Source of the DNA: Trebonia kvetii
GTDB taxonomy: Bacteria > Actinomycetota > Actinomycetes > Streptosporangiales > Streptosporangiaceae
Length of the DNA: 64,000 nt
NCBI RefSeq assembly: GCF_007827045.1
Contig: NZ_RPFW01000003.1
Location: forward strand, 248,001-312,000
Direction: 5' to 3'
Position numbers and translations under genes: made by a program. How positions within the stretch are numbered: the first letter of the stretch is position 1; the number at the start of each line of letters is the position of its first letter. Below the pieces are notes generated by a model. The model saw only the letters and a list, made by a program, of their open reading frames with translations. It searched no databases and was not told where the DNA came from. Below, in pieces: positions 1 through 64,000 of the stretch.

Positions 1-1719
1 ACCGAGGCGGCGCAGGAACTGCACAGTGCTTGCAACGGCAGGGCCCTGGTGCATCAGCGCACTTTCCGTGAGCTCAAGTTGCAGCTGGGAAGGCGCAACG
101 CCGTGGTAGCGCAGTCGCTCCTGGAGCCACTTCGCCAGCTCGTCGCTCTGCAGATCACGCACGCTGACGTTGACCGACGCATTCAGCACCAGGCCCTCGG
201 ATCGCCATGCAGCGAGCTGCGCAAGCACCTGCTCGATCATCGTCATACTGATCTTCCGCATGAGCACGGTATGCTCGGCGACCCGTACAATCTGCTCCGG
301 GCTGACCATGCCGAGGGCCGGGTGCCGCCACCGTAGCAGCGCTTCGCAGCCGGTCACCTCTCCAGTAGACATGTCCAGCTGGGGCTGGTAGAAGGGCACG
401 ATCTCGGTGTTACCCGGCTCTTCCAGCGCTAGGCGCAGGTCGCTGAGCAGCTCGAGCTGGCCTGTCGCGGGCTCGTCGTGATCGGGCTGGAAGATCGCTA
501 CCGTGTCCGGCAGGAGCTTAGCCCGTTCCATGGCGATGTCGGCGCGGCGTGCAAGGTCGTCGAAGTTGGTGCCGTGTGCGGGGCACAACGACATTCCGAT
601 GGCCGCGGACATGACAAGTGGCTGACTCTCGACCGATACAGGCTCGTCAAACTGGGCGCGCATGGCCGCAGCGCGGGCGAGCGCATCCTCGATGTCGGCC
701 AGCCCCCACGTGAAAATGGCGAACTCATCGCCTTGCAGATGCGCCACCAGGGTGCTCGGGCCTGCCTGGGTCGCGATGCGCCCTGCGAAGGCGGCGAGAA
801 TCTGGTCGCCGACGTCGTGCCCGAGTGCATCGTTTACCCGGCCCAGACCGGTGACGTTCGCTATCAGCAGGGCCGCGATGCCGGGATCTGTGCAGCGCTG
901 GCCTGCACAACGCTGGATCGGTTCCTTGGCCGCCCGGGAAAGCCCGAGCCGGTCCGGCAGCCCGGTCAGCGGATCCTGCGCGGCGCGCCGCTGCTGCTTG
1001 GAGTAGCGACGGGCCATCTGGCTCACCGCGAAAACTGGCGCAAGTACAAGCGGAATCAGCCAGGCGTCGGCATGCTCAAGCAGGAGCAGTATGGGCGAGA
1101 GGAAGAGCAGCGCCGCGGCGGAGATCACCTCAGCCGGCAGGTTACGGGTCAGCGGCGCGGTCCAGCCGCCACCCTCGTCCAGCCACGTCCCGGTGGCGCT
1201 CAGCAGCCGGAAGGTGAGGTACCACGCCACGGCCGCCAGCAGAACGCGGTGGAGATCGGCGGCGTCCGGCACCGCCGGCCTCGGGGGGCCGATCAGGGTC
1301 GCTACGCTGCTGGCCGCCGCTAGGGCCAGGCCGTACCGGCCTAGGTCAAAGGCTGTCGGCCAGAATCCGCGCCGCGCCAGCGCCGCTGCGACCAGGATAG
1401 CCAGCGCCTGCGCGAGCCGGCCGGCGCCGTAGTCTCCCCACTCGTAGGAGATCGCGAAACAGAAGGTCACCGACGTCATGACCCCCACCGGGGCATTGGG
1501 CCATCGGATCGCGATGACCGGCGTGTCCGCGATGACCGCTAGGGCGGCCAGCACCCAGAACCCGGCCGGTGCCGTCCGCGCCACCAGCGGAAAGGAGTGA
1601 GCTTCCACGAGCACACTCCCCACGAGAAGAACAAGCAGGGCGATGACGAAGTAGTGATATCTTCCAATATGTCGATATGTCCGTTTTTTCGCTATCTCGC
1701 GAAATGCGAGTAGCGGCAT
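1..1719 (-). CDS. Membrane-anchored GGDEF/EAL cyclic-di-GMP protein (C-terminus outside window)
   Basis: This gene should make or break cyclic-di-GMP at the inner face of the membrane. The first ~235 residues are several hydrophobic helices with no recognised sensor motif. A GGDEF domain follows, starting with DPLTGLP near residue 249, but its signature reads QGDEF (about 329-333) instead of GGDEF, so cyclase activity may be weak or lost. An EAL domain follows with GCEALLRWRHP near 459, NASVNVS, and LELTES near 550, so phosphodiesterase residues seen so far look intact. The ORF runs off the left edge, so the last EAL motifs are not visible. The ATG at 1719 was chosen because GGGGGAAG lies about 10 bases upstream; the frame remains open further upstream with no better start. 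It is divergent from the first TetR gene. Family assignment is firm; net enzymatic direction is inferred. Confidence 0.9.
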   Translation of the reverse strand, partial: MPLLAFREIAKKRTYRHIGRYHYFVIALLVLLVGSVLVEAHSFPLVARTAPAGFWVLAALAVIADTPVIAIRWPNAPVGVMTSVTFCFAISYEWGDYGAGRLAQALAILVAAALARRGFWPTAFDLGRYGLALAAASSVATLIGPPRPAVPDAADLHRVLLAAVAWYLTFRLLSATGTWLDEGGGWTAPLTRNLPAEVISAAALLFLSPILLLLEHADAWLIPLVLAPVFAVSQMARRYSKQQRRAAQDPLTGLPDRLGLSRAAKEPIQRCAGQRCTDPGIAALLIANVTGLGRVNDALGHDVGDQILAAFAGRIATQAGPSTLVAHLQGDEFAIFTWGLADIEDALARAAAMRAQFDEPVSVESQPLVMSAAIGMSLCPAHGTNFDDLARRADIAMERAKLLPDTVAIFQPDHDEPATGQLELLSDLRLALEEPGNTEIVPFYQPQLDMSTGEVTGCEALLRWRHPALGMVSPEQIVRVAEHTVLMRKISMTMIEQVLAQLAAWRSEGLVLNASVNVSVRDLQSDELAKWLQERLRYHGVAPSQLQLELTESALMHQGPAVASTVQFLRRLG

Positions 1720-1860
1720 ATTCGCCAATTCTTCCCCCGGGGTGTTTTGTGGCTCATGGGCGATAGATCCAGCCGTGCATCCAGCCCTAGAGATGGCTAT
1801 CTTCGACGAGCCATCTTCATCCGAGCGCCTTCCCTCCGGAACCGGCCCCAAACGAGACAG

Positions 1861-1877
1861 TACGATACGGGATCGTA
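1861..1877. promoter_or_regulatory. Palindromic operator before first TetR gene
   Basis: TACGAT-N5-ATCGTA, followed by TCC, lies 28 bases before the GTG start of the first TetR gene. The same arms and spacing recur before the second TetR gene. This is the usual position for TetR autoregulation, and it could also control the divergent GGDEF/EAL gene. Operator function is inferred. Confidence 0.65.
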
Positions 1878-1904
1878 TCCTGGCAACCGGGGTAGCATGA
1901 ATTA

Positions 1905-2525
1905 GTGACCTCGCTCAGCCATGCCGACCAGCGGCAACCAGGACATCAGGACCTGCTCCGCGCGTCGCTAACCGCGCGGGAGGCCCAGCTGCTGGAAGTC
2001 ACGCTGGAAGTGCTGCGCGAGACCGGGTACGACAAACTCACCGTTGACGAGGTGGCGGCCAGGGCGCACGCCAGCAAGACCACGGTGTACCGGCGCTGGC
2101 CGACCAAGGCCGAACTGGTCTGCGCCGCGTTCGCCTACCGCCTGCGCGACAAGTTTGGCCCGCAGGCCGACGCTGGCACCCTCCGCGATGACCTGCTCGC
2201 CCTGGCCGCGAAGATCTCCAGTGACGCCCAAGGGCATGCGCAGGTCGCCGCCGGGATCCTCGCCGCGAGCGAGCGGAGTCCCCGGCTGCGGGAGTTGCTG
2301 ATGGATGAGCTGTACCAGCTCCGGAAGGAACAGGTACTCGTGGTGCTGCGCCGTGCCGTCGCCCGCGGGGAGATCGTCCCTGAGGCCATAAGCGATGCCA
2401 CCGTCGACGTGCTGCCCGCCTACATCATGTTCCGCATACTGCAGCATGAGCGGCCGGTCACCCTCGAGACGCAGCGCGCGCTGGTCGATCAGGTTCTGCT
2501 GCCCAGCCTGACCCGGGTGCACTAG
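1905..2525 (+). CDS. TetR/AcrR-family regulator, copy 1
   Basis: A 206-residue TetR-type repressor. The N-terminal helix-turn-helix spans roughly residues 24-70, with the hallmark stretches TVDEVAARAHASKTTVYRRW and PTKAELVCAAF. The rest is a helical ligand-binding/dimerisation domain of the TetR_C_11 kind. The start is the GTG just after the palindromic operator; an ATG eight bases upstream is out of frame and stops after two codons. The next gene is a close paralogue in the same orientation, with near-identical recognition helices and the closing motif LLPSLTR, so the pair looks like a tandem duplication. The ligand is unknown. No transporter or enzyme target is adjacent; the upstream divergent gene is a c-di-GMP protein. 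Autoregulation through the operator is inferred. Confidence 0.92.
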   Translation: MTSLSHADQRQPGHQDLLRASLTAREAQLLEVTLEVLRETGYDKLTVDEVAARAHASKTTVYRRWPTKAELVCAAFAYRLRDKFGPQADAGTLRDDLLALAAKISSDAQGHAQVAAGILAASERSPRLRELLMDELYQLRKEQVLVVLRRAVARGEIVPEAISDATVDVLPAYIMFRILQHERPVTLETQRALVDQVLLPSLTRVH

Positions 2526-2583
2526 TCAGCCGCCACCGGAATCGGCAGACGAGCGGCGATCTCGACGACGAGCCTCGTCGCCG

Positions 2584-2600
2584 TACGATACTGAATCGTA
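2584..2600. promoter_or_regulatory. Palindromic operator before second TetR gene
   Basis: TACGAT-N5-ATCGTA, followed by TCC, is the same palindrome as before the first TetR gene and lies 24 bases before the ATG of the second. Flanking bases GTACGATAC and ATCGTATCC are shared by both copies; only the centre differs. Cross-regulation by the two paralogues is inferred. Confidence 0.65.
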
Positions 2601-2624
2601 TCCCCAGATAGGTACACTGCCGTC

Positions 2625-3248
2625 ATGCCAGCCTCCGCCAGCGCCGACAGCAGGCGCCAAAACAAGCGGGGAGTCCTTGGTTCGTCGCTAACGCCGCGGG
2701 AAGCCGAACTGCTGACGGTCACCCTGGAGGTGCTACGCGAGACCGGGTACGACAAGTTCACTGTCGATCAGGTCGCCGCGCGGGCTCATGCCAGCAAAAC
2801 GACGGTGTACCGGCGCTGGCCATCCAAGGCCGAACTGGTCTGCGCCGCGTTCGCCGACCTGATACAGCGTGAGCAAGGGCTGCCCGCTGACAGCGGTAGC
2901 CTGCGAGATGACCTGCTGCGGCTTGCGGAGATCATTGCCCGTGACGCCGACGAGTACGGGCGGACCATCGCCGGGATTCTCGCGGCGGGCGAGCGAAGCC
3001 CGCGGCTGCGGGAACTGCTGGTCGACGACCTGCAACGGGCCAGGAAAGAGCAGTTCCACGGCATACTGCAACGCGCGGTGACCCGCGGAGAGATCTATCC
3101 AGAGGTCATCAGCGAAGACATCTGGGATGTGCTGCCCGCCTACATCATGTTCCTTGTACTGCAGCACAGGCGGCCCGTTCCCGCAGGGACTCTGCAGGCG
3201 TTCGTCGACGAGGTACTGCTTCCCAGCCTGACCCGGCTGCCCTCGTAG
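2625..3248 (+). CDS. TetR/AcrR-family regulator, copy 2
   Basis: A 207-residue paralogue of the preceding TetR protein. The helix-turn-helix (about residues 24-70) is nearly identical (TVDQVAARAHASKTTVYRRW, PSKAELVCAAF), while the ligand domain has diverged more, although blocks such as GILAAGERSPRLRELL and WDVLPAYIMF correspond to the first copy. The start is the ATG just behind its own operator. The two genes are 99 bases apart with the second operator between them, so they can be transcribed separately. Downstream lies the 3' end of the convergent SARP regulator. Same DNA-binding specificity with different ligand response is the natural inference for such a pair. Confidence 0.92.
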   Translation: MPASASADSRRQNKRGVLGSSLTPREAELLTVTLEVLRETGYDKFTVDQVAARAHASKTTVYRRWPSKAELVCAAFADLIQREQGLPADSGSLRDDLLRLAEIIARDADEYGRTIAGILAAGERSPRLRELLVDDLQRARKEQFHGILQRAVTRGEIYPEVISEDIWDVLPAYIMFLVLQHRRPVPAGTLQAFVDEVLLPSLTRLPS

Positions 3249-3360
3249 TGCCGCTAAGATCGGCGGTCCGGCTGGATGCCCCGCCTCGGCTCGGCTGTGG
3301 CTTAACCCTGTCGGCGTGATATGGGGCACGGCGCATCGGAAGACGATAGCCATCACCCGG

Positions 3361-6300
3361 TCAGCACGGCTGATCGGTGCCGACGGCCGCGGACAGGGTC
3401 GCCAGCAGGGCGACGCCAAGTTCCGCGGCCGCCGCGGGTTCCAGTGCCATCGCGGTGTGCCGCGCCGCAGCGACCCGCGCCCGCCTGACGTCACCGGACA
3501 GCGTCACGGGGCCCGGCCGGTCGCCCCGGTCCCTGATCAGCTCGGCCGCCGCGAGCAGGCGCCCGGCCGCATCCGCGAGTTCGCCGTCGCCCGTCGCGTG
3601 GCCGGCGCCGTCAAGCAGGACAAGGGCCGCGGTTTCCAGGCACAGAGCCATCGGGTACGGGAACGCGAGCGCGCGAGCCGCCGCGATGGCGTCGGCCGCC
3701 GCGGCCGCGGCGGCCGTCACGTCGCCGCCGGCCAGCCGCGCCCTGGCAAGCACGCACCGGATGAGCGGGATCTCCCTGTCGATGCCCAGGGCGCGGGCGT
3801 CCGCGTCGGCCTGGGCGGCGAACTCGACGGCGGCGCCGCCGTCGCCGCCGGCCAGCGCGATCCCGGCTGCGGCCGAGAGCAGCACCACCCGCGCGATCCG
3901 GCGCGACCCGGCGAGCAGCGGCGTCGCCTCCGCGACGTAGCCGCGCGCCGCGTCGAGCTCGCCGACCTGCCAGCACACCATCGCGGCCGTCGGCAGCGTC
4001 GCGGCCAGCTGCTCGGGCGAACCGGCCCGCCGGCACAGGACGATCGCCTCCGCGGCGAACCAGGCCGCCTCCTGCCGCCCCCGTTCGGCGAGCACGCAGC
4101 CCATCCCCATCGCGGCGCCGACCTGGAGGTCGGCGCCGAACGGCGCGGCGGCGTCGATCGCACGGCGCACGTAGCCGAGCGCGTCCTCGCCGCGGTCCAT
4201 GTCGTCCGCGAGCCCGCCGAGGTAGATCAGGGCGCGGGCGGCGTATTCGTCGTCCTGTCCGGCCAGCTGCTCGGCGGCGGCGTGCAGGTCCCTGGCCGCG
4301 GCGGCGGTGTCCCCTGCCCAGTAGCCCAGGTAGCCGAGCGCGTAGGTGGCGTGCGCGGCCGCCGGCCCGGGCGGGGCGCCCGCCACCAGGCGGGACAGCC
4401 AGAACCTGCCCTCGGCCACGTTGCTCGCCGCCCAGTAGCGATGCAGCCGGAAGGCGATGTCGAGGCCGCGGCCGGGCGGTAGCAGCCCGTCGGTCGCGGC
4501 GCCGAGCACCGTCCTGACCGCCGCGAGCACCTCGTTTATCGCATCGAGGTACGGTTCGGGCGGCGTCTTGGCCTCGGTGGGCAGCATGGCGGATACCGCG
4601 TCCGCGAGCCTCGTCATGGCATGGCCGGTCTCGCCCGCGGCGTCGAGCAGCTCCCTGGCCATCCGGTGGAGGTCGTCGTCCTGGTGGTACCGCCACCGCG
4701 GCCCCGAGCGGTCAACGGACAGCAGCCCGCGCGCGGTCAGCTCGCGCAGGATCCGCACCACGCGGACCGGCGCGATCGGGTCCGTCGCCACGACCTCGCG
4801 CAGGAACGGCAGCGTGGCCGGACCGTCGAGGACGGCCAGCCGCCGGAACACCGTCGCCTCGTCGGGGTCGAGCAGCGCGTAGCTGCTCTGCGCGATGCCG
4901 CGCACCCGGTCGCCGCCGTCTTTGGCCAGCCCGGCCAGGTGGTCGAGCAGGTCGGGCACGGACATGACGGCGAGCTGCGCGCCCGCCAGCTCGATCGCGA
5001 GCGGCAGCCCGCCGCAGCGCCGGCACAGCTCCGCGACGAACGGCGCGGCCGCCTCGTCGACGGCAAGCTCGCCGCCGCCGGCCCGCACCCGGTCGGCGAG
5101 CAGCCGCACCTGCTCGCTCGCCGCGATCTCGTCGGGGCCGCCCACGCCGGGTGGCGGGAACGCCGCGACGTCGAAGACCCGCTCCGCCTCGGCCGCCAGC
5201 GGCACCCGGCTGGTGACGACGAGCGTCAGCGCGGGGCAGGCTGCGAGCAGGCTTGCCGCGAGCGACGCTGTCCCGTCGAGTACCGCCTCGCAGCCGTCGA
5301 GCACGAGCATGGCCCGGCCGAGCGGCGCGAGGAGGCCGGCGACCAGGGCGGCCGCGTCCTCGGTGCCGACAGGCAGGCCGAGCGTCATGGCGGCTTCCGC
5401 CGCGACGAACTCATCCCTGTCGACGGCCGCCAGCGATACCCATAGCCGGCCGCCGCTCAGCGCTGCCGCCGTGGCCGGTGCCCTGGCGACCTGGGTGACG
5501 AGCCGGGTCTTCCCCACACCGCCGCGGCCGGTGACGGTGACCAGCCCGGGCTCGCGGAGGGCGGCCGCCAATGACGCGGCCTCGGCCTCGCGGTCGAAGA
5601 ACGCGGACGACGGCTGCGGCACCCGTGCGGTCAGCCCGGATCGCGGGCCGACGGATCCGCCGGCCGGCGCGCTGCCGATCGCCGCCAGGTACGCGTCGAC
5701 GGTCTCCGGCGCGGGGTCCACCCCGAGCTGCTCGGCGAGGACGGCACGGCAGGCCTCGTACGCCTGCACCACCCCTGCCCTGTCCCCCGCGGCCTGCAGG
5801 GCGCGGAACAGGACGCGGTGCGCTCGCTCGTTCAGCGTGCTCGCGCTCACCGCGCCGCGCCCGGCGGCCACCGCGCGATGGTGATCGCCGAGCGCGCCCG
5901 CCGACCCGGCGACGAGCTCGAGCGCCCGCAGCGCAAGCGCGTCCGAGCGGGCCCGGTGCGGCGTGAGCCAGGCGCCGTCCTCGCCGGGCAGCAGCAGGCC
6001 GCCGTCGAGCACGGTCAGCGGCTCGGCCATGGCGATCGCGGTCTCGTGCCTGCCGGCCGCGGCCATCGCGCCCGCCTCGGCAAGCGACTCCTCCATCTGG
6101 TCCAGGTCGACGCTCGCGTCGTGAGCGAGGCGGTAGCCAGACGGGGTGGTGACGATGAGCCGCTGGCCACCCGCGTCGACAGGCTCAAGCGCCGCGCGCA
6201 GCGACCTGATGACGCCGCGCAGCGCGACGGGCCAGGTCGGTGGCGGCGTGTCCGGCCAGATCATGGCGGCGAGCCGGTCGGCGGGCAGCGGGCCGTCGGC

Positions 6301-6465
6301 GAGCGCGAGCGCGGCGAGCGCCACCCGTGCCCGCCGTCCGCCAAGCGCGAGTCCGGTCACCGCCGCATCCCCGTGCCTGACGGCGCCAGCGCCGATGACC
6401 TCCACCCGCACACCCGGCGCATCCCGCGCGCCCCGGCCACCGGGTTCGGCGCTTGCCACTGCCAT
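3361..6465 (-). CDS. AfsR/SARP-type regulator with BTAD, NB-ARC and TPR domains
   Basis: A 1034-residue transcriptional regulator of the large SARP/AfsR class, which in actinomycetes often activates secondary-metabolite or stress genes. Residues ~20-105 form the winged-helix DNA-binding domain (ALGGRRARVALAALALADG, then WPVALRGVIRSLRAAL), followed by a BTAD helical domain to ~255 that ends in the family pattern EQLGVDPAPET. An STAND/NB-ARC ATPase follows, with P-loop GRGGVGKTRL near 312 and Walker B MLVLDGCEAVLD. The C-terminal ~400 residues are alanine-rich TPR-like helices. The ATG is placed just before the winged helix. The gene converges on the TetR pair and diverges from a secreted protein gene. 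No biosynthetic cluster is visible here, so the target is unknown. Confidence 0.93.
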   Translation of the reverse strand: MAVASAEPGGRGARDAPGVRVEVIGAGAVRHGDAAVTGLALGGRRARVALAALALADGPLPADRLAAMIWPDTPPPTWPVALRGVIRSLRAALEPVDAGGQRLIVTTPSGYRLAHDASVDLDQMEESLAEAGAMAAAGRHETAIAMAEPLTVLDGGLLLPGEDGAWLTPHRARSDALALRALELVAGSAGALGDHHRAVAAGRGAVSASTLNERAHRVLFRALQAAGDRAGVVQAYEACRAVLAEQLGVDPAPETVDAYLAAIGSAPAGGSVGPRSGLTARVPQPSSAFFDREAEAASLAAALREPGLVTVTGRGGVGKTRLVTQVARAPATAAALSGGRLWVSLAAVDRDEFVAAEAAMTLGLPVGTEDAAALVAGLLAPLGRAMLVLDGCEAVLDGTASLAASLLAACPALTLVVTSRVPLAAEAERVFDVAAFPPPGVGGPDEIAASEQVRLLADRVRAGGGELAVDEAAAPFVAELCRRCGGLPLAIELAGAQLAVMSVPDLLDHLAGLAKDGGDRVRGIAQSSYALLDPDEATVFRRLAVLDGPATLPFLREVVATDPIAPVRVVRILRELTARGLLSVDRSGPRWRYHQDDDLHRMARELLDAAGETGHAMTRLADAVSAMLPTEAKTPPEPYLDAINEVLAAVRTVLGAATDGLLPPGRGLDIAFRLHRYWAASNVAEGRFWLSRLVAGAPPGPAAAHATYALGYLGYWAGDTAAAARDLHAAAEQLAGQDDEYAARALIYLGGLADDMDRGEDALGYVRRAIDAAAPFGADLQVGAAMGMGCVLAERGRQEAAWFAAEAIVLCRRAGSPEQLAATLPTAAMVCWQVGELDAARGYVAEATPLLAGSRRIARVVLLSAAAGIALAGGDGGAAVEFAAQADADARALGIDREIPLIRCVLARARLAGGDVTAAAAAAADAIAAARALAFPYPMALCLETAALVLLDGAGHATGDGELADAAGRLLAAAELIRDRGDRPGPVTLSGDVRRARVAAARHTAMALEPAAAAELGVALLATLSAAVGTDQPC

Positions 6466-6542
6466 TACTCAGACGTTACGCGCCGGCGCTGTACTCGACG
6501 CGGGACACGACACAAGCCCTCGAACTCGCCAGGAGCCGAACA

Positions 6543-8084
6543 ATGTCCTTTTCTGTTTCCCGCCCGAACGCGGGGCATGCCCGCCGGACCCGCCGGTCCG
6601 CCCGTCTCACCGGCGCCGCGCTCGCCGCGGCCGTCGCGGTCCTGCCCGGCGTCATGTCGCTTTCCGTAGCTCAGGCGGCCGTCCGGGCTCCGGCAAGCGC
6701 ACCCTCTGTCAAGGCCGGCCTGACCGGGCCCGCGATCACGCTGGCGAACAACACGCAGTTCTCCGGCTACGACCTCGCCACCGGACCGAACGGCACCGCC
6801 TACATCGGCTGGATCGGTGACAACGGGTCGGGCCGGAAGGTGAGCCTGTGCACGCTGCCGCATGGCGCCAAGGCCTGCGCGGGCGGAATCCGCACCGTCG
6901 TCTCGGCGCCCGACGGCATCGGCACGTCGACCGCGACAGGGCTGTGGGTGCTTGTCAGCAAGTCGAACCTGGTGACCCTGGTCTGGATGTACTCCACCGT
7001 GGCGTCGGAAAACGGCCCGGAGGGCGACGTGATCGCGACCGCTACCTCCCAGGGCGGCGGGCCGCTGTCGGCCGCCAAGGTCTCATCCGCCGGGCCGAGC
7101 TTCGGCACGCTGCTCGACGCGGTGCTCGCGCCGGGCGGCAAGATCTGGACCGTGGCCCACGCCGGGGGCGGCGTCAGCTCGCTCCAGGTCACCCGGGGCC
7201 TGGGCAGCGCGCCGCAGACGGTCAAGACCCCCTTCCAGCCGGGCCACTCCCTCCTCGCCTTCAGCGGCAGCAGCGCCGTGCTCGCGATCGACAAGGCCGG
7301 CGCCATCTCCCAGCCGGTCTCCTACGCCAGGCAGTCGGGCGGCGGCTGGACCGGGTTCAAGGCCATCGCCAAGACCTGGAACCTCGCCGGGTTCGGGATG
7401 GCCGGGACCACCTCGGGCGTCCGCGTGATCGCGTCGGAGAACAACGCCGGCTATCACCCGGTGGTTTCCGCGCTGACTAGTTCCGGCTTCTCGGCACCGG
7501 TCCTCACCGGCGACACGAACAACTGCCCGCAAAGCAACCATGACACGGTGGCGGACGCCAGCGGCCGGCTGGCCGACGTGACGCATGAGTGCCAGGCCGT
7601 GACGGTGGCCAACCTGGCCAACACCAGGCACGCCGCGATCTTCCGGTTCAGCATCCCCGCCTCCCAGACCTTCGCGGGCGGTGACCCGCAGCTGACCACG
7701 GCGCCGAGCGGGCGCGGCTGGGTGGCCTGGTCGGTCGAGTCGAAGGTCAACGACAGGCTGGTCGTCGCACCGCTGCTGCTGGCCGGCCTCAGCGTCACCG
7801 TCAAGTCGTCTGGCAAGGGCGGCAAGGTGGCAGTCACCGGGCCGTCCTCCTGCCTGCCGCCGGTGAACATCGCGGTCGGCGTCTCGGCCAAGGCCGCCGC
7901 CGGCTGGACGGTGATCGGCAAGTCGCTGAAGCTCGGCGGCGGCACGGTCGGCTCCGTGCTGAAGGGAGCGGGCCTGACCTCGGGCAAGAGCTACACGCTC
8001 ACCGGCACCGTCACGTTCGGGCGCGGCGGCTCGCGCGCCACGGAACACGCCGCGCTGACGTTCCGTACCTGCCAGAAGCCGTAA
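6543..8084 (+). CDS. Secreted protein, probable beta-rich (propeller-like) domain; function unknown
   Basis: A 513-residue exported protein. It starts with an Arg-rich stretch and a hydrophobic core (GAALAAAVAVLPGVMSLSV) ending at a likely AQA-A cleavage site near residue 46. The ATG was chosen because AGGAG lies eight bases upstream; an in-frame ATG 30 codons earlier has no such site and would bury the signal peptide. The mature part is rich in Gly, Ser and Thr with repeated short beta-like segments (DLATGPNGTAYIGW, SGRLADVTHEC), suggesting a sialidase/BNR-like propeller, and the last ~100 residues look like a beta-sandwich. I see no catalytic signature. It is followed by a strong terminator, so it is probably a single-gene transcript divergent from the SARP gene. 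Confidence 0.75.
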   Translation: MSFSVSRPNAGHARRTRRSARLTGAALAAAVAVLPGVMSLSVAQAAVRAPASAPSVKAGLTGPAITLANNTQFSGYDLATGPNGTAYIGWIGDNGSGRKVSLCTLPHGAKACAGGIRTVVSAPDGIGTSTATGLWVLVSKSNLVTLVWMYSTVASENGPEGDVIATATSQGGGPLSAAKVSSAGPSFGTLLDAVLAPGGKIWTVAHAGGGVSSLQVTRGLGSAPQTVKTPFQPGHSLLAFSGSSAVLAIDKAGAISQPVSYARQSGGGWTGFKAIAKTWNLAGFGMAGTTSGVRVIASENNAGYHPVVSALTSSGFSAPVLTGDTNNCPQSNHDTVADASGRLADVTHECQAVTVANLANTRHAAIFRFSIPASQTFAGGDPQLTTAPSGRGWVAWSVESKVNDRLVVAPLLLAGLSVTVKSSGKGGKVAVTGPSSCLPPVNIAVGVSAKAAAGWTVIGKSLKLGGGTVGSVLKGAGLTSGKSYTLTGTVTFGRGGSRATEHAALTFRTCQKP

Positions 8085-8114
8085 CTCCACGGCCTTGCGC
8101 CAACTCCGCCACGG

Positions 8115-8150
8115 GGCGGGGCGGTATCCCACCAGGGATCCCGCCCCGCC
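8115..8150 (+). terminator. Strong hairpin terminator after secreted protein gene
   Basis: A 16-base stem with one mismatch, arms 8115-8130 and 8135-8150, and loop ACCA. There is no long T tail, as is common in high-GC actinomycetes. It separates the secreted protein gene from the zinc-ribbon gene pair. Confidence 0.75.
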
Positions 8151-8262
8151 GCGCCAATTGAGCGAGGTGTGACTTCTTGGGAACTTGTTAATGACTTGTG
8201 CTTTCCCATGATGGTCCGACTTGCTACGGTTTCGGGTGCACACGTGAGCGAGGGGAATCTCC

Positions 8263-8919
8263 ATGGCCGGGATGGTCTTTTTCACCGACAACTACGCCGA
8301 CCGCAGCAGCGACGACGGGTATCAATTCGAGTTTTACTGCCGTCGATGCGGAAACGGCTACTCCTCGTCCTTCCAGCATTCGGTTACCGGCTTCGGCGGC
8401 CGCCTTCTCCGCCTCGGCGGCGACATGATCGGCGGCCAGATCGGCGAGCGCGCATCCCAGCTCGGCTGGGACTCCGAGTTCATGCGCGACACCGTGCGCG
8501 GCTCGACGCGCGACAAGGCACTCGCCAAGGCCGTGCAGGAAATGCAGCCGTACTTCAAGCAGTGCCACAACTGCGGCCAGTGGGTCTGCGACCAGATCTG
8601 CTGGAACACCGAGCGCGGCCTGTGCGTGAGCTGCGCGCCCAAGCTGGACCAGGCGATGGCGCAGATGCAGGCGCAGGCGCAGATCGAGCAGCTCAATACC
8701 AAGATCCAGGCGCAGGACTGGACGAAGGACATCAACTACCGCGACCAGGCGACCGGCATGTGCCCGTCCTGCGGACAGGAAAGCGGCGCGGGAAAGTTCT
8801 GCCAGTCCTGCGGTCATCCGCTCGCGGCCGCCCAGTCGGCGAAGAAGTTCTGCAGAAACTGCGGCACCGACCTGAACGGCGCGAGGTTCTGCGGCGAGTG
8901 CGGCACGCCGGCCGGCTGA
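8263..8919 (+). CDS. Multi-zinc-ribbon protein of unknown function
   Basis: A 218-residue cytoplasmic protein with many paired cysteines: CRRC at residues 26-29, a cluster C101/C104/C109/C113/C121/C124, and a C-terminal double zinc ribbon (C167, C170, C180, C183, then C197, C200, C210, C213). Between them is a Gly-rich amphipathic segment (GGRLLRLGGDMIGGQIG) and a Gln/Ala-rich helix (AQMQAQAQIEQL) that may be a coiled coil. GAGGGGA stands well placed before the ATG. The next gene starts one base after the stop, so the two form an operon and probably act together. C-terminal double zinc ribbons usually mediate protein or nucleic-acid contacts; nothing identifies the partner. Family name is not recognised beyond zinc ribbon. 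Confidence 0.8.
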   Translation: MAGMVFFTDNYADRSSDDGYQFEFYCRRCGNGYSSSFQHSVTGFGGRLLRLGGDMIGGQIGERASQLGWDSEFMRDTVRGSTRDKALAKAVQEMQPYFKQCHNCGQWVCDQICWNTERGLCVSCAPKLDQAMAQMQAQAQIEQLNTKIQAQDWTKDINYRDQATGMCPSCGQESGAGKFCQSCGHPLAAAQSAKKFCRNCGTDLNGARFCGECGTPAG

Positions 8920-8920
8920 G

Positions 8921-10438
8921 GTGAGCTCCGCCCAGTACCGCCTGGTCGCCGCGGGCGGCGGCCAGGCCGAGTCGGGCAGCGGCGACGTGACAGTGGCGGG
9001 CGGGATCCTCGAGCTCAGGCCCGCGAACGGCACGCCGGTGCGCATCCCGGCGAGCCGCATCGCGTCAGTCGCTGAGCCGGAGCCGTTCACCATCCTGGTC
9101 ACCCTCGCCGACGGCACCGCGCTGGAACTCGGCAGGCTCGGCCGGATGCGCACCCAGCTGCTCGAAGAGCTGCGCGACGCGCGGGCGGAGGTCGCCGCGG
9201 CGGAGTCCGGCACGGTGGGAGACGGTGCCCGGTTCAGCGGAACGGTTGCGGCTGACCCCGCCGACCTGCACGTCTTCGAGGACGCGCTGCTGATCGTCGC
9301 GGGCGGGCGAGCCCGGCGGATCGCCTTTTCCTTCGTCGCGGACGTGCGGGCGCAGGACTACACCGTCGCGGTCTCGCTGACCGGCGGCGCTCAGGTCGCC
9401 ATCACCCGCCTCGGCAGGCGAACCGACGAGTTCGTGACGCTGCTCGGCGAGCGGCTCACCGGCTCGCGCGGCCGGACGGCGGCCTTCCTTGGCTCGCTGC
9501 TTCCCGGGCTTGACCCGATGGCGCAGCGCGCCGCGGCCGGCCTGCTACGCGACGGCGTGGCGGCGCCCGCGGGCGCGCTCGACGCCATCCACAAGGACCT
9601 GTCCGCCACGCTGCTGCGGGTCGCCGCGCTGCCGGACCGGTGCGCGGCGATCTCCGGGCTCGCCGGCCAGGCCGGGCTGGCGATCGGCTTCAAGCAGGTG
9701 GCCTCGGTCCGCCGCGCCGCGGTCGGCGGCACCCCGTGGCACGACCCCGCGGTGACGCCGCACATTGGCCAGCACGACAGCCCGGAGGGCATGTTCCGCC
9801 CCGGCCTCGGCGGCGCGATGGCGGCTGGCATGATGTCAGGGATGGGCCCGGGGGCAGGCGGGTTCGGGCCTGGCGGTCCCGGCGGCCTCGGCGGGTACGG
9901 CGGCGGCTACGGTGGCTATGGCGGCGGGTACGGCTACGGCGGCCCCTTCGGCGGCGGCCCTGGTTACGGCGGCATGGGCGGCTACTGGGCGTTCCGCGCG
10001 CTCGGCGCGGGCATGAACTGGAACTCGGGCGTCGCGCAGCACCAGATGACCCCGCGCGCCGACGTCAGGCGCGGCATGCTCACCCCGGAGACAGAGGACC
10101 TGTCCGCACTGACCACGACCGGCGAGGACCCCACGGTGCTGGCGTTCGCGCTGCTTTCCGGTCCGGCCGGCGCCGTCGCCTACGAGGTGCTCAACCTCCC
10201 TGACCCGCTGACCTACGTCTACCGCGGCCCCGGCGCCCAGGCCTCGCTGACCGCGGTCAACCAGGCGCTCGACGACGCGGGCTTCGCAGCCGCCGAGTTG
10301 CACGCCGCTACCTCGGGCGACCTGACCGCCGCGTACCGGCAGGACGCCGCGGCCTCGCCCCTCGTCCGCGCCCTCATGGGCACGGTCGCCCACGACGGCA
10401 ACTGGGCATCCGAGCTCGCCGCCCTGCTCCGCGGCTAG
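8921..10438 (+). CDS. Glycine-rich protein with possible tandem PH-like domains; function unknown
   Basis: A 505-residue protein that starts at a GTG one base after the zinc-ribbon gene stop, indicating translational coupling. The first ~170 residues look like two related beta-rich repeats: VTVAGGILELRPANGTPVRIPASRIASV and LHVFEDALLIVAGGRARRIAFSFV, each followed by a TVAVSLTGG/TILVTLADG strand and an LGR turn; they resemble bacterial PH-like folds. A helical stretch follows, then a marked Gly/Tyr/Pro-rich low-complexity tract (about residues 305-360, GGYGGGYGGYGGGYGYGG) and a C-terminal alpha/beta segment. There is no signal peptide or clear membrane span. The low-complexity tract could drive self-association. 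I do not recognise a named family for the whole protein. Confidence 0.75.
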   Translation: MSSAQYRLVAAGGGQAESGSGDVTVAGGILELRPANGTPVRIPASRIASVAEPEPFTILVTLADGTALELGRLGRMRTQLLEELRDARAEVAAAESGTVGDGARFSGTVAADPADLHVFEDALLIVAGGRARRIAFSFVADVRAQDYTVAVSLTGGAQVAITRLGRRTDEFVTLLGERLTGSRGRTAAFLGSLLPGLDPMAQRAAAGLLRDGVAAPAGALDAIHKDLSATLLRVAALPDRCAAISGLAGQAGLAIGFKQVASVRRAAVGGTPWHDPAVTPHIGQHDSPEGMFRPGLGGAMAAGMMSGMGPGAGGFGPGGPGGLGGYGGGYGGYGGGYGYGGPFGGGPGYGGMGGYWAFRALGAGMNWNSGVAQHQMTPRADVRRGMLTPETEDLSALTTTGEDPTVLAFALLSGPAGAVAYEVLNLPDPLTYVYRGPGAQASLTAVNQALDDAGFAAAELHAATSGDLTAAYRQDAAASPLVRALMGTVAHDGNWASELAALLRG

Positions 10439-10515
10439 CGATCCTCGCGCGGGGCATCCCGCCGGTCACGTGCATTCCATTGCATCGAACACGATCACGG
10501 AAATCCGTATTACCA

Positions 10516-10552
10516 CGGAAACTTTCTAGCCGGTTCCGATAGAAAGTTTCCG
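10516..10552. promoter_or_regulatory. 13-bp inverted repeat upstream of kinase operon
   Basis: Arms CGGAAACTTTCTA (10516-10528) and TAGAAAGTTTCCG (10540-10552) are perfect and separated by 11 bases. Each arm itself contains GAAASTTTC, a small palindrome. It lies about 85 bases before the kinase gene and after the glycine-rich gene, so it may be an operator or a terminator; no T tail follows. The surrounding 10439-10637 gap is less GC-rich than its neighbours and holds no gene I can support. Confidence 0.5.
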
Positions 10553-10637
10553 CCAGGATCAGCCGCAGGCGGTGACCAGCGAGTGTTCCTAAAAGGTGCA
10601 AAACGGTTGCAGCCGGTAATGGAAGTGGTTTCGGCGG

Positions 10638-11456
10638 ATGGTACGAGAGGGAAAAAGATGGATCATGGGGAACGGGGGCGTTCCTCGGGCCAGGTCTCAC
10701 CAGGATCGGCTGCGAGGTGAGGCCCAACTACACGACGAACTCTCTCTCGCGGACACGGAAAGGCGACGAGCAGAGTTCCTCGCGGCTGTCTCGCATGAAA
10801 TGCGCACGCCGCTGACCTCGATCATTTCCTTCAGCGAGTTGCTACGCGGCGAGTCGGCTGGCCTCTCACCGGACGGCCAGCGGTTTCTCGGCATCATCGA
10901 GCGCAACGCCGACCGGCTGCTCCGGCTGATCGACGACCTGCTGATGCTGAACCGGCTCGAGGCTGGCGGGCTGCCGCTGGAGCTGACCCAGGTATCGCTG
11001 CCCGCCCTCGCCGCGGAGGCGGTGAAGACCGCGGCGCCGGTGGCGGACAAGTCCGGTGTCACCGTGCATCTCGACGCGGGGGACGGGCCCGCGGTGCAGG
11101 CCGATCCCCGCCGGGTGATCCAGGTCCTCGACAACCTGATTGGCAACGCGGTCAAGTTCTCCCACGTCGACGGGCTGGTGCGGGTCAGGTTGCGGTATCA
11201 GCGCGGCATCTGGCGTATCGACATTTCCGATACCGGGATCGGCATACCTTCCGACGAGGCGGCGCGGCTGTTCGGCCCGTTCGTCCGCGGGTCGAACGCC
11301 AGGATCGCCGGCCTGCCTGGGACCGGGCTCGGGCTGGCCATCGTCAAGTCGCTGGTGGAAATGCACGGCGGCCACGTCAAGGTAGACAGCGTGCTTGATG
11401 AGGGGACCACGTTCAGCGTGTTCCTGCCGGTGCACGCCACCGCGGCGGCCCAGTGA
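10638..11456 (+). CDS. Soluble two-component histidine kinase (minimal)
   Basis: A 272-residue kinase with no membrane span and almost no sensor region. The H-box AVSHEMRTPLT gives phospho-acceptor His53, followed by an HATPase domain with N-box DNLIGNAVKFS, G1 SDTGIGIP and G2 GTGLGLAIVKSLVEMHGG. The N-terminal ~45 residues are polar and may bind a partner protein. The start is uncertain: the ATG used here, or the ATG at 10665 with GAGAGGGA upstream; a stop-containing frame rules out the ATG at 10657. Its stop overlaps the start of the OmpR-type regulator by four bases, so the three signalling genes are coupled. With so short an input region, the kinase probably reads a signal through another protein. 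Confidence 0.92.
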   Translation: MVREGKRWIMGNGGVPRARSHQDRLRGEAQLHDELSLADTERRRAEFLAAVSHEMRTPLTSIISFSELLRGESAGLSPDGQRFLGIIERNADRLLRLIDDLLMLNRLEAGGLPLELTQVSLPALAAEAVKTAAPVADKSGVTVHLDAGDGPAVQADPRRVIQVLDNLIGNAVKFSHVDGLVRVRLRYQRGIWRIDISDTGIGIPSDEAARLFGPFVRGSNARIAGLPGTGLGLAIVKSLVEMHGGHVKVDSVLDEGTTFSVFLPVHATAAAQ

Positions 11457-12205
11457 CGGACCGGGTGCTGCTGATCGAGGACGACGCGGACATCGCGCTC
11501 GGCGTGCACACGATGCTGAGCAGGAACGGGTTCGCGGTCACCACGGCGGGCGACGGCAGGGAGGGGCTGCGCGCATTCCACGGGGAGCGCCCGGACCTCG
11601 TGATCCTGGACGTCGGGCTGCCAGAGATGGACGGCTGGACCGTCCTGGAGCGGATCCGCGAGCTGAGCGAGGTTCCGGTGCTGATGCTCACCGCGCACGG
11701 CCAGGAGTCAGACAAGGTGCGCGGCCTGCGGACCGGCGCCGACGACTACGTCACCAAGCCGTTCGGCAACGCGGAGTTCGTCGCCCGGGTGCGGGCGCTG
11801 CTCCGACGGGCGGGGAGCAGCGAGCAGCCGGCGGAGGACGTCTACGATGACGGCCACGTCCGGGTGAACTTCGCCGCGCACGAGGTGCTCGCCGACGGCG
11901 TGCCGGTGGAGCTGACCGCGACCGAGTACCGCCTCCTGGTGACCCTGGTCCGGCACCGGGGCCAGGTGCTGAGCGCGGTCAGGCTGCTCGACCTGGTGTG
12001 GAACGATCCGGTCGGCATCGGGCCGGAGCGGGTCAAGTACAGCGTGATGCGGCTGCGCCGCAAGCTCGGCGCCACATCGGGCGCGGACTCCCCGATCGAG
12101 GCGGTTCGCGGCTTCGGCTACCGCTACCGGGCCGACCGCAACCGTGCCGCACCGTTACGGCAACCGAAGCGCATATACCGCTTGGGCACAATGTCCGGGT
12201 CATGA
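11453..12205 (+). CDS. OmpR/PhoB-family response regulator
   Basis: A 250-residue regulator. The receiver carries acidic pocket EDD (residues 9-11), phospho-acceptor Asp53 in ILDVGLPEMDG and the conserved Lys in DDYVTKPFG. The C-terminal winged-helix effector (about 130-225) has the family pattern ELTATEYRLLVTLVRHRGQV and ends AVRGFGYRYR. The start is a GTG that overlaps the kinase stop (GTGA), and its own stop overlaps the next receiver gene (ATGA). The regulator is therefore almost certainly the partner of the upstream kinase. The last ~25 residues beyond the winged helix are a basic tail of unknown use. Targets are unknown; the inverted repeat ahead of the operon is one candidate for autoregulation. 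Confidence 0.95.
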   Translation: MTDRVLLIEDDADIALGVHTMLSRNGFAVTTAGDGREGLRAFHGERPDLVILDVGLPEMDGWTVLERIRELSEVPVLMLTAHGQESDKVRGLRTGADDYVTKPFGNAEFVARVRALLRRAGSSEQPAEDVYDDGHVRVNFAAHEVLADGVPVELTATEYRLLVTLVRHRGQVLSAVRLLDLVWNDPVGIGPERVKYSVMRLRRKLGATSGADSPIEAVRGFGYRYRADRNRAAPLRQPKRIYRLGTMSGS

Positions 12206-12630
12206 AATCCTCCGCTTTCCCAGAGACATCTGGCGATGCCGCCTCGCGAGGGCGGATCCTGATCGTCGAGGACGATCCCGAGGCAGCCGAGTTCTTCCGG
12301 CATGTGCTCGTCACGCGTGGCCGGTTCGAGGTCACGCACACTCCCGACCCGGTGACCGCGCTCGCCCTGGCCGCCGCGCAGTGCTGGAACCTGCTGCTCG
12401 CCGACCTGGACCTGCCAGGCATGTCCGGCCTCGAGCTCCTCGCCGCCCTGCGCCCGATCACGCCCCGGCTGCCCGGCATCGTCGTCACCGCCCATCCGCT
12501 CGGCCTGAGCCCGGCCCTCGCGGCGCCAGGCACCGTCCAACCAGACGCGGTCCTGGCCAAGCCGGTCCGGGCCGACCTGCTCCTCGAGACGGCGAGCATG
12601 CTCGCGGCCCGGCTGGGCCGCCCCCGCTGA
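12202..12630 (+). CDS. Stand-alone CheY-like receiver protein
   Basis: A 142-residue single-domain receiver with no output domain. The acidic pair ED (residues 23-24), phospho-acceptor Asp68 in LLLADLDLPGMSGLELL, a TAH switch segment and Lys in VLAKPVR are all present. The ATG overlaps the stop of the OmpR-type regulator by four bases, so it is made from the same transcript. It may act as a phosphate sink or pass a signal between kinases, as many lone receivers do. A longer reading of the frame starts inside the upstream regulator and is not credible. No terminator is obvious in the 90 bases before the next gene. Confidence 0.88.
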   Translation: MKSSAFPETSGDAASRGRILIVEDDPEAAEFFRHVLVTRGRFEVTHTPDPVTALALAAAQCWNLLLADLDLPGMSGLELLAALRPITPRLPGIVVTAHPLGLSPALAAPGTVQPDAVLAKPVRADLLLETASMLAARLGRPR

Positions 12631-12720
12631 CCGCCTAGCCGGCCCGTCCGGCCAGGGCGCCCCGTCCGCTGCTGGTGAACGCCGATTCCCCTTCCTGCCA
12701 CGGGTACCTACAGTGAGGTC

Positions 12721-13107
12721 ATGAGCGAGGCCGCAGCAACCTCATCGTTGGACAACCGCGCGCTGGAACCGCTGTGGCGGGAGGTGCTTGGGCGCCGCCT
12801 GCGCGCGCTGCGCACCGAACGCTGGGAGACGCTCGCACAGACAGCGGAACGGGCCGGAATCTCGCCCCAGTACCTGTCGGAGATCGAGCGTGGCCGCAAG
12901 GAGCCGTCGAGCGAGATGATCGCCGCGCTGGCCGGCGCGCTCGGCATCACGGTCGCAGACCTGATGACCGGCGCCGCGGCGGATCTCCGCCACGACGCCG
13001 GCATCGTCGCGCTCGCCACCGTCGCGACGGCGCGCACCGCACAGCTGACGCGCGCCGCGCGGGCCGCGTACCCGGCTGGCCCGGTCGCCCTCGCCATGGC
13101 GGCCTGA
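12721..13107 (+). CDS. XRE-family regulator, PopR/ClgR-like
   Basis: A 128-residue DNA-binding protein. Residues ~19-75 form a Cro/C1-type helix-turn-helix (TLAQTAERAGISPQYLSEIERG) ending in EPSSEMIAALAGALGI, the pattern seen in ClgR and PopR, activators of clp genes in actinobacteria. The C-terminus ends in Ala-Ala, and Ala-Ala endings are the known ClpP-dependent degron of PopR in Streptomyces. It faces the two clpP genes across an 8-base gap, a context matching a popR-clpP locus although the genes converge here. Likely role: activate the clpP pair and be removed by the housekeeping ClpP. The family is clear; the PopR equivalence and degron are inferred from context and the last residues. 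Confidence 0.85.
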   Translation: MSEAAATSSLDNRALEPLWREVLGRRLRALRTERWETLAQTAERAGISPQYLSEIERGRKEPSSEMIAALAGALGITVADLMTGAAADLRHDAGIVALATVATARTAQLTRAARAAYPAGPVALAMAA

Positions 13108-13115
13108 CCCGCCGG

Positions 13116-13706
13116 TCAGTCGCGGCCGGTCAGAATCTGGTCCACCAGGCCGTACTCCAGTGCCGCCTGCGCCGTGAAGATGCGGTCCCTGTCGGTGTCG
13201 GCGCGCAGCGTCTGCACGGTCTGGCCGGTGTGCTCGGAAAGCACCGTCTCGAGCTGTGCCCGCAGCCGGACAAGCTCGTCGGCCTGGAGGATCAGGTCGG
13301 GGATGGTGCCCTGGCCGCTCACCGCCGGCTGGTGCAGGATGACCCTGGCGTGCGGCAGCATGGCCCGGCGGCCGACGGCGCCCGCCGCGAGCAGCACCGC
13401 GCCCGCGGCGACCGCCTGGCCGACGCAGGTCGTCACCACCGGCGCCTTGATGTATCGCATGGTGTCGTAGATGGCCAGCATGGACGGGATGTCGCCGCCC
13501 TCGCAGTTGATGTACAGGTTGATCTCCTGGTCCGGGCTCTGTCCCTCAAGGAAGATCAGCTGCGCGGTGAGCGTGTTGGCGACACCGGGATCGATCACCG
13601 TGCCCAGTACGATGATCCGCTCGGTAAGCAGGTGCGAGTAGACGTCCATGATCCGGTCGCCGCGCGCGTGCTCGGCGACGACGTTGGGGATGGGGTAGGC
13701 GCTCAT
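13116..13706 (-). CDS. ClpP-like subunit lacking the catalytic serine
   Basis: A 196-residue ClpP-fold protein of normal length. The handle region and triad positions His125 (RVILHQP) and Asp174 (TDRDRIF) are kept, but the nucleophile motif that normally reads GQAASMG reads GQAVAAG, so Ala100 replaces the serine. The codon is GCC on clean surrounding sequence. It overlaps the catalytic clpP upstream by four bases and is translated after it, so a mixed ClpP barrel with one silent ring or subunit is likely, comparable to the inactive ClpR subunits of other organisms. It should bind, gate or shape the barrel instead of cutting peptide bonds. Loss of function through a point mutation is the alternative, but the rest is well conserved. 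Confidence 0.9.
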   Translation of the reverse strand: MSAYPIPNVVAEHARGDRIMDVYSHLLTERIIVLGTVIDPGVANTLTAQLIFLEGQSPDQEINLYINCEGGDIPSMLAIYDTMRYIKAPVVTTCVGQAVAAGAVLLAAGAVGRRAMLPHARVILHQPAVSGQGTIPDLILQADELVRLRAQLETVLSEHTGQTVQTLRADTDRDRIFTAQAALEYGLVDQILTGRD

Positions 13707-14437
13707 GCCGCACCGCCCGCGGTGCGCGCCGGGCCGGCGCTGTCGGCGGCGGGCCCGCCGCCGGCTGGCCCGTCCGTGGCAGGCGGCCCGCCGTCGGCGG
13801 GCGCGGTCCCCGCGGGCGCGGGCGCCCGGTACGGCCGCAGGCCGAACGGGCGCCGCCCGGCCGGAAGCAGCTGTGCGAACGTCGAGGCGATCTGGTCGAT
13901 GAAGCCGTACTCGCGCGCCTCGGCCGAGGTGTACCAGTGGTCATGCCGCGAGTCCTCGAAGACCCGGTCCATCGGCTGGCCGGTGTCCTCGGCGATCAGC
14001 CCGAGCACCGTATCCCTGGTCTGCCGCAGGTCAGCTGCCTGCAGTTCGACCTCGACGGCGGAGCCGCCGATGCCCGCGGAACCCTGGTGCATGAGGATGC
14101 GCGAGTGCGGCAGCGCGTACCGCTTGCCCCTGGTGCCCGCCGACAGCAGGAACTGGCCGGCGCTGCACGCGATGCCGAGCGCGAGCGTTGACACGTCGCA
14201 CGGGATGAGCCGCATGACGTCGCGGATGGCGAGCATCGACGGCACGGAGCCGCCAGGTGAGTTGATCCACAGGGCGATGTCGCTGTTCGGGTCCTCCTCG
14301 GCAAGCGTGATCATGTGTGTGGCGAGGACCGTGCCGTTGTCGTCGTCGAGCACCCCGTCGAGTACGAGCACCCGGCGCGGCAGCAGTGAGAGCCTGAGCT
14401 GTTCGGTGAAGACCGGAGTCTTGGATTCTGAAGCCAT
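13703..14437 (-). CDS. clpP: ATP-dependent Clp protease proteolytic subunit ClpP (catalytic)
   Basis: A 244-residue ClpP peptidase that forms barrels with AAA+ unfoldases such as ClpX or ClpC to degrade proteins. The triad is intact: Ser92 in GIACSAGQFLL, His117 in RILMHQG and Asp166. Residues ~200-244 are a Pro/Ala/Gly-rich tail not usual in ClpP, which may cover the barrel face. The ATG at 14437 starts the normal MASESKTP... N-terminus; the frame extends upstream but that part is low-complexity and overlaps the amidase gene. The downstream serine-less ClpP overlaps by four bases, so the two subunits are co-translated. Together with the PopR-like gene this matches the stress-induced second clpP operon of streptomycetes. 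Confidence 0.92.
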   Translation of the reverse strand: MASESKTPVFTEQLRLSLLPRRVLVLDGVLDDDNGTVLATHMITLAEEDPNSDIALWINSPGGSVPSMLAIRDVMRLIPCDVSTLALGIACSAGQFLLSAGTRGKRYALPHSRILMHQGSAGIGGSAVEVELQAADLRQTRDTVLGLIAEDTGQPMDRVFEDSRHDHWYTSAEAREYGFIDQIASTFAQLLPAGRRPFGLRPYRAPAPAGTAPADGGPPATDGPAGGGPAADSAGPARTAGGAA

Positions 14438-14538
14438 GACTTCAGCCTGCGCGACGAGCGCGGCAAAGAGGGCCCGCCGCTGCCGTCGGCAGATCCGCCG
14501 CAAGCAGCGAGCGCCCAGCCCGCAGCCGGAGCCGACGG

Positions 14539-15669
14539 TCAGGCGCGAACCGCCTCCTCGAGCACCGCGCCGGCCGCGAGGAGCCGCTCTTCGCTGTTCC
14601 GCGGGCCGATGAGCTGTACGTTCGCCGGGATCGGACCCTCCTGCCCGGCGGACGGGATCGGCAGGGCCAGCGAGGGAACTCCCGCCGCGTTCACCGGCGA
14701 GGTGAGCGCGCGGAGCTTGAACAGCAGGTGCGAGTCCTCGAGCAGCGGCGGGTAGCCGAGCAGGGTGGGTGCCGCGAGCATGTCCACCCGCTGCCACAGG
14801 TCGTCGAGCGTGGCCCGCCAGCCTGCGATCACCGCCTCGGCGGCGACGACCTGGGCGGGAGTGACAGTGCTTGCCCGTCCGAGCCGGTCCATGACATCGA
14901 AGCCGATCCGCTCACCCGCGGCGGCGACGAGATCCTTGTTCGCCGCCCACGCCTGCGCGTCGAGGATGGTGATCGCGGCGGCGATGACCGCGTCGAGACC
15001 GGGAACCACCACGGTCCGCACGTCGAACTCGGCGGTGCGCAGCGCGTCGTCGATCGCGACGGTGACCACCGGGTCGGCGTCGAGCGCCAGCACGCCGACG
15101 GTCCGCGGCGCGGTCTCAGCCACGGTGAATCCCGGCTCGAGCAGCGCCATGCCCGCGGCGACGCCAGCGACGTCGCGCGCCATCGGCCCCACGGTGTCGA
15201 GCCCTGGCGCGAGAGGGCGGACCCCGTCGAGCGGGATCCTGCCCCAGGTGGTCTTGAGCCCGGTGATTCCGCAGCAGGCGGCGGGGATGCGGATCGACCC
15301 GCCGGTGTCGCTGCCGTACGCGATGTCGGCCTCGCCCGAGGCGATCGCCGTTCCCGAGCCGCTTGACGACCCGCCGGGCATCCGCAGCGGGTCGAGCGGG
15401 TTGACCGGGGTGCCGAACGCCGCGTTGATCCCGGTGATCCCGTAGGCAAGCTCGTGCATGTTGACCTTGCCTACGAACCGCGCCCTGCCGTCCGCGATCG
15501 CGGCGCGCAGCCCGGCGATGCAGGCCGCGTCGCGCTCGGCGGGTAGCGCGTCGTCGGCGACGGCCCGCGAGCCAGCCGTGGTCGGCAGCCCGGCCATGTC
15601 GATGAGGTCCTTCACCGCGACCCGTGGTCCGGTGCCGGGAGTGCTGTCACGGACAATCCAGGTGGCCAC
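14539..15669 (-). CDS. Amidase signature family hydrolase
   Basis: A 376-residue amidase, cutting amide bonds by the Ser-cisSer-Lys mechanism. Lys20 (VAVKDLID), the cis-serine in GGSSSGSG (about 99-106) and nucleophile Ser125 in SDTGGSIRIPA are all present, with GITGLKTTWGRIPLDGV following. It is shorter than GatA or typical amidases (450-490 residues), mostly in the C-terminal half, so it is not the GatA subunit. The GTG start precedes MATW. The substrate is unknown; compact enzymes of this kind include allophanate- and aryl-amidases. It lies on the same strand between zwf-like and clpP genes with gaps of 56 and 101 bases, so co-transcription is possible but not obvious from function. Confidence 0.9.
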   Translation of the reverse strand: MATWIVRDSTPGTGPRVAVKDLIDMAGLPTTAGSRAVADDALPAERDAACIAGLRAAIADGRARFVGKVNMHELAYGITGINAAFGTPVNPLDPLRMPGGSSSGSGTAIASGEADIAYGSDTGGSIRIPAACCGITGLKTTWGRIPLDGVRPLAPGLDTVGPMARDVAGVAAGMALLEPGFTVAETAPRTVGVLALDADPVVTVAIDDALRTAEFDVRTVVVPGLDAVIAAAITILDAQAWAANKDLVAAAGERIGFDVMDRLGRASTVTPAQVVAAEAVIAGWRATLDDLWQRVDMLAAPTLLGYPPLLEDSHLLFKLRALTSPVNAAGVPSLALPIPSAGQEGPIPANVQLIGPRNSEERLLAAGAVLEEAVRA

Positions 15670-15725
15670 TCCGTTAGCCTATGCCGCTCATTTCTACGCA
15701 CAAGGTGCGATTCCGGTCTTCCATT

Positions 15726-17096
15726 TCACGCGGGATCGTGCCATGCCTCGGCAGCCGGCAGCAGCGACGAGGAGTCCGGGCCCCACGAGCCGCGCGCGTA
15801 GGGGAGCAGCGGGCCGACCTCGCCGACGATGGAGTCGACGACCCGCCAGGCCGCCTCCACCGTGTCCTGCTGCGCGAACAGCCAGCGCTCGCCGTTCAGG
15901 GCCGCGCCGATCAGCCGGTCGTAGGCGCGCATGTCCGCGCCCGGGTGCTGGATGAAGGTGAGGTCCTGCACCTCGGGTTCCCAGCCCGCGCCCGGCTTCT
16001 TCCCGACCAGGGTCAGCACCGCGTGGCTTTCCGGGTAGATGCGGAACCGCAGCGCGTTCGAGGTGATCACGTCGCCCAGCCCGAACACGTCGTGCGGTGC
16101 CGGCTTGAAGTCGAGAAACACCTCGGTCGCGGTGACCGGCAGGCACTTGCCCGCCCGGATCACGATCGGCACCCCGGCCCAGCGCCAGGTATCCGCGCTG
16201 AGCCGCACCGCCGCGTACGTCTCCGTCCGCGAGCCCGGCGACACCCCGGGCACCTGCAGGTATCCCTCGTACTGCCCCTTGATCACGTCGGCGGGCGCCA
16301 GCGGGCGCAGCGCGCTTATCAGCTTTGACTTCGAGGCGATCCAGGAGTCGAGCCCGGAACCGTCCGGCGGGTCGGCGAGCACGGTGGCAAGGACCTGCAG
16401 CATGTGGTTCTGCACCACGTCCTTGACCGCGCCTGTCCTGTCGTAGAAGCTGCCCCGGTCGGCGACGTCGAACGCCTCGGCCATGGTGATCTGGATGGAC
16501 TGCACGTAGTTCCTGTTGAGCAGCGGCTCGATGATCGAGTTCGCGAACCTGGCGAACATCAGCGACTCGACCGGGTCGAACCCGAGCCAGTGGTCCACCC
16601 GGTAGATGGACTCCTCGGGGAAGTACTTGTGGATCGTCTCGTTAAGCGCCTTCGCCGACGCGAGGCCGCTGCCGAAGGGCTTTTCCGCCATGACGCGCGA
16701 CTGCGCGGCGAGCCCGGCGCCGGAGATACCCTCGGCGATCCGCCCGAACAGGAACGGCGGCACCTGGAGGTAGTGCAGGATCCGCTTCGCGTCGCCGAGC
16801 TCTGCCGCGATCGCCTGGTAGGTGGCGTGCTCGCCGAGGTCGCCGTCCACGTACCTGAGCAGGTCGAGCATCCTGGCCGCGGCTGGCGTGCCCGGGTCCA
16901 TGCCGTTCAGCTTCAGCGCGGCGGCGGCGTAGTCCTTGAACTGCGCGAGACCCCAGCCGCTCTTGGCGATGCCGAGGACCGGCACGTCGAGCACCCCGCG
17001 CTCGACCAGGCCCACCAGCGCGGGAAACGTCTCGATCTTTGCGAGATCCCCTGTCGCACCGAAGATCACCAGCGCGTCGACTTGGCCAGCACCCAT
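15726..17096 (-). CDS. zwf: Glucose-6-phosphate dehydrogenase family protein, variant active site
   Basis: A 456-residue NADP-dependent sugar-phosphate dehydrogenase homologue, entry enzyme of the oxidative pentose phosphate route. The Rossmann motif is FGATGDLAK at residues 12-20, MAEKPFGSGLASA follows, and the catalytic segment SFYDRTGAVKDVVQNHMLQVLA holds the expected His. The substrate signature that normally reads DHYLGK reads DHWLGF near residue 170, so the phosphate-binding lysine is replaced by Phe. No tkt/tal/opcA/pgl cluster is nearby, unlike the main actinobacterial zwf. It is therefore probably a second, divergent G6PD with altered substrate or cofactor preference. The ATG is 204 bases from the divergent NarL regulator, leaving a shared promoter region. 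Confidence 0.85.
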   Translation of the reverse strand: MGAGQVDALVIFGATGDLAKIETFPALVGLVERGVLDVPVLGIAKSGWGLAQFKDYAAAALKLNGMDPGTPAAARMLDLLRYVDGDLGEHATYQAIAAELGDAKRILHYLQVPPFLFGRIAEGISGAGLAAQSRVMAEKPFGSGLASAKALNETIHKYFPEESIYRVDHWLGFDPVESLMFARFANSIIEPLLNRNYVQSIQITMAEAFDVADRGSFYDRTGAVKDVVQNHMLQVLATVLADPPDGSGLDSWIASKSKLISALRPLAPADVIKGQYEGYLQVPGVSPGSRTETYAAVRLSADTWRWAGVPIVIRAGKCLPVTATEVFLDFKPAPHDVFGLGDVITSNALRFRIYPESHAVLTLVGKKPGAGWEPEVQDLTFIQHPGADMRAYDRLIGAALNGERWLFAQQDTVEAAWRVVDSIVGEVGPLLPYARGSWGPDSSSLLPAAEAWHDPA

Positions 17097-17300
17097 AGTG
17101 ACCCATCCTGCCAGCCGGGTACCCGCTGCCGACAGCAGCCGACCGCCTACGGCAGGTTAACTCTTGACGGCGCCGGCTGGCCGCCGCACCGGAGCCAGGC
17201 ACCTGTCGCCGAGGTGCTGGTCTCCCGTGCCCCATCCCGTTTGTCGTAGCCGCCTACGTCATCCGTCCCGGTCCCGGGCCTTAGCCGGGTCTGGCGGCTT

Positions 17301-18023
17301 ATGATCGCGCTTGTGCGCAGCGACCTGCAGGACGGTCAGGGCGCGGAACCGGACGCGCCGATCAGGGTTTTCGTCGTGGATGACCACGGGGTAGTGCGTC
17401 GCGGTATCCGTTCCTACCTGTCCATCTTCCCGGACATCACGGTCGTGGGTGAGGCGGCGAACGGCAGGCAGGCGCTTGCCATGCTCCGCACGATGGCCGC
17501 CGCGGGCGACGCGCCCGACGTGGTGCTGATGGACTTGGCGATGGAGCCGGTGGACGGCGTGACCGCGACCCGTCAGCTCCGCGCCGACCTGCCGAGCATC
17601 GAGGTGGTCGCGATCACCTCGCTCATCGATCAGTCCCGCGTGGAGTCGGCGCTCCAGGCAGGCGCGTCCGGCTATCTCATCAAGGACGCCGCGCCCGAGG
17701 AACTCGCCGTCGCGATCCGCGCCGCGCACCGTGGCGAGGTGCACCTGGACGCCGCCGTCGCGCGCCGCCTGATGGTCTCGCTGTCCGCGCCTGGCGGCTC
17801 GTCGGGCGATCCGTTCGCCGACCTGTCGCCGCGGGAGACCGAGATCCTCAGGCTCATCGCCGAGGGCAGGGCCAATAAGGAGATCGCCCGTCACCTAACG
17901 ATCAGCGAGCGGACCGCCCGCACGCACGTCAGCAACATCCTGCGCAAGCTCGGTCTCACGTCACGGACCCAGGCGGCGCTGCTAGCCGTCCGCGAGGGCC
18001 TGGCAGCCCGGCCAGACCGTTAG
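17301..18023 (+). CDS. NarL/LuxR-family response regulator
   Basis: A 240-residue regulator. The receiver domain has the acidic pair in FVVDDHG, phospho-acceptor Asp in VVLMDLAMEPVDG near residue 78 and Lys in GYLIKDAAPEEL. The C-terminal LuxR helix-turn-helix (about 172-232) reads LSPRETEILRLIAEGRANKEIA and ISERTARTHVSNILRKLGL. The first ~20 residues before the receiver are non-conserved, so a start a few codons later is possible. Its 3' end overlaps that of the adjacent MASE1-type kinase by 68 bases tail to tail. Despite the opposite orientation, the HisKA_3 kinase type and location make that kinase its probable partner. Confidence 0.95.
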   Translation: MIALVRSDLQDGQGAEPDAPIRVFVVDDHGVVRRGIRSYLSIFPDITVVGEAANGRQALAMLRTMAAAGDAPDVVLMDLAMEPVDGVTATRQLRADLPSIEVVAITSLIDQSRVESALQAGASGYLIKDAAPEELAVAIRAAHRGEVHLDAAVARRLMVSLSAPGGSSGDPFADLSPRETEILRLIAEGRANKEIARHLTISERTARTHVSNILRKLGLTSRTQAALLAVREGLAARPDR

Positions 18024-19614
18024 CAGGCATCGGGTCGGCGGGCACGGTGGCCCGGACCGTCGTGCCGCTGCCCGGCGCGCTTGTCACCTCGACGGTGCCG
18101 CCCGTCTCCGCGGCGCGGGAGCGCATCAGGCCGAGCCCGAGATGGCCGGCGTAGGAGCTGTCGGGGTCGAAGCCGCCGCCCTGGTCGCAGACGATGAGGG
18201 TGACCATGCCGCCATCGGCCGACACCTGAGCGATCACCGCCTCGCTCCCCGAATGCTTGACCGCGTTGGTGATCGCCTCCTGGCCGATGCGGTAAAGCAG
18301 TTCCTCGGTGCGCGGCAACAGCGGCAGCCGGTCATCTGGTCCGGTCACCGTCACCCGCACGTCATGCCGGACGGTGAGCGCCGCGCCGTGCGCGGCGAGC
18401 GCGGTCACCAGGCCCTGCTCGGCGATGGCGCCGCCGCGCAGGTCGAAGATCGAGGCGCGCATCTCGAGGAGCGCGGCCTGGGCGAGCGCGGCCATCTCGG
18501 CGATCGCCTCGGGCAGCGCGCTGCCCGAGGACAGTTCCGTCCGGCCCGCCTCGTGCTTGGCGATCCCTGCGTGCAGCCCGAGCGAGAACAGCGTCTGGGA
18601 GACCGAGTCGTGCAGGTCGCGGGCGATGCGGTGGCGTTCCTGCTCGGCCCGCTCGGCGGCCCGCTGCTGTGTCTGCGCGAGTTCCACGGCGGCCCGCTTG
18701 CGGGCGCTGACCGCCGCGCCGATGCTGAGCATGGTGAGCGTCGCGGTGAAGATGTAAAGCTGGGTAGAGAGCACCTCGCTGGTGATGGACTGCTGCGCGA
18801 AGGGCACCGTCCGCAGCGCGGTCATCCCGATGGCCACCGCGAGCGCGCAGGCCAGGGCCAGCGTGGCGCCGCGCAGGCCAAAGTAGGTGGCGGCGACGAT
18901 CAGCGGAGGAAAGACGATGTAGGGCAGCGGGTAGCTCATGCTGAACGCCACGATGGACAGCGCGATGACCAGCGCCAGCACGCCGGCCGCCTGGCCGACC
19001 ACGGACCGGCTGAGCGTCGGGCCGGTTCCTGGCGTCAGGCGCTGGCCCCAGACAAGCAGCAGCGGGGCCACGAGCAGCCCGCCGGACATGTCGCCGAGCC
19101 ACCAGGTGTGCCAGATCGTCCACATGCCTGATGCCGTCACCTGGTGACCCATCCAGGTGGCGACGGCGCCGACCGTGGCGGAGACGGTTACCCCCGCCGT
19201 CAGCGCCAGCGCCATCGCGGCCACCTCGTACGGCCGGTCAAGCCGGGCGCCCCGGCCGAGCAGGCGGCGCATCAGGAACGCGGCAAGAGTGAACTCGACG
19301 ATGTTGCCGAGCGTCTCGAACGTCATCACGGTGACGTGGTAGTTGAAATGGTAGATCCCGGTGCCGAGCAGCAGGTCCGCGATGGCGGCGCCGGCGAACC
19401 AGCGCAGGTCCCCGAGGTAGAGCACGGCCGCCGCGTAGCCTAGCGGCAGCCAGGCCACCTGAACCGCCCCGGTCAGCACCACCACGCTGCCGAGCTTGGC
19501 CAGACCGTAGTAGCCGAGCCCGACCAAGAGGTTCCCGGCGAGAAGGCGCAGCGCGGACGACCGGAGGACTGGTGCCTCCCTGGGCGCAAGCCCGCTGCCG
19601 ACTCGCCACGTCAC
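17956..19614 (-). CDS. MASE1-type membrane histidine kinase (HisKA_3)
   Basis: A 552-residue sensor kinase. The first ~300 residues form 8-10 membrane helices with MASE1-like motifs (WLPLGYAAAVLYLGDLRWFAG, WWLGDMSGGLLVAPLLLVWG). A short linker leads to the dimerisation/phosphotransfer helix RHRIARDLHDSVSQTLFSLG, with His near residue 336, and to an HATPase with EAITNAVKHS, CDQGGGFDP and GHLGLGLMRSRA. HisKA_3 kinases pair with NarL regulators, and one lies immediately opposite with overlapping 3' ends. The start is a GTG. The last ~25 residues, Gly/Pro-rich and antisense to the regulator, are dispensable-looking. The signal is unknown. Upstream (19615-19680) is the 5' region next to a decayed tauD and a tnpB element. 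Confidence 0.93.
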   Translation of the reverse strand: MTWRVGSGLAPREAPVLRSSALRLLAGNLLVGLGYYGLAKLGSVVVLTGAVQVAWLPLGYAAAVLYLGDLRWFAGAAIADLLLGTGIYHFNYHVTVMTFETLGNIVEFTLAAFLMRRLLGRGARLDRPYEVAAMALALTAGVTVSATVGAVATWMGHQVTASGMWTIWHTWWLGDMSGGLLVAPLLLVWGQRLTPGTGPTLSRSVVGQAAGVLALVIALSIVAFSMSYPLPYIVFPPLIVAATYFGLRGATLALACALAVAIGMTALRTVPFAQQSITSEVLSTQLYIFTATLTMLSIGAAVSARKRAAVELAQTQQRAAERAEQERHRIARDLHDSVSQTLFSLGLHAGIAKHEAGRTELSSGSALPEAIAEMAALAQAALLEMRASIFDLRGGAIAEQGLVTALAAHGAALTVRHDVRVTVTGPDDRLPLLPRTEELLYRIGQEAITNAVKHSGSEAVIAQVSADGGMVTLIVCDQGGGFDPDSSYAGHLGLGLMRSRAAETGGTVEVTSAPGSGTTVRATVPADPMPANGLAGLPGPRGRLAAPPGSVT

Positions 19615-19764
19615 GCGCCGATCTTAACGTCGGCTCAAGGATTGGCGGGTGATTGCCGGTAATGTCCCGCCGGCCGGCAGTTACGGCGTTTCCGCGGCGG
19701 CTCCGGTGGAGACAGGCGCGGGAACCGGTTTGCTGCCCCCCCGCGAGCAGGATGCGGTGCTTGA

Positions 19765-20982
19765 CTACTCCCCGTCCTGAAGCTGAAGGACGGGGATTCC
19801 GGTCCTCACGGGCCGGGGTTCCTGTTTCATTGCCGATCGCACCCAGGAGGACCCGGGGTGTCTGACATCGGCTCCGCAGGCAGTAACGGCAAGACCTGCC
19901 GCCAGGATGTTCTTGGCGGCGTTGACGTCCCGGTCGTGCCGGGTGCCGCAGGACGGGCACTGCCACGTCCGGGTGCTGAGCGGGAGTTCTGGGAGGAGGT
20001 GCCCGCACGCGGAGCAGGTCTTCGAACTCGGGTACCAGCGGTCGATCACGATCAGCCGCCGCCCGCCCCTAACAGCCTTGTACTCGAGCATGCGGCGGAA
20101 GGTGGCCCAGCCGCAGTCCGAGATCGCCTTGGCGAGCGAGTGGTTGCGGACCATGTTTTTCACGGCCAGGTCCTCGATCACGATGACGTCATGATCGCGG
20201 ACCAGCCGGGCGGAGGTGCGGTGCAGGAAATCGGACCGCGACGCGCGGACCTTGCGGTGCGCCCGGGCCACCTTGGCCCTGGCCTTGGCCCGGTTCGCCG
20301 ACCCCTGCTGGCAGCGGGCCAGACGCCGCTGGTAACGGGCGAGGCTGCGTTCCCGCCGAGCCAGGCGGCGCGGGTTCGCGATCCTGTGTCCGTCGGAGGT
20401 GACGGCGAAGTCCTTGATGCCCAGGTCCACACCGACAACGGCACCGGCGGCGGGAAGCGGCGCGGGCGCGGGCACCTCGACCGCGAGGGACACGTACCAG
20501 CGCCCGCACGGGTCCCGGGAGACCGTCACCGTGCTCGGGTCGAGCGACGCCGGGTCAACATCCGGCCACGACCAGGCGAACGCCAGCGGCGTGCTCATCT
20601 TGGCGAGGAGCAGCTGCCCGTCGCGGTAGCGGAACCCCGAGCGGGTGTACTCGGCGGCCTGCCGTCCGCTGCGGGACTTGTACCGGGGGCAGCGGGCGCG
20701 GCCGGCGAAGAAGCTGGTGAACGCGGCCTGCTGGTGGCGGATCGCCTGCTGCAGCGGGACGCTAGAGACTTCGTTGAGCCAGCCGAGCTCCTGGGTGGCC
20801 TTCAAGGCGGTCAGGCAGGCGCTGGCCTGGGCGTAGCTCGTGCTGGCCTGCTCGGTGCGGTAGCGGTCTTGGCGCCAGGCCAGGGTGCGGTTCCACACGA
20901 CGCGGACGCAGCCGAAGGTGCGGTTCAGCACGCTCGCTTGTTCGGGATCTGGGTAGGCCCGGCATTTGTAGGCCGTACACAT
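19765..20982 (-). CDS. tnpB: RNA-guided endonuclease TnpB
   Basis: A 405-residue TnpB, the IS-encoded ancestor-type nuclease of Cas12. The N-terminal part carries the family pattern YKCRAYPDPEQASVLNRTFG and VVWNRTLAW. RuvC catalytic residues are all present: Asp in VGVDLGIKDFAVTSDG near 186, Glu in VIVIEDLAVKNM near 269 and Asp in RHDRDVNAAKNIL near 351. A four-cysteine zinc finger (CSACGH...CPSCGT, about 325-345) lies between the last two. The reading frame runs through the right-end hairpin, so the C-terminus RTGIPVLQLQDGE is encoded by the element end and would overlap the omega RNA. The protein appears intact although its host gene tauD is ruined. Confidence 0.95.
   Translation of the reverse strand: MCTAYKCRAYPDPEQASVLNRTFGCVRVVWNRTLAWRQDRYRTEQASTSYAQASACLTALKATQELGWLNEVSSVPLQQAIRHQQAAFTSFFAGRARCPRYKSRSGRQAAEYTRSGFRYRDGQLLLAKMSTPLAFAWSWPDVDPASLDPSTVTVSRDPCGRWYVSLAVEVPAPAPLPAAGAVVGVDLGIKDFAVTSDGHRIANPRRLARRERSLARYQRRLARCQQGSANRAKARAKVARAHRKVRASRSDFLHRTSARLVRDHDVIVIEDLAVKNMVRNHSLAKAISDCGWATFRRMLEYKAVRGGRRLIVIDRWYPSSKTCSACGHLLPELPLSTRTWQCPSCGTRHDRDVNAAKNILAAGLAVTACGADVRHPGSSWVRSAMKQEPRPVRTGIPVLQLQDGE
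19770..19795 (-). repeat. Right-end hairpin of tnpB element / possible omega-RNA end
   Basis: Stem CCCCGTCC/GGACGGGG with a ten-base loop at the 3' end of tnpB. In IS200/IS605 elements this subterminal hairpin is part of the right end and of the omega RNA scaffold, with the guide read from the flank (here the tauD remnant side, below 19757). Confidence 0.65.
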
Positions 20983-21050
20983 GTTTGAATTCTACCGGAA
21001 GGAACCGTCATGGATGAGCCGACGCGCGAGAGGGGGGAGCGGCGTTTCCT

Positions 21051-21070
21051 CCCCGGCCTGAAGGCCGGGG
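21051..21070 (-). repeat. Left-end hairpin of tnpB element
   Basis: Perfect 8-base stem CCCCGGCC/GGCCGGGG with loop TGAA, about 70 bases upstream of the tnpB start and 15 bases from the broken tauD frame. It marks the left end of the element. Confidence 0.7.
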
Positions 21071-21693
21071 TCTCCACGCCGCCCATCAGATGACGCGCCG
21101 CTGGCCCTGATAGTCGTTGACCGCGAAATGCCAGGTCTGCCTGTTGTCCCACATCGCGATTGAGCCGGGCGCCCAGCGTAGCCTGGTGGTGAACTCGGGC
21201 CGCGTCCCGGTGTCGAACAGGTGCCGAAGCAGCGGCAGTGACTCCCGTCTCGTCCAGCCCTCGAACCGCGTGGTGAACTCCGGGTTCACGTAAAGCACGC
21301 ACCGTTGTGCCAGCCCTCGCCGATGGCCTTGACCTGCTCCGGTTCCTTGCGCAGTTCCTGCCGCACCCGGATATCGCCGAGCCGGGAGGCGAAGGCGTCC
21401 CGCTGCCCGGCGTTCAGGTGCTGGTCCCTGAGGAAGATGACACCGTATTCCGCCCACGCCCGCAGCACCGCCTGGTACGTCTCGTCTGGGTAGTCCCTGG
21501 TCAAGTCGAGACCGCGCAGTTCCGCACCGATCAGCCCGCCGGTCCTGTGCACCTCGGGCAATGTCGCCGTCGCCATGACGCCATCATCGGCCGCCGTGCG
21601 GAGCCGGGCATCGGCTCGCGGCACAGCGCCTCACCAGGAGAACGGTTAGTCGGGCACAAATCGGGTGCATGGCCCGCCGGCCTGCGGGGTACG

Positions 21694-21723
21694 TAGAATC
21701 AGCCCTGACCCGCTCAGGAGGAG
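21694..21723 (+). promoter_or_regulatory. -10 box and strong RBS for SGNH hydrolase gene
   Basis: TAGAAT at 21694-21699 looks like a -10 box; no good -35 is visible. AGGAGGAG at 21716-21723 follows about 10 bases after the expected transcription start. The next in-frame codon at proper spacing is ATT (21731), which fixes the start of the downstream gene; an ATG at 21665 lies upstream of this promoter. Confidence 0.55.
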
Positions 21724-21730
21724 ATTAACA

Positions 21731-23212
21731 ATTTCACAGCTTCCGCAACGAACTCGAACTACGTGGCAACTGCACCGCCCCCGGGCTTCGCGGCTCCTTA
21801 GCTGGTCTCGCACGGCGGCCTTCTACGCGGTGACCATCGTCGTCGTGACTGCGGGCGCCATCTGGCTGGCGCTGCGCGTCGCCCCGCTGCAGACCGTATC
21901 GGCCGCGGGGCAGATCGCCCAGGTCGGCGCGACGCTGCCGAACGCCAGCCTGCGGGGTCCCGGTGAGCTGGACTTGTTCGGCGAGGTCATGGCCACCAAG
22001 CCGGACTTCCCGGGGCCCATCAGGCCCAGGCTGTCGCTCGAGCACATCACGATCGACCCCCAGGTTGTCCAGATGCTGCGCGCGGACGGCCCCGCCAAGG
22101 TCGAGCTGACGCTCAGCCAGCAGCTGGCGGCCGGCTGGGAGCACTACTTCCTGTGGGAGACGCTGATCGCCGTCGGCTTCGCGGCGGTGCCGCTCATCGC
22201 CGTGGCCGCCGTGCGCAGGAAGCCGGCCATCTGGCGGCTGCTCACGGCCGGGGTCGTCGTGGTTGTCGCGGTGAACGTGGGCGGGATCGCGCTAACCGCC
22301 TCCGGCACGCCCAAGGTGCTGCGCAGCGTCAAGACCGTCGACGATCTCGTCGGCGTCGACCCGCTCGCCGAGACGTCACCGGTCGGCGCGGCGCAGCCGG
22401 GCGTCCAGGCCGTCGTGATCGGCGACTCGACCGCGGCCGGCTGGGGGCTGCCCTGGGGGCAGAACCCGACCGCCGAGGAGCAGGCCTGCGGCCGCTCGCC
22501 CGAGTCGTACGCGACGGACCTCGCAGCGGCCAACCAGTGGAACGTGCTGAACCTGGCCTGCGGCAGCGCGACGATCGAGAACGGCCTGCTCGGCCCCGAG
22601 GTGCTTTACAACGGCGAGGTCGCGCCGCCGCAGCTGCCGCAGGCCGCCGCGGCGACCAACGCGAAGCTGATCGTGGTCAGCGTGGGCGCCGATGACCTGT
22701 CCTGGTCGGTGATGACCAAGCTGTGCGCGGCGTCGGCCGTCTGCGACGACAAGATCTCGTCCGCCTTCTTCAACCAGCTGCTCGACACCTTCACCAGGAA
22801 CTACTACCAGCTGCTCAGCGACCTGGAGGGACTGCCGTCCCATCCGGCGGTGCTTGTCAACGAGTACTACTCGCCGTTCGGTGCGGACGTCGGCTGCCTG
22901 CAGCAGTACGGGATGACGCCCGCGAAGGTGAAGGTGCTGCTGTCCAGGCTCGGCCAGCTCAACAAGGTGCTCGCGCAGGGCGCGGGCCTATTCGGCTTCG
23001 GTGTCGCCGCGCCGCGGTTCACCGGGCACGAACTGTGCACTGCGGTCCCGTGGGTGCAGGGCCCGTCCGACCAGGCGCCGCTGCACCCGAACGCGGCGGG
23101 CGAGCTTGCCATCGCCCTCGCCGACCAGCAGGCGTTCCCGCTGCTTTCCCCGCCGCCGGTGATGCTGCCGTCGCCGTCGCCCTCGCCGACCACTACCCCC
23201 GCACTCGGCTAA
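21731..23212 (+). CDS. Membrane-anchored SGNH/GDSL-type hydrolase
   Basis: A 493-residue predicted esterase or acetyl-hydrolase acting outside the cell. One hydrophobic helix near the start (AAFYAVTIVVVTAGAIWLAL), an external loop of ~90 residues, then two further helices (LIAVGFAAVPLIAVAAV, LLTAGVVVVVAVNVGGIAL) precede the catalytic domain. Block I is VVIGDSTAAGWG with Ser233, block III is VSVGADDL near 319, and the catalytic His sits in APLHPNAAG near 452. The C-terminus is a Pro/Ser-rich tail. An ATT start is proposed because a perfect SD stands nine bases before it and no ATG, GTG or TTG fits; the alternative ATG at 21665 would lie upstream of the -10 box. The substrate, perhaps a lipid or acetylated glycan, is unknown. 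Confidence 0.85.
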   Translation: MSQLPQRTRTTWQLHRPRASRLLSWSRTAAFYAVTIVVVTAGAIWLALRVAPLQTVSAAGQIAQVGATLPNASLRGPGELDLFGEVMATKPDFPGPIRPRLSLEHITIDPQVVQMLRADGPAKVELTLSQQLAAGWEHYFLWETLIAVGFAAVPLIAVAAVRRKPAIWRLLTAGVVVVVAVNVGGIALTASGTPKVLRSVKTVDDLVGVDPLAETSPVGAAQPGVQAVVIGDSTAAGWGLPWGQNPTAEEQACGRSPESYATDLAAANQWNVLNLACGSATIENGLLGPEVLYNGEVAPPQLPQAAAATNAKLIVVSVGADDLSWSVMTKLCAASAVCDDKISSAFFNQLLDTFTRNYYQLLSDLEGLPSHPAVLVNEYYSPFGADVGCLQQYGMTPAKVKVLLSRLGQLNKVLAQGAGLFGFGVAAPRFTGHELCTAVPWVQGPSDQAPLHPNAAGELAIALADQQAFPLLSPPPVMLPSPSPSPTTTPALG

Positions 23213-23224
23213 TCGGAAACGATC

Positions 23225-23244
23225 GGCCATCGCGGCCGATGGCC
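23225..23244 (+). terminator. Hairpin after SGNH hydrolase gene
   Basis: Stem GGCCATCG/CGATGGCC with loop CGGC, 12 bases after the stop codon. A second small hairpin (CCCCCGCGC...GCGGGT) follows. No T tail. Confidence 0.6.
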
Positions 23245-23424
23245 CGGTGAAAACCCCCGCGCGAATGCGGGTACGGCGCGGTCGCGCTGATGTCATTATG
23301 AGGAAGCATCTGGGCGTGCCACGCGCAAAAGCGCATTCACTCCCGCCTATTTGAACCGGATAGCGCGACCAGTCGTGACCCCAGACAAAGCTTCGATGAA
23401 AAGCATTGCGGAGGTAAAACGCAA

Positions 23425-24171
23425 ATGAACTGTCCACAGTGTCAGACGCAGAACGGGCCAGACGCCTCCTTCTGCAGTAGGTGCGGAACACAACTCGCCA
23501 CCGCGAGCGCACCCGCGGACCCAGGCGGCCCGGGCGGCCCGGGCGGCCCGGGCGGATACGGGGGCCCCGCCGGCTACCCGCCGGCCGGCGGCCCGGCCGG
23601 CTATCCCCCGGCAGGCGACCAGCCGCCGACAGGATTCCCGCCTGGCCAGTACCAGCCGGGCACTTCTGGCGGCTTTACCCAGCGCTCGAGCCTGCCGCCG
23701 GTCAACTTTGACCTGAGCAGGCTCAGCACGACCGACAGGATCGTCGCGGGCGCCACGTTCGTCACCATGATCTCCCTCTGGCTGCCCTGGTTCACCGCGT
23801 CCTACACGCTGCTCGGGCACACGGCGAGCTCGTCCATTAGCGGCACCGGAGACCACGGCTGGCTCTGGCTCGAGTTCCTGCTTGCGCTGGCCCTGATCGC
23901 CTACCTGGTGGCGCGTGCCGCCTGGGACCAGCTGCCGTTCCGCCTGCCGTTCTCGCACGAGACGCTGCTGATCGCGGCAACCGGCCTGCAGTTCCTGCTG
24001 ATCCTGATCGGGTTCCTCGCCATGCCGTCCGCTGACGGCCTCGATGGCTTCTCCACCGGCTGGGGTTTCGGCGCCTTCCTCGCCCTGATCGCGTCGATCG
24101 TGGCGGCCGCCCCGGTCATCTACCCGCTGGTCAAGTCCTTCCTCGACAGCCGCAACGCGGCCCGCGTCTGA
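23425..24171 (+). CDS. Zinc-ribbon membrane protein, function unknown
   Basis: A 248-residue protein. A zinc ribbon opens it (CPQCQ...FCSRCG, Cys residues 3, 6, 17 and 20), followed by a Gly/Pro/Tyr-rich low-complexity linker with PAGYPPAGG repeats to about residue 80. Four membrane helices follow (about 110-235), including FVTMISLWLPWF and LLIAATGLQFLLILIGFLAM. This zinc-ribbon plus low-complexity plus four-helix layout is common among uncharacterised actinobacterial membrane proteins. GGAGG lies nine bases before the ATG. It is convergent with the TPR operon and shares a strong hairpin with it. No enzymatic motif is seen. Confidence 0.8.
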   Translation: MNCPQCQTQNGPDASFCSRCGTQLATASAPADPGGPGGPGGPGGYGGPAGYPPAGGPAGYPPAGDQPPTGFPPGQYQPGTSGGFTQRSSLPPVNFDLSRLSTTDRIVAGATFVTMISLWLPWFTASYTLLGHTASSSISGTGDHGWLWLEFLLALALIAYLVARAAWDQLPFRLPFSHETLLIAATGLQFLLILIGFLAMPSADGLDGFSTGWGFGAFLALIASIVAAAPVIYPLVKSFLDSRNAARV

Positions 24172-24230
24172 GCGGTGTCCGCCGACCGCCGCGCCGCACT
24201 CGCTGGCCAGTGGTCGCCGGGCGCGAAGCA

Positions 24231-24277
24231 CGCACCCGTTCCGTACGGCCTTAAGACAAGGCCCCGGAACGGGTGCG
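24231..24277. terminator. Bidirectional terminator between convergent genes
   Basis: Perfect 13-base outer arms CGCACCCGTTCCG/CGGAACGGGTGCG (24231-24243 and 24265-24277) with inner stem GGCCTT/AAGGCC. The right arm overlaps the last codons and stop of the minus-strand TPR gene; the left arm follows the plus-strand zinc-ribbon gene by 60 bases. Confidence 0.75.
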
Positions 24278-25477
24278 CGGCATTTCCGCACCGACCACGG
24301 CGGTGACCCGGCCCGCGGTGAGCCGCTCGACGAGGTGCCGGGCCCGGCGCGCGCCATGTCCCCGCGGGTTCTGCTGGCCGTAGATCCGGTTCGCCTCCCG
24401 GGCATGCTCGAGCGCCCTGTCCGTGTCGCCGAGCGCGCGGCTCACCGCGGCGAGCAGTAGCCGCGTATCGGCGACCGCCGCCGCGCGGTCGGCGACGCCA
24501 AACGCGGCCTCCATCGCCAGCGTGAGCTCGAGTGCCTGTCCCGCCCGCTCCGGCTCGCCGAGCAGCAGCAGCGCGAGCGCCTCGTGCTTGCGGCTGCGCG
24601 CGGTGTCTGGCGCGGTACTGCCGAACAGCCGCATCCGCGCGGCGCGGATCGCGGTTACCTCGGCCAGCACCCGGCCGGCGATGCCGTGGCGCTCCTCTTC
24701 CCGGCTTCCTTCCGCCTGCAGCAGACGGCACAGGGCGACCAGCGAACGCGCCTCAAGGGTCAGCGGGTGCTCGGGTCCGTAGCTGGCCGCACGGACCCGT
24801 ACCGCCTGCTCGGCAAGCGCCGTCGAGGCGGCCTGGTCTCCGTCGCCGCGGCGCTGCCCGAAGGCCAGTGCGAGGTTGGTCGTGGCGATGGACGTGAGAT
24901 AGGCGTCCTCGCCGTGCGCGGCGCGGTGGAATTCGACCGCGTTCCGCAGTGCCGTGATGACCTCGGGCGAGGTGTCGCCCGCGTCTACCCGGGACATCAG
25001 GGCACGTTCGTGCAGCCGGAACCGGTGCGGGTCGGACGCGGGCAGGCGCGCGTCGAAGAACCGCGCGAGGCGGTCCCAGTGCCAGGGCCGCTCGCAGATC
25101 CGCAGCCCGGCCGAGTGCAGCACCATCGCGGCGCGGGCGAGCAGCAGCACGGCGGGGTGACCCGCGGGGAGCCGGGAGCCGTCCGCCTGGCCCGGCGGCG
25201 ATGCGCTCTGCTGCCCTGGCTGGCGCTGTTGCCCGGGCTGGCCCTGTTGCCCTGGCTGGCGCTGCTGCACCGCGGGGAGCGGCACGGGCAGGCCAGTCTC
25301 CCGCAGGTCGGCTTCTGTTATCGCGTCCCGTAGCAGGCCGGCCGCGAACAGGCTGGCACGCTGCTGGTCGGCGGGGGAGCGGCGGCCAAGGACGTTCAGT
25401 GCCTCGGTGGCGCCGCGCAGCCGGGCGGCGGCGGTCCTTGCCTGTTCCTCGGCGGCGAATGCGGATTCCGGTGTCAC
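24251..25477 (-). CDS. TPR-like helical protein, function unknown
   Basis: A 408-residue soluble protein. After an Ala-rich helical start there is a Gln/Pro/Gly-rich insert (about residues 68-95, PGQQGQPGQQRQPGQQ), then a long run of tetratricopeptide-like helices such as DTSPEVITALRNAVEFHRAA, AYLTSIATTNLALAFGQRRG, EHPLTLEARSLVALCRLLQA and GDTDRALEHAREANRIYGQQ. This resembles the C-terminal TPR domains of bacterial STAND or regulator proteins, but without ATPase or DNA-binding parts. It overlaps the upstream gene by four bases (ATGA), so the two are one operon. The probable role is a scaffold for its operon partner. No family name can be given. Confidence 0.75.
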   Translation of the reverse strand: MTPESAFAAEEQARTAAARLRGATEALNVLGRRSPADQQRASLFAAGLLRDAITEADLRETGLPVPLPAVQQRQPGQQGQPGQQRQPGQQSASPPGQADGSRLPAGHPAVLLLARAAMVLHSAGLRICERPWHWDRLARFFDARLPASDPHRFRLHERALMSRVDAGDTSPEVITALRNAVEFHRAAHGEDAYLTSIATTNLALAFGQRRGDGDQAASTALAEQAVRVRAASYGPEHPLTLEARSLVALCRLLQAEGSREEERHGIAGRVLAEVTAIRAARMRLFGSTAPDTARSRKHEALALLLLGEPERAGQALELTLAMEAAFGVADRAAAVADTRLLLAAVSRALGDTDRALEHAREANRIYGQQNPRGHGARRARHLVERLTAGRVTAVVGAEMPRTRSGALS

Positions 25478-26358
25478 CCGCTTACCTCCTCAAGGAGCGC
25501 GGACAGGCCGCCGATCATCGAGCGCAGCCGCCTGGCCTGTTCTTGGGTGATGACGACGTCGCCGTCTCCCGGGTGCAGGATCCGGTCGGACAATTCGGCG
25601 GCCGACCGGAGCACATCGGCGACTGGCTCGGAGGGCGGGCTGAGCAGCGACCGCACCTCATGCCTGACGGTGTTGAGCGCCCCGAGCGGCGTGATGCTCA
25701 CGTCGTTCAGCACGGACTGCACCACTTCATCGGCAAGGACGGAGAGCCGTTCGCCGTGCCCGGCGGTGGCGGGGGAGCCGGCCCACCGGGTGCAGCCGCC
25801 GGCGATCGCGGTCATGTCCTCGAGCACGCAGGCCGGCGGCCCCGCCGGGCGGTAGGCGGCGAGCGGCCTGTCCTCAGCCGCCCAGGCGGCGAGCGCCCGC
25901 AGGTAGGCGGCCGCCCATTCGGCCCGCGACATATCGAAGGCGTCGGCGACCTCGATGACGCCCTCCCGGTAGGGCCAGAACGTCACCACCCGTGCCTCGC
26001 CGAGGAAGGCGGCGGTCGGCCGGACGGCGGGATCTGGCCCGGCCAGACGGAGGATCTGCTGGCCCTGCTGGCTGTGCCGGTACCGCCGGTACACCGGCTC
26101 GGCCCCCGCATAGTGCCCGTGCTCCGCCACCAGCTTCAGCAGCCCGGGCAGTTGCAGGGGCGGCTGCTCGCGCCGCCTCGCTTTCCGCTCCGCGGCGCTC
26201 GCCGCCGTTCCGCCTGCCGCGTGACCGTCCAGAATCGACCGCAGTGCGGCATAGTCCCTGACCCGCTCGGACCACGCTCCGGCGCGCCGCGCACCGCTCG
26301 CGTGCCGGTACCAGCGTGCCGTCCGTGTCGCCTCTAGTTCTTGCCTTGTTGATGGCAT
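25474..26358 (-). CDS. Uncharacterised helical protein, partner of TPR protein
   Basis: A 294-residue soluble protein I do not recognise. It begins with an Arg-rich region (about 1-70), followed by a mixed segment with ARVVTFWPYREGVIEVADAFDMSRAEW (given here in pieces: ARVVTFWPYREG, VIEVADAFDMSRAEW) and several amphipathic helices, ending LRSMIGGLSALLEEV. There are no cysteine clusters, membrane spans or nucleotide motifs. It is the first gene of a two-gene operon with the TPR protein and is divergent from the zinc-ribbon gene at 26590, with palindromic DNA between. The coupling to a TPR protein suggests a complex. Function unknown. Confidence 0.7.
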   Translation of the reverse strand: MPSTRQELEATRTARWYRHASGARRAGAWSERVRDYAALRSILDGHAAGGTAASAAERKARRREQPPLQLPGLLKLVAEHGHYAGAEPVYRRYRHSQQGQQILRLAGPDPAVRPTAAFLGEARVVTFWPYREGVIEVADAFDMSRAEWAAAYLRALAAWAAEDRPLAAYRPAGPPACVLEDMTAIAGGCTRWAGSPATAGHGERLSVLADEVVQSVLNDVSITPLGALNTVRHEVRSLLSPPSEPVADVLRSAAELSDRILHPGDGDVVITQEQARRLRSMIGGLSALLEEVSG

Positions 26359-26423
26359 GCCCCACCCCTGGATGCCGTGCCCTGTTGTGAGTCAGTATCC
26401 GGGCGCGGCGGGGAAAACCCCAA

Positions 26424-26455
26424 TGTCAGGGCAATGTCCGGACATCCCCGGACAA
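26424..26455. promoter_or_regulatory. Cluster of TGTCC/GGACA palindromic sites in divergent promoter
   Basis: A perfect palindrome TGTCCGGACA (26435-26444) is flanked by a TGTCAGG half-site before it and another GGACA after it. It sits in the 231-base region between the divergent TPR operon and zinc-ribbon gene, a likely operator. The rest of 26359-26589 shows no gene. Confidence 0.45.
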
Positions 26456-26490
26456 TCGCCGGTGCCTGAGCCGGATTCTCGGCTTTGCCC

Positions 26491-28425
26491 TCACCGAGTG
26501 GAATTCTGGCCGCACCCGTGCGGATTCGGCTTACGCTGCAATTGCACGGCGGGAACCTTCAGGTCGGCTGCCGGAAGGCAGGTGGGGCGATGGCACAGTG
26601 GCGTCGGCGGCCGCGGCTGCTGACCTCCTACGGATACCGGCCGCCGCCCGAGGCAACCATTCGCGGCCGGCGCTGCGCCAGCCGCGACTGCGGTGCACCC
26701 GTCGGGCGCCTGCGGCGGCGTTGCGGTCGCTGCGGCGGTCCCGCTGACCCGGAGTTCGACGAGCCGTGGGCTCACGAAGCCCTGGGCGCGGAACTGACCT
26801 GGCTCGCCAGGGGCGGACCGGCGCGCGAGGCGGGGGCCGCGCGGGACCGGCTCGTCGCCTGGCGGGTCAAGGACGCCGTGGTGCGCCGCGATGACCTTGC
26901 CGCGGCGCAGGCGCGGCAGGTGATGCACGACTACGCGGACCGGCGCCGGGCGGAGGATTCGCGGTGGAGTCCCGGCCCGATGCTCGGGCTTGCCGTGTTC
27001 GGCGCGCTCGGCCTGCGCGACCTCGACGGCGCGGCGGGCGATCTGCGCCTCTGGCTGGAATTGTCGGGCGGTGAGGAGACCACGGGCGGCCCGTGCGCGT
27101 TCGGCAACGCCACCTCGGTCATGCACGCGGTGGTCAGCTTTCTCGCGGCGCCGGGCGGGGCGGCGCATCCGATGGCGGAGGAGATCAGGAGGGGCTGCCT
27201 GCGCGTCGCTGGCGGCTGCCTGCGCGCGGGCCGGTAAGGAGTGCGGCTCAGTCACCGCGGCGCGCGGGCGGGCGATGGCGCGCAGCGTCGTGACCGTCCC
27301 GAGGCAGCAGGCCGCGAGCAGCGCGTACGGCACCAGGTCCGACGTGGCCTGGGCCAGCGCGCCGCTGGCTGACGAGGAGACGGACTGGCCTGCCGCCCAG
27401 GCGAGGTTGGCGACGGCGAAGGCGATGCCCTGGTTGAGGCCGAGGCGCTGCGCGCCGTCCGCGACGAGGGCGGACGCCGGGGCGTAGAGCGCGCCGTAGA
27501 ACGGCAGCCCGGCGATGAGCAGGCCAATCAGCACCGGCACCGCCGTCGGCAGCGGGAGCAGGAGGGCGACCGCGGCCCCCACGACAAGCGCCACCCCGAG
27601 CGGACGTGCCACGCCGATGCGGTCGGACAGCCGCCCGGCGAGCGGCGACACCCCGGCTTCCGCGAGCGCGGCGCACAGGAACGTGACGGCGATCACCGTT
27701 CCTGACGCGCCGAGCCTGGACAGGCGCAGCGGCGCGAGCACGTCGGCCATGCCGAAGGCGATCCCAGCGAGCGCCATCAGCCAGCAGCCCATGACGACCT
27801 CGCGGTCGCGCAGCGCGGGCAGCGCGGCGCGCAGCGACTGCGGCGCCTGCGGGCGCGGCGACGGCACGGTGAACGCTACGGCGATCAGCGCCACGTCGAG
27901 GACCGAGGCGGCGGAGAAGGCGGCACCGGTCCCCGTGAAGTTGGCGACGGCACCGACCACGGGACCAAACAGCGCGCCGACCACCGCGGCGCCGATCGCG
28001 GTGCCGAGCAGCTCGCCGCGCCGTGACTCGGGAGCGGCCGTGGCCAGCCAGGACAGCGAGGCCGTCCAGGTGCAGGCGCCGCCGATGCCCTGCACCAGAC
28101 GCGCCGCGATGAGCAGTCCGGCTGAGGTAGTCCAGCCGAAGGCGAGCGTCGACACGCCCATCAGCGCCAGCCCGGCCACCGCCACGGTCCTGTCGCCGAA
28201 CCTCGCGACGAGCGCGCCGCTTGGCAGGGACCCGAGGAGGGTGCCCGCCGGGTAGGCCGCGATCAAGATCCCCGCGCCCGCCTTGGACAGCCCGGCGGCC
28301 GCCGCGTAATGCGGAAGCAGCGGGGTGAGCGCCGAGAAGAAGACGGTGTCCACCGCGACGATCGCGCAGGTCAGCGCCAGCAACCGGACGATGGGCGGCT
28401 CCAGTTTGATACGTTCCTGCCGCAC
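26491..28425 (-). CDS. MFS transporter with run-on C-terminal tail
   Basis: A major facilitator with twelve membrane helices in the first ~395 residues: DTVFFSALTPLLPHYAAAAG opens it, RFGDRTVAVAGLALMG is the signature loop A, RLVQGIGGACTWTASLSWLA follows, and the second half has GRLSDRIGVARPLG. It looks like a drug or sugar efflux MFS. A normal protein would end near 27248, but no stop occurs in frame until 26491, adding ~240 Arg/Pro-rich residues that are the mirror of the plus-strand zinc-ribbon gene. A TGA lies in the next frame at 27248-27250, so a one-base indel at the end of the gene would explain the run-on. The GTG start has AGGTGAG upstream. The transporter core is certain; the tail is probably not meaningful. 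Confidence 0.8.
   Translation of the reverse strand: MRQERIKLEPPIVRLLALTCAIVAVDTVFFSALTPLLPHYAAAAGLSKAGAGILIAAYPAGTLLGSLPSGALVARFGDRTVAVAGLALMGVSTLAFGWTTSAGLLIAARLVQGIGGACTWTASLSWLATAAPESRRGELLGTAIGAAVVGALFGPVVGAVANFTGTGAAFSAASVLDVALIAVAFTVPSPRPQAPQSLRAALPALRDREVVMGCWLMALAGIAFGMADVLAPLRLSRLGASGTVIAVTFLCAALAEAGVSPLAGRLSDRIGVARPLGVALVVGAAVALLLPLPTAVPVLIGLLIAGLPFYGALYAPASALVADGAQRLGLNQGIAFAVANLAWAAGQSVSSSASGALAQATSDLVPYALLAACCLGTVTTLRAIARPRAAVTEPHSLPARAQAAASDAQAAPPDLLRHRMRRPARRREKADHRVHDRGGVAERARAARGLLTARQFQPEAQIARRAVEVAQAERAEHGKPEHRAGTPPRILRPAPVRVVVHHLPRLRRGKVIAAHHGVLDPPGDEPVPRGPRLARRSAPGEPGQFRAQGFVSPRLVELRVSGTAAATATPPQAPDGCTAVAAGAAPAANGCLGRRPVSVGGQQPRPPTPLCHRPTCLPAADLKVPAVQLQRKPNPHGCGQNSTR
26590..27237 (+). 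CDS. Zinc-ribbon protein antisense to MFS tail, function unknown
   Basis: A 215-residue soluble protein. An N-terminal basic segment leads to a four-Cys ribbon (CASRDCGAP...CGRCGG, about residues 27-50), followed by helical segments with PMLGLAVFGALGLRDLDGAAG and a C-terminal block HAVVSFLAAPGGAAHPMAEEIRRG. AGGTGGGG stands properly before the ATG. Its amino-acid makeup is normal for a real protein, whereas the opposite-strand reading (tail of the MFS frame) is Arg/Pro-rich and shadow-like, so this gene is preferred as the genuine one over the shared stretch. It is divergent from the TPR operon, with which it may be co-regulated. Family not recognised. Confidence 0.65.
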   Translation: MAQWRRRPRLLTSYGYRPPPEATIRGRRCASRDCGAPVGRLRRRCGRCGGPADPEFDEPWAHEALGAELTWLARGGPAREAGAARDRLVAWRVKDAVVRRDDLAAAQARQVMHDYADRRRAEDSRWSPGPMLGLAVFGALGLRDLDGAAGDLRLWLELSGGEETTGGPCAFGNATSVMHAVVSFLAAPGGAAHPMAEEIRRGCLRVAGGCLRAGR

Positions 28426-28530
28426 CGCTCACCTGTCCCCGTTAAACCCTGCGAAACTCCTGAGACACGCCCAGCGAGCTTACCTCGCGCGGGTGCACCG
28501 GGTCCGCCGGCGGTCCCGCGGTACGAAAAC

Positions 28531-28567
28531 GGATGGCTCCGCACCCCTCGGGTGCGCGGAGCCATCC
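28531..28567 (-). terminator. Hairpin terminator of molybdenum hydroxylase operon
   Basis: Arms GGATGGCTCCGCACCC (28531-28546) and GGGTGCGCGGAGCCATCC (28550-28567), loop CTC, with a two-base bulge. It lies 15 bases beyond the stop of the FAD subunit gene and before the MFS gene. Confidence 0.8.
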
Positions 28568-28582
28568 GGCGATCGTGCGGGT

Positions 28583-29413
28583 TCAGCCGGCCAGGCCCTC
28601 CAGGGCGCGCCGTACCAGGACGCGGGCGAGGTGCTCGCGGTAGTCGACGTCGGCGTGGAAGTCGTAGCCGGGCGAGGTGCCCTCGGCCGCGAGCTGCGCC
28701 GCCTCCGCGGCGGACGCGCCGGCCTTCAGCGCCTCTTCGGTGGCGAGCGCGCGCAGCGGCGTGCCGCCCATGGAAGCCAGCGCGACCCGGCCGCCGTAGG
28801 CGGCGGCGCCGACGATGGCCCAGTCGTTGGCCCGCCTGACGAACTTCTGGTAGCCCCACGGCACGGTGCCGCCTGGGCTGTTGGGGCCGCCGCGCGGCAC
28901 CCGGACGGCGGTGAGCAGTTCGTCGGGCCCGAGCACCGACTCGAACGGGCCGGTGAAGAAGTCGTCGGCGGCGACGGTGCGGGTCCCGGCGGGGCCGGTG
29001 ATCTCGATCGTGCCGCCGAGCGCGAGCAGGGTCATCGGCAGGTCGGCCGACGGGTCGGCGTGCGCGAGCGACCCGCCGATCGTGCCACGGTGGCGGATCT
29101 GCGGGTCGCCGACCTGCTCGGCCGCGTAGGCCAGAATCGGCGCCTCGGCCTTGAGCAACTCGGATGAGGCCACGTCGGCGTGCCTGGTGGTGGCCCCGAT
29201 GACCACTTCGTCGCCGTCAATGGTGATGCCGGAAAGCTCAGTGATGCGGGCGATGTCGATGAGCACCGCGGGCTGGGCCAGGCGCACCTTCATCATCGGC
29301 AGCAGCGAGTGCCCGCCCGCCAGCAGCTTGGCGTCTTCGCCGTGCTCCGCGAGCAGCGCGAGCGCGTGCGCGGCGGAGTCTGCGACCTCGTAGTCGAAGG
29401 ACGCGGGGATCAT
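28583..29413 (-). CDS. Molybdenum hydroxylase FAD-binding (medium) subunit, CoxM/CutM-like
   Basis: A 276-residue flavoprotein subunit of the xanthine dehydrogenase/CO dehydrogenase family, which passes electrons from the iron-sulfur subunit to an acceptor. The FAD pyrophosphate loop [17 protein letters not shown] is at residues 32-48 and the second FAD motif [16 protein letters not shown] is near 110-125. The C-terminal CO-dehydrogenase flavoprotein domain follows. It is the last gene of the L-S-M operon and overlaps the small subunit gene by four bases; a terminator follows. Length and motifs are complete. Confidence 0.93.
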
Positions 29414-29910
29414 GCTGTCACCTCAGAACCAGGCACCTCGGAAGAGCCGGACAGCTTGTCCGCGGCGGCGAGCACCGAGCGGACGATGTTGTGATAGCCG
29501 GTGCAGCGGCAGAAGTTGCCCTCGAGGCCCTCACGGACCTGCTGCTCGGTCGGGTGCGGGTTCTCCGCGAGCAGGCTGGTCGCCGCCATCACCATGCCGG
29601 GCGTGCAGAAGCCGCACTGCAAGCCGTGGTTCTCACGGAACGCCTGCTGTACGGCGCTCATTGTGCCGTCCTCGGCGACAAGTCCCTCGGCGGTGGTCAC
29701 CGAGCGGCCGTTGGCTTGCACGGCGAGGACCGTGCAGGACTTGACAGATTCCCCGTCGAGCAGCACCGTGCAGGCGCCGCAGGAGGTGGTGTCGCAGCCG
29801 ACGTTCGCCGCCCGGAGGCCGAGGGTTTCGCGGAGATAATGGACGAGCAGCAGCCGAGGCTGGACCTCGTCGCTGCGGGTTGTCCCGTTGACCGTGAGCT
29901 TGATCTCCAT
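29410..29910 (-). CDS. Molybdenum hydroxylase [2Fe-2S] small subunit, CoxS-like
   Basis: A 166-residue iron-sulfur subunit carrying two [2Fe-2S] clusters. The plant-ferredoxin-type N-terminal domain has [17 protein letters not shown] with a later Cys in VKSC, and the four-helix domain has [16 protein letters not shown] and [13 protein letters not shown]. All eight cluster cysteines can be seen. It lies five bases after the large subunit gene and overlaps the FAD subunit gene by four, so all three are made together. It shuttles electrons from the molybdenum site to FAD. Length is typical. Confidence 0.95.
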
Positions 29911-29915
29911 GACGA

Positions 29916-32216
29916 TCAGGCCTCCTTCGAGCCGCGAGCGGCGTTGATCGCCCGCCAGACCCGCTGCGGGGACGTGGGCATGTCGATGTGCGTGACGCCA
30001 AGGTGCGATACCGCGTCGATGACCGCGTTCTGCACCGCGGGGGTCGATCCGATGGAGCCGGCCTCGCCGATGCCCTTGGCGCCCAGCGGGTTGTAGGACG
30101 TCGGGGTTTCCATGTCGACCAGCTCGTAGCTCGGCACCTCGGTCGCCGAGAGGAACGGGTAATCGGCGAAGGTCGCGGTCAGCGGGTTGCCGTCCTCGTC
30201 GTAGACGACCTCCTCGAGGAACGCCTGCGCCGCGCCCTGCGCGATGCCGCCGTGCCGCTGCCCCTCGGCGAGCAGCGGGTTGATCACCGTGCCCGCGTCG
30301 TCGACGGTCACGATCCGGCAGAACCAGACCTTGCCTGTCTCGGTGTCGACCTCGACGACCGCCACGTGGGTGCCGAACGGGAACGTCGGCCCCGGCGAGG
30401 TGAACACGCTGCGGACGAACAGCCGCTCGGTGCCGGCTAGCGATGACAGCGGCACCGAGATGTCCGGGTCGCCCTTGACGTGGAACGACGAAGAGGACAC
30501 GTCGAAATCAAGGTCGCCGGGCGCGGCCTCGAGCAGTTCCGCGGCCCGGTCGCGGGCCACGTCAAGCAATTCGCGCGAGGCCTGTTGTACGGCCGCTCCG
30601 CCGAGCTGCAGCGAGCGGGAGCCGCCGGTGCCGCCGCCCTTGGGGATCAGGTCGGTGTCGCCCCATTTGACGGTGACCTTGTCGATCGGAATGCCGAGTT
30701 CCTCGCTGACGATCATCGCCCAGACCGTCTGGTGCCCCTGTCCGTGCGGGGAGGTGCCGGTCAGCACGGTGGCGGTCCCGTCTGGGTGCACCTCGACGGT
30801 GCCGTTCTCGTTCGGGCCGCCGGCCTCGCCGCCCGGCCCGGTGATCTCCACGTAGGAGGAGAGGCCGATGCCGAGCTGCACCGTGTCGCCGCTGTCGCGG
30901 CGCCTGGCCTGCTCGGCGAGCAGTCCCGGATAGTCCGCCGCGGCCAAGGCCTTCTCCAGCGCGGTGACGTAGTCGCCCGAGTCGTAGACGGCCCCGAAGG
31001 CGGTCTTGTGCGGCTCGGTGAACTTGGGCAGCAGGTTCTTGCGCCGCACCTCGGCCGGGTCGACGCCCGCGGCGTCGGCGAACAGGTCCATTGCCCGGTC
31101 GATCGCGGCGGCGGCCTCCGGGCGGCCCGCGCCGCGGTAGGCGCCGACCGGCGTGGTGTTCGTCGCCACCGAGGTGGCCCATGCCTCAGCCCGGGGAATG
31201 CGGTACGGGCCTGGCGCCATCAGGATCGTCAGTGACGGCAGGAACGGGCCGAACTTCGGGTACGCGCCGCCGTCCTGGAGGATCTCCAGCCGGTAGGCGA
31301 GCACGGTGCCGTCCTTCATGCCGCCGATGGTGATCTTGTGCTGCTGCGCCCGGCCGTGGGTCATCCCGACCAGGTTCTCCATCCGCGTCTCCGACCAGCG
31401 CGCCGGACGGCCGAGCTGCTTGGCGATCCAGCAGGTGACGACCTGCTCGGCGTCGACGCCGAACTTCGCGCCGAACCCGCCGCCCACGTCGGGCGTGATG
31501 ATGCGCACCACGTCGGGCGTGACGCCGAGCGCCCCCACCAGGGCACCCTTGGTGCCCTGCGCGCCCTGGTTCGGTATCCACGCGGTCAGCCGGCCGTCCT
31601 CGCCCCACGCGGCGGCGGCGGACCGGGACTCCATCGGGGCCGGGGCGACCCGGCGGTTCTGCACGACCTCGCTCTTCACCACCTCGCAGCCGTCGAAAAG
31701 ATGCGGGTCGGCCGCGGATGCGTCGCCGAACGTGCAGACCACGTTCGTCCCTGCCTCCGGGAACAGCAGCCCCTTCACCCCGGACAGCGCGTCGTTCATG
31801 TCGACCACCGCGGGCAGGAAGTCGTAGTCGACGTCGACCAGCTCGATCGCGTCTTCGCCCTGGTACATCTCCTCGGTGACCACCGCGGCGACCGGCTCGC
31901 CCACAAACCGGACCGTGTCGCTGGCGAGCAGCGTCTGGATCATGGCCTGGTTCATGTTCGGCACCGCCGGCTTGAGCGGCTTCATCCCGTCCGCCGCGAG
32001 GTCGGCTGCCGTGTAGACGGCGACGACACCCTCGGCCTCCTTCGCCGCGCTCGTGTCGATGCTGTTGATCTTCGCGTGCGCGACGGTCGAGCGGACGAAG
32101 TGCACGTAGCACGCGCCCGCCAGCCGTTCGTCCTGCACGTCTTCGGTGTAGATGGCTCCCGTGGACAGGAAGCCGGGATCTTCGGTCCGCAGGACCCGGG
32201 TACCGAGAATGCTCAC
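29916..32216 (-). CDS. Molybdenum hydroxylase large subunit, form II CoxL-like
   Basis: A 766-residue molybdopterin-cytosine-dinucleotide-binding subunit. The active-site loop reads AYRGAGR near residue 360, the form II signature, not AYRCSFR of true form I CO dehydrogenase, so oxidation of CO is possible but not indicated; other substrates such as aldehydes or N-heterocycles are equally plausible. Other family motifs include [26 protein letters not shown] and [13 protein letters not shown] near the C-terminus with the catalytic Glu. It is the first gene in the operon, order L-S-M. No coxDEFG maturation or transport genes lie in this window. An unusual leader with two hairpins lies upstream. 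Confidence 0.93.
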
Positions 32217-32343
32217 GCCGTCTTAACTCCTCTTGCAGGCTCGTTGCAGGCTCGCGACCTGGCTGCGGATGATCCTCCATGCCGATCCAACTCGTTCGCG
32301 GCCGGCCAGGTCAAACCGGAGGGGACAACCACAGGTTATCCCG

Positions 32344-32366
32344 AACGGAGGGAAGCTCCGTTTTTG
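32344..32366 (+). terminator. Intrinsic-type hairpin plus T-run, plus-strand polarity
   Basis: Stem AACGGAG/CTCCGTT (32344-32350 and 32356-32362), loop GGAAG, then TTT and TGTGG. It reads as an intrinsic terminator for a plus-strand transcript, though no plus-strand gene is known upstream. On the minus strand it would be a hairpin in the leader of the molybdenum hydroxylase operon. ACCACA before it and TGTGGT after it can form an outer stem. Confidence 0.5.
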
Positions 32367-32377
32367 TGGTCCGGCAC

Positions 32378-32416
32378 AAGCCCTGGTAGTCACAGTGCGA
32401 CTACCAGGGCTTTTGT
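32378..32416 (+). terminator. Second plus-strand terminator-like hairpin
   Basis: Perfect 14-base stem AAGCCCTGGTAGTC/GACTACCAGGGCTT (32378-32391 and 32399-32412) with loop ACAGTGC and tail TTGTC. Right after the first hairpin, the pair is oriented for plus-strand termination. The 312-base gap 32217-32528 contains these hairpins and the phosphoesterase terminator but no gene I can support. Confidence 0.55.
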
Positions 32417-32482
32417 CATCAGCCCGAACCTTGCGCGGGTGCGTGGTACTCGGCGAGTCCAGCGGCGTTGACCCTGAAAGCG

Positions 32483-32518
32483 CATGGCCGTTGGTTCCCG
32501 CGGGAACCAACGGCCATG
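32483..32518 (-). terminator. 36-base perfect palindrome after phosphoesterase gene
   Basis: The arm CATGGCCGTTGGTTCCCG (32483-32500) is followed directly by its exact complement to 32518, a 36-base palindrome 10 bases beyond the phosphoesterase stop. As RNA the central four or so bases would form the loop. It most likely terminates that gene. Confidence 0.75.
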
Positions 32519-32528
32519 ACGGGGAAGG

Positions 32529-33995
32529 CTAGTTCCGCACCGAGAGGACGTTGAATACGTCCCGGCCGAAGTCGGTCGCGGTGGCCGCGAAGCCGAGGTG
32601 GCCGCGGTTGTCCGCGCCGCCGCGGGTGACGCCGAGCAGGTCCTCGAACGTGCGCAGCGCCGAGTAGTGGTTGTACGAGCCGGCGCTGTATACCGAGCCG
32701 GCCTTGATCCAGCGCGCGTTGAACAGGACCGCGCCGATCTGGCCGCCGCCTGGCATGGTGCCGGTCGCGGGCTCGGTGTTCGGAGTGAGGCCCTTGAAGC
32801 CGAGCAGGTCGTAGTAGGTGAGACCGCCGTAGGCGGCGATCGGCGCGTTGAGTAGCGGCGAGTAGCCGGGGTTGGCGCTGTTCGGCCCTGGCTGCTCGTT
32901 GTCAGCCGCAGCAACGTCGGTGACGGCACCCTCGTCGAAGGTGAGCATGACGAGAGTGCTGCCGCTGCGGTAGGCCGGGGAGTTGAGGATCAGCGGCATC
33001 CAGGTCTTCAGCCAGTCGTCGGCGCCGACGAGGCCGCCTGCGGTGGTGCCCGCGGCGTTCAGGCCTGCGCAGGTTGCGTCGTGGCCGTCGTCGCACAGGT
33101 TCGGCGTGATGAACGCGAACTTGGGCGTGCTCCACTGGTGCTTAAGGTCGTCGGCGAGATGGCCGGCGTACGAGACGGTGCCGCTGGTGGCGGTGGTCGC
33201 GGTGCCGAGCGGCACCACATCGTGGTCGCACAGCAAGGAGTAGTCGGTCACCGCGTGGAAGTAGATGAACGGGTTGTGCCGGTTGGCGTACTGGTCGGTG
33301 ACCGTCGACTTGACCTGTGTGCCGGTCGCGTTCGGGCCTTCCGCGTTGTTGGTGTCGTCGGCCGCGGTGCCGTTCACCTGGACGGGGTGGGCGCAGTCGG
33401 TGCCGCCGGCCGGGTCGGTGACGCCTCCGTCCCTGGCCGGGTCATTGCCCATGTCCCCGGCGTACTCCCGCCAGTCGGAGCCAATCGTCCACGGGTACGC
33501 CGCGTCGAGCTGGTTGCCGATCGTCTGCACGGACCTCGGAAACACGCAGCCCCGGCCGTCGACTTGGCCGGGGTAAGCGGCCTGGTTCGGGTCGAGGGTG
33601 CCGGGCGTTACGTCGGTGTAGGCCCCGCCGGCGCCGCCCGTGCAGTCGCTGCTCGTCAGCAGGTTCGGCGCCTGCCCGGAGACCTGGGCGATGTAGTTGT
33701 CAAGGCTGACGTGCCCGACCGCGTAGTAGTTCTTGACGAATTCGCCCGCGGGCAGCAGCGTGCCGTTCAGGTAGGTGGCAGGCGAGTTCGGGCCGAACGT
33801 GGCCGACTCGTCCTCGTTCTCCAGGTCGATGACGATGACGTGCTTGATCGCGCCCGCGGGCGGCAGGGAACCGGCGTTCCCGTGCCCTTCGGATGCCGAC
33901 GCGGCGAGCGAGGGGACGACGGCGAGACCCACGGCGGCTGCGCCCGCCACCACGATCGTCGCCGCTGCCCGGCGTGCCCGTGCCTTGCGGTTCAT
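32529..33995 (-). CDS. Secreted phosphoesterase (phospholipase C / acid phosphatase family)
   Basis: A 488-residue exported enzyme of the phosphoesterase family PF04185. An Arg-rich start (MNRKARARRAA) and hydrophobic core with LAASASE near residue 37 give a Tat- or Sec-type signal. The family motifs are VIVIDLENEDESATFG near 55, where the Asn/Asp metal ligands are expected, NYYAVGHVSLDNYIAQVSGQ, and late MLTFDEG and SYNHYSALRTFEDLLG with the conserved His. These enzymes remove phosphate from phospholipids or phosphomonoesters. The ATG at 33995 has AGGGAG upstream; an earlier in-frame start adds ten residues without such a site. The gene stands alone between the helicase and the molybdenum hydroxylase operon; phosphate control is plausible but no Pho box was seen. 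Confidence 0.9.
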   Translation of the reverse strand: MNRKARARRAAATIVVAGAAAVGLAVVPSLAASASEGHGNAGSLPPAGAIKHVIVIDLENEDESATFGPNSPATYLNGTLLPAGEFVKNYYAVGHVSLDNYIAQVSGQAPNLLTSSDCTGGAGGAYTDVTPGTLDPNQAAYPGQVDGRGCVFPRSVQTIGNQLDAAYPWTIGSDWREYAGDMGNDPARDGGVTDPAGGTDCAHPVQVNGTAADDTNNAEGPNATGTQVKSTVTDQYANRHNPFIYFHAVTDYSLLCDHDVVPLGTATTATSGTVSYAGHLADDLKHQWSTPKFAFITPNLCDDGHDATCAGLNAAGTTAGGLVGADDWLKTWMPLILNSPAYRSGSTLVMLTFDEGAVTDVAAADNEQPGPNSANPGYSPLLNAPIAAYGGLTYYDLLGFKGLTPNTEPATGTMPGGGQIGAVLFNARWIKAGSVYSAGSYNHYSALRTFEDLLGVTRGGADNRGHLGFAATATDFGRDVFNVLSVRN

Positions 33996-34094
33996 GAAGC
34001 TCCCTTCGCTGCTCGGGCGAAACAATCGATTTCTCCCGGTTCAGCGACAAAAGATCATTGCCGAAATCGGCCGGCTGCTAGCGGAAAGCGTCGG

Positions 34095-37000
34095 CTAGCC
34101 GAACAGGGCGCGGATATCGTCGGCGGACAGCGAGGAGGAAAACGCGCCCTCGCTGTCGATTACCGAGGAGAACAGCTCGGCCTTGCGCGCCTTGAGCGCC
34201 ATCACCTTCTCCTCGATGGTGCCGGAAGCGATCAGCCGGTACACCATGACGTGCCGCGTCTGCCCGATCCGGTGCGTGCGGTCCACGGCCTGTGCCTCGG
34301 TGGCCGGGTTCCACCACGGGTCGAGTAGGAAGCAGTAGTCGGCCTCCGTCAGGTTCAGCCCGAACCCGCCGGCCTTGAGCGAGATGAGGAACACCGGCGC
34401 GGTTCCCTCCTTGAAGGCGGAGATCACCGCGCCCCGGTTGACGGTGGAGCCGTCCAGGTAGCAGCACTCCACGCCGGCCGCCTCGAGCCGGGCGCGCGCC
34501 ATCCGGAGGAAGCGGGTGAACTGGCTGAAGACCAGTGCCCGGTGCCCGCCGCCCACCACGTCCTCGATCTGCTCGGCCAGCGCGTCGAGCTTGGCGGACG
34601 GCACGTCGGAATGCTCCTCGTCGACCAGCGCCGCGTGCAGCGACAGCTGCCGCAGCAGCGTCAGCGAGCGCAGGATGGTGAACCGGTTGTGGTTGACGTC
34701 GTCAAGCAGGCCGAGGATCTTCTGCCGCTCGCGCTGCAGGTGGGTCTGGTAGACCTTCCTGTGCGTCGGGTCAAGCTCGACCTCGAGGACCTGCTCCTGC
34801 TTCTCCGGCAGGTCCGCGGCCACCTGTTCCTTGGTGCGCCGCATGATCAGCGGCCTGATCCGGCGCCGCAGCTGGGCCAGGAGATCGCCGCTGCCGTTCT
34901 TCTCGATCGGCTTGGCGTAGTAGTCCCGGAACCGCTCCGGGTTCGGGAACAGCCCGGGCGCGGTGATCGACAGCAGCGACCACAGCTCCATGAGGTTGTT
35001 CTCCATGGGCGTGCCGGTGATCGCGATCTTGAACGGCGCGGCAATCCGCCGAGCGCACTGGTACGCCTTCGACTGGTGGTTCTTGACGTACTGCGCCTCG
35101 TCGAGGACGAGCCCCGCCCACTCGTGCGCCGCGAACGTCTCGAAGTCGAGCCGCAGCAGCGTGTACGAGGTCACCACCGCGTCCGCCCCGCCGATCACGT
35201 CCGCGAGCGTGCCGCCGCGGCGGCCGATGGTGTCGGAGACCGTCACCACCTTCAGGTCCGGGGTGAAGCGGTGTGCCTCGGCCGTCCAGTTCGTGAGCAC
35301 GGAGGTCGGCGCCACGATGAGGAAAGGCGGATGCCGAACGGGTTCCGACGAACCCGTTCGGCTGATGTCTTTGACGTGTTGCAGCAGCGCCAGGGTCTGC
35401 AGTGTCTTTCCGAGGCCCATGTCGTCGGCCAGGATGCCGCCGAGCCCGTGCCGCCACAGGAACGCGAGCCAGTGGAAGCCGGACAGCTGGTAGGGCCTGA
35501 GCTGCGCGTTGAGCGTCGCGGGCAGCGGCACGGCGTCGATCTCCTCGACGGCGAGCAGCCCGCGCACCTGCTCCTGCCAGCGGGCGGCCTGGTGGCTGAC
35601 CGAGCCGATCTCGGATAGTTCCTCCCACAGGCCCGCCTGGAAACGGCTGATGCGCAGCCCGCCGTCCGGCTGGTCCTGGAGTGCCTTGGCCTCCTCGATG
35701 AGCCTGGCGAGCGTGGCGAGTTCCGGCTTGTCGAGCGAGAAGTACGCGCCGTCGGCGAGCAGCATGTGCGATTGCCCGTGCGCGAGCGCGACGAACAGGT
35801 CGGCGAACGGCACCTCGCGGCCCTCGACGGTGACGCTGATGCCCAGGTCGAACCAGTCGCGGTCGCCGTCGAGCTCGCCGGCGGACAGTCCGATCTCCAG
35901 CGAGTCGCCGGCCTCGTGGTAGTCGGGCACCTGGCCCGTCAGCTCGACCCGCACGCCGTCGCGGCTGGAAAGCAGCGGCAGCACCTCGGTGCTGAACGTC
36001 ATGGCCTCGAACCCGCGCAGGGTGTGCCTGCCAGCGGGAAACAGCCCGCTCGGTGCGCCGAGGCTGTCCGCGGTCGCACGGGACGGCACGCCGGGTGCTG
36101 CTGGCAGGCTCAGGCCGCGCAGCACCCGCGCCTCGGCTTCCGGGTCGCGGAACGGGTCGCGTGCGGCGCCCAGTGCCGCGCGCAGTTCGGTGCCGCCGAC
36201 CCGGTAGGACCACTCCCAGCGCACCTCGAGGTGGTGGCCGCCGGTGTAGTCGGCGTGCACCACAAGCTCGGGCCCGGAGATCTCCGGCGCGGTGAACGAA
36301 CCGTCGGACGAGGTAACGGTGGCCTGGCGGCGCAGCCTCGGGTAGTACCTGGACAGGAAGGCGGCCTGCCCGGCCTCGGGAACGACAAGCTGCTCGTCGG
36401 TCAGCGCCAGTTGCTGCAGCTGCGCCGGCACGGGGTGGGTGAGCCTGGCGAGCCGGAACCCGGCGAGCTCGCCGGGTCCGCCCTCGGCGGCTCTGCCTTC
36501 CCTGGCCCTGTTCTCTCCGGCGCTGTCCTCTCCTGGACTGGCCTCTCCGGCCCTGGCCTCCGCGCGGTCGGCGTAGATCACGCCGTGGCCCTCGCTGCCG
36601 ACGAACCTGAGCGGAACCGCGTCCACGCCGTCGTCCGTCTTGATCACCGGGGCGATAAGCAGGGTGGTGCCTTCGGTCGTCACGTCCAGGCACAGCTCCG
36701 CGGTGCCGGGCGGCGGCACGGTGCCCTGCCTGCCCCGGTAGAGGAAGGGCAGGCCCGCCGCGTATGCCTGGTCGAGGATTGGCCACAGCTGCCTGGACTC
36801 GCAGCCGGACAGGTCCAGGTACTTCACGTCGCCGTACCCGGCGAAGGAGTAGCTGCCCGAGTAGTGGTACTGCTGGCCGGTGCTCGCCCGGTAGAGGGCG
36901 TGCAGTTCCTGCAGCAGCCTGATCTGCGCGGCGGGTATCTCGCCGCGCAGCAGCAGGTAGTCCAGCTTTGACCAGGTCAGGGTGCCGGCCACCCAGCCCC

Positions 37001-37598
37001 CGAGCCGGCCGGGCTGCACCAGCCGCGCCTGGAGCTTGAGCCTGCGGGCGGGGTCCTCGGGTGGCGGCTCGTAGCGGCCGTTGTCCGTGCTGTAGCTGGG
37101 GTAGCGGACGGGCTCGACGGCGACCTGGACAAGGGACAGCTCGACCGCCAGCCGCGCGCCAGCGGTGACGTCGCTTGCCGCGGGCGGGTCGGCGGGCTGC
37201 GGCGTGGCGAGCAGCGAGTCGAGCGGCTGCTCCCAGGGCAGCGCCGAGCGGCGGGCGGCGGTGGCCGCCATCGGTCCCGTCGTTGGCAGCAGCGTCTCGT
37301 CCGTTGCGGCGAGCACCAGCGCGGCGACGTGCACGCAGTTGGTGCCGGTGGCGCAGCTGCAGTAGCCCTCGCGGAACCGGAGCGGAAACCCTGGTGAGGC
37401 GCGGAACGAGGCGGAAACCGTCCTGATCTCGCCGCCGGCGTCGCGGACGGTTCCGGTGAGCAGCTGCTGCGAGGCTTCCCATGCCATCTGCACGATCGCG
37501 CCGCGTTTTACCGCGGCTGTGCCGTCGGAGCACCCTTCCGGCCCGACAGCCGCACGGAAGGATGCGAGATCGACATCCCGAAGCGCGACCCGTTGCAT
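34095..37598 (-). CDS. SWIM zinc-finger SNF2-family helicase
   Basis: A 1167-residue Swi2/Snf2 ATPase, an RNA-polymerase- or DNA-remodelling translocase class (compare HepA/RapA). A SWIM finger (YCSCATGTNCVH, CxCx-n-CxH) is at residues ~80-91, a long SNF2-associated beta-rich region follows with an Ala/Glu/Gly-rich low-complexity segment near 345-370, and the motor occupies the last ~480 residues: motif I DDMGLGKTLQT near 724, motif II LVLDEAQYVKN near 832, GTPMENNLMELWSLL, then helicase C with VFLISLKAGGFGLNLTEADYC and DRTHRIGQTRHV. It appears complete. It sits divergent from the sixA gene by 137 bases. Its exact target, RNA polymerase or chromatin-like complexes, is not known. Confidence 0.93.
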   Translation of the reverse strand: MQRVALRDVDLASFRAAVGPEGCSDGTAAVKRGAIVQMAWEASQQLLTGTVRDAGGEIRTVSASFRASPGFPLRFREGYCSCATGTNCVHVAALVLAATDETLLPTTGPMAATAARRSALPWEQPLDSLLATPQPADPPAASDVTAGARLAVELSLVQVAVEPVRYPSYSTDNGRYEPPPEDPARRLKLQARLVQPGRLGGWVAGTLTWSKLDYLLLRGEIPAAQIRLLQELHALYRASTGQQYHYSGSYSFAGYGDVKYLDLSGCESRQLWPILDQAYAAGLPFLYRGRQGTVPPPGTAELCLDVTTEGTTLLIAPVIKTDDGVDAVPLRFVGSEGHGVIYADRAEARAGEASPGEDSAGENRAREGRAAEGGPGELAGFRLARLTHPVPAQLQQLALTDEQLVVPEAGQAAFLSRYYPRLRRQATVTSSDGSFTAPEISGPELVVHADYTGGHHLEVRWEWSYRVGGTELRAALGAARDPFRDPEAEARVLRGLSLPAAPGVPSRATADSLGAPSGLFPAGRHTLRGFEAMTFSTEVLPLLSSRDGVRVELTGQVPDYHEAGDSLEIGLSAGELDGDRDWFDLGISVTVEGREVPFADLFVALAHGQSHMLLADGAYFSLDKPELATLARLIEEAKALQDQPDGGLRISRFQAGLWEELSEIGSVSHQAARWQEQVRGLLAVEEIDAVPLPATLNAQLRPYQLSGFHWLAFLWRHGLGGILADDMGLGKTLQTLALLQHVKDISRTGSSEPVRHPPFLIVAPTSVLTNWTAEAHRFTPDLKVVTVSDTIGRRGGTLADVIGGADAVVTSYTLLRLDFETFAAHEWAGLVLDEAQYVKNHQSKAYQCARRIAAPFKIAITGTPMENNLMELWSLLSITAPGLFPNPERFRDYYAKPIEKNGSGDLLAQLRRRIRPLIMRRTKEQVAADLPEKQEQVLEVELDPTHRKVYQTHLQRERQKILGLLDDVNHNRFTILRSLTLLRQLSLHAALVDEEHSDVPSAKLDALAEQIEDVVGGGHRALVFSQFTRFLRMARARLEAAGVECCYLDGSTVNRGAVISAFKEGTAPVFLISLKAGGFGLNLTEADYCFLLDPWWNPATEAQAVDRTHRIGQTRHVMVYRLIASGTIEEKVMALKARKAELFSSVIDSEGAFSSSLSADDIRALFG

Positions 37599-37735
37599 CC
37601 CATCGAGCCTATCCGGTGATTGTTACTAGCGGGGGCACGGAAGACGGCGGGCAGGCGGCGGCCCGAGCCCCGCACGACCCCCTCGCGCGCGTGGAACCGG
37701 CCAGGCTACGGTGGTGTGATGAGCGCGGGGCTGGC

Positions 37736-38275
37736 GTGAGCAAGGCGGAAAACCCGGCCGGGGCGGGGCGACTGCTGGTACTGATGCGGCATGCCAAGTC
37801 GGACTGGCCGGACATGCCCGACCATGAACGACCGCTCGCGAAGCGCGGCAGGCGGGATGCGCCGGAGGTCGGCCGCTGGCTCGGCGAGGCCGGCTACCTG
37901 CCCGACGCCGTGGTCTGCTCGACGGCGCAGCGGGCCAGGGAGACCTGGGCACTCGCGTCGCCCGGCCTGTCGGCCGCCGCGCCAGGCGCGACGCCTGAGG
38001 TCCATTACGAGCCGCGGATCTACGAGGCGACGGTCCTCGGCTTGTTGATGCTGGTCCGCGAGTTCGACCCCACGTGGCGTACCGTGCTTGTCGTCGGGCA
38101 CAACCCGGGTCTCGCCGAGCTAACCGTGGGCCTTGCCGACCCGTCGGCCGAACAGCCCGCGGCCTTCCCGACGGCGTTCGTCGCGGTCCTCGCCCTGCCA
38201 GGCGCGTGGGCGGAGGCGACGCCTGGCGAGGCCAGCCTGCTCGCGTTCACGATCCCTGCGCAACTGCGGGCATGA
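37736..38275 (+). CDS. sixA: SixA-type phosphohistidine phosphatase
   Basis: A 179-residue histidine phosphatase of the RHG superfamily, which removes phosphate from phospho-His proteins. The catalytic motif is LMRHAKSDW (residues ~15-23), followed by HERPLAKRGRRDAP, CSTAQRARETW and the second catalytic His in VVGHNPGLAELT. These are typical SixA features. The GTG start overlaps the stop of a seven-codon ORF (ATG at 37718 region); a start at the internal ATG before RHAK would cut the first beta strand. The role could be to damp His-Asp phosphorelays, of which several are encoded in the window. A palindromic repeat follows the gene. Confidence 0.88.
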   Translation: MSKAENPAGAGRLLVLMRHAKSDWPDMPDHERPLAKRGRRDAPEVGRWLGEAGYLPDAVVCSTAQRARETWALASPGLSAAAPGATPEVHYEPRIYEATVLGLLMLVREFDPTWRTVLVVGHNPGLAELTVGLADPSAEQPAAFPTAFVAVLALPGAWAEATPGEASLLAFTIPAQLRA

Positions 38276-38276
38276 C

Positions 38277-38362
38277 GGGGGTACGGGGGGTCGTCCCCCC
38301 GGGAGATGCCGTTGGGTTGCGTGCCCGATACGATGGCGGTCTTTGCCATCGGGACGCAACCC
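38277..38362. repeat. Palindromic repeat, copy A
   Basis: Two stem-loops in series. The first is GGGGGG-TCGT-CCCCCC (38285-38300). The second has outer arms GGGTTGCGT/ACGCAACCC (38314-38322 and 38354-38362) and inner arms CCCGAT/ATCGGG. The 30-base core (38324-38353) matches the core of copy C at 27 of 30 positions. It lies between the sixA and usp genes. Confidence 0.75.
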
Positions 38363-38380
38363 GGAACGTAGACTGCTCGC

Positions 38381-38839
38381 GTGGAAAGCGGCGAGTTCGA
38401 GCTTGGCACCGACGGCCCCTCAGCCATCCTGGTGGGGGTGGACGATACGGTCACCGGGCTGCGGGCGGCGGCCTACACCGCCGGGCTCGCCCGCAGGCAG
38501 CGCGCCCGGGTGATCGCTGTCTACGTCGCGCCGATGGCGGGCATGGCCCTTGTCAGCTCCGCCGGACCGGCCGTCCTGGCGGCGGAGAACGAGGCGCACG
38601 AGGAGATCGCCAAGGACCTGGCCGCCAGGGCCGACACCATGGCCCGTGACCTCGGCATCTCGGTGACCTTCATCGCCGCGCACGGCGACCCGTACCACGA
38701 GATCACCCGCATCGCCGGCGAGACCCGCGCCGACGCGATCGTGGTCGGCGCCTCGCTCCAGGCGGGCCACCGCCTGATGGGATCGCTGGCCGTCCGCCTG
38801 GTCCGGGCAGGCAAATGGCCTGTCACCGTGGTCCCCTAA
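38381..38839 (+). CDS. Universal stress protein (UspA family)
   Basis: A 152-residue single-domain USP. The first strand ILVGVDDTVTGLRAA is typical, the fold ends with [34 protein letters not shown], which corresponds to the ATP-loop motif GxxGxxxx-GS-V but with ASLQAGHRLMGS replacing the classic glycines, so ATP binding is uncertain. The GTG start follows the palindromic repeat. Its stop overlaps that of the convergent acetate kinase by four bases. In mycobacteria several usp genes belong to the DosR dormancy regulon and act with acetate and redox metabolism; the neighbours here suit that, but I see no DosR box in its 100-base upstream region. Confidence 0.9.
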   Translation: MESGEFELGTDGPSAILVGVDDTVTGLRAAAYTAGLARRQRARVIAVYVAPMAGMALVSSAGPAVLAAENEAHEEIAKDLAARADTMARDLGISVTFIAAHGDPYHEITRIAGETRADAIVVGASLQAGHRLMGSLAVRLVRAGKWPVTVVP

Positions 38840-40047
38840 CTAGCCCAGCCGAGGACCGAGCGGACCTCGGCGGCGATCTGCCTGTCCTCGCGCGCGGCAA
38901 TCACGTACGTACGGACGCGGGCGCCGGAAGCCGTGATCTCCCAGTCGTCGCCGCGCTCGTCCTTGCCCAGGGTGTTGCTTGTCTCGTCGACGGCGACGCC
39001 GAGGAAGTGCAGCCCGGCCGCGGCGCGGGAGCGGATCTCCGGCGAGTTCTCGCCCACGCCGCCGGTGAAGACGAGCATGTCGAGGCCGTCCATGGCGGCG
39101 GCCATCGCGGCGATCGAGCCGCGGAGCCGGTGCAGGTAGACGTTCCTGCCGAGCAGTGCACGCTCGTCGCCTGCCGTGGCGCGGGCGAGCACCTGCCGCA
39201 TGTCGCCGGTGCCTGCCAGGCCGGCGAGGCCGGAGCGGTGCTCGAGGGTGTCGGCGAGCTCGCGGGGCGGCATGTGCGCGTGCTCCTCGAGCCAGAGCAC
39301 CAGGCCCGGGTCGACGGAGCCGGACCGCGTGGCCATCACCAGGCCGTCAAGCGGCGTGAAGCCCATCGTGGTGTCCACCGACCGGCCGCCGTGCACGGCG
39401 GCGAGCGACGCGCCCGCACCCAGGTGGCAGCTGACGACGCGCAGCGACCCTGGGGCCGGCCTGCCTGGGGCCGGCTCGCCTGAGACCAGCTCGGCGGCCC
39501 GGGCGGAGACGTATGCGTGGGACAGGCCGTGGAACCCGTACCTGCGCAGCGTCCAGCGGGCGCGCCACTCGGCCGGCAGCGCGAACGTCGCCGCCGCGGC
39601 GGGGATCGTCGCGTGGAACGCGGTGTCGAAGCAGGCCACCGCGGGCACCGCGGGCAGCACCCTGGTGACCGCGTCGAGCGCGGCGAGCGACTTGGGCTGG
39701 TGCAGCGGCGCGAGGTCGGTGAGCGACTCGAGCCGCTTGCGCACCTCTGGGGTGACCACGACGGGCGCGGCGTACAGCGTGCCGCCGTGCACCACCCGGT
39801 GGCCCACCGCGTCGACGGGGCCGAACGACTCGATCGCGGCACGGATCGCCGCGCCGTCCGTGGCGCCGTCGCCGCCCACGGCGGGCAGGTCGGCGGCGGC
39901 GGCGACCGCGCCATGCTCGTCGAGCACCCGCAGCTTGAGGCTGCTCGACCCGGCGTTCACCACGAGGATGCGGCGCGGTGATCCGGGACCGGAGCCGGCC
40001 GCATCCGTTCCTGGTGATGACTCGGGTGCGTCAGTCAGCGCTGCCAC
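38836..40047 (-). CDS. ackA: Acetate kinase
   Basis: A 403-residue acetate kinase, making ATP and acetate from acetyl phosphate (reversible). Motifs in order: [13 protein letters not shown] near residue 25, [20 protein letters not shown] with the catalytic Asp, [24 protein letters not shown] for nucleotide binding, and [13 protein letters not shown]. The GTG start overlaps the end of xfp by 13 bases, the usual coupling of this pair; the frame is open upstream but there it is only the shadow of xfp. With Xfp it forms the phosphoketolase/acetate-kinase shunt that yields ATP from sugar phosphates without respiration. It shares the xfp transcript and so its likely DosR-type box. Confidence 0.95.
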
Positions 40048-42407
40048 GTCCAGCCCTGGATCTCCGGCGCGTCCTCGCCGTGCTCCCTGGTGTAGGCCCG
40101 GGCGGAGATCCGCTTGTCCTCCATTATCTGCCGCACGCGCCCGGCGGCGCTCGCCAGCCCGGCGGTCCGGTCGATCACGTCCATCACCAGGTGGTACCGG
40201 TCGAGGTCGTTGAGCATCACCATGTCGAACGGCGTGGTGGTGGTCCCCTCCTCCTTGTACCCGCGGACGTGGAAGTTGGCGTGACCGTGCCGCCGGTAGG
40301 TCAGCCGGTGGATCAGCCACGGGTAGCCGTGGTAGGCGAAGATCACCGGCGCGGTGGTGGTGAACAGCGCGTCGAACTCGGCGTCCGACATGCCGTGCGG
40401 ATGTTCCGTCTCCGGCTGCAGCCGCATCAGGTCGACGACGTTCACCACCCGGACCTTGAGCTGGGGCAGGTGCTCGCGCAGCAGCGACACCGCGGCCAGG
40501 GTCTCCAGGGTGGGCGTGTCGCCGCAGCAGGCCATGACGACGTCCGGGGGAGTAGTCGGGTCGCTGTCCGAGGAAGCCCACTCCCAGATCCCGGCGCCGC
40601 GGGTGCAGTGGATGATCGCCTCGTCCATCGACAGCCACTGCGCCTGCTGCTGCTTGCCCGCCACGATCACGTTCACGTAGTGCCTGGACCGGAGGCAGTG
40701 GTCCGCCACCGAGAGCAGCGTGTTCGCGTCCGGCGGCAGGTAGACCCGGATGATCTCGGCCTTCTTGTTGACCACGTGGTCGATGAAGCCGGGGTCCTGG
40801 TGCGAGAACCCGTTGTGGTCCTGCCGCCACACCAGCGAGGAGAGCAGGTAGTTGAGCGATGCCACGGGGCGTCGCCAGGGGATGTGCCGCGTGGTCTTGA
40901 GCCACTTGGCGTGTTGGTTGAACATCGAGTCGATGATGTGGATGAACGCCTCGTAGCAGTTGAACAGGCCGTGCCGCCCGGTCAGCAGGTAGCCCTCCAG
41001 CCAGCCCTGGCACAGGTGCTCAGACAGCACCTCCATCACCCGGCCGTCGGGAGTGAGCTGGTTGTCCCCTGGCACGATGATCCCGTCGAACGCTCGCCCG
41101 GTCACGTCGAAGACCGGGCCGAGCCGGTTCGATGCCGTCTCGTCCGGACCGAACAGCCGGAAGTTGGAGCCATTGCGCACGATGGTGTCGCGCAGCCAGG
41201 TGCCGAGCACCTTGGTGTTCTCCGCCTCGACGGCGCCGGGCGCCGGCACGTCGACCGCGTAGTCCTGGAAGCGCGGCAGGTCGAGGTCGCGCAGCAGCGA
41301 CCCGCCGTTGGCGTGCGGGTTGTCGCTCATCCGCCGGTAGTCGGCTGGGGCTAGCCTGGCGATCTCCGGCAGCACGGTGCCCGAGGCGTCGAAGAGTTCC
41401 TCGGGCCGGTAGGTCCGCATCCACTCCTCGAGCTGCCGCAGGTGGTCCGCGTTGCCGCGCACCTCCGCGATCGGCACCTGGTGGGCGCGCCAGGTGCCTT
41501 CCACCTGGTTGCCGTCCACGACCTTCGGCCCGGTCCAGCCCTTCGGCGTGCGCAGCACGATGGCCGGCCAGCGCGGCCGCTCGGTGTTGCCCTCGGACCT
41601 GGCGCGCCGCTGGATGTCGTGGATGTCGGTGACGACTGAGTCGAGCGTGACCGCGAGCTGCTCGTGGACCAGCTTCGGGTCGTCGCCCTCGACCACGTAG
41701 ACGTGGTGCCCGTACCCGGTGAGCAGCGCCTCGAGCTCGTCGGGCGGTATCCGCGCGGGGATTGTGGGGTTGGCGATCTTGTACCCGTTGAGGTGCAGGA
41801 TCGGCAGCACCGCGCCGTCGGTCACCGGGTTGAGGAACTTGTTGGAGTGCCAGCTGCCCGCCAGCGGCCCGGTCTCCGACTCGCCGTCGCCGATCACGCA
41901 GGCCACGATCAGGTCCGGGTTGTCGAACGCCGCGCCGTACGCGTGCGCGAGCGAGTAGCCGAGCTCGCCGCCCTCGTGGATGGACCCGGGCGTCTCCGGC
42001 GCCACGTGCGAGGGAATGCCGCCGGGGAAGGAGAACTGACGGAACAGCCGGCGCATGCCCTCCTCGTCCTGGCCGATCGACGGGTACCGCTCGGTGTAGG
42101 TGCCCTCCAGGTAGGCGTTCGCGACGAGCCCGGGGCCGCCGTGCCCGGGTCCCGCGATGTAGATGCTGTCCAGGTCCCAGTTCCTGATCACCCGGTTGAG
42201 GTGGGCGTAGATCAGGTTGAGCCCCGGCGTGGTGCCCCAGTGCCCGAGCAGCCGCGGCTTTACGTGCTCCGGCCGCAGCGGCTCCCGCAGCAGCGGGTTG
42301 TCGAGCAGGTAGATCTGGCCGACCGACAGGTAGTTGGCGGCGCGCCACCAGGCGTCGATCAGGTCGAGTTCGGCCGCCGTCAGCGGTCCGCTTTCCGTCG
42401 CGGTCAT
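40035..42407 (-). CDS. xfp: Xylulose-5-phosphate/fructose-6-phosphate phosphoketolase
   Basis: A 790-residue thiamine-diphosphate enzyme that cleaves xylulose 5-phosphate (often also fructose 6-phosphate) with phosphate to acetyl phosphate plus glyceraldehyde 3-phosphate (or erythrose 4-phosphate). Hallmarks: [47 protein letters not shown], and the ThDP motif [21 protein letters not shown]. The C-terminal half has [13 protein letters not shown]. Length is normal. The ATG at 42407 has AAGGGA eight bases upstream; the frame extends 32 codons further without an RBS. ackA overlaps its end. A DosR-like box lies about 160 bases upstream. Confidence 0.96.
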
Positions 42408-42559
42408 GCGGGTCCCTTCTGATCCCGAACGAGTGGGGTACTCCTGGATGCCCGGCGCAGCCTCGTTCGTGGCTGGCACGCACTCGTTCCCATCCTTCCG
42501 CAATGCTCACGTTAGGTAACAGCCGGCGAGGTTAACAGTGTCCAACGTGTCCGCGTCGC

Positions 42560-42573
42560 GGGACCATTGACCC
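42560..42573. promoter_or_regulatory. DosR/DevR-like box upstream of xfp-ackA
   Basis: GGGACCATTGACCC fits the conserved positions of the DosR box, GGGNCNNNNGNCCC. It lies between xfp and the convergently placed end of the Pat-like gene, about 160 bases from the xfp start, further than usual but consistent with a long leader or second site. Function is inferred. Confidence 0.5.
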
Positions 42574-42595
42574 TGTCCGCGTGCCGCGGTCCCGG

Positions 42596-45172
42596 CTACC
42601 GCAGCCGGCGAAGGAAGGGATCCTGCGGCGCCTGCGGTAGCACCAGGATCCGCGCGCCCGCCGCGACCGTACCGCCGGGCCGCACGATGACCGGGTTGAG
42701 GTCGAGTTGGGTGATCTCCGGGAGGTCGTCGCTTAGCCGGGATACGCGCAGCAGCACGTCGCGCAGCTCCGCCAGGCTGTCCGCCGCGGCGGCGGAGTGC
42801 CCGAGCGTCGGGTGCGCGGCACCGGCCGAGCTGATCAGGGCGTCGGCATCCGCCTCGGTCAGCGGCGCGAGCCTGGCGGCGGGCCCGGCGGCCGCGCCGG
42901 TGGCGGCCCCGTCGGCGGCGGCACTCCCGGCGGCAGCACTGCCGGGACCGAGCACGACGAGCGGCCCGAACATCTGGTCGTCAAGCACGCCGACGCGCCA
43001 CACCGGGTAGCCTGCCTGGTCCGCGACGCTGGCGGCGGCGCCCGGTGCCAGCGGTATCCGGTACGCCGCCAGCAGGTCCGCGGCATCCTGCTGCGGCAGC
43101 CGGCCGCCGTCCGGCCGCCCGGCGAGGAACCTCTGCACGATGTTCCTTGCCTGCTCCGCGTCCACGTCGGGGAACGCGGGCACGGTCTGCCGCGGCGTGG
43201 CTCGCCACTGCGCGTACTTGACGGCGCGGGACAGTGCGCGCGCCGCGACCTCGGGATAGGCATAGGAAGGTGCGTGCCCGTCGCGGGCCGGCACGAGCCT
43301 GACCGCCTCCGGCTGGTTGAGCACGACGACGGTGAGCGGAACGCTCAGCTCGGCCTCGGCGACGGCTTGCAGCAGGTCCCCGGTCGCGCCGGTGCGCAGG
43401 ATGAGCGCGATGACGGCGTGCACGTCCTTGTCGGCGCAGAGCGTTTCGAGCACCGCGCGGAACTCGTCGGCGGAGACGGTCGCCGCGGTGTCCACCGGGC
43501 CGCTGACGGCGCCGGCGGCCGGGACGATCTCCCGCAGCCGCTGCCTGGTCTCCTCGCGCGGATGGTGCACGGCGAGCCCGAGGTCGGTGCAGGCGTCTGC
43601 GGCGAGCACGCCGGCGCCGCCGACGTTGGACACGATCGCGACCGTGGGGCCCGTGGGCGGCGGCTGGGTGGCAAGCAGCGCCGTGGCGCCCATGAGCTCG
43701 CCGAAGCTCGGCGTGGCGATGATCCCCGCCTGCTCGAACAGCGCCTCCCTGGTGACGAGCGGGGTGGTGGCGGCCGCGGTGTGCGACGCGACGGCGCGCT
43801 GCCCCGCCTCGCTGCGCCCGGCGTGCACGGTGAGCACCGGCATCTTCAGGCCGGCCCGCCGCGCGGTCCGCCCGAACTTGCGCGGGTTGCCGAACGACTC
43901 GATGTAGAGCACCGCGACCCTGGTCAGCTCGTCCTGTTCCCACCACATCAGCATGTCGTTGCTTGACACGTCGAGCTTGTTGCCGACCGAGGCGAAGGAG
44001 GAGATGCCGATGCCCAGCCGGGTGAGGTGGTCCACCATGGCGAAGCCGAGACCGCCCGACTGCATGACGAGGCCGACGGTGCCCGGCAGCGGGTTGGCCG
44101 CGGCGAAGGTCGCGTCGAGACCGATCGACGGGACAGCGATGCCGAAGCAGTTGGGGCCGATCAGCCGCATACCGTACCGGCGGCAGACGGCGAGCAGCGC
44201 GGCGCCCGCCTGCGCGTCGACGGCCGCGGTGAACACCACGAGACCGCGGACGCCGCGCTGTCCGCAGGCCTCCGCCATCGCCGTCACCGCGGCGGGCGGC
44301 ACCGCGAGCAGCGCCAGGTCGGGCGTCTCCGGCAGGCTCTGCACGTCGGGGAAGCAGGGGATCCCTTCGAACTCTCCCGGGGTGTACGGGGGGTACGGGG
44401 GGTCGTCCCCCCGGGAGACAACTGCGTTGCGGTTGACCGCGTACAGCCGGCCGGCGAACCCGCCGGTCCTGATGTTGTCCAGTACCGACCGGCCCACCGT
44501 GCCCGGCTGGCGGCTCGCGCCGATCACCACGACCGACTGCGGCGCGAACACCGGCTGCAGGCTCGCCACGTTGGCGGACCGCTCGCGGGCCGCCACCCTG
44601 TCCAGGTAGCTGTCCAGCTGCGTCCCGGTGTCGTCGGGCGGCAGCGGGATGGTGATGGCGACGACGCCTTCCTCGCGCTTGCTCTGCACGGGCAGGCCCG
44701 CATCGGAAAACACCCGGAGCATGCTGGTGTTCTCGGACAGCGTCTCGGCGACAAGCGCCTCGAGCTGGCTGGCGCGGGCCAGCGACACGAGATGCTCAAG
44801 CAGCAGCGTAGCGATGCCCCTGTGGTGCATGGTGTCGGCGACGGCGAAGGCCACCTCCGCGGTCCGCGGACTCGGTTTGCCCGCACTGGCGCGCGACACC
44901 TCGTAGCTGGCGAGCCCGACCACCTGGCCGTCGTAGACGGCGAGCAGCGCGGCGTGATCGGGTCCTGGGGCTCGAGTGACCCGCTTGGCCTCCTGCTGTG
45001 CCGCAAGACGGCTGAGGCTGAAGAAGCGCAGGTAGGCGTTGTTCGGCGACATCGCCTCGTGCAAGGCCTTGACGGCGTCGAAGTCCGCCGTCCTGGCCGG
45101 CCGGATCTCCACCGTCCGCCCGTCGGCGAGCAGCGCGTAGACGCTCCCCGGGCCGCTGTCCGGCTCGCCCAT
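42596..45172 (-). CDS. GNAT acetyltransferase fused to ADP-forming acyl-CoA ligase-like domains (Pat-like)
   Basis: An 858-residue fusion with an N-terminal GNAT domain (about 10-180; HHRGIATLLLEHLVSLA is the acetyl-CoA loop), a CoA-binding Rossmann domain (VVVIGASRQPGTVGRSVL), ligase domains with phospho-His candidate His464 in VASHTAAATTP, and a C-terminal ATP-grasp remnant. The ATP-grasp core is shortened: AGYPVWRVGVLDDQMFGP joins parts normally about 80 residues apart, so ligase activity is doubtful, as in protein acetyltransferases of the Pat class, which carry inactive ligase domains and control acetyl-CoA synthetase. An in-frame piece of a genomic palindromic repeat adds ~15 residues near 255. 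The ATG at 45172 follows GAGGAG by six bases. Confidence 0.85.
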   Translation of the reverse strand: MGEPDSGPGSVYALLADGRTVEIRPARTADFDAVKALHEAMSPNNAYLRFFSLSRLAAQQEAKRVTRAPGPDHAALLAVYDGQVVGLASYEVSRASAGKPSPRTAEVAFAVADTMHHRGIATLLLEHLVSLARASQLEALVAETLSENTSMLRVFSDAGLPVQSKREEGVVAITIPLPPDDTGTQLDSYLDRVAARERSANVASLQPVFAPQSVVVIGASRQPGTVGRSVLDNIRTGGFAGRLYAVNRNAVVSRGDDPPYPPYTPGEFEGIPCFPDVQSLPETPDLALLAVPPAAVTAMAEACGQRGVRGLVVFTAAVDAQAGAALLAVCRRYGMRLIGPNCFGIAVPSIGLDATFAAANPLPGTVGLVMQSGGLGFAMVDHLTRLGIGISSFASVGNKLDVSSNDMLMWWEQDELTRVAVLYIESFGNPRKFGRTARRAGLKMPVLTVHAGRSEAGQRAVASHTAAATTPLVTREALFEQAGIIATPSFGELMGATALLATQPPPTGPTVAIVSNVGGAGVLAADACTDLGLAVHHPREETRQRLREIVPAAGAVSGPVDTAATVSADEFRAVLETLCADKDVHAVIALILRTGATGDLLQAVAEAELSVPLTVVVLNQPEAVRLVPARDGHAPSYAYPEVAARALSRAVKYAQWRATPRQTVPAFPDVDAEQARNIVQRFLAGRPDGGRLPQQDAADLLAAYRIPLAPGAAASVADQAGYPVWRVGVLDDQMFGPLVVLGPGSAAAGSAAADGAATGAAAGPAARLAPLTEADADALISSAGAAHPTLGHSAAAADSLAELRDVLLRVSRLSDDLPEITQLDLNPVIVRPGGTVAAGARILVLPQAPQDPFLRRLR
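44385..44421. repeat. Palindromic repeat, partial copy B, inside coding sequence
   Basis: GGGGGG-TCGT-CCCCCC (44397-44412) with flanks GGGGTGTACGGGGGGTAC before and GGGAGA after, like copy A at 38280-38305 and, inverted, copy C. Only the GC hairpin half is present. It encodes VVSRGDDPPYPPYTPG in frame within the Pat-like gene. Confidence 0.7.
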
Positions 45173-45273
45173 CTGCCTCTCCTCAGCTCCGTCCTGCGCA
45201 GTACGGTCCTGCCCCGCACCGTCCTGCGCGGGTCTGTCCGGCACCGGTCCGTTCGGCCAGGCGGGAGCGCTCG

Positions 45274-45528
45274 TCAGGCGGCCGCTGCCCGCCGGCTTGC
45301 CTCCCCGTCGCCGTCGGCTCCGCTGTGCTCATCATCCGCCGCGCCACCTTGCGGTGTCAGCACGGGGCGGGAGTTGCGCGCTCGCCGGGCCCGCGCCTGG
45401 CCGCTCCGCTCGGCGAGGTACACCGAGCCAAGCCAGATGAGCAGCACGCTTGCCATGACCACGGCGATGGCGACCATCGCTCCTGTCGAGATATCCGAGT
45501 TCGGGTAGTCAGCCGATGCCAGGTACAT
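45274..45528 (-). CDS. Small single-span membrane protein
   Basis: An 84-residue protein with one membrane helix (GAMVAIAVVMASVLLIWLGSVYLA, here cited in two parts: GAMVAIAVVMASV and LLIWLGSVYLA) after a short polar N-terminus, followed by a basic juxtamembrane stretch (RARRARNSRP) and an Ala/Gly/Asp-rich cytoplasmic tail. It is nine bases after the CBS-BON gene and 101 bases before the Pat-like gene, all on the minus strand, so an operon is probable. No family is recognised; small proteins of this type occur next to stress genes in actinomycetes. Confidence 0.7.
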   Translation of the reverse strand: MYLASADYPNSDISTGAMVAIAVVMASVLLIWLGSVYLAERSGQARARRARNSRPVLTPQGGAADDEHSGADGDGEASRRAAAA

Positions 45529-45537
45529 GACCGGCCC

Positions 45538-46215
45538 CTAGAACCGCGTACCGGACAGCACGGCGGGTCGCTGGTCCGGCGGATACTGGAGCCGGTCCCG
45601 CACCGCCACAACTCCCTCGACGTGGCGGATCTCTTCGATCATGTCATGGCCCACGCTGGCGTTCTCCGGTTCGCCCGTCACGGTCACGACGCCGTCCGTG
45701 ACGTCGACGGTGAACCGGGCAGGGTCGGTGAGCACCGTGCCGACGATGACGTTGTCGATGATGTCGCGGCGAATGTCCGCGTCCAGCCTGGAGAACACGC
45801 TCAGCACGTCGGCGCGGGAGACGATGCCGATGAGGCGTCCTTCCTCATCCACCACGGGGAGCCGCTTCACCTTGCGCGAGTACATCAGCCTCGCCGCGTG
45901 CAGCACCGTCTCATACGGACCGATGGTCACCGGCGGCGTGGTCATCAGGTCCGCGGCGGTGACGGCGGCCGCCTTGCTGTACTCGCGGCCGTGCAGGATG
46001 CCGCCGATGAGACCGTGTGCCGGGGCGAACTCGAGCGCTTCCTTGGTCAGCAGGTCCGCCTCGGACACCACCCCGATGACCTTGTCGTCGTCATCGAGCA
46101 CGGGAAAGGCGCTCACCCGGAACTCGCGCAGCCGGGCCGCCATGTCCTTGTAGGTCGCATTCAGCCGGACGGCGACCACATGCGTGGTCATGACGTCCTT
46201 GACGGTGGTGTTCAT
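45538..46215 (-). CDS. CBS-pair plus BON-domain protein
   Basis: A 225-residue cytoplasmic protein. Two CBS motifs (about residues 8-62, VKDVMTTHVVAV...VIGVVSEADLL, and 90-145, AADLMTTPPVTI...LIGIVSRADVL) form one Bateman module, which usually binds adenine nucleotides. A C-terminal BON domain (about 150-215, RRDIIDNVIVGTVLTDP, VTVTGEPENASVGHDMIEEI) is a lipid/polymer-binding fold common in stress proteins. The ATG at 46215 has AAGGAGGGC upstream; the open frame before it is not coding-like. CBS proteins of this type are DosR-controlled in mycobacteria, and a DosR-like box stands 95 bases upstream here. Likely role: sense energy charge during hypoxia or stress. Confidence 0.92.
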   Translation of the reverse strand: MNTTVKDVMTTHVVAVRLNATYKDMAARLREFRVSAFPVLDDDDKVIGVVSEADLLTKEALEFAPAHGLIGGILHGREYSKAAAVTAADLMTTPPVTIGPYETVLHAARLMYSRKVKRLPVVDEEGRLIGIVSRADVLSVFSRLDADIRRDIIDNVIVGTVLTDPARFTVDVTDGVVTVTGEPENASVGHDMIEEIRHVEGVVAVRDRLQYPPDQRPAVLSGTRF

Positions 46216-46303
46216 CGCAATTGCCCTCCTTGGCGCATCGCTGACGAACCAAGTCCACCGCCGTCGTGGCCGCCGGCCCACCGTCGAACGACCCGATCCT
46301 CGC

Positions 46304-46317
46304 GGGACCAAAGGCCC
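46304..46317. promoter_or_regulatory. DosR/DevR-like box upstream of CBS-BON gene
   Basis: GGGACCAAAGGCCC fits GGGNCNNNNGNCCC and has its centre about 95 bases before the CBS-BON start. Position and orientation suit control of the CBS-BON/membrane protein/Pat-like operon. Inferred. Confidence 0.55.
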
Positions 46318-46361
46318 GGATTGCCCGCCTTTAGCCGCGAATGCCCCCACGGAAACAGAAG

Positions 46362-46408
46362 GATCTTGGATCGCCGGCCCTCCCCCCAGTCACCGGCGAT
46401 CCAAGATC
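46362..46408. repeat. 16-bp inverted repeat
   Basis: Arms GATCTTGGATCGCCGG (46362-46377) and CCGGCGATCCAAGATC (46393-46408) are perfect, loop 15 bases. It lies between the ABC permease end and the CBS-BON gene and may terminate the ABC operon or be an operator. The remainder, 46409-46706, shows no gene or motif I can support. Confidence 0.6.
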
Positions 46409-46706
46409 TTCAGGACGGGAGGGGCTCGTCTCCGCATCTCGCGGATTCCGATTGCGCGGTGCGCGGGGCCCGGCCCTTGCTGCCTGCCCGCTGCTCCGCG
46501 TCTGTTCGGGTCCCTCCCGTCACTTCCCAGAAAACTCCCCTGGCACGTCCGCCACAAGGGGCCGAAGGTCCCGTGTTTTCCCTGCCGCAATAGACGAGTT
46601 AGTACTTCCCGCCCACCCGACCCGCGGCGACGATGAGACAGGTTCGCTCAGCGCGGTGAGCGGGCAAGATTCCGCTAGCGATCCGTCGGTCCCTAGTCGC
46701 CCGGCG

Positions 46707-47477
46707 TTATTCCTGGCGTGGGTCCCAGCGGAAGTAACGCACTGCGAGGAGGACGCCGCCGACGCCCCATGCGGCCACGACCAGGACGTCGGCCCAGCTG
46801 AACGGGGTGCCGAGGAAGGCTGACTGCATGCCGAGCGCGAAATGGCGGACGGGGAAGATGCGGGCGATCCACAAGATCCATGACGGCGTGTCGTTGCCGA
46901 ACGCGATGAAGATCCCCGACAGGAACTCGACGGGCAGGGCGACCGCGTTGACGATCGGGGCGGTGGCGTCGGAGTTGGGGATGGCGCCGGACAGCGCGAG
47001 GCCGAGGGCGCAGAACGCCGCCGAGCCGACGAGCACCACGACGATGAACCTGAGCAGCGACAGCCCAGTCGGGATTGAGGCCTGGTAGGCGACGTGCCCG
47101 AAGATCACCGTCAGGGCGACGAGCACCACCGAGATGGCGACCGCGTGCGCGATCCGCGCGCCAATGTAAGAGGCGGCGGGCAGGGGGGTGCCGTTGGCCC
47201 GCTTCAGCACGCCCTCCTCACGCTGGAACGTGATGGCCATCGCGACGTTGTTGAAACAGGCGCTGATTGCGGCGAAGGTGCCCATGGACGCCACGTAGTA
47301 GGTAGAGGTGTCGATGCTCCTGTCGCCGATCCTGACCGTGTAGTGACCGAGCAGGGACGTGAAGATCACCAGGAACATCAGCGGGAACACGAAGGTGAAG
47401 AACGCCGAGGCGGGGTTGCGCCAGAACGCCTTGTTGACATAGCGGAGCTGCACGGCGGCCAGCCGGAGCGTGGTCAT
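46707..47477 (-). CDS. ABC-2 type permease
   Basis: A 256-residue membrane protein with six helices, from FTFVFPLMFLVIFTSLLG near residue 30 to VLVVAAWGVGGVLLAVRYF at the end. The cytoplasmic signature FQREEGVLKRANGTPLPAASYIGAR is typical of ABC-2 exporters of antibiotics or lipids (cited as FQREEGVLKRANGTPLP). It overlaps the ATPase gene by four bases and would form a 2+2 transporter with it. The substrate is unknown; such ATPase-permease pairs often export drugs, peptides or lipids. No regulator is attached. Confidence 0.92.
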   Translation of the reverse strand: MTTLRLAAVQLRYVNKAFWRNPASAFFTFVFPLMFLVIFTSLLGHYTVRIGDRSIDTSTYYVASMGTFAAISACFNNVAMAITFQREEGVLKRANGTPLPAASYIGARIAHAVAISVVLVALTVIFGHVAYQASIPTGLSLLRFIVVVLVGSAAFCALGLALSGAIPNSDATAPIVNAVALPVEFLSGIFIAFGNDTPSWILWIARIFPVRHFALGMQSAFLGTPFSWADVLVVAAWGVGGVLLAVRYFRWDPRQE

Positions 47478-48379
47478 GCTCCCACCTCCGTCAGCGACAG
47501 GTAGACGTCCTCGAGCGACGGCCTCGATACTTCGAGCCCGTCCAGGGTGACGCCGTTCTCCAGCGCCCAGCCGGTGAGCGTGTGCAGGTCACGGACTGGA
47601 TCGGCGGAGGTGACGACGAGGAAGCCCGCCACGTCCGGCACACCGCCCAGATCGCCAGGCGGCACGGCACCGTCGGGCACCCGGTACCTGATCCGCGCCT
47701 GGGCGAGGTTCCTGTCGCCTAGCGTGCCGGGCGTCCCCTCGGCGACGATCTGCCCCGCGGCGATCACCGCGACCCGGTCGGCGAGATGCTGCGCTTCGTC
47801 CATGTAGTGCGTGGTCAGCAGGACCGTCTTGCCGAGCGAGGCCAGGTCCTTGACCACGTCCCACGCCTCGCGTCTTGCCGACGGATCGAAACCGGTGGTC
47901 GGCTCGTCGAGGAACAGCAGGTCGGGGTCGCCGGCCAGGGCGACCGCCATGTCAAGCCGCCGCAGCTGGCCGCCGGACAGCGTGGTGACCCGGCTATCGC
48001 TCTTGTCGGCCAGGCCGACGAGGTCGACCACCTCGGCAGGCGGCCTGGGCTTGGGGTAGTAGCTCGCGTACATCGTGACGGTCTCGATGACGGTCAGGAA
48101 GCGGTCCACCCCGGTCTTCTGCAGGACGATTCCCACCCGCGGCAGCATCTTGGCTCGTTCCCGTCCGGGATCGAAGCCGAGGACGCTGACCTCGCCGCCG
48201 TCTCGCTTCCGGTAGCCCTCGAGGATCTCGACCGTGGTGGTCTTGCCCGCGCCGTTGGGCCCGAGCAGCGCGAAAATCTCGCCGGCCCGGATCTCCAGGT
48301 CAATGCCGCGTACCGCTTGGAGCCCGCCGTAGGACTTGACGAGTCCCCGCACCCGCACGGCGGGTGAGTTGTCCGACAT
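47474..48379 (-). CDS. ABC transporter ATPase
   Basis: A 301-residue ATPase of the DrrA/CcmA class. Walker A GPNGAGKTTTVEIL is near residues 39-52, the signature motif LSGGQLRRLDMAVALAGDP near 138-156 and Walker B LLFLDEPTTGFDP follows, with switch His in TTHYMDEAQHL. The C-terminal extension (~215-301) is the usual regulatory tail. It is the first gene of the exporter operon; the permease overlaps by four bases. It powers export of an unknown small molecule. The 279-base region upstream (48380-48658) holds the operator-like repeats of the DUF397 gene. Confidence 0.95.
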   Translation of the reverse strand: MSDNSPAVRVRGLVKSYGGLQAVRGIDLEIRAGEIFALLGPNGAGKTTTVEILEGYRKRDGGEVSVLGFDPGRERAKMLPRVGIVLQKTGVDRFLTVIETVTMYASYYPKPRPPAEVVDLVGLADKSDSRVTTLSGGQLRRLDMAVALAGDPDLLFLDEPTTGFDPSARREAWDVVKDLASLGKTVLLTTHYMDEAQHLADRVAVIAAGQIVAEGTPGTLGDRNLAQARIRYRVPDGAVPPGDLGGVPDVAGFLVVTSADPVRDLHTLTGWALENGVTLDGLEVSRPSLEDVYLSLTEVGA

Positions 48380-48588
48380 GGGTCAACCCCACCGCATCCG
48401 GTGCTGTTGCGCAATGGTTTTCCACCCGGGGAAACGCCAGGCAAAGGCCGGATAAACGGCCAATGGCGCGCCTAGCCGATCCAAAAGGCGATGCAAATGT
48501 CGGTTTAGCCGGTGGCCCGGTGCGGGCTTGCGGTTTTTGCGGAGTCGGCTCACCGGAGCTGTCCGTCCGCTAACCTAAAGGGGCCAAA

Positions 48589-48622
48589 TGTGCATATGCA
48601 CGTGCCTTTGCACAATCTGTGC
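48589..48622. promoter_or_regulatory. TGCAC palindrome cluster before DUF397 gene 1
   Basis: Three overlapping sites: GTGCATATGCAC (48589-48600), GTGC-CTTT-GCAC (48602-48613) and GCACA-ATC-TGTGC (48610-48622). They end 36 bases before the DUF397 start. Related sites precede the second DUF397 gene, so they are candidate operators of the XRE partners. Confidence 0.6.
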
Positions 48623-48658
48623 GTGCGTGGGCATGGCTAGGCTAGGGAAGGGCTGCGA

Positions 48659-48868
48659 ATGGATCAGCACGTCAACGGTGTGCCGGCATCGCTCCCGCGC
48701 ACCTCCGCGTGGCGCAAGAGCAGTTACAGCAACCCGAGCGGTAACTGCGTTGAGGTGGCGGAGGTAGCCGGCGGCGTCGCGCTGCGGGACTCACGGTTTC
48801 CTGACGGTCCGAAGCTGGTCTTCGCCAGTGCGGTGTGGGACGCGTTCCTCCGCGGTGTGCACGACTGA
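48659..48868 (+). CDS. DUF397 protein, copy 1
   Basis: A 69-residue protein of the DUF397 family: WRKSSYSNPSGNCVEVAEV, then VALRDSRFPDGPKLVFASAVWDAF, cited here as VALRDSRFPDGPKL and FASAVWDAF. These small proteins typically sit beside XRE-DUF5753 regulators and work as their partners; in streptomycetes such pairs (for example the BldB/WhiJ-like systems) influence development. The XRE gene follows 148 bases downstream on the same strand. AAGGG stands seven bases before the ATG. Promoter carries TGCAC-type palindromes. Confidence 0.92.
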   Translation: MDQHVNGVPASLPRTSAWRKSSYSNPSGNCVEVAEVAGGVALRDSRFPDGPKLVFASAVWDAFLRGVHD

Positions 48869-49016
48869 GGGAGTTCGGCCCTGGCCAAGCCAGCAAACCT
48901 GTCCGCCAAAGCTGGGCAACTTCGACCACTTCCGCCTAAGCTATGGTGCGACCGTCATGTGACATGGGAGACTTCTTAAGTTATCCATTGTTCGCTGGCA
49001 TGCGCAGGGAGATGGA

Positions 49017-49919
49017 ATGATCACTACGACCGTGCCCAACGAGGGCCCGGTCCTGAACATGACCTCGCTTACCGGCGCCGGCAACCCCGCTGTACTGCGC
49101 ATTCTCCTCGGAGCGCAACTACGGCGGCTGCGCGAGGCAAAGAGGATCACGCTCGAGGATGCGGGTAACGTCATCCGTGCGTCTCACTCGAAGATGAGCC
49201 GGCTTGAAAGCGGCCGGGTGGCCTTCAAGGATCGCGACATCGTCGATCTGTTCATGTATTACGGCGTGACCGACCAGGCGCAGATACAGACGCTGCGCGG
49301 GGTCGCCGTCCGCGCCAACTCCCGCGGCTGGTGGCATGACTACTCCGACATCCTGCCCAGCTGGTTCGAGGAATACATCAGCCTCGAAGAGGCCGCCATC
49401 CAGATCAGCGGCTACGAGGTGCAGTTCGTACCCGGGCTGCTGCAGACGGAAGAATATGCTCGCGCTGTCACGCTGCTGTCTTATTCGAATCCCAAGGAGA
49501 TCAGCCGCCGGGTCAGCCTGAGGATGGCTCGCCAGGCCAGGCTCTCCGGAGCGGAGCCGGTCAGCCTGCGGATGGTGCTCGACGAAGCGGTGCTGAGCCG
49601 CCCGATCGGCGGTACATCCGTGATGCGGGCCCAGTTGAGGCATCTCATCGAGATGTCCCAGCGGCCCAATGTGACGATCCAGGTCCTCCCGTTCAAGGCA
49701 GGCGGCCACGCCGCGGCAGGCGGCCCGTTCAGCGTGCTGCACTTCGCGGAGAGCGACTTGTCCGACATCGTCTACCTGGAGCAGCTGTCGACCGCGCAGT
49801 ATCTGGAAAAGCCAGACCAGGTCCGCAGCTACCTGGCGGTGATGGAGAGCCTGCGTGTCGAAGCCGCGTCTCCGGAGGAGAGCCTCAGCAGACTCCAGGC
49901 GGTCTTCAGCGGCCCCTGA
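49017..49919 (+). CDS. XRE-family regulator with DUF5753 domain, copy 1
   Basis: A 300-residue regulator. Residues ~25-80 are a Cro/C1-type helix-turn-helix (LRRLREAKRITLEDAGNVI, ASHSKMSRLESGRVAFK); the rest is the DUF5753 effector domain with its conserved stretches SWFEEYISLEEAA, VQFVPGLLQTEEYARAV, VVLDEAVL-like MVLDEAVLSRPIGG and VTIQVLPFKAGGHAAAGGPFSVL. Pairs with the DUF397 gene just upstream. The ATG follows GGGAG. A second such pair occurs at 52.6-53.9 kb in the opposite orientation. Whether each pair is cognate, or they cross-regulate via shared TGCAC sites, is unknown. Confidence 0.95.
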   Translation: MITTTVPNEGPVLNMTSLTGAGNPAVLRILLGAQLRRLREAKRITLEDAGNVIRASHSKMSRLESGRVAFKDRDIVDLFMYYGVTDQAQIQTLRGVAVRANSRGWWHDYSDILPSWFEEYISLEEAAIQISGYEVQFVPGLLQTEEYARAVTLLSYSNPKEISRRVSLRMARQARLSGAEPVSLRMVLDEAVLSRPIGGTSVMRAQLRHLIEMSQRPNVTIQVLPFKAGGHAAAGGPFSVLHFAESDLSDIVYLEQLSTAQYLEKPDQVRSYLAVMESLRVEAASPEESLSRLQAVFSGP

Positions 49920-49932
49920 GTCCGACCCGACA

Positions 49933-50889
49933 GTGACTCGGCTAGACCTCGACCTGATGGCGGAACTCGCCAGCCGGCGATGGCAGGCGATCGACCCGCT
50001 GCTGCCGGCCGCTTCTGGCTGGGCGCTAGGCTGTGGCGCCCAGCTGGCGGTGGGCGGGCCGGACCGGGGGCTGGCGGCGGCGGGCTCATGCGGCCACTGG
50101 ACCGCGGAATCCGGTTCGCTGGACCTGATCGAAGGTGCCGCCCAGCGGTTCAGGCTAACGCCGTACATCACGGGTCCTGATGTCCTGGCCGCACTGGATA
50201 CATTGCTGTCGCGGTGGCGTGATCACCTGGCCACGGTGCCGGAGGCCGCCGGCGAGGACACCGCCGCGGTGATCTGCTGGCCTAGCCGTGATGTGGCCGG
50301 GGTGCGAGCTCTGGTGGCCCATGGGCTAGCGCCGCTCGGCGTGATCGCCGCCAGGTCCGCGAGCCGGCGGCCCGCGGTGGTCGCTGACTGCCCGCCGGGT
50401 GTGCGGATCAGGCGGGCGACCCCGGGGGATCTCGATGTGGCTGTCCGGATGGCCATGGAGGTAGTCCGGTTCGATGCCTATTTCGGCGGCGTGATAGAGC
50501 GGCCCGGGTACGCGGAAGCGCTGCGGGCAGAGCTCGCCAGGCTGCTCGGTGAGCCTGACTCGTGGACGTGGCTGGCCGAGCGCGATGGCGATCCGGTCGG
50601 GCTGCTGATCGCGGAGCGACCGGAGGCCGCGGGCTGGATCGCACCGCGGACTTGCGAGTCACCCGTGGCCTACCTGCTGGCGCTGTACGTCGTGCCCGCC
50701 GAGCGCGAGGCCGGCGTCGGAGCGGCCCTCACCGGGCAGCTGCACCGTACGGCCGCACTGGCCAAGGTCTCCGTCATCCTTCTCCAGTATGAGCAGGTCA
50801 ATCCGCTGGCCGTGCCGTTCTGGGGGTGCCAGGGATACCGGCCACTGTGGAGCACCTGGGAGGCCAGGCCCGCCCGGATGCTCCGTTAG
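49933..50889 (+). CDS. GNAT-family N-acetyltransferase-like protein
   Basis: A 318-residue protein. The N-terminal half (about 1-150) is an Ala-rich alpha/beta region of no recognised family. The C-terminal half (about 160-318) resembles a GNAT acetyltransferase: IRRATPGDLDVAVRMAMEVV, WLAERDGDPVGLLIAERPE, LLALYVVPAEREAGVGAALTGQLH, which matches the acetyl-CoA pyrophosphate loop, and NPLAVPFWGCQGYRPLW at the end. The GTG start begins 13 bases after the XRE stop with no clear RBS; an ATG at 49957 is an alternative. It probably forms a transcript with the XRE gene. The acceptor substrate is unknown. Confidence 0.8.
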   Translation: MTRLDLDLMAELASRRWQAIDPLLPAASGWALGCGAQLAVGGPDRGLAAAGSCGHWTAESGSLDLIEGAAQRFRLTPYITGPDVLAALDTLLSRWRDHLATVPEAAGEDTAAVICWPSRDVAGVRALVAHGLAPLGVIAARSASRRPAVVADCPPGVRIRRATPGDLDVAVRMAMEVVRFDAYFGGVIERPGYAEALRAELARLLGEPDSWTWLAERDGDPVGLLIAERPEAAGWIAPRTCESPVAYLLALYVVPAEREAGVGAALTGQLHRTAALAKVSVILLQYEQVNPLAVPFWGCQGYRPLWSTWEARPARMLR

Positions 50890-50905
50890 ACAGCCGCGAT
50901 CGCGG

Positions 50906-52369
50906 TCAGTCCCCCGCGCGGGGCTCGCTTTCAATGGGCAGCCGGAAGAAGACAGACCGCAGCGCGAATCGTGCGATAAGCATCATGACCAGCCCGGAGG
51001 CGATGACCCCGAGGAGTGTCCAGACCTGCGCCTGCGACGAGTCCCAGGCGCTCGACAGCGACCGGTACAGGATGTAGCCAAGGAAGCCGGCCGCGCCGAG
51101 CGGCAGGACACCCACGACAATCGCGTCCCGCCACGAGGCGGTGATCCGGCGCCGGTAGTACGTCAGCGCGGCCAGCGTGGTGAGGATGTACAGGATCGCG
51201 AGCAGGTCCCCGAGAATCGAGATGATGTCGACGAACGCACTCTGCAGGGAGGTGGCGAGCAAGTAGACCGCGCTGATAGCGGCGATAAGCACGCCAACGA
51301 CAACGCTTGAGGCAACCGGGGTGGAATACCTCCGGGAGACGCCGGCGAGGAATCCCGGCAGCGCCCGGTAGCTGGCCATGCCGTAGACGATGCGGGCACC
51401 GAGGATGATGCCGGCGCCGGTCGTCGCGATCACCGACAGCGCGATGGCTACGGCCATGATGCGCGCCAGGGCCGTGCCGCCCATGACCTGGGCGATGTAG
51501 ACCAGCGCGGAACCGCCATTCTCCTGCAGCTTCGCGGGGGAGACGACGCCCTGCAGGCCAACCTGGACCAGGGTGTAGATCACGGCCAGCGCCGCCACTG
51601 CGATCACCGCGGCCCGGCCCGGGTAGACCTTCCGGTGCTCGACCTCCTCGTTGACGTACAGGGTGCCGTCCCAGCCGCCGTAAACGAAGATGACGAGCAG
51701 GAAGGCACCCATGACGTCGCCGTGGCCGCCGACACCGGAAAGCGTGAACCAGCTCGAGGTGATCGGGTAACTGCCCGCATGGTGGCTCAGCACCCATACC
51801 AGGCCGGCGATGGCTATCCCGATGAGGATCGCGTACTCGATCACGGCCATGCCGATCTGGGCGCGGGCGGAGATCCGGATGCCCACCACGGCGAGGACGA
51901 GCATCACGAGGACGACGATGCCGGCGATGGCCACCGAGGCCCCGGTGCCCGCCGAGTCGGCACCGGTGACCGCCAGGATCGACGGGCCGAGGACGATCAC
52001 CCCGGCGACGGTGCCGACTATATAGGTGACGATCATCAGCCACCCGGTGAGGAACCCGAGGTAAGGGTTGATCGCCCGGCCGACCCACTCGAACGACGCG
52101 CCGCAGTTGGCGCTCCACAGGTTCAACCGGCGGTACGCGTTCGCGATGATCAGCATGGGGATCGCCGCGATCAGCAGAATGGGGCCGCTGGCGTAAGCCG
52201 TCGCCGCCGCGAACGCGGCGAGCGAAATCGCGACCGTGGCGGCCGGGGCAGACGTGGCCATGCCGATCACGGTGGCCTGTGCGATCCCGATCGCATCGGG
52301 CTTCAGCAGATCCTGCCTGTCCCTGACCGGCTCCGCGGCCGCCTGGACGCCCGGAGGCTTACTAGCCAT
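50906..52369 (-). CDS. APC-superfamily amino acid permease
   Basis: A 487-residue transporter with about 12 membrane helices. The first helices (AIGIAQATVIGMATSAPAAT) and the central signature GVLPLG-rich loops fit the amino acid-polyamine-organocation superfamily, as does NCGASFEWVGRAINPYLGFLTGW (shown in parts: NCGASFEWVGRAI, NPYLGFLTGW). The ATG at 52369 follows GGAAGGGAAATTA; the open frame continues upstream to 52561 but that part lacks coding character. Substrate not identifiable. It lies 16 bases from the convergent GNAT gene and downstream of the XRE gene copy 2, perhaps on the same transcript. The 204 bases between (52370-52573) are notably lower in GC and contain a possible small ORF. 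Confidence 0.92.
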   Translation of the reverse strand: MASKPPGVQAAAEPVRDRQDLLKPDAIGIAQATVIGMATSAPAATVAISLAAFAAATAYASGPILLIAAIPMLIIANAYRRLNLWSANCGASFEWVGRAINPYLGFLTGWLMIVTYIVGTVAGVIVLGPSILAVTGADSAGTGASVAIAGIVVLVMLVLAVVGIRISARAQIGMAVIEYAILIGIAIAGLVWVLSHHAGSYPITSSWFTLSGVGGHGDVMGAFLLVIFVYGGWDGTLYVNEEVEHRKVYPGRAAVIAVAALAVIYTLVQVGLQGVVSPAKLQENGGSALVYIAQVMGGTALARIMAVAIALSVIATTGAGIILGARIVYGMASYRALPGFLAGVSRRYSTPVASSVVVGVLIAAISAVYLLATSLQSAFVDIISILGDLLAILYILTTLAALTYYRRRITASWRDAIVVGVLPLGAAGFLGYILYRSLSSAWDSSQAQVWTLLGVIASGLVMMLIARFALRSVFFRLPIESEPRAGD

Positions 52370-52573
52370 TAATTTCCCTTCCGGCCTCGACATCAGTGAA
52401 TATTTCCTGCGTTCTAACATCGGAAGCAGCAGTAAGCAAGCAAGACTCATCCGAGTGCCCGGACGGCACATTATCACCAAATACCGGTGACTTACCGGCC
52501 TGTTGCACGCAGGCATCACACAGCTGCTTGATGGCATCAGCAACAGGAATCGTGTCGTCACTCTTGTGGCCTC

Positions 52574-53476
52574 TTATGTCTCCTTGACAACTTGCTCGAT
52601 AAAACGGGTGGTGGCGTCGGGGGTCAGCGCCTCGCTGCTGAGCTGATCCATAACCGCCAGGTAATGCTCGACGTCGGAACGCTGCTCCAGGTAGACGGCG
52701 CCGGTGAGCTGCTCCATGTACACCACGTCGGGCAGGTACTGCTCCTCGAACCGCAAGATCGCGAACGACCCGCTGGCGCCGGCGTGACCGCCGCGGTCGA
52801 ACGGCACGACCTGGAGGGTGACCTGTGGCAGCGCGGTCACCTCGAGGAGACGGCGGAGCTGCGCCCGCATCGCGGTCAGGCCGCCGACCGGCCGTCGCAG
52901 CACCGCCTCGTCCATGACCGACCAGATCCGTGGCGCGTCCTCCCTGACAAGCAGGTCCTGGCGCTTGACCCGGAGCCCGACCCGGCGTTCGATCTCGTCC
53001 GGCGGCGCGGTCTGATGGCCGAGGAGCGTGACGGCCCTGGCGTAGTCCTCGGTCTGGAACAGGCCGTGCACGAACTGGATCTCGAAGGTCCTGATGGTCG
53101 AGGACGCGGACTCGAGCCCGAGGTAGTTCTCGAACCAGTCGGGCAGTACGTCGCTGTAGCTGGTCCACCAGTCCTGTCTTCTCGACTGCCTGGCCAGGTA
53201 GATGAACTTGGACTGGGACTGCTCGTCGATCACGCCGTACAGGGTGAGCAGGTCGATGACATCGCGCGTTTTGAATCCGACCCGCCCGGTCTCCATCCGG
53301 CTGATCTTCGACCGGGACGCGCGGATCTCGTAACCGGCCTGCTCCGGCGTGACGTTGGCCGCTTCGCGGAGGCGGCGAAGCTGGGAGCCGAGCAGCATGC
53401 GAAGGACGAAGCCGTCGACTTGCGGGTCTTCCATGCCAGGGTCTGGCTGCTTGCCGCCCGGGCCCCCAGTATTCAT
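52574..53476 (-). CDS. XRE-family regulator with DUF5753 domain, copy 2
   Basis: A 300-residue regulator related to copy 1. The helix-turn-helix (about 25-80) reads LRRLREAANVTPEQAGYEI and ASRSKISRMETGRVGFKTRD; the DUF5753 domain has DWFENYLGLESASS, IQFVHGLFQTEDYARAV, SVMDEAVLRRPVGG and VTLQVVPFDRGGHAGASGSF. The ATG at 53476 gives the same spacing of the N-terminus as copy 1; an ATG 14 codons later is an alternative. The DUF397 gene copy 2 lies upstream on the same strand. Together with copy 1 it forms a mirrored set around the GNAT and permease genes. Confidence 0.93.
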   Translation of the reverse strand: MNTGGPGGKQPDPGMEDPQVDGFVLRMLLGSQLRRLREAANVTPEQAGYEIRASRSKISRMETGRVGFKTRDVIDLLTLYGVIDEQSQSKFIYLARQSRRQDWWTSYSDVLPDWFENYLGLESASSTIRTFEIQFVHGLFQTEDYARAVTLLGHQTAPPDEIERRVGLRVKRQDLLVREDAPRIWSVMDEAVLRRPVGGLTAMRAQLRRLLEVTALPQVTLQVVPFDRGGHAGASGSFAILRFEEQYLPDVVYMEQLTGAVYLEQRSDVEHYLAVMDQLSSEALTPDATTRFIEQVVKET

Positions 53477-53629
53477 TACTGCTCCGACGCCGCTAGAACC
53501 GCACTTCGCGCTATTCAGCCATGCGAGCAGCCGCGGCACCGCCCCGCGGTCTCTCCCCGCATTTTACCCGGCTGGCAACCGCGTGCGCATTCATACGGGA
53601 CTGGCTGGCATCATGTTGCCAATTGTGAC

Positions 53630-53857
53630 TTAAGCGAGATCGTCGAACTCCCCGGCCTTCGCTCCCGCGAGGAACGCGGCGATTTCGGCACGGGTGTAAA
53701 TCAGTGCAGGTCCGGACGGGTAGCGCGAGTTGCGGACAGCGACTGCTCCGTCAGGCAGCGACGCCACCTCGACGCACGAGCCGCTTGGGTTGCTGTGCTC
53801 GCTCTTTCGCCAGGTCACTTCGAGCCGGTCGGCGGGTACTCCGTTTTCTGCGGGCAT
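53630..53857 (-). CDS. DUF397 protein, copy 2
   Basis: A 75-residue DUF397 protein: VTWRKSEHSNPSGSCVEVAS, then GAVAVRNSRYPSGPALIYTRAEIAAFLAGAKAG (cited as AVAVRNSRYPSGPALIY and EIAAFLAGAKAG). It has the conserved Trp, the Asn-Pro-Ser-Gly loop and Cys. It is followed by the XRE-DUF5753 gene copy 2. The RBS is GAGGGAGA, eight bases before the ATG. The promoter region carries TGCAC palindromes like those of copy 1. Probable antagonist or co-factor of its XRE neighbour. Confidence 0.92.
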   Translation of the reverse strand: MPAENGVPADRLEVTWRKSEHSNPSGSCVEVASLPDGAVAVRNSRYPSGPALIYTRAEIAAFLAGAKAGEFDDLA

Positions 53858-53924
53858 CCAGCTATCTCCCTCGATGAGTGAAACACCTACGGGATATCGA
53901 CAGAACGCAGACTACCGCTAAATT

Positions 53925-53943
53925 CTGCACAGTGCAGATGCAC
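53925..53943. promoter_or_regulatory. TGCAC palindrome cluster before DUF397 gene 2
   Basis: CTGCAC-A-GTGCAG (53925-53937) overlaps GTGCAGATGCAC (53932-53943), about 70 bases upstream of the minus-strand DUF397 start. On that strand the second site reads GTGCATCTGCAC, one base from the perfect palindrome GTGCATATGCAC before DUF397 gene 1. The rest of 53858-54075 shows no gene. Confidence 0.6.
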
Positions 53944-54075
53944 ATGGCAGACGGGAAGTGCCGAAACTTTCGCAAAATAACGTGCAGATGACCAATTTCT
54001 AACGCAAATGCGAGTAGCGGGCCATCATCAGACGATGACCCGCTACCCAGGGCGATTTCTTGCCCCGTCACGCCT

Positions 54076-56202
<2,127 letters not shown>

Positions 56203-56430
56203 GAAAGTATCTCCTCCGCGTCCCTGCGTAGGCGCGCCTGTCGGCGCTCTTACTGATCGCTTTGTCCCACCGCTTTGCGCTGTCGCCCCGGTGATACCCA
56301 GAGCCGCAATCCAAATTTAACGCGCATACCTGGCGCCGACCATGGGGCAGCCGCCCATGCTGCGCCCAGCGAACAGCTATGTCAATTGCGTTAACCAGGG
56401 AGCAGGGGTGCGCCCGGACGTGGCCTGGCC

Positions 56431-56898
56431 TCAGCCGAGGCGGGTGATGGCCGCCTGGCGCGGCAGGGAGATGAAGGAAAGCGCGGGGTTGCTGATCTCG
56501 GGGAACGTCTCGTCCATGCCGGTGATGGCCATGATCTTGAGCAGCGCGGGACGCGCGCCCGTCAGTTCGAGTGAGCGGCCGGAACGGCGCGCGTGCGCGG
56601 CCACCCTGGCAAGCACGCCAAGGCCCGCCGCGTCACAGAAGGTCAGCTCGGAGAGGTTCATCGTGACCGGTCCTTCCTGGCTGTCGACCACGTCGCGCAG
56701 GTACGCGTACGCCTGGTCCGCGGTGGCGATGTCAAGCTCGCCGCGCACCCGGACGGTCGCCTTGCCCTCGGTCGTCACGAGGTACGCCAGTTCCAGTTGC
56801 AGTGCCTGGCCGGCGAGATCGATGACTGCCCCCATGTCGCTATCGGTCCCCCTGTCGGGCGGAGCCTGGTCCCCTGCGACGCGGCTCACGCGTTTCAT
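56431..56898 (-). CDS. STAS-domain anti-anti-sigma-like protein without the phospho-serine
   Basis: A 155-residue single STAS-domain protein. The fold shows VRVRGELDIATADQAYAYLRDVV and MNLSELTFCDAAGLGVLARV (each one a known STAS block). In antagonists such as SpoIIAA the second block reads DSSGL, with the first Ser phosphorylated by an anti-sigma kinase; here it reads DAAGL, so this switch is absent. It may be permanently active or non-switching, and many actinobacterial STAS proteins share this change. The ATG at 56898 has GAGGAGGGGA upstream; the alternative TTG one codon earlier is less likely. No anti-sigma factor gene is adjacent. Confidence 0.88.
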   Translation of the reverse strand: MKRVSRVAGDQAPPDRGTDSDMGAVIDLAGQALQLELAYLVTTEGKATVRVRGELDIATADQAYAYLRDVVDSQEGPVTMNLSELTFCDAAGLGVLARVAAHARRSGRSLELTGARPALLKIMAITGMDETFPEISNPALSFISLPRQAAITRLG

Positions 56899-56902
56899 CA
56901 AA

Positions 56903-57233
56903 ATTTCCCCTCCTCGATCGTAGTGAACGAAAAGCTACCTCTGCACCTACCTCGTCCAATTTCGTGCTATCCGCCCCGGGATGCTCTAGTAACAGTGAAG
57001 ACCGGGAACCTTACGGTGGCACCGCCCTGTCACTGAATAAAACGTAAGAGGGTGCTGGATGGTTCTCGTGTTCTTTCTGTGACTGCTTCCTCACGGAACG
57101 TCGTCAAGCGACGAACAGTTACCGCGCGATCACGGAAAGTGAGATCTATCACGCCGCGGCGGCGGGGGGCAACCGCCACGCCGGGCCGGACCCTGGGTCA
57201 CTCCCGCAACCGCGTGCACGCGGGACCATGATT
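56903..57233. other. Gene-free stretch
   Basis: Between the STAS start and the cytochrome b terminator. Lower GC at 56920-57120, with several AT-rich patches suitable for the STAS promoter on the minus strand. CCGCGTGCACGCGG (57210-57223) is a small palindrome. I see no ORF with coding character. Confidence 0.5.
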
Positions 57234-57265
57234 GCCAACTGCCGCACCATTGTGCGGCAGTTGGC
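57234..57265 (-). terminator. Terminator of cytochrome b gene
   Basis: Perfect 14-base stem GCCAACTGCCGCAC/GTGCGGCAGTTGGC (57234-57247 and 57252-57265), loop CATT, 17 bases beyond the cytochrome b stop. Confidence 0.85.
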
Positions 57266-57282
57266 GCGGTCAGGTAAGACGG

Positions 57283-59220
57283 TCACCGGGTCACGCCCGA
57301 CCGCGCGGACCGGTCGCCGTCGGCCTCCGCCGTGCCCTCAGCCCGGTCGCCCCAGGATCGCCAGATCAACCGGTGCACCGGGATGAGCCTGGGAATGTCC
57401 CGCAGTCCGGGTAGGAACGGCACGAGCAGCAGCAGCAGCGTCGCGAGGCCCGTCATGTATATCGCGATCAGGTCCAGGTTGAAGGAGTTCTCCCAGCCAG
57501 GCACGTGGTACCACAGCTGGTACAGCCAGAGCCAGGGCTGGCCCGGGTAGCTGCCCGTCTCGTTCATCACGCCCCACGTGTCGCCGGTCAGGTTCATCGC
57601 CGCGGCCTGATTCGCGTAGTACTGGCCGTCGGCGAGGAACAGCAGCGGCCTGGTGAAGTCGGTGCCGTAGAACGGCTGCTGCGCGCTGAGATCGCCGTCG
57701 AGCGCGCCGCTGCGGGCCAGCGTGAGCTCGGTCGCGAGCATGACCGGGACCGGGCCGTCGGCGGCCCTCGGCAGCACCGGGCTGCCGTTCACGAAGGTGA
57801 CCTTCTGCACGGCCTTGTTGTAAGCCGCGGCCCAGGCGTCCTGCTGCGCCGGCGTCGCCGCGTCGTATATGCGCAGCGCGGCGGCGAGCTGCGGGTCGGT
57901 CGGCGCGGACTTTGCCAGCGGGTCGAGCACGAAAGTCTTCGCCGTGTCGATCGGCTGCCGCACCCCGGTGATGTTCGCCGGCGCGAAGAGCAGGCTCTGC
58001 GGGGTGCCGTTGCTGTTGTACGGCGGCCCGTAGCCGGCCGTGCCGCTCGTCCCGTCGAGCTCGCTCGCCGCGGTGCCGAGGAAGTCGGACGGCGCCACCT
58101 GCACCCAGCTGCGCACGGTGGCCGGCGGGACGTCGGGCGACGACAGCAGGCTGGCCAGCCCCACCGTGAGAACAAGCGCCACGAGCGCGGCGATGGTGCC
58201 TTCCTTGAGGATGTCGTACCGCCTGGTCGCACCGCGCCAAGGTGCCGCCTCGGCGGCCCGCCTCGTCCGCCGCTCCGCCCGGGCCTGGCGCCCTGTCAGC
58301 TCGCGCAGCGCCGTCGGCGTCGGCATCCGCAGCGTCGGGTACCTGGCGGGCAGCGGGTGGCTGACGCCGCGGACCCTGACCAGCAGCACGTGCGCGCCGA
58401 CCAGGGCGATGAGCACGACGGGGATGAGCACCACGTGCCAGAGCAGCATCTGGCCGAAGTTCATCAGGTTGAAGAACGCGCCGACCCCGGTGGCGTTGAA
58501 GGCGTCCTTCCCGTTGGTGGCGATCCACTGCGCGTCGAAGTTCTGCTGCGACAGGTACCCGGTGAAGCACTCCACGATCGAGGCGACGAAGGCGACCACG
58601 CCGGTCATCCAGGTGAGCCAGCGCCGGCCGCGCCAGGCGGCCATCCAGAACTTGCCCCACAGGTGGATGACCATGAAGGCCATGAAGAGCTCGACGCTCC
58701 ACAGGTGGACGCTGTTGAAGAAGTGGCCCACCGGGTTGGTGTGCCACCAGTCGGTCCCGCCGAGGGCGATCGCGAAGCCGCTCGCGATCGCGACGCCGAG
58801 GGCGGCGAGCGACGCCACGCCGAACACGTAGATCCACGAGGCGACGTAGCCGGGCTGCCGGTCGGGCAGCAGCTTGCCCGGCGGCAGCAGGGTGAGTGCG
58901 CGGCGCCGGACCCGGGCCGTCCACATCCGGCTATCCGGGTCGGCGTCGACGTAGGGGCTCGCCATCTCGTAGGCGGTGGCCGGCGCCTCGGACGCATCGG
59001 GGGCCGGGCTATCGCCCCCTGCCTCGGCGTCCCCGACGCCGGCTGGGCGATGCCTGCCGGGGAAGGGCAGCAGCAGCGCGGCGCCGAAGATCACCACCAT
59101 CACCGCGATCAGCACCAGGTTGGCGACCGAGATAGTGAAGATCGACCAGTTCAGGTAACTGCCAGGAGCATTGAGGTCAACGGCAAGTGCGCCGTGCCCC
59201 GCCGCGTTGAGTGCATCCAT
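57283..59220 (-). CDS. Cytochrome b (b6-like) N-terminal domain protein with extra C-terminal region
   Basis: A 645-residue membrane protein. After one N-terminal helix and a Pro/Glu-rich linker (about 65-105) comes a four-helix diheme cytochrome b core. The first heme pair is in HLWSVELFMAFMVIH (His-X13-His) and the second in HVVLIPVVLIALVGAH (His-X14-His), the spacing of cytochrome b6. A later helix (VALVLTVGLASLLSS) leads to a ~200-residue extracytoplasmic domain (about 385-595) and a final helix (LIAIYMTGLATLLLLLVPFLP). No Rieske or cytochrome c1 gene is nearby, and the C-terminal half of ordinary cytochrome b is replaced. The ATG at 59220 follows GGAGG. The divergent PPOX gene shares a promoter with a perfect DosR-like box. 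Confidence 0.87.
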   Translation of the reverse strand: MDALNAAGHGALAVDLNAPGSYLNWSIFTISVANLVLIAVMVVIFGAALLLPFPGRHRPAGVGDAEAGGDSPAPDASEAPATAYEMASPYVDADPDSRMWTARVRRRALTLLPPGKLLPDRQPGYVASWIYVFGVASLAALGVAIASGFAIALGGTDWWHTNPVGHFFNSVHLWSVELFMAFMVIHLWGKFWMAAWRGRRWLTWMTGVVAFVASIVECFTGYLSQQNFDAQWIATNGKDAFNATGVGAFFNLMNFGQMLLWHVVLIPVVLIALVGAHVLLVRVRGVSHPLPARYPTLRMPTPTALRELTGRQARAERRTRRAAEAAPWRGATRRYDILKEGTIAALVALVLTVGLASLLSSPDVPPATVRSWVQVAPSDFLGTAASELDGTSGTAGYGPPYNSNGTPQSLLFAPANITGVRQPIDTAKTFVLDPLAKSAPTDPQLAAALRIYDAATPAQQDAWAAAYNKAVQKVTFVNGSPVLPRAADGPVPVMLATELTLARSGALDGDLSAQQPFYGTDFTRPLLFLADGQYYANQAAAMNLTGDTWGVMNETGSYPGQPWLWLYQLWYHVPGWENSFNLDLIAIYMTGLATLLLLLVPFLPGLRDIPRLIPVHRLIWRSWGDRAEGTAEADGDRSARSGVTR

Positions 59221-59330
59221 CGCCAGGCCTCCAAGTCGCCGCCTTCCCCTCGGGCAAGGCGAATGCGTTGATAGGCCAACCATGTGACGGGAGTCGCACT
59301 CGACCTAGGGAGGGGAGTCACCCAATAGCC

Positions 59331-59344
59331 GGGACCTTGGTCCC
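59331..59344. promoter_or_regulatory. Perfect DosR/DevR-like box between cytochrome b and PPOX genes
   Basis: GGGACCTTGGTCCC is a perfect 14-base palindrome that fits the DosR box core GGGACNNNNGTCCC, flanked by CC and AAACC. It is 58 bases (centre to ATG) from the PPOX gene and 118 from the cytochrome b gene, both good activator positions. Confidence 0.7.
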
Positions 59345-59395
59345 AAACCGGGCATCGGTGTGGCGCCGCCGGCGCGGCCGGGTAAGACTGGCCGC

Positions 59396-59815
59396 ATGGA
59401 GTCCATCGTGGAACAGCTTTCTGAGGAAGAGTCGCTGCGGCTCGCCGCCGGGTCCGAGGTCGGGCGGATCGGCTTCACCGGCCGGTACGGCCCCATGATC
59501 CTGCCGGTGAATTTCAGGATCGTGGACGGGGCCGTCGTCTTCCGCACCGAGGCCGACAGTGCCCTGGTCGCGGACCTGCGCACCGGTATCCCCGACGCCG
59601 AGTACCGGGTCGCCTTCGAGGTCGACGACATCAACCGGTCCGACCGCACCGGCTGGTCGGTCATGATCCAGGGCCCGGCCCACTACCTGGAGGAGCCGGA
59701 GGAGCGGGCGGGGGCCGAGGCCGCCGATGTCGACCCGTGGATCGGCGGCGACAAGGACACCTACATCAGCATCAGGGCCGCACTTGTCAGCGGGCGGCGC
59801 ATCCGCAGGGCCTGA
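59396..59815 (+). CDS. Pyridoxamine-5'-phosphate-oxidase-fold flavin/F420-binding protein
   Basis: A 139-residue split-barrel protein of the PPOX class. The start motif SIVEQLSEEESLRLAAGSEV and GRIGFTGRYGPMILPVNFRI, then VVFRTEADSALVADLRTG and VMIQGPAHYLEEPEE are typical of short actinobacterial members, many of which bind FMN, F420 or heme; no specific cofactor can be assigned. Members are in the DosR regulon of mycobacteria. The first ATG, 12 codons upstream, has no RBS and was rejected. The promoter carries a perfect DosR-like palindrome. A small hairpin follows its stop. Confidence 0.88.
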   Translation: MESIVEQLSEEESLRLAAGSEVGRIGFTGRYGPMILPVNFRIVDGAVVFRTEADSALVADLRTGIPDAEYRVAFEVDDINRSDRTGWSVMIQGPAHYLEEPEERAGAEAADVDPWIGGDKDTYISIRAALVSGRRIRRA

Positions 59816-59838
59816 CCGGGTTTTCCTCCCGAACCCGG
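59816..59838 (+). terminator. Hairpin after PPOX gene
   Basis: CCGGGTT/AACCCGG (59816-59822 and 59832-59838) with a nine-base loop, immediately after the stop codon. Confidence 0.6.
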
Positions 59839-59933
59839 CTTATCTTGGCCATAGTGTGGTATCCGCACATATCAGGGCTGTGCCGTGAGGCACGGGGCGC
59901 GAGTCGTCATGAGCGGACTAGAGGTGGCCGAGG

Positions 59934-60905
59934 ATGCTCAGCAGGGGCAGTGTCGCTATTGACCTGGGAACGGTCAACACGCTCGTCTGGGTGGACGGGC
60001 GCGGCCTGGTGCTAGAGGAACCGTCCGCCATCGCGATCGACGACGCGACGGGCTCGGTCGCGGCCATCGGCACGGCGGCGGACGCGCTCGCGGATAAGGA
60101 GCCCAAGGACATCAGGGTCATTCACCCGCTGCGCGACGGGGTGATCGCCGACCTGGACGCGACCGCGGAGATGCTGCACGGCTTCCTGCGCAAGTCCGGT
60201 GCGCTCGGCGGCCCGTTTCGCCGCCGCGCCGTGGTCTGCGTGCCAGGCGGTGCCACCTGGGTGGAGCGGCGCTCGGTGATCGCCGCGTTCGGCACCAGGC
60301 GATCCAGGTGGGCCGTGGAGCTGGTGGACGAGCCGGTCGCGGCGGCGGCGGGGGCGGGCTTCGACCTGAGCGCGGGCGAGGGCGGGTTCGTTGTCGACGT
60401 GGGCGGCGGGACCACTGAGGTCGCGGCGGTGGCCGGCTGGCGTGTGGTCCGCGCGGAGAGCCTGCGGATGGCGGGCAACGCGATGGACGAGGCGATCATC
60501 AGCGCGGCCAGGTCCGGTCTCGGCATGATTCTCAGCCAGCGCGCGGCGCGACAGCTCAAGGCCGAACTTGGCCTCACCGGGGGACCGGAAGGATGGGCGG
60601 AAACGGTCGGCCTCGACGCGGCGCGCCGCACGCCGCGCGTCGAGAAGGTGCCTGGCGACCTGGTGGCAGGCGCACTCGGGCCGGTCGTGTCGGCCATCGG
60701 CACCACCGTGCAGAACGTGCTTTCCGACATTCCCGCCGGCCTCGCGGAGGATGTCGTGCGCGGCCAGGTCAGGCTGTCCGGCGGCGGCGCGCTGCTGCCC
60801 GGCCTCGCGGACCGGCTCGGCGAGGTGGCGGGCATCGGCGTGATCCTGGTGGACGACCCGCTCCGCACCGTCGTGCGCGGCGCCGCGCGCATGCTGCAGG
60901 CTTAA
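59934..60905 (+). CDS. MreB-like actin-family protein
   Basis: A 323-residue actin-fold ATPase of the MreB/Mbl kind, which would form filaments under the membrane. Phosphate 1 motif AIDLGTVNTLVWV opens it, phosphate 2 is VVDVGGGTTEVAAVA, adenosine motif is VRLSGGGALLPGLADRL, and the connecting motif is LVDEPVAAAAGAG. It is shorter than MreB (~345) and stands alone: no mreC, mreD or rodA follows, so it may be a diverged paralogue with a different role, for example in sporulation-type wall changes. The ATG follows GAGGTGG. A full palindromic repeat lies immediately downstream. Confidence 0.9.
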   Translation: MLSRGSVAIDLGTVNTLVWVDGRGLVLEEPSAIAIDDATGSVAAIGTAADALADKEPKDIRVIHPLRDGVIADLDATAEMLHGFLRKSGALGGPFRRRAVVCVPGGATWVERRSVIAAFGTRRSRWAVELVDEPVAAAAGAGFDLSAGEGGFVVDVGGGTTEVAAVAGWRVVRAESLRMAGNAMDEAIISAARSGLGMILSQRAARQLKAELGLTGGPEGWAETVGLDAARRTPRVEKVPGDLVAGALGPVVSAIGTTVQNVLSDIPAGLAEDVVRGQVRLSGGGALLPGLADRLGEVAGIGVILVDDPLRTVVRGAARMLQA

Positions 60906-60906
60906 T

Positions 60907-61022
60907 CCCGGGGGGACGACCCCCCGTACCCCGCGCCTGCTGAGCGCCCGATGGCACAAATCGCCATCGTATCGGGCGCTCAGCAAGCGCCCATCTCCCG
61001 GGGGACGTCCCCCGAACCCCCG
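60907..61022. repeat. Palindromic repeat, copy C (complete, inverted relative to copy A)
   Basis: A central long stem, GCTGAGCGCCCGAT paired with ATCGGGCGCTCAGC (within 60939-60986), is framed by GC hairpins GGGGGG-ACGA-CCCCCC on the left and GGGGG-ACGT-CCCCC type on the right. Its core on the minus strand matches copy A at 27 of 30 positions. Further down, 61101-61139 holds GCGGGC...TTGTCT-AAA-AGACAA-GCCCGC, a separate hairpin in the ftsH leader. The 334-base gap contains no gene. Confidence 0.75.
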
Positions 61023-61239
61023 AGTGTCCGCTGCGCGGACGGCTCGGCGGGCGCTGAGCGTTCGCTTAGAGCTTGTTTAGTGGCCGTCAAGTGAGGAAGA
61101 GCGGGCATTTCCGGCGCGTTGTCTAAAAGACAAGCCCGCCGGGCACGGTAACCCTGCGGGACAGGCACAGTGGCAGCGCACAGCGCAGGAGACCGGGCCT
61201 CGGCAGCGGCGCTCGCCTGGCGGAAAGGGCAAGGTCGGC

Positions 61240-63231
61240 ATGAGCAAGCAAGCCACTCCTCCGCCTCCTGGAGACAAGCCGGGGCCTGGGGCCCCACCGC
61301 CGCCCACGCCGCCGGCCTGGCGGCACTGGGTGTGGCTAGGCGCGATCGTCACCGCGGTGCTCCTGTGGTACCTCCTGCCGGCGGTGCATCAGGCGGGGCA
61401 GACAACACTGACCTACACGCAGTTCATGTCCGACGTCGCGGCGCACAAGGTCGCGACGATCACCACCTCGCCCACGGCAGGCGGCACGAGCACCGGCACC
61501 CTGACCAACGGCACGCATTACAGCGTCGTCTTCCCCACGCAGGTCGGGGAGCAGACGCTCAACCAGATCAACGCGGCGGGCGTCAAGGTCACCGGCGGCA
61601 CCTCGTCGCCCGGGTTCGGCGCTGAGCTGCTGAACTGGCTCATCATCCTGGCCCCGTTCGCTCTGTTCTTCTGGTTCTGGCGGCGGCTGTCCCGCGGCGC
61701 GATGGGGCAGATGCAGGGCGTGCTCGGCGTGGGCAGGTCGCGCGCCAAGGTGTTCGACGAGGAGAAGCCCTCCACCACGTTCGCGGACGTGGCCGGGTAC
61801 GAGGGGGCGAAGTCGGAGATCAGCGAGGTCGTCGACTTCCTGCGCAACCCCGAGCGGTACGCGAGGGCCGGGGCCGTCGTCCCGCGCGGCGTGCTCATGG
61901 TCGGCCCGCCGGGAACCGGCAAGACGCTGCTCGCCCGGGCCGTGGCCGGCGAGGCGAACGTGCCGTTCTTCTCGGTAAGCGGCTCAAGCTTCGTCGAGAT
62001 GTTCGTCGGCGTGGGCGCCGCCCGGGTCCGTGACCTGTTCGCCGAGGCGCGCAAGCGGTCGCCTGCGATCATCTTCATCGACGAGGTCGACGCGATCGGC
62101 CAGCGCCGTGCGGGCTCGGGCGCGGTCGTCTCCAACGACGAGCGGGAGCAGACGCTGAACCAGCTGCTCGCGGAGATGGACGGGTTCGACCCCACCATGG
62201 GCATCGTTGTGCTCGCCGCGACCAACCGGCCGGAGGTCCTCGACCCAGCGCTGCTCCGTCCGGGCCGCTTCGACCGCCAGGTAACCATCCCGCTGCCCAA
62301 TGTCGGCGAGCGGCAGGCCATCCTCCGGGTGCACACCAAGGGCAAGAAGCTGGCGCCCGACGTCGACCTCGACGTCGTGGCCCGCGGCACCCCCGGCTTC
62401 TCCGGAGCCGATCTCGCCAACCTCGCCAACGAGGCGGCCATCTTCGCGGTGCGCGACAACCGGCACGTCGTGACCGCCGAGGACTTCGCCGCCGCGCGGG
62501 ACAGGATCATCCTCGGCCGCCGCGAGGGCTCCAACGTGCTGCTTCCCGAGGAGAAGCACGCGGTCGCCGTGCACGAGTCCGGCCACGCACTGGTGGCCGC
62601 CCTGTCCGAGCACGCCGACCCGGTCGCCAAGGTCACCATCCTGCCCGCCGGGCAGGCCCTGGGCGTCACCGAGCAGCTGCCGCTCGTGGAGCGGCACATG
62701 TACGGCGAGGATTACCTGTACGACTCGCTCGCCGTACGGCTCGGCGGGCGCGCCGCCGAGCTCGTCGTGCTCGGCCAGGGCTCGACGGGCGCGGGCAACG
62801 ACCTGGCGGGCGCCACCGATCTGGCGACCAAGATGGTCCGCGAGTTCGGCATGTCCCCAGTACTCGGGCCTGTTGGCTACCCGGAGGGCGGCTCGGTGTT
62901 CCTCGGCGGCGGCGGTCCGGGCATGTCAAGCCGCCCCTACGCGGAGGCGACTCAGGCGGCCATCGACGGCGAGGTCTCCAAGCTGCTGCGGCAGGCCGAG
63001 GAGCGCGCCATCGAACTGCTCAAGAGCCACCGGGCGGAGCTCGACTCGCTGGTGACGCTGCTGCTGGAAAAGGAGACGGTCGACGGCGCCGACGTCTACC
63101 GCATGGCGGGCAGGCCCGACCGTTCGGTGAGCCTGTCGCCGCCCGCCGTGGCCCTCTCGCCGCACCCCGCGACGGCGGCGGAAGCCGCGGGGTCTGGCCT
63201 CGCCAGCGCAGATGGTTCGCTGCCCAGTTAG
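61240..63231 (+). CDS. ftsH: ATP-dependent zinc metalloprotease FtsH
   Basis: A 663-residue membrane AAA+ protease that removes damaged or unassembled membrane proteins. After a Pro-rich start, helix 1 ([20 protein letters not shown]) and helix 2 ([18 protein letters not shown]) flank an external domain. AAA motifs are Walker [13 protein letters not shown] near residue 224, Walker [15 protein letters not shown], and [21 protein letters not shown]. The M41 peptidase has zinc motif HESGH near 445 and the third ligand Asp in [15 protein letters not shown]. The Pro/Ala-rich C-terminus is variable. RBS AAGGGCAAGG precedes the ATG. A hairpin and repeat element lie in the leader. The main chromosomal ftsH usually sits beside hpt/tilS or folE; this context lacks them, so it may be a second copy. 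Confidence 0.96.
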
Positions 63232-63265
63232 GCCGGATTTACGAAGGTCGCCGTTCTCCCGCTAA

Positions 63266-64000
<735 letters not shown>

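Follow-up and report, generated by a model that had tools for sequence, protein, structure and literature searches.

Why does the actinobacterial two-subunit Clp peptidase retain two kinds of cutting site although one of them is dispensable? In the Streptomyces ClpP1P2 core, a Ser to Ala change in ClpP2 leaves full activity and a change of the ClpP1 Ser abolishes it, and the ATPases dock through the ClpP2 pocket alone, as probed by S94, Y96 and Y116 (PMC9765437). In M. tuberculosis, likewise, ClpP2 activity is not essential (PMC9067928). A locus of Trebonia kvetii carries that same Ser to Ala experiment as a natural one, repeated in its relatives and in the same subunit every time. The locus lies in a 64,000-nt stretch of contig NZ_RPFW01000003.1 (the window; all positions below are window positions), from a fragmented genome of 9.25 Mb that is 97% complete with 8.2% contamination.

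A coupled clpP pair with one incomplete catalytic triad

The locus consists of two clpP genes, a regulatory gene and a putative operator:

13703..14437, minus strand: clpP3-type gene for the catalytic subunit (Ser92/His117/Asp166), whose C-terminal tail is rich in Pro, Ala and Gly
13116..13706, minus strand: clpP4-type gene for a ClpP2-like subunit, in which Ala replaces Ser at residue 100 and both His125 and Asp174 are kept
within 13116..13706, minus strand: Asn63/Tyr65/Tyr85, the docking-pocket positions of the window ClpP4
13407..13409, minus strand: codon GCC, which puts Ala100 where the catalytic Ser would stand (sequence and alignment)
13703..13706, minus strand: ATGA overlap of both clpP genes, translational coupling (sequence)
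12721..13107, plus strand: PopR/ClgR-like XRE activator (HTH_31/HTH_3) of 128 aa, C-terminus AMAA (Ala-Ala degron type)
14479..14508, minus strand: candidate tandem PopR-type operator, GCTGCTTGCGGCGGATCTGCCGACGGCAGC, located 41 bp ahead of the start codon of clpP3

Both ClpPs match Pfam CLP_protease strongly (4e-65 and 9e-51). Their genes overlap by 4 bp, a spacing found in 94 of 132 loci, and 8 bp separate the stop codons of clpP4 and the convergent XRE gene. The window ClpP3 has the complete triad of an active peptidase, Ser92-His117-Asp166, and that of the window ClpP4 is incomplete (Ala100-His125-Asp174): the second protein reads CVGQAVAAGAVLL, with Ala100 filling the catalytic Ser column. 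The alignment is ungapped at this column, which rules out an alignment error as the source of Ala100. The first-pass annotation had described this arrangement correctly, from the triad of the first ClpP to the four-base overlap, the missing Ser beside a present His and Asp, and the convergent protein ending in Ala-Ala (...ALAMAA).

A canonical ClpP1P2 pair with an adjoining ClpX is encoded elsewhere in the same genome, on another contig. The nearest solved relatives of the window ClpP3 are mycobacterial ClpP1 proteins, and the AlphaFold2 monomer model of the window ClpP4 is nearest to M. tuberculosis ClpP1P2 chains, the two models being of moderate quality (pLDDT 77 and 73). Residues 196-244 of the window ClpP3 (13706-13852, minus strand) form a low-confidence Pro/Ala/Gly-rich tail, with which the protein reaches 244 aa; its relatives in the Ala clade are mostly of 200-220 aa. 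A search of the 64-kb window against Rfam gave no matches.

The locus has the anatomy of the Streptomyces PopR module

The arrangement matches the Streptomyces clpP3-clpP4/PopR module, as had been proposed from the Ala-Ala end. In both, a ClpP1-like and a ClpP2-like gene form, in the order clpP3, clpP4, a bicistronic operon that is additional to clpP1P2, adjoins a convergent XRE activator of the ClgR family that ends in Ala-Ala, and is preceded by a tandem TCTGCC-N3-GGCAGA operator. Plasmid p1 of Streptomyces fungicidicus carries such a clpP3-clpP4 pair with a convergent regulator ending in CLAA and the operator TCTGCCCGTGGCGAATCTGCCACGGGCAGA. The window ClpP4 is 58% identical to a Streptomyces-like copy (G057). 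The comparison with Streptomyces brought out a further likeness, since the triad of the Streptomyces ClpP4 is broken as well, by a different route: the S. fungicidicus protein keeps Ser and reads RVLLGQP at the catalytic His place (His to Gly), whereas the window ClpP4 has Ala for Ser and keeps His and Asp. The f20 genomes, taken as Streptomycetaceae, also carry the His to Gly form.

This fits a remark of d'Andrea et al. 2022 on Nocardia asteroides and S. coelicolor, and also on Leptospira interrogans, in each of which one clpP allele is without predicted key residues; in the accessible part of that paper the remark takes up one sentence and a supplementary figure, with no PopR link, loss count or partner comparison (PMC9067928).

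The window regulator scores 67.6 bits against the NCBIfam ClgR-family model, below the 170-bit cut-off, and is 53% identical over the HTH to the regulator in the same position in S. fungicidicus. An Ala-Ala end is found in 161 of 169 distinct convergent regulators (LAA in 138), compared with 8 of 345 among the remaining long ORFs in these loci, 7 of 206 among ClpP3-type and 21 of 209 among ClpP4-type proteins.

The putative operator, which the first-pass annotation did not include, consists of two 15-bp palindromes in tandem and departs at 4 of 24 positions from the PopR site in the literature, TCTGCC-3N-GGCGAATCTGCC-3N-GGCAGA (review PMC9775585). It is the best tandem site of this type in the window, and shuffled windows reach only 6 or 7 mismatches. 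Its core, GGCGGATCTGCCGACGGCAG, has a single exact match in the whole genome; because the pattern was derived from this very site, only the uniqueness of the match is informative. Scanning the window for the 15-base palindrome alone was not significant (5 found against 4.9 expected, with 2 mismatches), so that what makes the operator credible is its 30-base tandem form, its position before the operon and its conservation across relatives, and these only. TCTGCC-N3-GGCAGA, with up to 2 mismatches and up to 200 bp upstream, precedes 90 of 115 operons, compared with 1.4 expected by shuffling. The best PopR-type sites of several housekeeping clpP pairs have 4-5 mismatches only. In four loci of family f19 (L238, L240, L245 and L247), an intact ClpP1P2-like pair has an upstream PopR-type site with 0-1 mismatches and no adjoining regulator ending in -AA.

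In Streptomyces, ClpX and ClpP1P2 degrade PopR, and ClpP3P4 is seen in the absence of ClpP1P2 (PMC9765437, PMC12607617). By homology with Streptomyces we therefore read the circuit as a backup switch, which would be turned on when ClpP1P2 fails. "Self-limiting", the word first used for the activator, suits it less well, PopR being degraded by the housekeeping core; a self-limiting loop would need PopR to be degraded by ClpP3P4, of which we found no evidence.

The Ala state is old and under selection

Had close relatives carried Ser, Ala100 could have been dismissed as a recent mutation. A scan of 84,980 species genomes returned 80 close loci with 68-86% identity, of which 75 have Ala and 5 Ser at the catalytic column, and the Ala is common to Nocardia, Streptosporangiaceae, Actinomadura and Pseudofrankia. 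Its presence in isolate genomes of many genera rules out a recent mutation or an assembly error; the state is old and conserved. Since the Ala column is common to orthologues of many genera, and the Ala-Ala end to nearly all of the regulators counted above, neither feature of the window is due to chance.

The silent subunit has a dN/dS of 0.00-0.17 in nine species pairs of the Ala clade (one genome being used twice), lower than that of its cutting partner in all nine, and reading frames are intact in all matches. From the dN/dS result we conclude that the silent subunit is a functional protein and not a relic. With few exceptions, the Ala/Gly members retain His and Asp, whose role there may be structural. 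Residues 67-71 of the window ClpP4, NCEGG, have Cys-Glu in place of the usual Ser-Pro before the oxyanion Gly-Gly; this motif is conserved in the Ala clade, with NCEGG in 104 of 105 members and NCAGG in the remaining one.

The five Ser-bearing members, four from Kribbella (L079, L083, L094 and L095) and one from Nocardia jejuensis (L043), all use the codon TCG. That of N. jejuensis, one base from GCG, looks regained from Ala, as judged by its well-supported place inside the Ala-bearing Nocardia; for Kribbella the tree accommodates a kept and a regained Ser alike. Ser can thus be tolerated or regained in the Ala clade. No regulator lies in the flank retrieved for the Kribbella loci, and the N. 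jejuensis operator is decayed (4 mismatches).

ClpP4-type subunits lost the triad repeatedly and their partners never

The first-pass annotation had treated the missing Ser as a local feature. It proved to be one case of a recurrent loss, to which the Streptomyces His to Gly form also belongs. Searches in genomes of the same class widened the sample to 234 loci. The ClpP4-type triad is broken in 171 of 215 loci (some genomes being counted twice), the ClpP3-type partner is SHD in 230 of 230, and none of the 19 housekeeping-like pairs of the outgroup has a broken triad. The 122 genomes from the genome searches comprise 85 broken and 37 intact cases, in a sample enriched for relatives of the window, so that these figures are not a class-wide rate. 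The states seen, in the order Ser-His-Asp, are AHD, GHD, SGD, SHN, SHH, SHS, EHH, EHN, WHT, WHD, AQD, SDD, SGE and GHE: Ser is replaced by Ala, Gly, Glu or Trp, His by Gly, Asp or Gln, and Asp by Asn, His, Ser or Thr.

The three triad columns were left out of the alignment behind a maximum-likelihood tree of 117 ClpP4/ClpP2-type proteins. On this tree the triad must have switched 8 times between the intact and the broken state, and well-supported branches leave no alternative for at least 6 of these switches; the tree of the ClpP3-type partners calls for 9, although such counts alone cannot separate loss from gain. On our reading of the trees, an Asp-loss clade (with a later Ser to Glu change), the Streptomyces His to Gly form, the Ala/Gly clade of the window and a second Ser-loss clade with Gly, Ala or Trp would be separate events, as would the single cases L033 (Asp to Ser) and L229 (His to Asp).

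Glu or Trp stands for the catalytic Ser in L172, L195, L203, L207 and L210 and in L227, L228, L230 and L234; being charged or bulky, these residues would occupy the active site and not just leave it vacant. An Asp to Asn change is not proof of inactivity, as Listeria ClpP1 illustrates (cited in PMC9765437), and by analogy with it some of the Asn forms of ClpP4 may still be active in a mixed complex.

Docking was probably given up by ClpP3 before cutting was given up by ClpP4

By sequence and by model similarity, the ClpP4-type subunit is the ClpP2-like one, that is, the counterpart of the subunit that docks the ATPases in Streptomyces. With pocket equivalence set by motif position and not from structure, the Y96 position is occupied by Tyr in every ClpP4-type sequence and the Y116 position by Tyr, Phe or His, and the partners of broken ClpP4s have degenerate pockets, mostly with Ala/Ser, Trp/Tyr and Leu at the three positions. 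The amino terminus IPNV...RGER is present in ClpP4 and missing in ClpP3. Three loci beside the Ala clade (L138, L219 and L224) combine an intact ClpP4 with a partner pocket that is already degenerate, which suggests, at the level of sequence, that the loss of docking by ClpP3 probably preceded the loss of cutting by ClpP4.

The housekeeping ClpP1P2 of mycobacteria and Streptomyces is likewise a two-subunit core that can do without the Ser of ClpP2 and in which the ATPases dock on ClpP2 (PMC9765437, PMC9067928). It differs in that ClpP1 and ClpP2 both have the full triad: the asymmetry is functional there and is written in the sequence here.

A proposed backup core with divided labour

We read the locus as a PopR-controlled backup Clp core with divided labour, in which ClpP3 would cut and ClpP4 would dock the unfoldase, and we put the probability of this reading at about 0.75. 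As carried over from the Streptomyces system, the Ala-Ala tail would mark the activator for destruction by ClpX and the housekeeping ClpP1P2; when ClpP1P2 fails or is overloaded, the activator would accumulate, bind the tandem TCTGCC-N3-GGCAGA and turn on the operon. The gene order and the overlap provide for coupled synthesis, after which both subunits would assemble into a mixed barrel. All of its cutting sites would come from ClpP3, and ClpP4 would retain its axial N-terminus and the pocket in which ClpX/ClpC dock, and cut nothing. We propose that the ClpP4-type triad was lost repeatedly and in different ways because cutting is not needed from this subunit, Ser to Ala being the form of loss fixed in the lineage of the window. 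The barrel with one silent ring proposed at the outset holds up in part: the pair has the look of a core of two subunit types, one of them silent, and the ring and its assembly are predictions. ClpI was considered as a special unfoldase partner and set aside, there being no reported conserved link to clpP.

That the same subunit lost its site about six times, and its partner never, suggests that one half of the barrel mainly docks the unfolding motor. A wider claim, for and against which we find the odds even, is that of a convergent one-sided machine, in which the active site of the ATPase-docking ClpP4 would have been lost on about six occasions, by way of each residue of the triad, after ClpP3 gave up docking, leaving one cutting and one silent docking ring. 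Three points count against the backup core with divided labour: His and Asp are retained beyond what a dead site needs, some of the Asp to Asn forms may still be active, and Ser occurs within the Ala clade, in Kribbella and N. jejuensis.

A nucleophile-free subunit would reduce activity on mixing, and the Ala subunit might be a regulatory or dominant-negative one that joins ClpP1 or ClpP2 in the housekeeping core and changes or weakens the activity of that core. Extra subunits can mix with housekeeping ones, as does the S. hawaiiensis ClpP-ADEP, which interacts with ClpP1 and ClpP2 (PMC12607617), but the Ala subunit always adjoins its own catalytic partner and is usually translationally coupled to it, and a mere inhibitor would not need a partner so strictly conserved as SHD; we consider this role unlikely. 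About as unlikely is a mixing of both subunits within each heptamer, which would give two rings with fewer sites and no silent ring. Cyanobacterial ClpP3/ClpR and plastid ClpP/R mix their subunits in this way. The mycobacterial ClpP1P2, however, to which the nearest solved relatives belong and which the ClpP1/ClpP2-like window pair resembles, is made of one homoheptamer of each subunit, according to Akopian 2012. ClpR is also a ClpP paralogue without catalytic residues that partners an active ClpP, and the window ClpP4 resembles it in the loss of the triad. As judged by similarity, the two are probably not of the same clade and would have arisen independently; in the tree of 117 ClpP4/ClpP2-type proteins the window ClpP4 is placed among actinobacterial ClpP4-type sequences.

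The conservation of Cys68 in the Ala clade, together with the kept His125 and Asp174, could point to a subunit that still cuts through another nucleophile. This is highly improbable: Cys68 lies in the strand before the oxyanion loop, away from the Ser place, the other Ser-less lineages (the Gly, Trp and Glu forms) have no such Cys, and the Ser-bearing Kribbella and N. jejuensis do. Least probable of all is a reading of the Ala gene as a relic in decay or as an error of assembly. The variety of broken states does resemble relaxed selection on catalysis, and the genome is fragmented and partly contaminated, but the dN/dS is lower than that of the partner, the frames are intact, the docking Tyr is invariant and isolate genomes have the same state.

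Scope of the silent subunit and distribution of the module

Prior work has touched on the fact of an incomplete allele, and what stands out here is the repeated silencing of the same subunit beside an always-intact partner. In the literature searched, which took in few subscription papers, we found no account of the extent of the loss, of its link to PopR or of its one-sidedness. These loci provide a large natural set of asymmetric cores, on which the specialisation of the rings, the polarity of docking and the selectivity of inhibitors could be tested. Inhibitors of the Clp active site would be expected to strike one subunit only; the Streptomyces ClpP3P4 is ADEP-insensitive (PMC12607617).

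The PopR backup circuit, studied in Streptomyces, reaches Nocardia, Streptosporangiaceae and others, operator and degron included. The module is found on plasmid-classified or second replicons of S. fungicidicus, Embleya and Tsukamurella tyrosinosolvens (L251, L252 and L253), and members from Micrococcaceae and Cellulomonadaceae are placed within the Ala clade, both of which suggest its horizontal transfer.
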